A DNA stretch of 13,373 nucleotides from Microcaldota archaeon (GCA_023247085.1 JAHFHC010000026.1:1-13373); one strand, 5' to 3'. Shown: positions 1 through 13,373, numbered from the stretch's first letter. Translations and numbers: made by a program. Notes: generated by a model from the sequence alone, not told the origin.

Positions 1-691
1 CTAGATAACTATCCGGCGTAATTATGCCAGCTACAACGCTTTCACCTAAGCCCCAGCCACCCTCGATTATAGTTTGGTCGTAATTCTTTGTAACTGGGTT
101 AACGCTAAACGCAACGCCGCTTACTTCAGAGTCAACCATTTTCTGCACAACAACTGCAACACTAACCCGCTGGTGTTGTAAATTCTTTTCAAAACGGTAA
201 AAAATTGCACGCGGGGTAAACAAAGAAGACCAACACTTCTGCACTTTTTCAAGAAGATCTTCTTCAGTTACATTCGTGTAGCTTTCCAGTTCACCGGCCC
301 AACTAGCAGTTGAACCATCTTCAGCAGTTGCACTTGATCGAACTGCTACAAACTGAGTTGCCATTTGACCAAATTCATGCACAATTGCCTGTTCAACATC
401 AGTCGGCATGCCCCCGTCTTCAATTAACTTGCGAATAGTTTCAGACGCTTTATCAACACTTGCCGGGTCTTTTGCATCAACTTCAAATAAAGCAGATTTA
501 ATTTTCTCTTCAAGATTATTAAATTTAATAAAAGAGTCAAAAGCGGGAGTAATAACCGTAAAACCAGGCGGAACCGCTATACCGTGAGTGAACATTTCAC
601 CAAGAGACGCGCCTTTGCCACCTGCAATTGCAACATCTCCTTTTCCTAGTTTAGAGAAGTGACGTACAAAATCATGGTGGTGAATTGCCAT
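1..691 (-). CDS. ppsA: Phosphoenolpyruvate synthase, N-terminal ATP-grasp part (partial, runs off left edge)
   Basis: The 230 visible residues are the nucleotide-binding (PPDK_N) domain of PEP synthase, which converts pyruvate and ATP to PEP, AMP and phosphate through a phosphohistidine in a later domain. Visible signatures are GGKGASLGEM at residues 24-33, RSSATAED at 118-125, SLFTPRAIFYR near 156-166, SGVAFSVNP at 191-199 and EGGWGLGE at 210-217. The sequence departs slightly from the usual DLPxASFAGQ block, reading DGSTASWAGE. The ATG at 691-689 is favoured because a GAGGT Shine-Dalgarno lies about 8 nt upstream and the protein then begins like family members. The C-terminal mobile and PEP-binding domains lie outside the window, so a full-length enzyme is assumed, not seen. 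It is the only ATP-grasp-encoding gene here, and it lies beside four proteins carrying only the phosphohistidine half. Pyruvate phosphate dikinase is an alternative; archaeal context favours PEP synthase. Confidence 0.9.
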   Translation of the reverse strand, partial: MAIHHHDFVRHFSKLGKGDVAIAGGKGASLGEMFTHGIAVPPGFTVITPAFDSFIKFNNLEEKIKSALFEVDAKDPASVDKASETIRKLIEDGGMPTDVEQAIVHEFGQMATQFVAVRSSATAEDGSTASWAGELESYTNVTEEDLLEKVQKCWSSLFTPRAIFYRFEKNLQHQRVSVAVVVQKMVDSEVSGVAFSVNPVTKNYDQTIIEGGWGLGESVVAGIITPDSYL

Positions 692-699
692 TTTATATT

Positions 700-704
700 A
701 CCTC
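700..704 (-). promoter_or_regulatory. Shine-Dalgarno site of ppsA
   Basis: The minus strand reads GAGGT followed by AATATAAA and then the ATG. It is one of the few convincing ribosome binding sites in the window and fixes the start of ppsA. Confidence 0.6.
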
Positions 705-723
705 AAACAAATTGTGGTTTTTC

Positions 724-740
724 AGACAAAACAATTGTCT
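724..740. repeat. Perfect 6-bp inverted repeat in the ppsA leader
   Basis: AGACAA, a 5-nt spacer and TTGTCT form a perfect inverted repeat about 33 bp upstream of the ppsA start and downstream of its likely TATA box. It could be an operator or an mRNA hairpin. The surrounding DNA is AT-rich, so chance is possible. Confidence 0.35.
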
Positions 741-781
741 ATTTGGACTAAGCTTGTTGGATAACAATTAGTGTGAAACTA

Positions 782-796
782 GTATTTTATTATAAG
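782..796 (-). promoter_or_regulatory. Probable TATA-box promoter of ppsA
   Basis: Minus strand CTTATAATAAAA resembles an archaeal box A element. Transcription starting about 25 nt downstream would give a leader of roughly 70 nt containing the AGACAA/TTGTCT repeat. Just upstream, 793-808 holds another short imperfect inverted repeat (CCGTC, AAAA, GGCGG) of unknown role. Confidence 0.4.
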
Positions 797-853
797 CCCG
801 TCAAAAGGCGGTTTTGAAAAAAGCGATATTAAATGGAGTATTCCCGGCTTTTT

Positions 854-877
854 AAAAAATGCGAGAAGCAAACTTCT
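854..877 (-). terminator. Hairpin plus T-tract terminator of the structured RNA
   Basis: On the minus strand AGAAG, a UUUG loop and CUUCU are followed by CGCA and six T residues. This would end a transcript coming from the structured region, or act as an attenuator upstream of ppsA. Confidence 0.5.
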
Positions 878-1076
878 TGTTATAGTTAAACCGTGCTTAC
901 TGGTCGACTTTCTTCCCTAACTTCGCTTGGGAACTCGTTTGGCCGTCGAAACGGCAGTACCCAATTGAAGACGTATAAAAGGAAGATTACGCTACCAGCG
1001 AGGACGATTACGTCACTTTCCACCATAGTGGCAAATCACCTGGCTCACTAACCCCTCCTTATTTTTCGTCTAGTAC
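854..1076 (-). ncRNA. Unidentified structured RNA between gene A and ppsA
   Basis: This stretch has no credible ORF and is clearly GC-richer than its flanks. Local perfect hairpins occur at 1020-1031 (CCAC/GTGG), 1003-1014 (GACG/CGTC), 990-1000 (CGCT/AGCG), 942-955 (GCCGT/ACGGC, a UUCG loop on the minus strand) and 913-933 (TTCCC/GGGAA). Two longer-range helices organise them: 1067-1071 with 969-973 plus 1056-1060 with 979-983 enclose the first three hairpins, and 898-902 with 955-959 encloses the other two. A hairpin at 864-877 followed by six T residues ends the region on the minus strand, which sets the strand. I did not find the RNase P CR-I/CR-V motifs, the SRP helix 8 motif, 5S rRNA features or a riboswitch core I know. 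It could be a new small RNA, a divergent housekeeping RNA, or an attenuator-like leader of ppsA. The 5' end is approximate. Confidence 0.5.
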
Positions 1077-1109
1077 ATAAAACGCCGTTAGCCTATTTAC
1101 AATAGCTTG

Positions 1110-1153
1110 AAAAAAAACAGAACTTTAGGGCAAAATACAATGCATAAATGCCC
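1110..1153 (-). terminator. Probable terminator downstream of gene A
   Basis: After the stop of gene A the minus strand has GGGCA and TGCCC arms around a 16-nt loop (1128-1153), followed by a run of eight T residues (1110-1117). Two further T5 runs lie nearer the stop codon. T-rich tracts are the usual archaeal termination signal. The 1077-1109 remainder probably carries the promoter of the structured RNA (a weak TATA-like TTGTAAATAG near 1095-1104). Confidence 0.45.
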
Positions 1154-1195
1154 GAATGACAAAAACTTTGAAAAACTCGGCAGAATAGACATACT

Positions 1196-2746
1196 TTAAG
1201 GTTGCTGGGTTTTTTTGACTATGCCATTAGTAGCGTCTACCGACACTTTGTCGCCGTCTTTAAAGAGTTTAGTGGCTATTTTTGTGCCTATAATACACGG
1301 AATATTCATTTCCCTACTGACAATTGCAGCATGTGAGGTTAAACCACCCATATCTGTGACAATTGCGCTTGCCAAACGCATTGCCGAAACAATATCGGGG
1401 GTTGTTGCATATGAAACTAAAACATCTCCTTTTTGCATTTTTGACATATCTTCTGGCCGATGAATTAGTTTTACTGCGCCCGTTGCTTTGCCCGGACATG
1501 CACAAGTTCCACTTAATTCCTTTAAATTCAAATCAATTTCATCATGTGCTATAAGTGCGCTGTATTTTTCAGCGTCTTTACCCGTTGCAACCACTTCATC
1601 TTCGCCATGGTTGAATAAGCCGTAAATCACGTATTTTGTGCGTTTGGTTAATTCATTTTCATCAATTTTTTCTCCGTTTAGCACGCGTATAATTTCTTCA
1701 AATAGCATGAACCTAACTTGTAAAAACGATAGGTTTAGCCGTTTAGCTATTTCTTTATGCAATGGTTCTGAAGCATATGCTGCAAAAGACATAGCTTCTC
1801 TTCGCAAGGCCTTCCCCTTCATAAAGTCCCTGCCAATTGCAAAAAAGCTTTTTTCTAAGTCAGTTAAACACAACTTACTTTCAAATGATTGTTTTTGCGC
1901 AATAAGTTTTTCTTCATTGTGTTCTAGCTCTTCCAGCATTTTTTCTGGATTTTCTTTTAAAACTAAGTGAAGGGCATCTTCGTAATCTACACGCTTCCAA
2001 GCTGGCCCGCCATAACCATAAGCTAACCAACCAAATTGCAACGCGTGTTTTTCCAATTCATCTTGAAATTCAAGCAAAGTGTCACTAACCTTATTTCTCT
2101 GTTTTATTTTTACTGCAAGTTTTAGTAATTTCCTTTGCTCTTGCTTTGTTTCAGTTTCTCCATCAAAAGAAGATAAAACAGCAACTGCCTCTGAAATAGA
2201 TATGTTCGCCTTGGTTTCCTGATTCTTTTTATCAACTAGGTCGGTGAGAAAAACAGTGTACAGCGGAGAACGTATTTCTATTACAACTGGTAGCATTCCC
2301 CACGTAATCATGCTTCGTATTAATTGCGAATAACGCTCAATATAGCTAACTAATTGGGTGTTTGTTTTTGTTGAAAAGTCAGTTGAGAGTAATTCTTTTG
2401 AAAATAAATTCACTTTTTTAATTTCTTTAAATAAATTTTCATTGACTTTTTTAGCGAAGCTTGGTTCAGTTTTAGTTAAATTAAAATAATGCTGTGCGGC
2501 GTTATCAAAAATAACGGTATCAACTACGTACTTTAAGTGTTGATTTTTTATTTCAACAAAGTTATTCTTTAATCCAAAGCCATAGGCTTTTGGTAAGTCT
2601 TCTATGAAAGTTCTTAGGAATAGTGAAACAAAAAATAAATTGTGAAATTTGCCTTCTTCATTAGCTACTTCAAAATCAATATCAGAAGGGGGAAGGTAGC
2701 TTGTCATTTCTTTCACTTTTCTCTTTGATATCATGTTTAGCGCCAT
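1196..2746 (-). CDS. Phosphohistidine swivelling-domain protein A, lacking ATP-grasp (516 aa)
   Basis: The C-terminal ~107 residues (from 410) form a PEP-utilizing mobile domain: CACPGKA at its entry, GDVLVSYATTPDIV, then [13 protein letters not shown] with the phosphorylatable His at 472 and [12 protein letters not shown] behind it. Residues 1-409 are mostly helical and resemble proteins B-D only weakly. Recognisable common stretches are TKTNTQLVSYIERY near 127-140, a GWLAYGYGGPAW segment near 240, and an FEEIIRVLNGE-type helix before an R-K-rich strand, as in the middle and lid regions of rifampin-phosphotransferase-like enzymes. No PPDK_N or PEP-binding barrel is present, so it cannot by itself complete a PEP synthase cycle. 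It follows regulator H1 with a 114-bp gap and has its own terminator. Starts at residue 5 (2734) or 14 (2707) are possible; the latter lines up with the internal methionine of protein D. The ligand and phosphodonor are unknown. Confidence 0.85.
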   Translation of the reverse strand: MALNMISKRKVKEMTSYLPPSDIDFEVANEEGKFHNLFFVSLFLRTFIEDLPKAYGFGLKNNFVEIKNQHLKYVVDTVIFDNAAQHYFNLTKTEPSFAKKVNENLFKEIKKVNLFSKELLSTDFSTKTNTQLVSYIERYSQLIRSMITWGMLPVVIEIRSPLYTVFLTDLVDKKNQETKANISISEAVAVLSSFDGETETKQEQRKLLKLAVKIKQRNKVSDTLLEFQDELEKHALQFGWLAYGYGGPAWKRVDYEDALHLVLKENPEKMLEELEHNEEKLIAQKQSFESKLCLTDLEKSFFAIGRDFMKGKALRREAMSFAAYASEPLHKEIAKRLNLSFLQVRFMLFEEIIRVLNGEKIDENELTKRTKYVIYGLFNHGEDEVVATGKDAEKYSALIAHDEIDLNLKELSGTCACPGKATGAVKLIHRPEDMSKMQKGDVLVSYATTPDIVSAMRLASAIVTDMGGLTSHAAIVSREMNIPCIIGTKIATKLFKDGDKVSVDATNGIVKKTQQP

Positions 2747-2759
2747 TTGAATTGAGCAC

Positions 2760-2776
2760 TTTAAATAATAAAAATA
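2760..2776 (-). promoter_or_regulatory. TATA-like element upstream of gene A
   Basis: The 114-bp gap between H1 and A contains minus-strand TTATTTTTATTATTTAAAG ending about 15 nt before the ATG. It may give A its own short-leader transcript in addition to read-through from H1. No Shine-Dalgarno is visible at 2746. Confidence 0.3.
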
Positions 2777-2860
2777 AGCCAGCTAGCACAATTAAAGTTT
2801 CAAGTAGAAACATAATAGAAAAGAGAAGAACCGAAATAAGAGATATTAGTAGGCATATGC

Positions 2861-3529
2861 CTATTGCTTATCGTAGGTGTTTTTTCCAACTATTTTCGGA
2901 ATAAGTGTACGCTCTGCCTTGCGTAAGTGGCTTTGTAGAGTTGTACGGGGTACTCCTGCTTTTTTTGCGAGTTCTTCAAGGCTTATCTTACGCGGATAAT
3001 CGTAATATCCATACTGCCTTGCAAGTTGAACCGCTTTTAGCTGTAAGGGCGTTAAATCTGAGAGAAAAGAGCCAGCAAATAGGTTTACATTTCCAGCTTT
3101 CAACGATAGCAGTTCAATTGTTGCTTTTTTAGAGCCTAATGATTTTATTCGTTTGAAAAGTGCCAACAAAGGCGCTTTTTTTAGTGATGCAACAGTCCAG
3201 TATTGAAAACCTTTTTTTGTAATTGTTGAGCCAACGAAAATTAAATTTTTATCGAATAAAAGTGTGTGAAAAGCCTTGTCAGCCGGATGATAGTAGAAAA
3301 CTTGATTGAAGTCACTTGCAATTATGGTTACTCGCCGTTCTTGTTCTATAAAGGCTTTTCTAAACTTTTGTGCGTCTAAGCCAGAAAATGAAGCGCAGCG
3401 TACTATGTGCAGCTTGCCTTTTTCTTCAAACAAGTTTAGGTTAAAATTTGAAAGTACGGCATCAAATCGTTCTGATAATTCAATTGAATCTGATCCAGCG
3501 TGCCAAACTTTGAACTCAGCTATCCACAT
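2861..3529 (-). CDS. HTH_10 (bacterio-opsin activator-type) transcription regulator H1
   Basis: A 222-residue archaeal regulator. The N-terminal ~150 residues form a putative sensor domain starting MWIAEFKVWH and containing FHTLLFDKNLIF and YWTVASL. The C-terminal ~55 residues are an HTH_10 DNA-binding domain: DLTPLQLKAVQLARQYGYYD, then PRKISLEELAKKAGVPRTT leading into a recognition helix SHLRKAE. The frame stays open upstream to a TTG at 3553 and an ATG at 3544, but the ATG at 3529 is chosen because both paralogues in this window begin at exactly MW-(I/V)-A. It lies 27 bp after the transporter stop and precedes phosphohistidine protein A, suggesting it regulates one or both. The signal sensed by the N-terminal domain is unknown. 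Confidence 0.88.
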   Translation of the reverse strand: MWIAEFKVWHAGSDSIELSERFDAVLSNFNLNLFEEKGKLHIVRCASFSGLDAQKFRKAFIEQERRVTIIASDFNQVFYYHPADKAFHTLLFDKNLIFVGSTITKKGFQYWTVASLKKAPLLALFKRIKSLGSKKATIELLSLKAGNVNLFAGSFLSDLTPLQLKAVQLARQYGYYDYPRKISLEELAKKAGVPRTTLQSHLRKAERTLIPKIVGKNTYDKQ

Positions 3530-3556
3530 GAAGATTATGAACATCAAATACAATAT

Positions 3557-4525
3557 CTAGCTATCGTTTCTAGATCGATGCAAAGGCGAATGTAAGAAGT
3601 GGTCGAGTTTCGCATCTGCGCGTATAATTATTTTTTCAAAAACTATAAAGTACAAAAATTGTAAAACCATTATAATTATTGCAGGGATTGCAACAATTGG
3701 ATTAAACAAAGCAAGCGCAAGGGTTATTGAAGTGCCAGTGTTCTTTTGAGTTGCGTAGAGCGTATAATTAACCGCATTTCTAAATCCAGAAACGTGTTTT
3801 GTAAAATGATATACTAAAATTCCAGTTCCAAAAATAGCTAAAAAGTTTATGAGATAAACGTAGATAATTTCCGGATTAGAAAAATCAAGAAAAGCGGCTC
3901 TATTCAATTCGACACTTACAAAAAGCAATATTCCCATGCAAAGGTTTACAATTGCTTTAGAATAATCGAATATACTTGCTCTGCTTCTTCTAAATATAAA
4001 GGAAAGAAAAGTTGGAATTACGATTACTACAAGCAGCACTCGCGTAATTAACATGAATTCAACACTTTTGCCATATAGCGCTAAGAGAGTGACTGGAATT
4101 ATTGCTAGGGAAAGTAAATAAGAGACAAAAATTGAAGAATCTGCAACTTGCAGGTTACATTTAGAAAGATAACAAAGGGGAATTATTGAAATCGCTGGTG
4201 GAACTATGGCAATAAGCACATAGCATATAAGCAACGCGTCATTCTTAAGTAAAAGAAAAGCTAACGCAAGCAAAATCGCAGGAAACAAGATATAATTGAG
4301 AAAAACAGAAGCAACCATTGGCTTGATATTACGCGCTAGGACAAACTTGTGCACAAAAAATGACTTAATTGAAAAGAACATTATAATTGCGAGTACAAGT
4401 TCAATTACAAACTTGAAGTTGTTTACATCGAGCGGTAAAATAAATGGTAGCGCCATTGACAGCAAGAGTATAATTTCAGTATTTTCAAGCCAGTTTTTTA
4501 ACAAAAAATTCACCGCGTTCTGCAT
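3557..4525 (-). CDS. BASS/SBF-type membrane transporter (bile acid:sodium symporter superfamily)
   Basis: A 322-residue polytopic membrane protein with about nine or ten hydrophobic segments (roughly 17-33, 38-57, 70-93, 96-120, 130-151, 158-178, 190-206, 220-241 and 268-300). The motif VPPAIS near 108-113, and TQKNTGTSITLALALF near 259-274 ahead of a final hydrophobic pair, resemble the crossover motifs of sodium/bile-acid symporters and ACR3-like carriers. Family members move organic anions or small solutes, usually with sodium; the substrate here cannot be read from sequence. It lies between regulators H2 (50 bp upstream) and H1 (27 bp downstream) in the same direction, so it is likely co-regulated with the phosphohistidine proteins, perhaps importing or exporting their ligand. 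The short polar C-terminal tail is rich in His, Arg and Ser. Assignment to another auxin-carrier-like family is possible. Confidence 0.6.
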   Translation of the reverse strand: MQNAVNFLLKNWLENTEIILLLSMALPFILPLDVNNFKFVIELVLAIIMFFSIKSFFVHKFVLARNIKPMVASVFLNYILFPAILLALAFLLLKNDALLICYVLIAIVPPAISIIPLCYLSKCNLQVADSSIFVSYLLSLAIIPVTLLALYGKSVEFMLITRVLLVVIVIPTFLSFIFRRSRASIFDYSKAIVNLCMGILLFVSVELNRAAFLDFSNPEIIYVYLINFLAIFGTGILVYHFTKHVSGFRNAVNYTLYATQKNTGTSITLALALFNPIVAIPAIIIMVLQFLYFIVFEKIIIRADAKLDHFLHSPLHRSRNDS

Positions 4526-4575
4526 ATGGGATGATTGATTATACTGCTTGTGGCTTTTAACTTTACTACCGTTGG

Positions 4576-5220
4576 TTAATCATAGGAAACGATGTGCGGC
4601 ATTATTCTTTCCTCTGCTCGACGCAAGTGTTCTTTGAAAGTAGAATAAGAGATCTTTGCAATTTTTGCAAGTTGTTCAAGCGAAACTTTTCTTGGGTAGG
4701 TATAGTAGCCTTCTTTACATGCAAGTTGAAAAGCAGCTAATTGTTTTGCAGTTAAATCAGTTAATGCGTTGTTGACGAAAAAGTTAAAACTCTCTTCTTT
4801 TATTCCAATGAGTTCAGCTGTTGCGTCATTCATTTTTTTTAATCGCTCAAATACGCTTAACAAATTTTCTTTTGTCCATGAAGCAACGTACCAAGTTAGT
4901 TTGCCATTTTGCATTGTTTGAGGCCGAAAGAAAAAAACGCTTTTATCAAGTGCAAGAGAATGAAACGCTTCTAATGCAGGAACCGAATAGAAGATTTGGT
5001 GTCCTTCAATCTTGTGTACACGTAATCTCTTGTCCTTGTGAAACTCTTGCAAGTATTTTTCTGCATCTGGACCACTTGCAAATACGGCCTTGTTTACCCA
5101 AGGTTCTCCGTTTTCTTCAAATGTGTTTAAGTAAAGGTTATGCGCAACTACGTCGTACTTTTTAGTTAATTCAGTTGCAACGCTTCCCTTGTGCCATACT
5201 CGAAATTCAGCTACCCACAT
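4576..5220 (-). CDS. HTH_10 (bacterio-opsin activator-type) transcription regulator H2
   Basis: A 214-residue paralogue of H1 and H3. It starts MWVAEFRVWHKGS, has the shared FHSLALDKSVFFF and WYVASW blocks in the N-terminal sensor-like region, and ends with an HTH_10 domain from about residue 150: DLTAKQLAAFQLACKEGYY, PRKVSLEQLAKIAKISYST and EHLRRAEERIMP. The start codon lies one base after the stop of protein B, with GTGAGG as a good Shine-Dalgarno inside the end of B, so H2 is almost certainly translated from the C-B-H2 mRNA. That coupling is the strongest evidence in the window that these regulators work with the phosphohistidine proteins, as an autoregulator or as a direct partner. DNA targets and ligand are unknown. 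Confidence 0.9.
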   Translation of the reverse strand: MWVAEFRVWHKGSVATELTKKYDVVAHNLYLNTFEENGEPWVNKAVFASGPDAEKYLQEFHKDKRLRVHKIEGHQIFYSVPALEAFHSLALDKSVFFFRPQTMQNGKLTWYVASWTKENLLSVFERLKKMNDATAELIGIKEESFNFFVNNALTDLTAKQLAAFQLACKEGYYTYPRKVSLEQLAKIAKISYSTFKEHLRRAEERIMPHIVSYD

Positions 5221-5221
5221 T

Positions 5222-6772
5222 CTAAGCTCGCCTCACTGTGCCATGAGTTGCGTCGACAATAAGGTTGTCGCCATCTTTGAACACCTTAGTTGCTATTTTA
5301 GTTCCAATAACACAAGGGATGTTAAGTTCGCGGCTAACAATAGCGGCATGGCAAGTGATTCCACCCATGTCAGTTACAATTGCACTTGCTTTTTTCATGG
5401 CTGGAACAATGTCTGGGGTCGTTGCCCTGCTGACTAGAATATCTCCTTGTTTCATTTTATCCATTTCTTGCGTGAGATTGATAACCTTAGCTTGACCTTC
5501 GCCTTTGCCTGGACAAGCACAGTCCCCTTTAATTTCGCTTGACGGGGTTACTTGCTCTATTTCAAAATCAACGTCAGCAAAGAACTTCTTTGCTTCATCT
5601 CCAGCTAAAACCGTTTTTTGTTTTCCATCATAGTGGAACACGCGAAAAGCATATCGTTTATTTAGCAAATCTATATCGACCTTGCCACTTCTAAGCGCGG
5701 GTTCAATTTCCCACGACATTAACATGCGAAATTGCTTTAGTGAAAGCCCTAAGCGTTTTGCTCCTTCTTTGAAAAAGTTTTCTAGGCAAAACAACCCATG
5801 ATAAATTCCATCTTTTCGATAAGCTTTAGTATAAATCATTGACTGTGAAAGAAGCACGTATTTTTGATGAAGCTCATCAAACCCAAGTTTTTCCATTAAA
5901 TCATCTTGCTGTTTTGGCAAGTCCATGTAAAACTGCTGTTTGCACTGCAGTTCCTCTACAAGTTCACTTTCGCTACGCTTACAAAGCTCTTGAATTACCT
6001 CCGCAAAATATTCTCTATTCCACCCTGGGCCAAGGTACATGAAGGATAACCAGCGGTACTTTTCAAAATGTTCGTCAAATGATTTTGCAAAAACAGGTGA
6101 GGCAACTTGGAGATCGCTAAGTATTTTGGCAACTGTGTTTGATTGTGCAAATAATTGTGATAATTTTGTATTTCCTTTTACTTTAATTGCGAGACCAAGA
6201 ATTTCTTCTTCTTCAAGTTTAGCAAATGTTTTCTCTCGCGGGGTTGACAAGAAGGAAAAAACTTTGTTTGAGATTAAGTCAAGTTTTTTAGCGGCAATAC
6301 ATTTAGCAATGTAGCTATTTACAAAAGAGGAGAGTAATTGGTCTTCGTATTCAACGTAGTTCCAAGGCATTCCATATCCATGTGCCTCTCGCCGCACAGT
6401 TGCCCATTGTTCAATTGCCTTGCCTAGTTCAGCATTTGATAATTTCTTTGGATCAGTTTTGCGAATTGACTCCGACAATGCAAATAGCTTATCAGTTGTT
6501 TCAATTATTTTTGCTGAAATGCCAAAAGCCCAATTTAAATCAGTTGTTATTTTGTCAAAAAAAGCTTTTGAAGTTGCGCGAAATTCACTGCGCTTAAAAC
6601 AAAGTACGTCGTAGTCTTTTTCAGATTTTATAATTGTTTGAGTGACTATCCCGTTTGGAATGCCGTACTTATGTGCGTCAACGCAGCATAGTTTTGCATC
6701 AACTGCTAGAAGTGGATGGGAATTTTCAATTTCTTCCATTACAAACCATTTGTCATGCTGTTGAGTTTTCAT
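5222..6772 (-). CDS. Phosphohistidine swivelling-domain protein B, lacking ATP-grasp (516 aa)
   Basis: Paralogue of A, C and D. The swivelling domain begins near residue 413 with CACPGKG, continues through [14 protein letters not shown], and has [14 protein letters not shown] with the active His at 475; the TCHAA variant is also the one I recall for bacterial Pps[13 protein letters not shown] and [10 protein letters not shown] close the domain. The N-terminal ~410 residues are divergent and helical: [12 protein letters not shown] near 8-19, [14 protein letters not shown] near 111-124, a [12 protein letters not shown] segment matching GWLAYGYGGPAW of A, and an [17 protein letters not shown] stretch before the carrier domain. 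The ATG overlaps the TGA of gene C (ATGA), so the pair is translationally coupled, and regulator H2 follows after one base. No ATP-binding front end is present. Substrate and phosphodonor are unknown; a role as small-molecule phosphotransferase, phosphorelay carrier or sensor is inference. Confidence 0.85.
5231..5236 (-). promoter_or_regulatory. Shine-Dalgarno site of regulator H2 inside the end of gene B
   Basis: Minus-strand GTGAGG lies 10 nt before the H2 ATG, within the last codons of B. It supports the MWVAEF start and co-translation of B and H2. Confidence 0.5.
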
Positions 6773-8340
6773 AACTTTCTAATTACTCCATTTGTCGCAT
6801 CTACTTCAATAACGTCACCGTCTTTTAGCCACTTCGTTGCAATCTTTGTACCTATAACACAAGGAATTTTTAATTCTCTGCTAACAATCGCAGCGTGTGA
6901 AGTTACCCCGCCCTGTTCAGTGATTATTGCCACTGCTTTCTTCATCGCAGGCACAATATCCGGATCAGTAGCGATGCTTACTAATACATCGCCTTGATTC
7001 ATCTTGTGCATATCTCCTGGCCCTAAAATAACCTTGACGGTTCCAGTTGCTTTACCAAGACAAGCACATTGCCCTTTTAACTCTTGCATGCTTTTGTCAA
7101 TTTCAACTTTAGCAGCTTGAGCTTCTAGTTTCTTCGCAGTGTCACTTGTGAACAAGAAACGCTTGCCTTTTTCAGTGTAAAAACAACAAAATTTAAAACG
7201 TTCGCGCAATTCATTCGCATCTGGCTTCTTATTTTTAACTAGATAATCTTCAAGCTCTTCCCATAGCATTGTCCTAACTTCATCGGGGGTTAATTGCAAT
7301 CTACGGCAAACTTCCTTTACCCAGGCATCAAGGTAAAACCAGTTTAAAATTTGGCTGTTGCGCCTATACCATTTCGTAACCATGAACTTTGCATAAACTG
7401 CAAGTAAACGCTGTAACCTGCTGTCGAGGTTTAACTCCTTAATTAGCTTCTTTTTTTCAATTGCAGTTTTTTCAAGCGTTGAATCGAGTTCTTCCAACTC
7501 TTTAGCTGCGTCTTTACCGTGCAATAAATATTCATGCACTTGATCGAAATAGAAATTTATGTTTGCAGGAGTGCCGTGGTACATAAACTTCAAGTGGCGA
7601 AACGCTTTGCAATGTTTTTCAAATTTTGACTTCAACGCTTTAGAAATTTCGGCGTTTATCTCAAGATTAGAACTAGAGCCTCCTCGAAATAATTTTTCAA
7701 TTTCTGGCGCTTTTTGCACTTCAATGATTAAATGCAATAAACTCCTATGTTCTTGAGTTGCAATTGTCTCTTCATCTGCAGCAGTGAGTTTAACAAAATA
7801 TTCGCTTAACTTTGATTCGTCTTCGACTTTTTCTAGCAAAAGTGATTTCAAGTAGTTCGTTAGCTCTGGGTAAAACATGTCAACTGCGTTTGGAAGCCAA
7901 CCCCAGCGGTAAAGCACCAAGTGTACATCATTGTTCTTTTTGTAAAGCTCCCATAATTCTTTTCCAGATAGTTTTTCAAGCGGCGCTTTGTGAATCTCCT
8001 TTGCAGTTTCAACTAACTTATTCGACCACTTTGTGATGTTCGCGTTAATTTCTTCACCGTAACCCGGATCTGCTTTTAGCTTATCTAGAATTGCAAGGCA
8101 AAACGCGTGACAATCTTTTTTCCCATAGTAAAAATGCTGGTCGTACTCGCGGTGAAAAGAAATTACTTTTTTGTAGTTTCGGCCAAGAGAATAGTGCATT
8201 TCATTTGTAAACGCATGGAGCCAAACTTGCGCGAATTGCAACGTAATTCCCGGGATATGCTCACCAAGCATCCACGAATCGCCATCGTAAAGATGCACAG
8301 CTTTACTTGGCTCCCTAAACAGTTGAAAGTTAAAAATCAT
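6769..8340 (-). CDS. Phosphohistidine swivelling-domain protein C, lacking ATP-grasp (523 aa)
   Basis: First gene of the C-B-H2 unit. The carrier domain starts near residue 420 with CACLGKA (the only member with Leu for Pro), then [28 protein letters not shown] with His482, and [12 protein letters not shown]. The N-terminal region is the most distinct of the four: it opens [20 protein letters not shown] and is rich in His, Tyr and Trp between about 38 and 75. It then rejoins the shared helical layout at [14 protein letters not shown] near 124-137, [13 protein letters not shown] near 249, and [20 protein letters not shown] ahead of an RERFKF strand. That last stretch looks like the region just before the carrier domain of rifampin-phosphotransferase-like enzymes. 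It lacks any ATP-grasp domain. The variable N-terminus suggests a different ligand from B although both are made from one mRNA. The start ATG has only a weak upstream GTGGG. Confidence 0.85.
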
Positions 8341-8401
8341 AAGAAATACCCACTATTTAGCGGTTTTTCACCTATTTATTTTTTACCCGCCAAGTGGCGG
8401 C
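8341..8401 (-). promoter_or_regulatory. Gap before gene C: inverted repeat and TATA-like A/T stretch
   Basis: The 61-bp gap between the asparaginase-like gene and C has a perfect CCGCC-AAGT-GGCGG inverted repeat at 8387-8400, immediately after the upstream stop codon. Minus-strand TAAAAAATAAATAGG (8372-8386) follows, and CTAAATAG lies near 8353-8360. These could be a promoter for C-B-H2, but the genes could equally be read from truD. The hairpin lacks a T-tract on the coding strand. Confidence 0.3.
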
Positions 8402-8893
8402 TCACCTTTCGGGTTCAAACATGCCTGTTTTGAAGTTTTTCTTTACATTATTCCACGTAAAGATTTTGCCGTCCATTGCAACATAAACGCCTACTGGCAA
8501 AAGTTGAACTGCGATAATAGCTCCGCCTAAATTAAAGAAAGCATCTGAATTAGTTTTGTTACCAAGCACAGCTGAGCCAACGAGTACAATGGTTTTTTTA
8601 AGTTTCTTTTTTCCTAAGAATTTAGCGGTTAAAGGCATAGTCATAGTGCCATGAGTTATGACGATTTGCTTTTCTTTGGATTTCAAACAACGATCGAAGA
8701 TAAACTCGCGGTCTCCATCAGTTATGAACTTGCTATCTTTTTGCATTAATAATTCTAATTCGTATTCAATGCTCAAGCGCGCTCGTTCAAGAAATTCAGG
8801 GATAATAGATAAGTGTCTTGGAGGCGCCTTATTTGCCGAACTATACTCTAAACCATCAATAGTTCCACCAGTAATTATTATTCGAATTGCCAT
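8402..8893 (-). CDS. Short asparaginase-fold protein with altered active site (163 aa)
   Basis: Matches the N-terminal alpha/beta domain of L-asparaginases: ITGGTIDG at 7-14 with the nucleophile-type Thr11, ITDGDREFI near 57-65, VITHGTMTM near 78-86, VLVGSAVLGNKTNSDAFFNL near 103-122, and AVQLLPVGVYVAMDGKIF near 128-145. At about half the length of true asparaginases it belongs to a short family that keeps only this domain. In the usual HGTDT motif the Asp is replaced by Met84 (codon ATG), removing a residue normally needed with the catalytic Thr. It may therefore be inactive toward asparagine, or bind or hydrolyse something else. The ATG at 8893 gives the family-typical start MAIRIIITGGTI; a GTG at 8926, one base after the truD stop, would add an 11-residue hydrophobic extension. 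It follows truD in the same direction. Confidence 0.75.
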   Translation of the reverse strand: MAIRIIITGGTIDGLEYSSANKAPPRHLSIIPEFLERARLSIEYELELLMQKDSKFITDGDREFIFDRCLKSKEKQIVITHGTMTMPLTAKFLGKKKLKKTIVLVGSAVLGNKTNSDAFFNLGGAIIAVQLLPVGVYVAMDGKIFTWNNVKKNFKTGMFEPER

Positions 8894-8927
8894 GAATAGC
8901 ACTAAACGAACAAAAGATAAAAGCACA

Positions 8928-10145
8928 TTAGGTTGCTTTTCCTAAAAGGGATTCAAGTGCAACTGTTGCGTAATTGCCAGAAGAAAGGCAAAAGGTTACT
9001 TTGGCTGGCTCTTTTTCAACTATTGCAAAGTGAGATATTGGCGCAATACTAGCGCGGAGTGTTCCTTTGCTGCTTAATTCAGGAATGCTTTTCAGCTTGA
9101 ACTGTGACTGGGTCATGCCTTCCTTTTCCAGCAGTTCCTTCTCAACATCGGTAATTTCGCTTTCGTAGCCAACGAGGTTTAGCAAGGGGAATACTTTTCC
9201 GTTGACAACGGACTCGCTTAAGTCTCGGTCTGCGGTTTTTATCTTTTCATCTTGCGGGAAGCCATAAACTAGTTCAGCTTCGCAGTATTTTTCGCCCGAA
9301 TCTAGACTAAATAGTGTTTTGCCAGCTATTTTTTTCTTAATTACTTCGTTGAATAAATAACTTTGAAAAGCGTGAACAAAAAGTAGCATAGTATGACGCG
9401 GTAATTTACGGAATGCCCCAATATAGTCAGTTGGATGTTGCGCTAAATGTCCAATCATTGTACGTTCGAATTTCAAATGTGGCGAAAAGTAGCCAAGCGC
9501 TTTTTTGAAGTCAAGTTCTTCTGCTAATCGCTTTCGTCCAGCTACTGCTTCTTGGTTTCTTTCGTTTTCGTCAGTGTAAGTCAAGTAATTCAAAACTGCT
9601 TCTTTCCAATTTTCAGTAAGCAGTGCTTTGCCAACCAAGTGTGAATTCATGCGTAGAGAACCGAACCGCTGGTAGCCAAAATAGTTTGGAAACAAAAAAT
9701 GGTTTCGCTCAGCATTTTGTTGAATTTGTTCTGCGCTTATTTTCTTTCCAACGTTTTGTTCAGTAAGGGTAATCGTGAACTTGTTTCCAAGCAAGTCGCC
9801 AAGTTCTACTTTTTTATCGCTTACCCACGCACCGTTAATTGAAATGTCCTTTACGCGAATGTTGAGAAGTTGTTCCGGCTTTGCACCGAAAACGCTGCAT
9901 AACTGTACAGTAATTGCATTTCTGTCTTTTGCGCCTGCTGCGTTGAAGCGAGTTCGGCCACCTCGAATTGCACGCGCAATTGCATTTAACGCCTGCGCTG
10001 TGTTCCAAAGTTTCTTTTCAAGCACAAAATAACAGAATTTGCCGCCTTCGGCATTTTGATGTTCAATTTTTTTACTGACTTCAAATATAGTGCCATCTAA
10101 GGCTATTTCTTCGACAATAAATTCTTCTGGGTTAAATTTGTACAT
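8928..10145 (-). CDS. truD: tRNA pseudouridine synthase TruD
   Basis: A complete 405-residue TruD-family enzyme (bacterial TruD, eukaryotic Pus7), which isomerises uridine to pseudouridine, classically at position 13 of tRNA. Visible signatures are FCYFVLEKKLWNTAQAL near 37-53, AAGAKDRNAITVQL near 69-82 with the catalytic Asp74, NYFGYQRFGS at 154-163, and FVHAFQSYLFN near 255-265. The length is normal for an archaeal member including the TRUD insertion domain between the last two motifs. The ATG at 10145 faces the start of regulator H3 across a 47-bp divergent gap and has no clear Shine-Dalgarno, so the mRNA may be nearly leaderless. The asparaginase-like gene follows downstream. It is a housekeeping gene and marks the conserved edge of the cluster. 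Confidence 0.95.
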   Translation of the reverse strand: MYKFNPEEFIVEEIALDGTIFEVSKKIEHQNAEGGKFCYFVLEKKLWNTAQALNAIARAIRGGRTRFNAAGAKDRNAITVQLCSVFGAKPEQLLNIRVKDISINGAWVSDKKVELGDLLGNKFTITLTEQNVGKKISAEQIQQNAERNHFLFPNYFGYQRFGSLRMNSHLVGKALLTENWKEAVLNYLTYTDENERNQEAVAGRKRLAEELDFKKALGYFSPHLKFERTMIGHLAQHPTDYIGAFRKLPRHTMLLFVHAFQSYLFNEVIKKKIAGKTLFSLDSGEKYCEAELVYGFPQDEKIKTADRDLSESVVNGKVFPLLNLVGYESEITDVEKELLEKEGMTQSQFKLKSIPELSSKGTLRASIAPISHFAIVEKEPAKVTFCLSSGNYATVALESLLGKAT

Positions 10146-10192
10146 GAGAAGTAAAGATTATTAGCTTGGAGAAAGTTAATTAAGTTCTCAAT
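10145..10192. promoter_or_regulatory. Divergent promoter region between truD and regulator H3
   Basis: Only 47 bp separate the two starts. A palindromic TTAATTAA (10176-10183) lies 31-38 bp from the truD ATG and suits its TATA box. AAAGATTATTAG (10153-10164) lies at a similar distance before H3. A 6-bp inverted repeat, TGAGAA at 10145-10150 and TTCTCA at 10185-10190, brackets the whole gap with arms 40 bp apart and could be an operator for H3. Confidence 0.35.
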
Positions 10193-10846
10193 ATGTGGAT
10201 AGCTCGATTTAAAGTCTGGCACAAACAATCAGCTGCTATTTTTACGCACGGGAAAGACGTGCAGTACTTTGGCTACTTCTTGAACAGTTTTTACAAAGGA
10301 AAAAAGCTCTACGTCAACCGCATTGCGCTTATTTCCGGCAGCGACGCAGGTTATTTAATTGAACAAATCAAAAAACAAAAGTGGGCAGACGTAAAGTGGA
10401 TCGAAGGTAACACGATGTTATTTTGCAATGAGGTCGGCAGTTCTTTTCACACGCTTTTTTCTGATGGAACTGTTTTTTTCTTAAAGCCTATAATTGTAAA
10501 AAATGGTTTTGAGTATTGGGAGGTGGCAAGCTGGGACAAAAAGCACATAAACACGCTTTTCCAACGAGTAAAAAAAGTTGGAAGAAAAACAGCTACAATA
10601 GAGTTACTTGAATTAAAGAATAAAAAAATTAGTGCGTTCTTTTCACTTGCGCATACAGATTTAACTTCAAAGCAACTTGAATACCTAAAAGTAGCATGTA
10701 ATAACGGATATTATGATTTTCCGCGTCGCGTTAGTTTAAAACAATTAGCGAACAAAATTGGCGAATCTCGTACAACACTACAGGATCGCATTCGACGTGC
10801 TGAAAAGGCAATTATGCCTGCAGTTGTTGAAGAAATAGCCGAATAA
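10193..10846 (+). CDS. HTH_10 (bacterio-opsin activator-type) transcription regulator H3
   Basis: A 217-residue paralogue of H1 and H2. It opens MWIARFKVWHKQS and has FHTLFSDGTVFFL and YWEVASWDKK in the sensor-like N-terminal region. It ends with an HTH_10 domain from about residue 155: DLTSKQLEYLKVACNNGYYD, PRRVSLKQLANKIGESRTT and DRIRRAEKAIMP. The ATG fits the MW start shared by all three. It is transcribed divergently from truD and is followed 26 bp later by phosphohistidine protein D, so it is the third regulator paired with such a protein. The first ~50 residues diverge most from H1 and H2, consistent with a different signal. Control of D and of its own promoter is likely but inferred. 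Confidence 0.9.
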   Translation: MWIARFKVWHKQSAAIFTHGKDVQYFGYFLNSFYKGKKLYVNRIALISGSDAGYLIEQIKKQKWADVKWIEGNTMLFCNEVGSSFHTLFSDGTVFFLKPIIVKNGFEYWEVASWDKKHINTLFQRVKKVGRKTATIELLELKNKKISAFFSLAHTDLTSKQLEYLKVACNNGYYDFPRRVSLKQLANKIGESRTTLQDRIRRAEKAIMPAVVEEIAE

Positions 10847-10852
10847 GGGACA

Positions 10853-10868
10853 CGGCTTATGCCGGGGA
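10853..10868 (+). promoter_or_regulatory. Short hairpin overlapping a possible Shine-Dalgarno of gene D
   Basis: CGGC-TTAT-GCCG (10853-10864) abuts GGGGA (10864-10868), which lies four bases before the ATG at 10873. The site supports that start over the internal ATG at 10912, which has no upstream purine-rich element. The hairpin could modulate translation. Confidence 0.3.
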
Positions 10869-10872
10869 TATT

Positions 10873-12411
10873 ATGAAAAACGTTTCGCGTTCTAAAAAAC
10901 TTGTTAAACTTATGACTAATTGGCAAGTTATTGAAGAAATTCCAGTGTCCAGTATATTTCCTTGGCCCTACGCTTGGCTCGGATGGGTTAGGCGCATAAA
11001 GCAATACTTAGGCACTAGTTTCACAGAGGGGCGAACTGCGTCAGTAAATGGCGCAATTTGGCATATTGCGAATACGAATGAAGCACTAGCTTTGGCTGAA
11101 CTTGGAATCAAAAAAATACAAGATCAAAAATTCGTCAACATGGTTGAAAAAGAGACTTATAAAGTAATGCACGAAGCCAAAGAATTTTGGATAAACGAAA
11201 TTGCGAACGCGGAGTTATCAAAGAAAACCAATGCAGAGCTGCTTGAAATTTATAATAAATCAAACGAGCATATAGAAGCGCTGTACGGCGTTGGGTTGAT
11301 TCCCTCTACGCTTGACATGAGCCACAATGCATTTTCTGAAAAGTTGTCGAGATATGTAGCTCAACGCGGAAAAAGCCTCGGGTTAACCGCTCAAGAGAGC
11401 GGCGAAGCGTTTTCTGCGTTGACAACAGTTGAAAAGAAAACACTACAACAATTGCAAGAAGAGGACTTTTTCAAGCTACTTATTGCTATTGAAAAAAATT
11501 CAGAATGGAAAAAATCTCTTGTTAGCGGAAAATGGAGCGATGTTAAACCGCTAAAAAATATGATTGAAGCACATGCTGAGAAATACGGTTGGCTTTCGCG
11601 CGGATATGAAGGTCCAATCTTATGGACGCCTGAATATTTTGCTGATTTACTTTCAAGCGAAGCTAAACAAGGGGTAAATGCAGAGAAGAAGCTTGTCGAA
11701 ATGGGAGACGCAAAGAAAAAATCACTTGCAAAGCAACGCGAGTACAGTGATAAACTCGAAATAGACGCAGCGCATGCACAGCTTTTTGATGTTGCACGAA
11801 GGTTTACGGTTGTTAAGAATGACCGCAAGGATATTGTGCTTGAGTTTTACTGGCGGTTGGATAAACTAATGCGTGAGATTGGTAAACGCTTGCAAGTAAG
11901 TGAAAAGCAAGCTAAGTACATTTTACCAAATGAAATGAAAGACGCGTTGTTGCGTGGAGAAGTGGATGCAAATGAGCTTCGTAACCGGCAGAAGTTAAGC
12001 TACTTCACTGTAACTTCAAATGATTTCAAGATTTTTACAGGTAAAGAAGCGCAAACGTTCATTTCCAGCCTACAAGTTACTAATGTTGAAACACACGAAC
12101 TTCGAGGCCACTGTGCTTGTCCAGGTAAAGCTATTGGCGTTGTAAAGATAATCAATTCACCTTCGGAAATGACAAAAATGAAAAGTGGAGACGTGCTGGT
12201 TTCACATGCAACTGAGCCAAACTTAGTTCCCGCTATGAAACTAGCTGCGGCGATTGTAACGGATCAAGGCGGAATCACTAGCCACGCGGCAATTGTAAGT
12301 AGAGAATTGGGAATACCCTGTTTAATTGGAACTAAAATAGCAACTAAGGTGTTCAAAGACGGAGATAAAGTAGAAGTTGATGCAGCCAGTGGAGTTATTA
12401 GAAAACTTTAG
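10873..12411 (+). CDS. Phosphohistidine swivelling-domain protein D, lacking ATP-grasp (512 aa)
   Basis: Fourth member of the A-D family, on the opposite strand. The carrier domain begins near residue 409 with CACPGKA, then [28 protein letters not shown] with His471, [12 protein letters not shown] and VDAASGVIRKL. The N-terminal ~400 residues share only the layout with A-C: NWQVIEEIPVSS near 16-27, KKTNAELLEIYNKSNE near 117-132, GWLSRGYEGPILW near 237-249, and LLRGEVDANELRNRQKL near 358-374 just before the carrier domain. There is no PPDK_N or PEP-binding barrel. It forms a two-gene unit with regulator H3. An internal start at residue 14 (MTNWQVIEEI) aligns better with the N-terminus of B but lacks a ribosome site. 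The function is unknown; phosphohistidine-based transfer to a specific small molecule, or signalling to H3, are the options I would test. Confidence 0.85.
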   Translation: MKNVSRSKKLVKLMTNWQVIEEIPVSSIFPWPYAWLGWVRRIKQYLGTSFTEGRTASVNGAIWHIANTNEALALAELGIKKIQDQKFVNMVEKETYKVMHEAKEFWINEIANAELSKKTNAELLEIYNKSNEHIEALYGVGLIPSTLDMSHNAFSEKLSRYVAQRGKSLGLTAQESGEAFSALTTVEKKTLQQLQEEDFFKLLIAIEKNSEWKKSLVSGKWSDVKPLKNMIEAHAEKYGWLSRGYEGPILWTPEYFADLLSSEAKQGVNAEKKLVEMGDAKKKSLAKQREYSDKLEIDAAHAQLFDVARRFTVVKNDRKDIVLEFYWRLDKLMREIGKRLQVSEKQAKYILPNEMKDALLRGEVDANELRNRQKLSYFTVTSNDFKIFTGKEAQTFISSLQVTNVETHELRGHCACPGKAIGVVKIINSPSEMTKMKSGDVLVSHATEPNLVPAMKLAAAIVTDQGGITSHAAIVSRELGIPCLIGTKIATKVFKDGDKVEVDAASGVIRKL

Positions 12412-12417
12412 CCTTGA

Positions 12418-12972
12418 TTACATTTCGCTTATTTTTTTAATGTCGGGTAATATATCTAGAAATTGTTGAAACCAAATGTGCTCTTGACCGTGGACAACTT
12501 TTAAGTCTATGTTTAGTTTTTCAGCTAGTTGTTTTCCTTTTTCCATGGGTACAATTGGGTCATTGTCTGAATTATACACAAAAAAATTAGTGCAATTAAA
12601 TCTTATTTTTGCCCAATCAAATGAATGGTCAATAAAACTATCAACAAGTGGTTTAAATTGCGGTAAGCCAATGTCAGTGTAAAAGCCAGCGACTAGAAAA
12701 GCCACGTTTATTTTGGCAGGCGAGCGTTCGATTAAACGCAATGCAAACGGCACGCCAATACTCCTTGCAATTATAACTAGATTTTTGTCGAAGTGCTTCC
12801 AATAATTTTCTTCTTCAATAATTTCAAGCCAATTTCCTAAAGTTTGGCCATCTGGAGTTGGAAACTGCGGCGCAATAACCTTGTGGCCTTGGCTTTCAAG
12901 GATTTCGCTTAACCAGGGGTACCAACATTCTTCTGGCCCGCCACCTGTGCCATGAAGTAAAAGAAAATTCAT
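12418..12972 (-). CDS. Small alpha/beta-hydrolase, RBBP9/YdeN-like serine hydrolase
   Basis: A 184-residue single-domain alpha/beta hydrolase. HGTGGGPEE near 7-15 supplies the oxyanion-hole loop, IARSIGVPFALRL near 68-80 the nucleophile elbow with Ser71, YNSDNDPIVP near 133-142 the acid (Asp138), and QEHIWF near 163-168 the catalytic His165. The length and the late Asp-His arrangement fit the RBBP9/YdeN family. The elbow reads A-R-S-I-G instead of the common G-H-S-x-G, but all triad residues are present. The substrate is unknown. It converges on gene D with six bases between stop codons and diverges from the hypothetical gene on its other side, so it appears to be a single-gene unit. Confidence 0.8.
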   Translation of the reverse strand: MNFLLLHGTGGGPEECWYPWLSEILESQGHKVIAPQFPTPDGQTLGNWLEIIEEENYWKHFDKNLVIIARSIGVPFALRLIERSPAKINVAFLVAGFYTDIGLPQFKPLVDSFIDHSFDWAKIRFNCTNFFVYNSDNDPIVPMEKGKQLAEKLNIDLKVVHGQEHIWFQQFLDILPDIKKISEM

Positions 12973-13049
12973 AATTCATAAATAGCGGGGCTATACATTA
13001 AAATGGCTTATATGTGACAATTAAATTTGCTTCTTGCTTAACGCATATT
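12973..13049. promoter_or_regulatory. Divergent promoter region of the hydrolase and right-edge gene
   Basis: In this 77-bp gap minus-strand CATATAAGCC (13005-13014) is a TATA-like element about 35 bp before the hydrolase ATG. Plus-strand AATTAAATTTG near 13019-13029 could serve the rightward gene. ATAGC-GGG-GCTAT (12982-12994) is a perfect 5-bp inverted repeat in the hydrolase leader. No clear Shine-Dalgarno is seen for either gene. Confidence 0.35.
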
Positions 13050-13373
13050 ATGACTAAAACGCCGATACGGGAATTACCTTTAGAACTACAGGCAAGAATG
13101 AATCATCTTGCGCCGGGTCATTTTGAATTTCACCGGCTTTCAAAAGGTAGACACGTGGTTTTTGAACGTAGTGGCTGGACTGAATTCAACGTATGCATGG
13201 CAAATTCACGCGAACATAAACCTGCGCTTGAAGCAGCTATGCGGCGGGGGGATTTACAAATAGTTAATCATGATTTTGTAGAGCAGCTTTCGCAAACGCA
13301 TTCGCGCTTTCATGGACTTTTAGACGACGCAGGGATAAGAGTGCCACCTACAGTTATCCAGCTAGGCAGCAAA
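13050..13373 (+). CDS. Hypothetical protein, 5' part only (runs off right edge)
   Basis: An open frame of 108 codons from ATG to the end of the window with no stop. The protein begins MTKTPIRELPLELQARMNHL and contains ELQARMNHLAPGHFEFHRLS near 12-31, HVVFERSGWTEFNVCM near 35-50 and EAAMRRGDLQIVNHDFVEQL near 60-79. It is soluble-looking, rich in His and Arg, with no signal peptide or membrane segment. I do not recognise a family. The reading frame is supported by its length, lack of overlap with any other gene and the divergent promoter in front of it. It could be part of a larger protein whose identifying domain lies outside the window. Confidence 0.6.
   Translation, partial: MTKTPIRELPLELQARMNHLAPGHFEFHRLSKGRHVVFERSGWTEFNVCMANSREHKPALEAAMRRGDLQIVNHDFVEQLSQTHSRFHGLLDDAGIRVPPTVIQLGSK

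Follow-up and report, generated by a model that had tools for sequence, protein, structure and literature searches.

A micrarchaeal gene cluster that probably encodes a split small-molecule dikinase, with one ATP-grasp loader, several acceptor subunits and HTH_10 regulators

The window studied here, that is, the whole stretch of DNA that was analysed (13,373 nucleotides), is an entire contig of a genome of 892,562 bases, 92% complete, whose relatives are labelled Candidatus Micrarchaeota. The initial annotation of this DNA described four proteins ending in a phosphohistidine domain (A to D) and three HTH_10 regulators (H1 to H3), and all seven open reading frames were found at the positions and on the strands assigned to them, including the gaps of one base between B and H2 and of 26 bp between H3 and D. 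A genome-wide profile search retrieved 16 PF00391 matches in the host genome. In addition, the 0.89 Mb contain three HTH_10 matches, which are H1 to H3 and all lie inside the window, and two PF01326 ATP-grasp matches, one of which is inside the window. Since PF00391 matches occur genome-wide while the sole three HTH_10 proteins all map here, the clustering is not due to chance, and the observation on A to D and H1 to H3 is confirmed as real.

The features of the locus are collected in Table 1. The truD gene next to H3 was recognised by a PF01142 match, while no Pfam family matched the 322-aa membrane-like protein. The asparaginase-like protein, whose C-terminal domain is absent, is encoded in the directon of C, upstream of it. 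The search for RNA elements in the window gave no Rfam match, the spacer between the loader and A included. This 504-bp spacer shows 89% identity to the same-genus spacer, against 66-81% at third positions of codons in the genes on either side; judged from its sequence, it is probably regulatory, maybe a long leader.

Table 1. Features of the window, with the support for each assignment
Feature	Position	Strand	Support
Stand-alone ATP-grasp (PPDK_N) loader, N-terminal 230 residues	2..691	-	PF01326; gene continues beyond the window's left edge
Spacer, loader to A	692..1195	.	Same-genus conservation; no Rfam match
Acceptor subunit A: helical substrate-binding domain and His swivel	1196..2746	-	PF00391 at residues 438-508; family alignment
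Regulator H1, HTH_10 subfamily starting MW[VI]AEFKVWH	2861..3553	-	PF04967 E 2.4e-19; subfamily alignment
322-aa membrane-like protein between H1 and H2	3557..4525	-	Same-genus position conserved
Regulator H2	4576..5220	-	PF04967; AF2 pLDDT 91.8
Acceptor subunit B; swivel residues 411-516; catalytic His475	5222..6772	-	AF2, RPH match, His column
Acceptor subunit C, 4-base overlap with start of B	6769..8340	-	PF00391; family alignment
Asparaginase N-terminal-domain protein, 174 aa	8402..8926	-	PF00710 E 8e-20
Regulator H3, 26 bp before D; divergent from truD	10193..10846	+	PF04967 E 2.1e-18
Acceptor subunit D	10873..12411	+	PF00391; family alignment

A to D can be aligned end to end with 32-34% identity and form a paralogue family. 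Pfam recognises PF00391 alone, at the C-terminus (E 1e-24 to 1e-26), which corresponds to a PEP-utilizer swivel domain with its histidine intact, as proposed initially. NCBIfam also returned swivel-domain matches, with PEP synthase as the best, together with weaker matches to the RPH and PigC models that reach back into the N-terminal region. The absence of an ATP-grasp domain, claimed in the initial annotation, was borne out by Pfam, by the AF2 model of B and by the structural alignment to RPH; the same holds for the PEP/pyruvate barrel, given that the chains stop after the swivel domain (Pfam, AF2 model).

Specifically, the AF2 model of B, built with 35 relatives (pLDDT 93.3, pTM 0.89), contains no ATP-grasp and is mostly helical up to about residue 375, followed by the swivel domain. 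Foldseek searches carried out with this model gave six RPH structures as the best matches (E 4.7e-15). When B was compared to RPH 5fbt by VIA-align, 450 residues were aligned (Z 20.4, rmsd 5.3 A), with B 2-516 mapping onto RPH 323-866, so that B begins where the RPH ATP-grasp ends; pyruvate kinase reached a Z slightly above that of RPH, but over the swivel domain alone. The same relation emerged without structure, as the acceptor-family profile matches RPH 445-866 at 1e-30, and A, C and D align with the modelled B. The model and the RPH fold match rule out that the N-terminal region of A to D conceals an ATP-grasp: these ~400 residues are predicted to adopt the RPH substrate-binding fold and not a divergent ATP-grasp. 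A reading of A to D as truncated ordinary PEP synthases was likewise discarded, the N-terminal region forming a separate family and the genome encoding a normal PEP synthase elsewhere.

The catalytic histidine, encoded in B at 5350-5348, is conserved in 35 of the 36 acceptors that were aligned, and a GGxTxHA-type motif was found in 65 of the 67 acceptors collected, one of the two exceptions being a 62-aa fragment. Orthologous groups of acceptors persist across genera with 40-58% identity. In RPH, Arg666, Glu667 and Lys670 handle phosphate (PMC4844700); the acceptors show the basic residues K316/R319/K320 in the Arg666/Lys670 region, while Glu667 is not conserved. By score, the acceptor swivel domain is closer to PEP synthase than to RPH and, therefore, may not descend directly from RPH. 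A single acceptor (L142:7802-8944, corresponding to gene L113:11333-12475) is devoid of the GG-x-T-x-H segment and probably cannot carry phosphate. Free-standing swivel domains of 108 residues were also detected (L024:5908-6231(+) and L226:7494-7817(-)), adjoining acceptors or a full-length dikinase.

That nothing would load the histidine, as the initial annotation implied, is not supported: a separate ATP-grasp gene belongs to the same cluster and lies partly in the window, 504 bp downstream of A. On this window-edge reading frame, PF01326 matched model positions 2-220 of 328 with 248 bits (DNA 5-631(-)), and the ATP-binding motifs GGKGA and VAVRSSATAED are intact. The fragment is 98% identical to a complete stand-alone protein of 319 aa from the same genus (L102:1530-2486(-)), which holds GGKGA, VRSSATAED, DIEWA and VQSRPITTL and ends at RPITTL, exactly the end of the ATP-grasp domain. 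Its gene order is that of the window: loader, A, H1, membrane-like protein, H2 and B.

In a FastTree analysis of ATP-grasp domains, the loaders and the fused domains described below grouped in one clade apart from the PEP synthases, with a support of 1.0 for eleven and 0.968 for thirteen of them, and with two PEP synthases of family f9 as the nearest outside sequences. Members of the loader clade are 54-58% identical to the same-genus loader, compared to 42-48% for PEP synthases. Of the 29 genomes in the order, 8 have a stand-alone loader; all 8 belong to the 19 with at least three PF00391 matches and none to the other 10, a split with a chance of ~0.018 by simple counting in which relatedness is ignored. 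In seven of these eight genomes the loader adjoins an acceptor, the exception being G021. One more candidate, L121, was dropped, as by motif and identity it is a contig-edge PEP synthase. In two genera (genomes G007 and G015), a HAD-family phosphatase gene lies directly beside the loader (L107:6428-7051 and L106:10340-10930). We also observed a PEP synthase (L235:883-5025(-)) carrying an intein (PF14890 and LAGLIDADG_3) within its ATP-grasp domain.

Proteins from other families of the class join loader and acceptor in a single chain. In genome G120, a 1339-aa protein (L221:260-4276(+)) has the order N-swivel-N-swivel-ATPgrasp, that is, two tandem acceptor units and one ATP-grasp, and is the only PF01326 match of that genome. 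Swivel-ATPgrasp fusions (L230 and L215) occur in genomes G194 and G241, with a frame break in that of G241, and an ATPgrasp-N-swivel chain, which is the RPH order, in G152 (L226). Genome G080 holds six acceptors over several contigs and one intact 312-aa stand-alone loader, with no PEP synthase found. On the other side, no stand-alone loader but only full PEP synthase was detected in several acceptor-rich genomes, notably G012 (19 PF00391 matches, 8 contigs, 90% complete) and G011, and in the acceptor-containing genomes of family f18, so that the acceptor histidine would need another donor there. The missing loaders may reflect incompleteness for some genomes, and PEP synthase or another phosphoryl donor for others.

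H1 to H3 are 38-43% identical to one another and also form a paralogue family, matching PF04967 with 66-69 bits (cut-off 23.1). In the AF2 model of H2, a sigma-region-4-like HTH follows an N-domain of ACT/ferredoxin-like fold. Small-molecule binding is frequent among ACT-like folds. Structural matches of H2 gave Z-scores of 7 to 9, in the range of common arrangements, and the sole near-full-length structural match of the regulator is PDB 5M86 (Ta1207), on which no paper was found.

Within the order, all 32 regulators of the H1-H3 subfamily adjoin an acceptor-family gene, compared to 1.6 expected by random placement. For 31 of them an acceptor lies within 1 kb, and for the remaining one what comes then is the N-terminal part of an acceptor at a contig end; in 26 the distance is within 300 bp, always on the same strand, with the regulator upstream in 23. 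The 32 pairings are not independent, as paralogues are included and the species share descent, yet they span several genera. No acceptor neighbours were seen for the HTH_10 proteins sampled outside the order. The regulator-acceptor pairing noticed at this locus thus recurs across genomes far above background, but in one direction: each such regulator has an acceptor, while the majority of acceptors stand without one (32 regulators vs ~165 acceptors in the order, the latter being the 192 PF00391 matches minus PEP synthases). A regulator-acceptor pair is also present in a Thaumarchaeota-labelled MAG and, more loosely, on a Woesearchaeota contig (L151/L157), which may reflect transfer or mis-binning.

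In conclusion, the cluster probably encodes a split small-molecule dikinase in which one loader serves many acceptor subunits, and a multi-copy small-molecule-modifying system, as suggested initially, is the best reading. Sequence and structure give the identities of the domains, the intactness of the catalytic motifs, the split itself, neighbourhoods and fusions; from these we infer phosphotransfer, loader sharing, substrates and regulator ligands. With ATP as donor, and AMP and phosphate as by-products, the loader would phosphorylate the swivel-domain histidine of separate acceptor chains, namely A to D and about ten more in the genome. From there, each acceptor would hand the phosphoryl group on to a small-molecule ligand of its helical domain, which is the counterpart of the RPH rifampin-binding domain, so that a single loader could serve many acceptor paralogues that differ in substrate. 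The neighbouring HTH_10 regulators probably sense substrate or product via the ACT-like domain and control the operon of that acceptor. More tentatively, and with somewhat less than even confidence, we propose a hub-and-spoke network, in which a dozen or more acceptors, with a separate substrate for each, are charged by one ATP-grasp protein, and HTH_10/ACT-like regulators switch single spokes according to substrate. If true, its wiring would make it an ATP-driven analogue of the PTS in archaea, and exchangeable acceptors would evolve like substrate-specific subunits.

A different use of the same parts would be a signalling phosphorelay, with the phosphorylation state of the acceptors, and not a chemical product, controlling the HTH_10 proteins in a PTS-like manner. 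The close pairing of regulators with acceptors on one strand, the fanning out of one loader to many His proteins and the ACT-like domain, which could serve for docking a partner, are compatible with such a relay. We nevertheless hold it to be rather unlikely: the acceptors retain a complete RPH-like domain for substrate binding (~300 helical residues), needless for a relay, most of them have no regulator nearby, and Pfam found no PTS-regulated domain in the regulators. A low probability is also assigned to the loader being dedicated to one or two acceptors, the others being served by full-length PEP synthase or by phosphoryl exchange between small molecules without any ATP-grasp. The acceptor-bearing genomes having only PEP synthase (G012, G011 and f18) fit this scheme, and HpeH by itself transfers phosphate to acetovanillone from phosphoacetophenone (PMC12167813); G080, having six acceptors and a stand-alone loader in the absence of PEP synthase, argues against it, as does the clade that the loader has in common with the fused acceptor enzymes.

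That the A-D family is inactive or structural, consisting of duplicated remnants of a dikinase after loader loss, appears highly improbable. The copy number is indeed large and variable, and one acceptor (L142:7802-8944) is without the His segment, but the motif is kept in nearly all the others and orthologous groups have persisted across genera.

As regards the substrates of the split dikinase, in one genus (G014, G017 and G024; three species) the module is interleaved with histidine-degradation genes (L098, L099, L100, L108 and L109). Specifically, these encode histidine ammonia-lyase (HutH-like), urocanase (HutU-like), formiminotransferase (FTCD) and an amidohydrolase read as imidazolonepropionase (HutI-like). 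Such neighbours recur in this genus only, the other neighbours of acceptor modules being varied, and we consider the histidine-degradation, HAD phosphatase and asparaginase-domain genes as hints only.

Two-component dikinases were described in 2025, from a few bacterial aromatic-degradation pathways and only as simple pairs; in the literature searched, no paper was found on acceptor or loader proteins in Micrarchaeota. What is new here is the amplification of the split to more than ten acceptors with one ATP-using partner in sub-megabase Micrarchaeota, together with dedicated regulators for some acceptors and fusion proteins that record the loader-acceptor partnership. A split dikinase of this kind would predict a whole set of phosphorylated small molecules in DPANN archaea and enzyme diversification by sharing one catalytic half, and it offers a testable function for many genes annotated merely as PEP-utilizing enzyme or PEP synthase.

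Among known systems, RPH (PDB 5FBT, 5HV1) shares with B the fold over residues 2-516, the C-terminal swivel and, at the Arg666 and Lys670 positions, basic residues of a putative phosphate-binding patch. It differs in being a single chain with its own ATP-grasp, which A to D do not have; identity is ~18%, Glu667 is not kept in the A-D family and nothing points to rifampin, the RPH substrate, for the archaeal acceptors. PEP synthase and PPDK have the same ATP-grasp and swivel domains as the system described here, in which both are closest by sequence to archaeal PEP synthase, but they carry a PEP/pyruvate barrel, in place of which the archaeal system has a helical RPH-like domain, with the parts in separate genes. 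H1 to H3 share with the Bat-type archaeal HTH_10 regulators the PF04967 C-terminal domain with its sigma-region-4-like HTH; they belong, however, to a distinct subfamily, with the MW[VI]AEFKVWH start and the ACT/ferredoxin-like N-domain, encoded beside dikinase acceptors.

The system is not without precedent, contrary to what was initially thought, since HpeHI (Rhodococcus rhodochrous GD02), CreHI and phenylphosphate synthase PpsAB are two-component dikinases split alike, one protein corresponding to the RPH ATP-grasp and the other to the RPH substrate and swivel domains (PMC12167813). The archaeal system shows both anatomical traits of the HpeHI/PpsAB type, namely a loader, complete in L102, and RPH-like acceptors. 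As in HpeHI, the ATP-grasp protein (HpeI) is separate from the substrate-binding and swivel protein (HpeH), and a conserved histidine is the phosphoryl carrier, a role that is predicted in the archaeal case. HpeHI differs in being bacterial, with phenolic substrates and one loader reported with one acceptor; HTH_10 regulators are absent, and multi-acceptor expansion is not reported. HpeH has a Met two residues before the His, where archaeal acceptors mostly show a PEP-synthase-like Thr. Finally, the tandem acceptor-acceptor-loader fusion sets the archaeal system apart from the HpeHI/PpsAB type.
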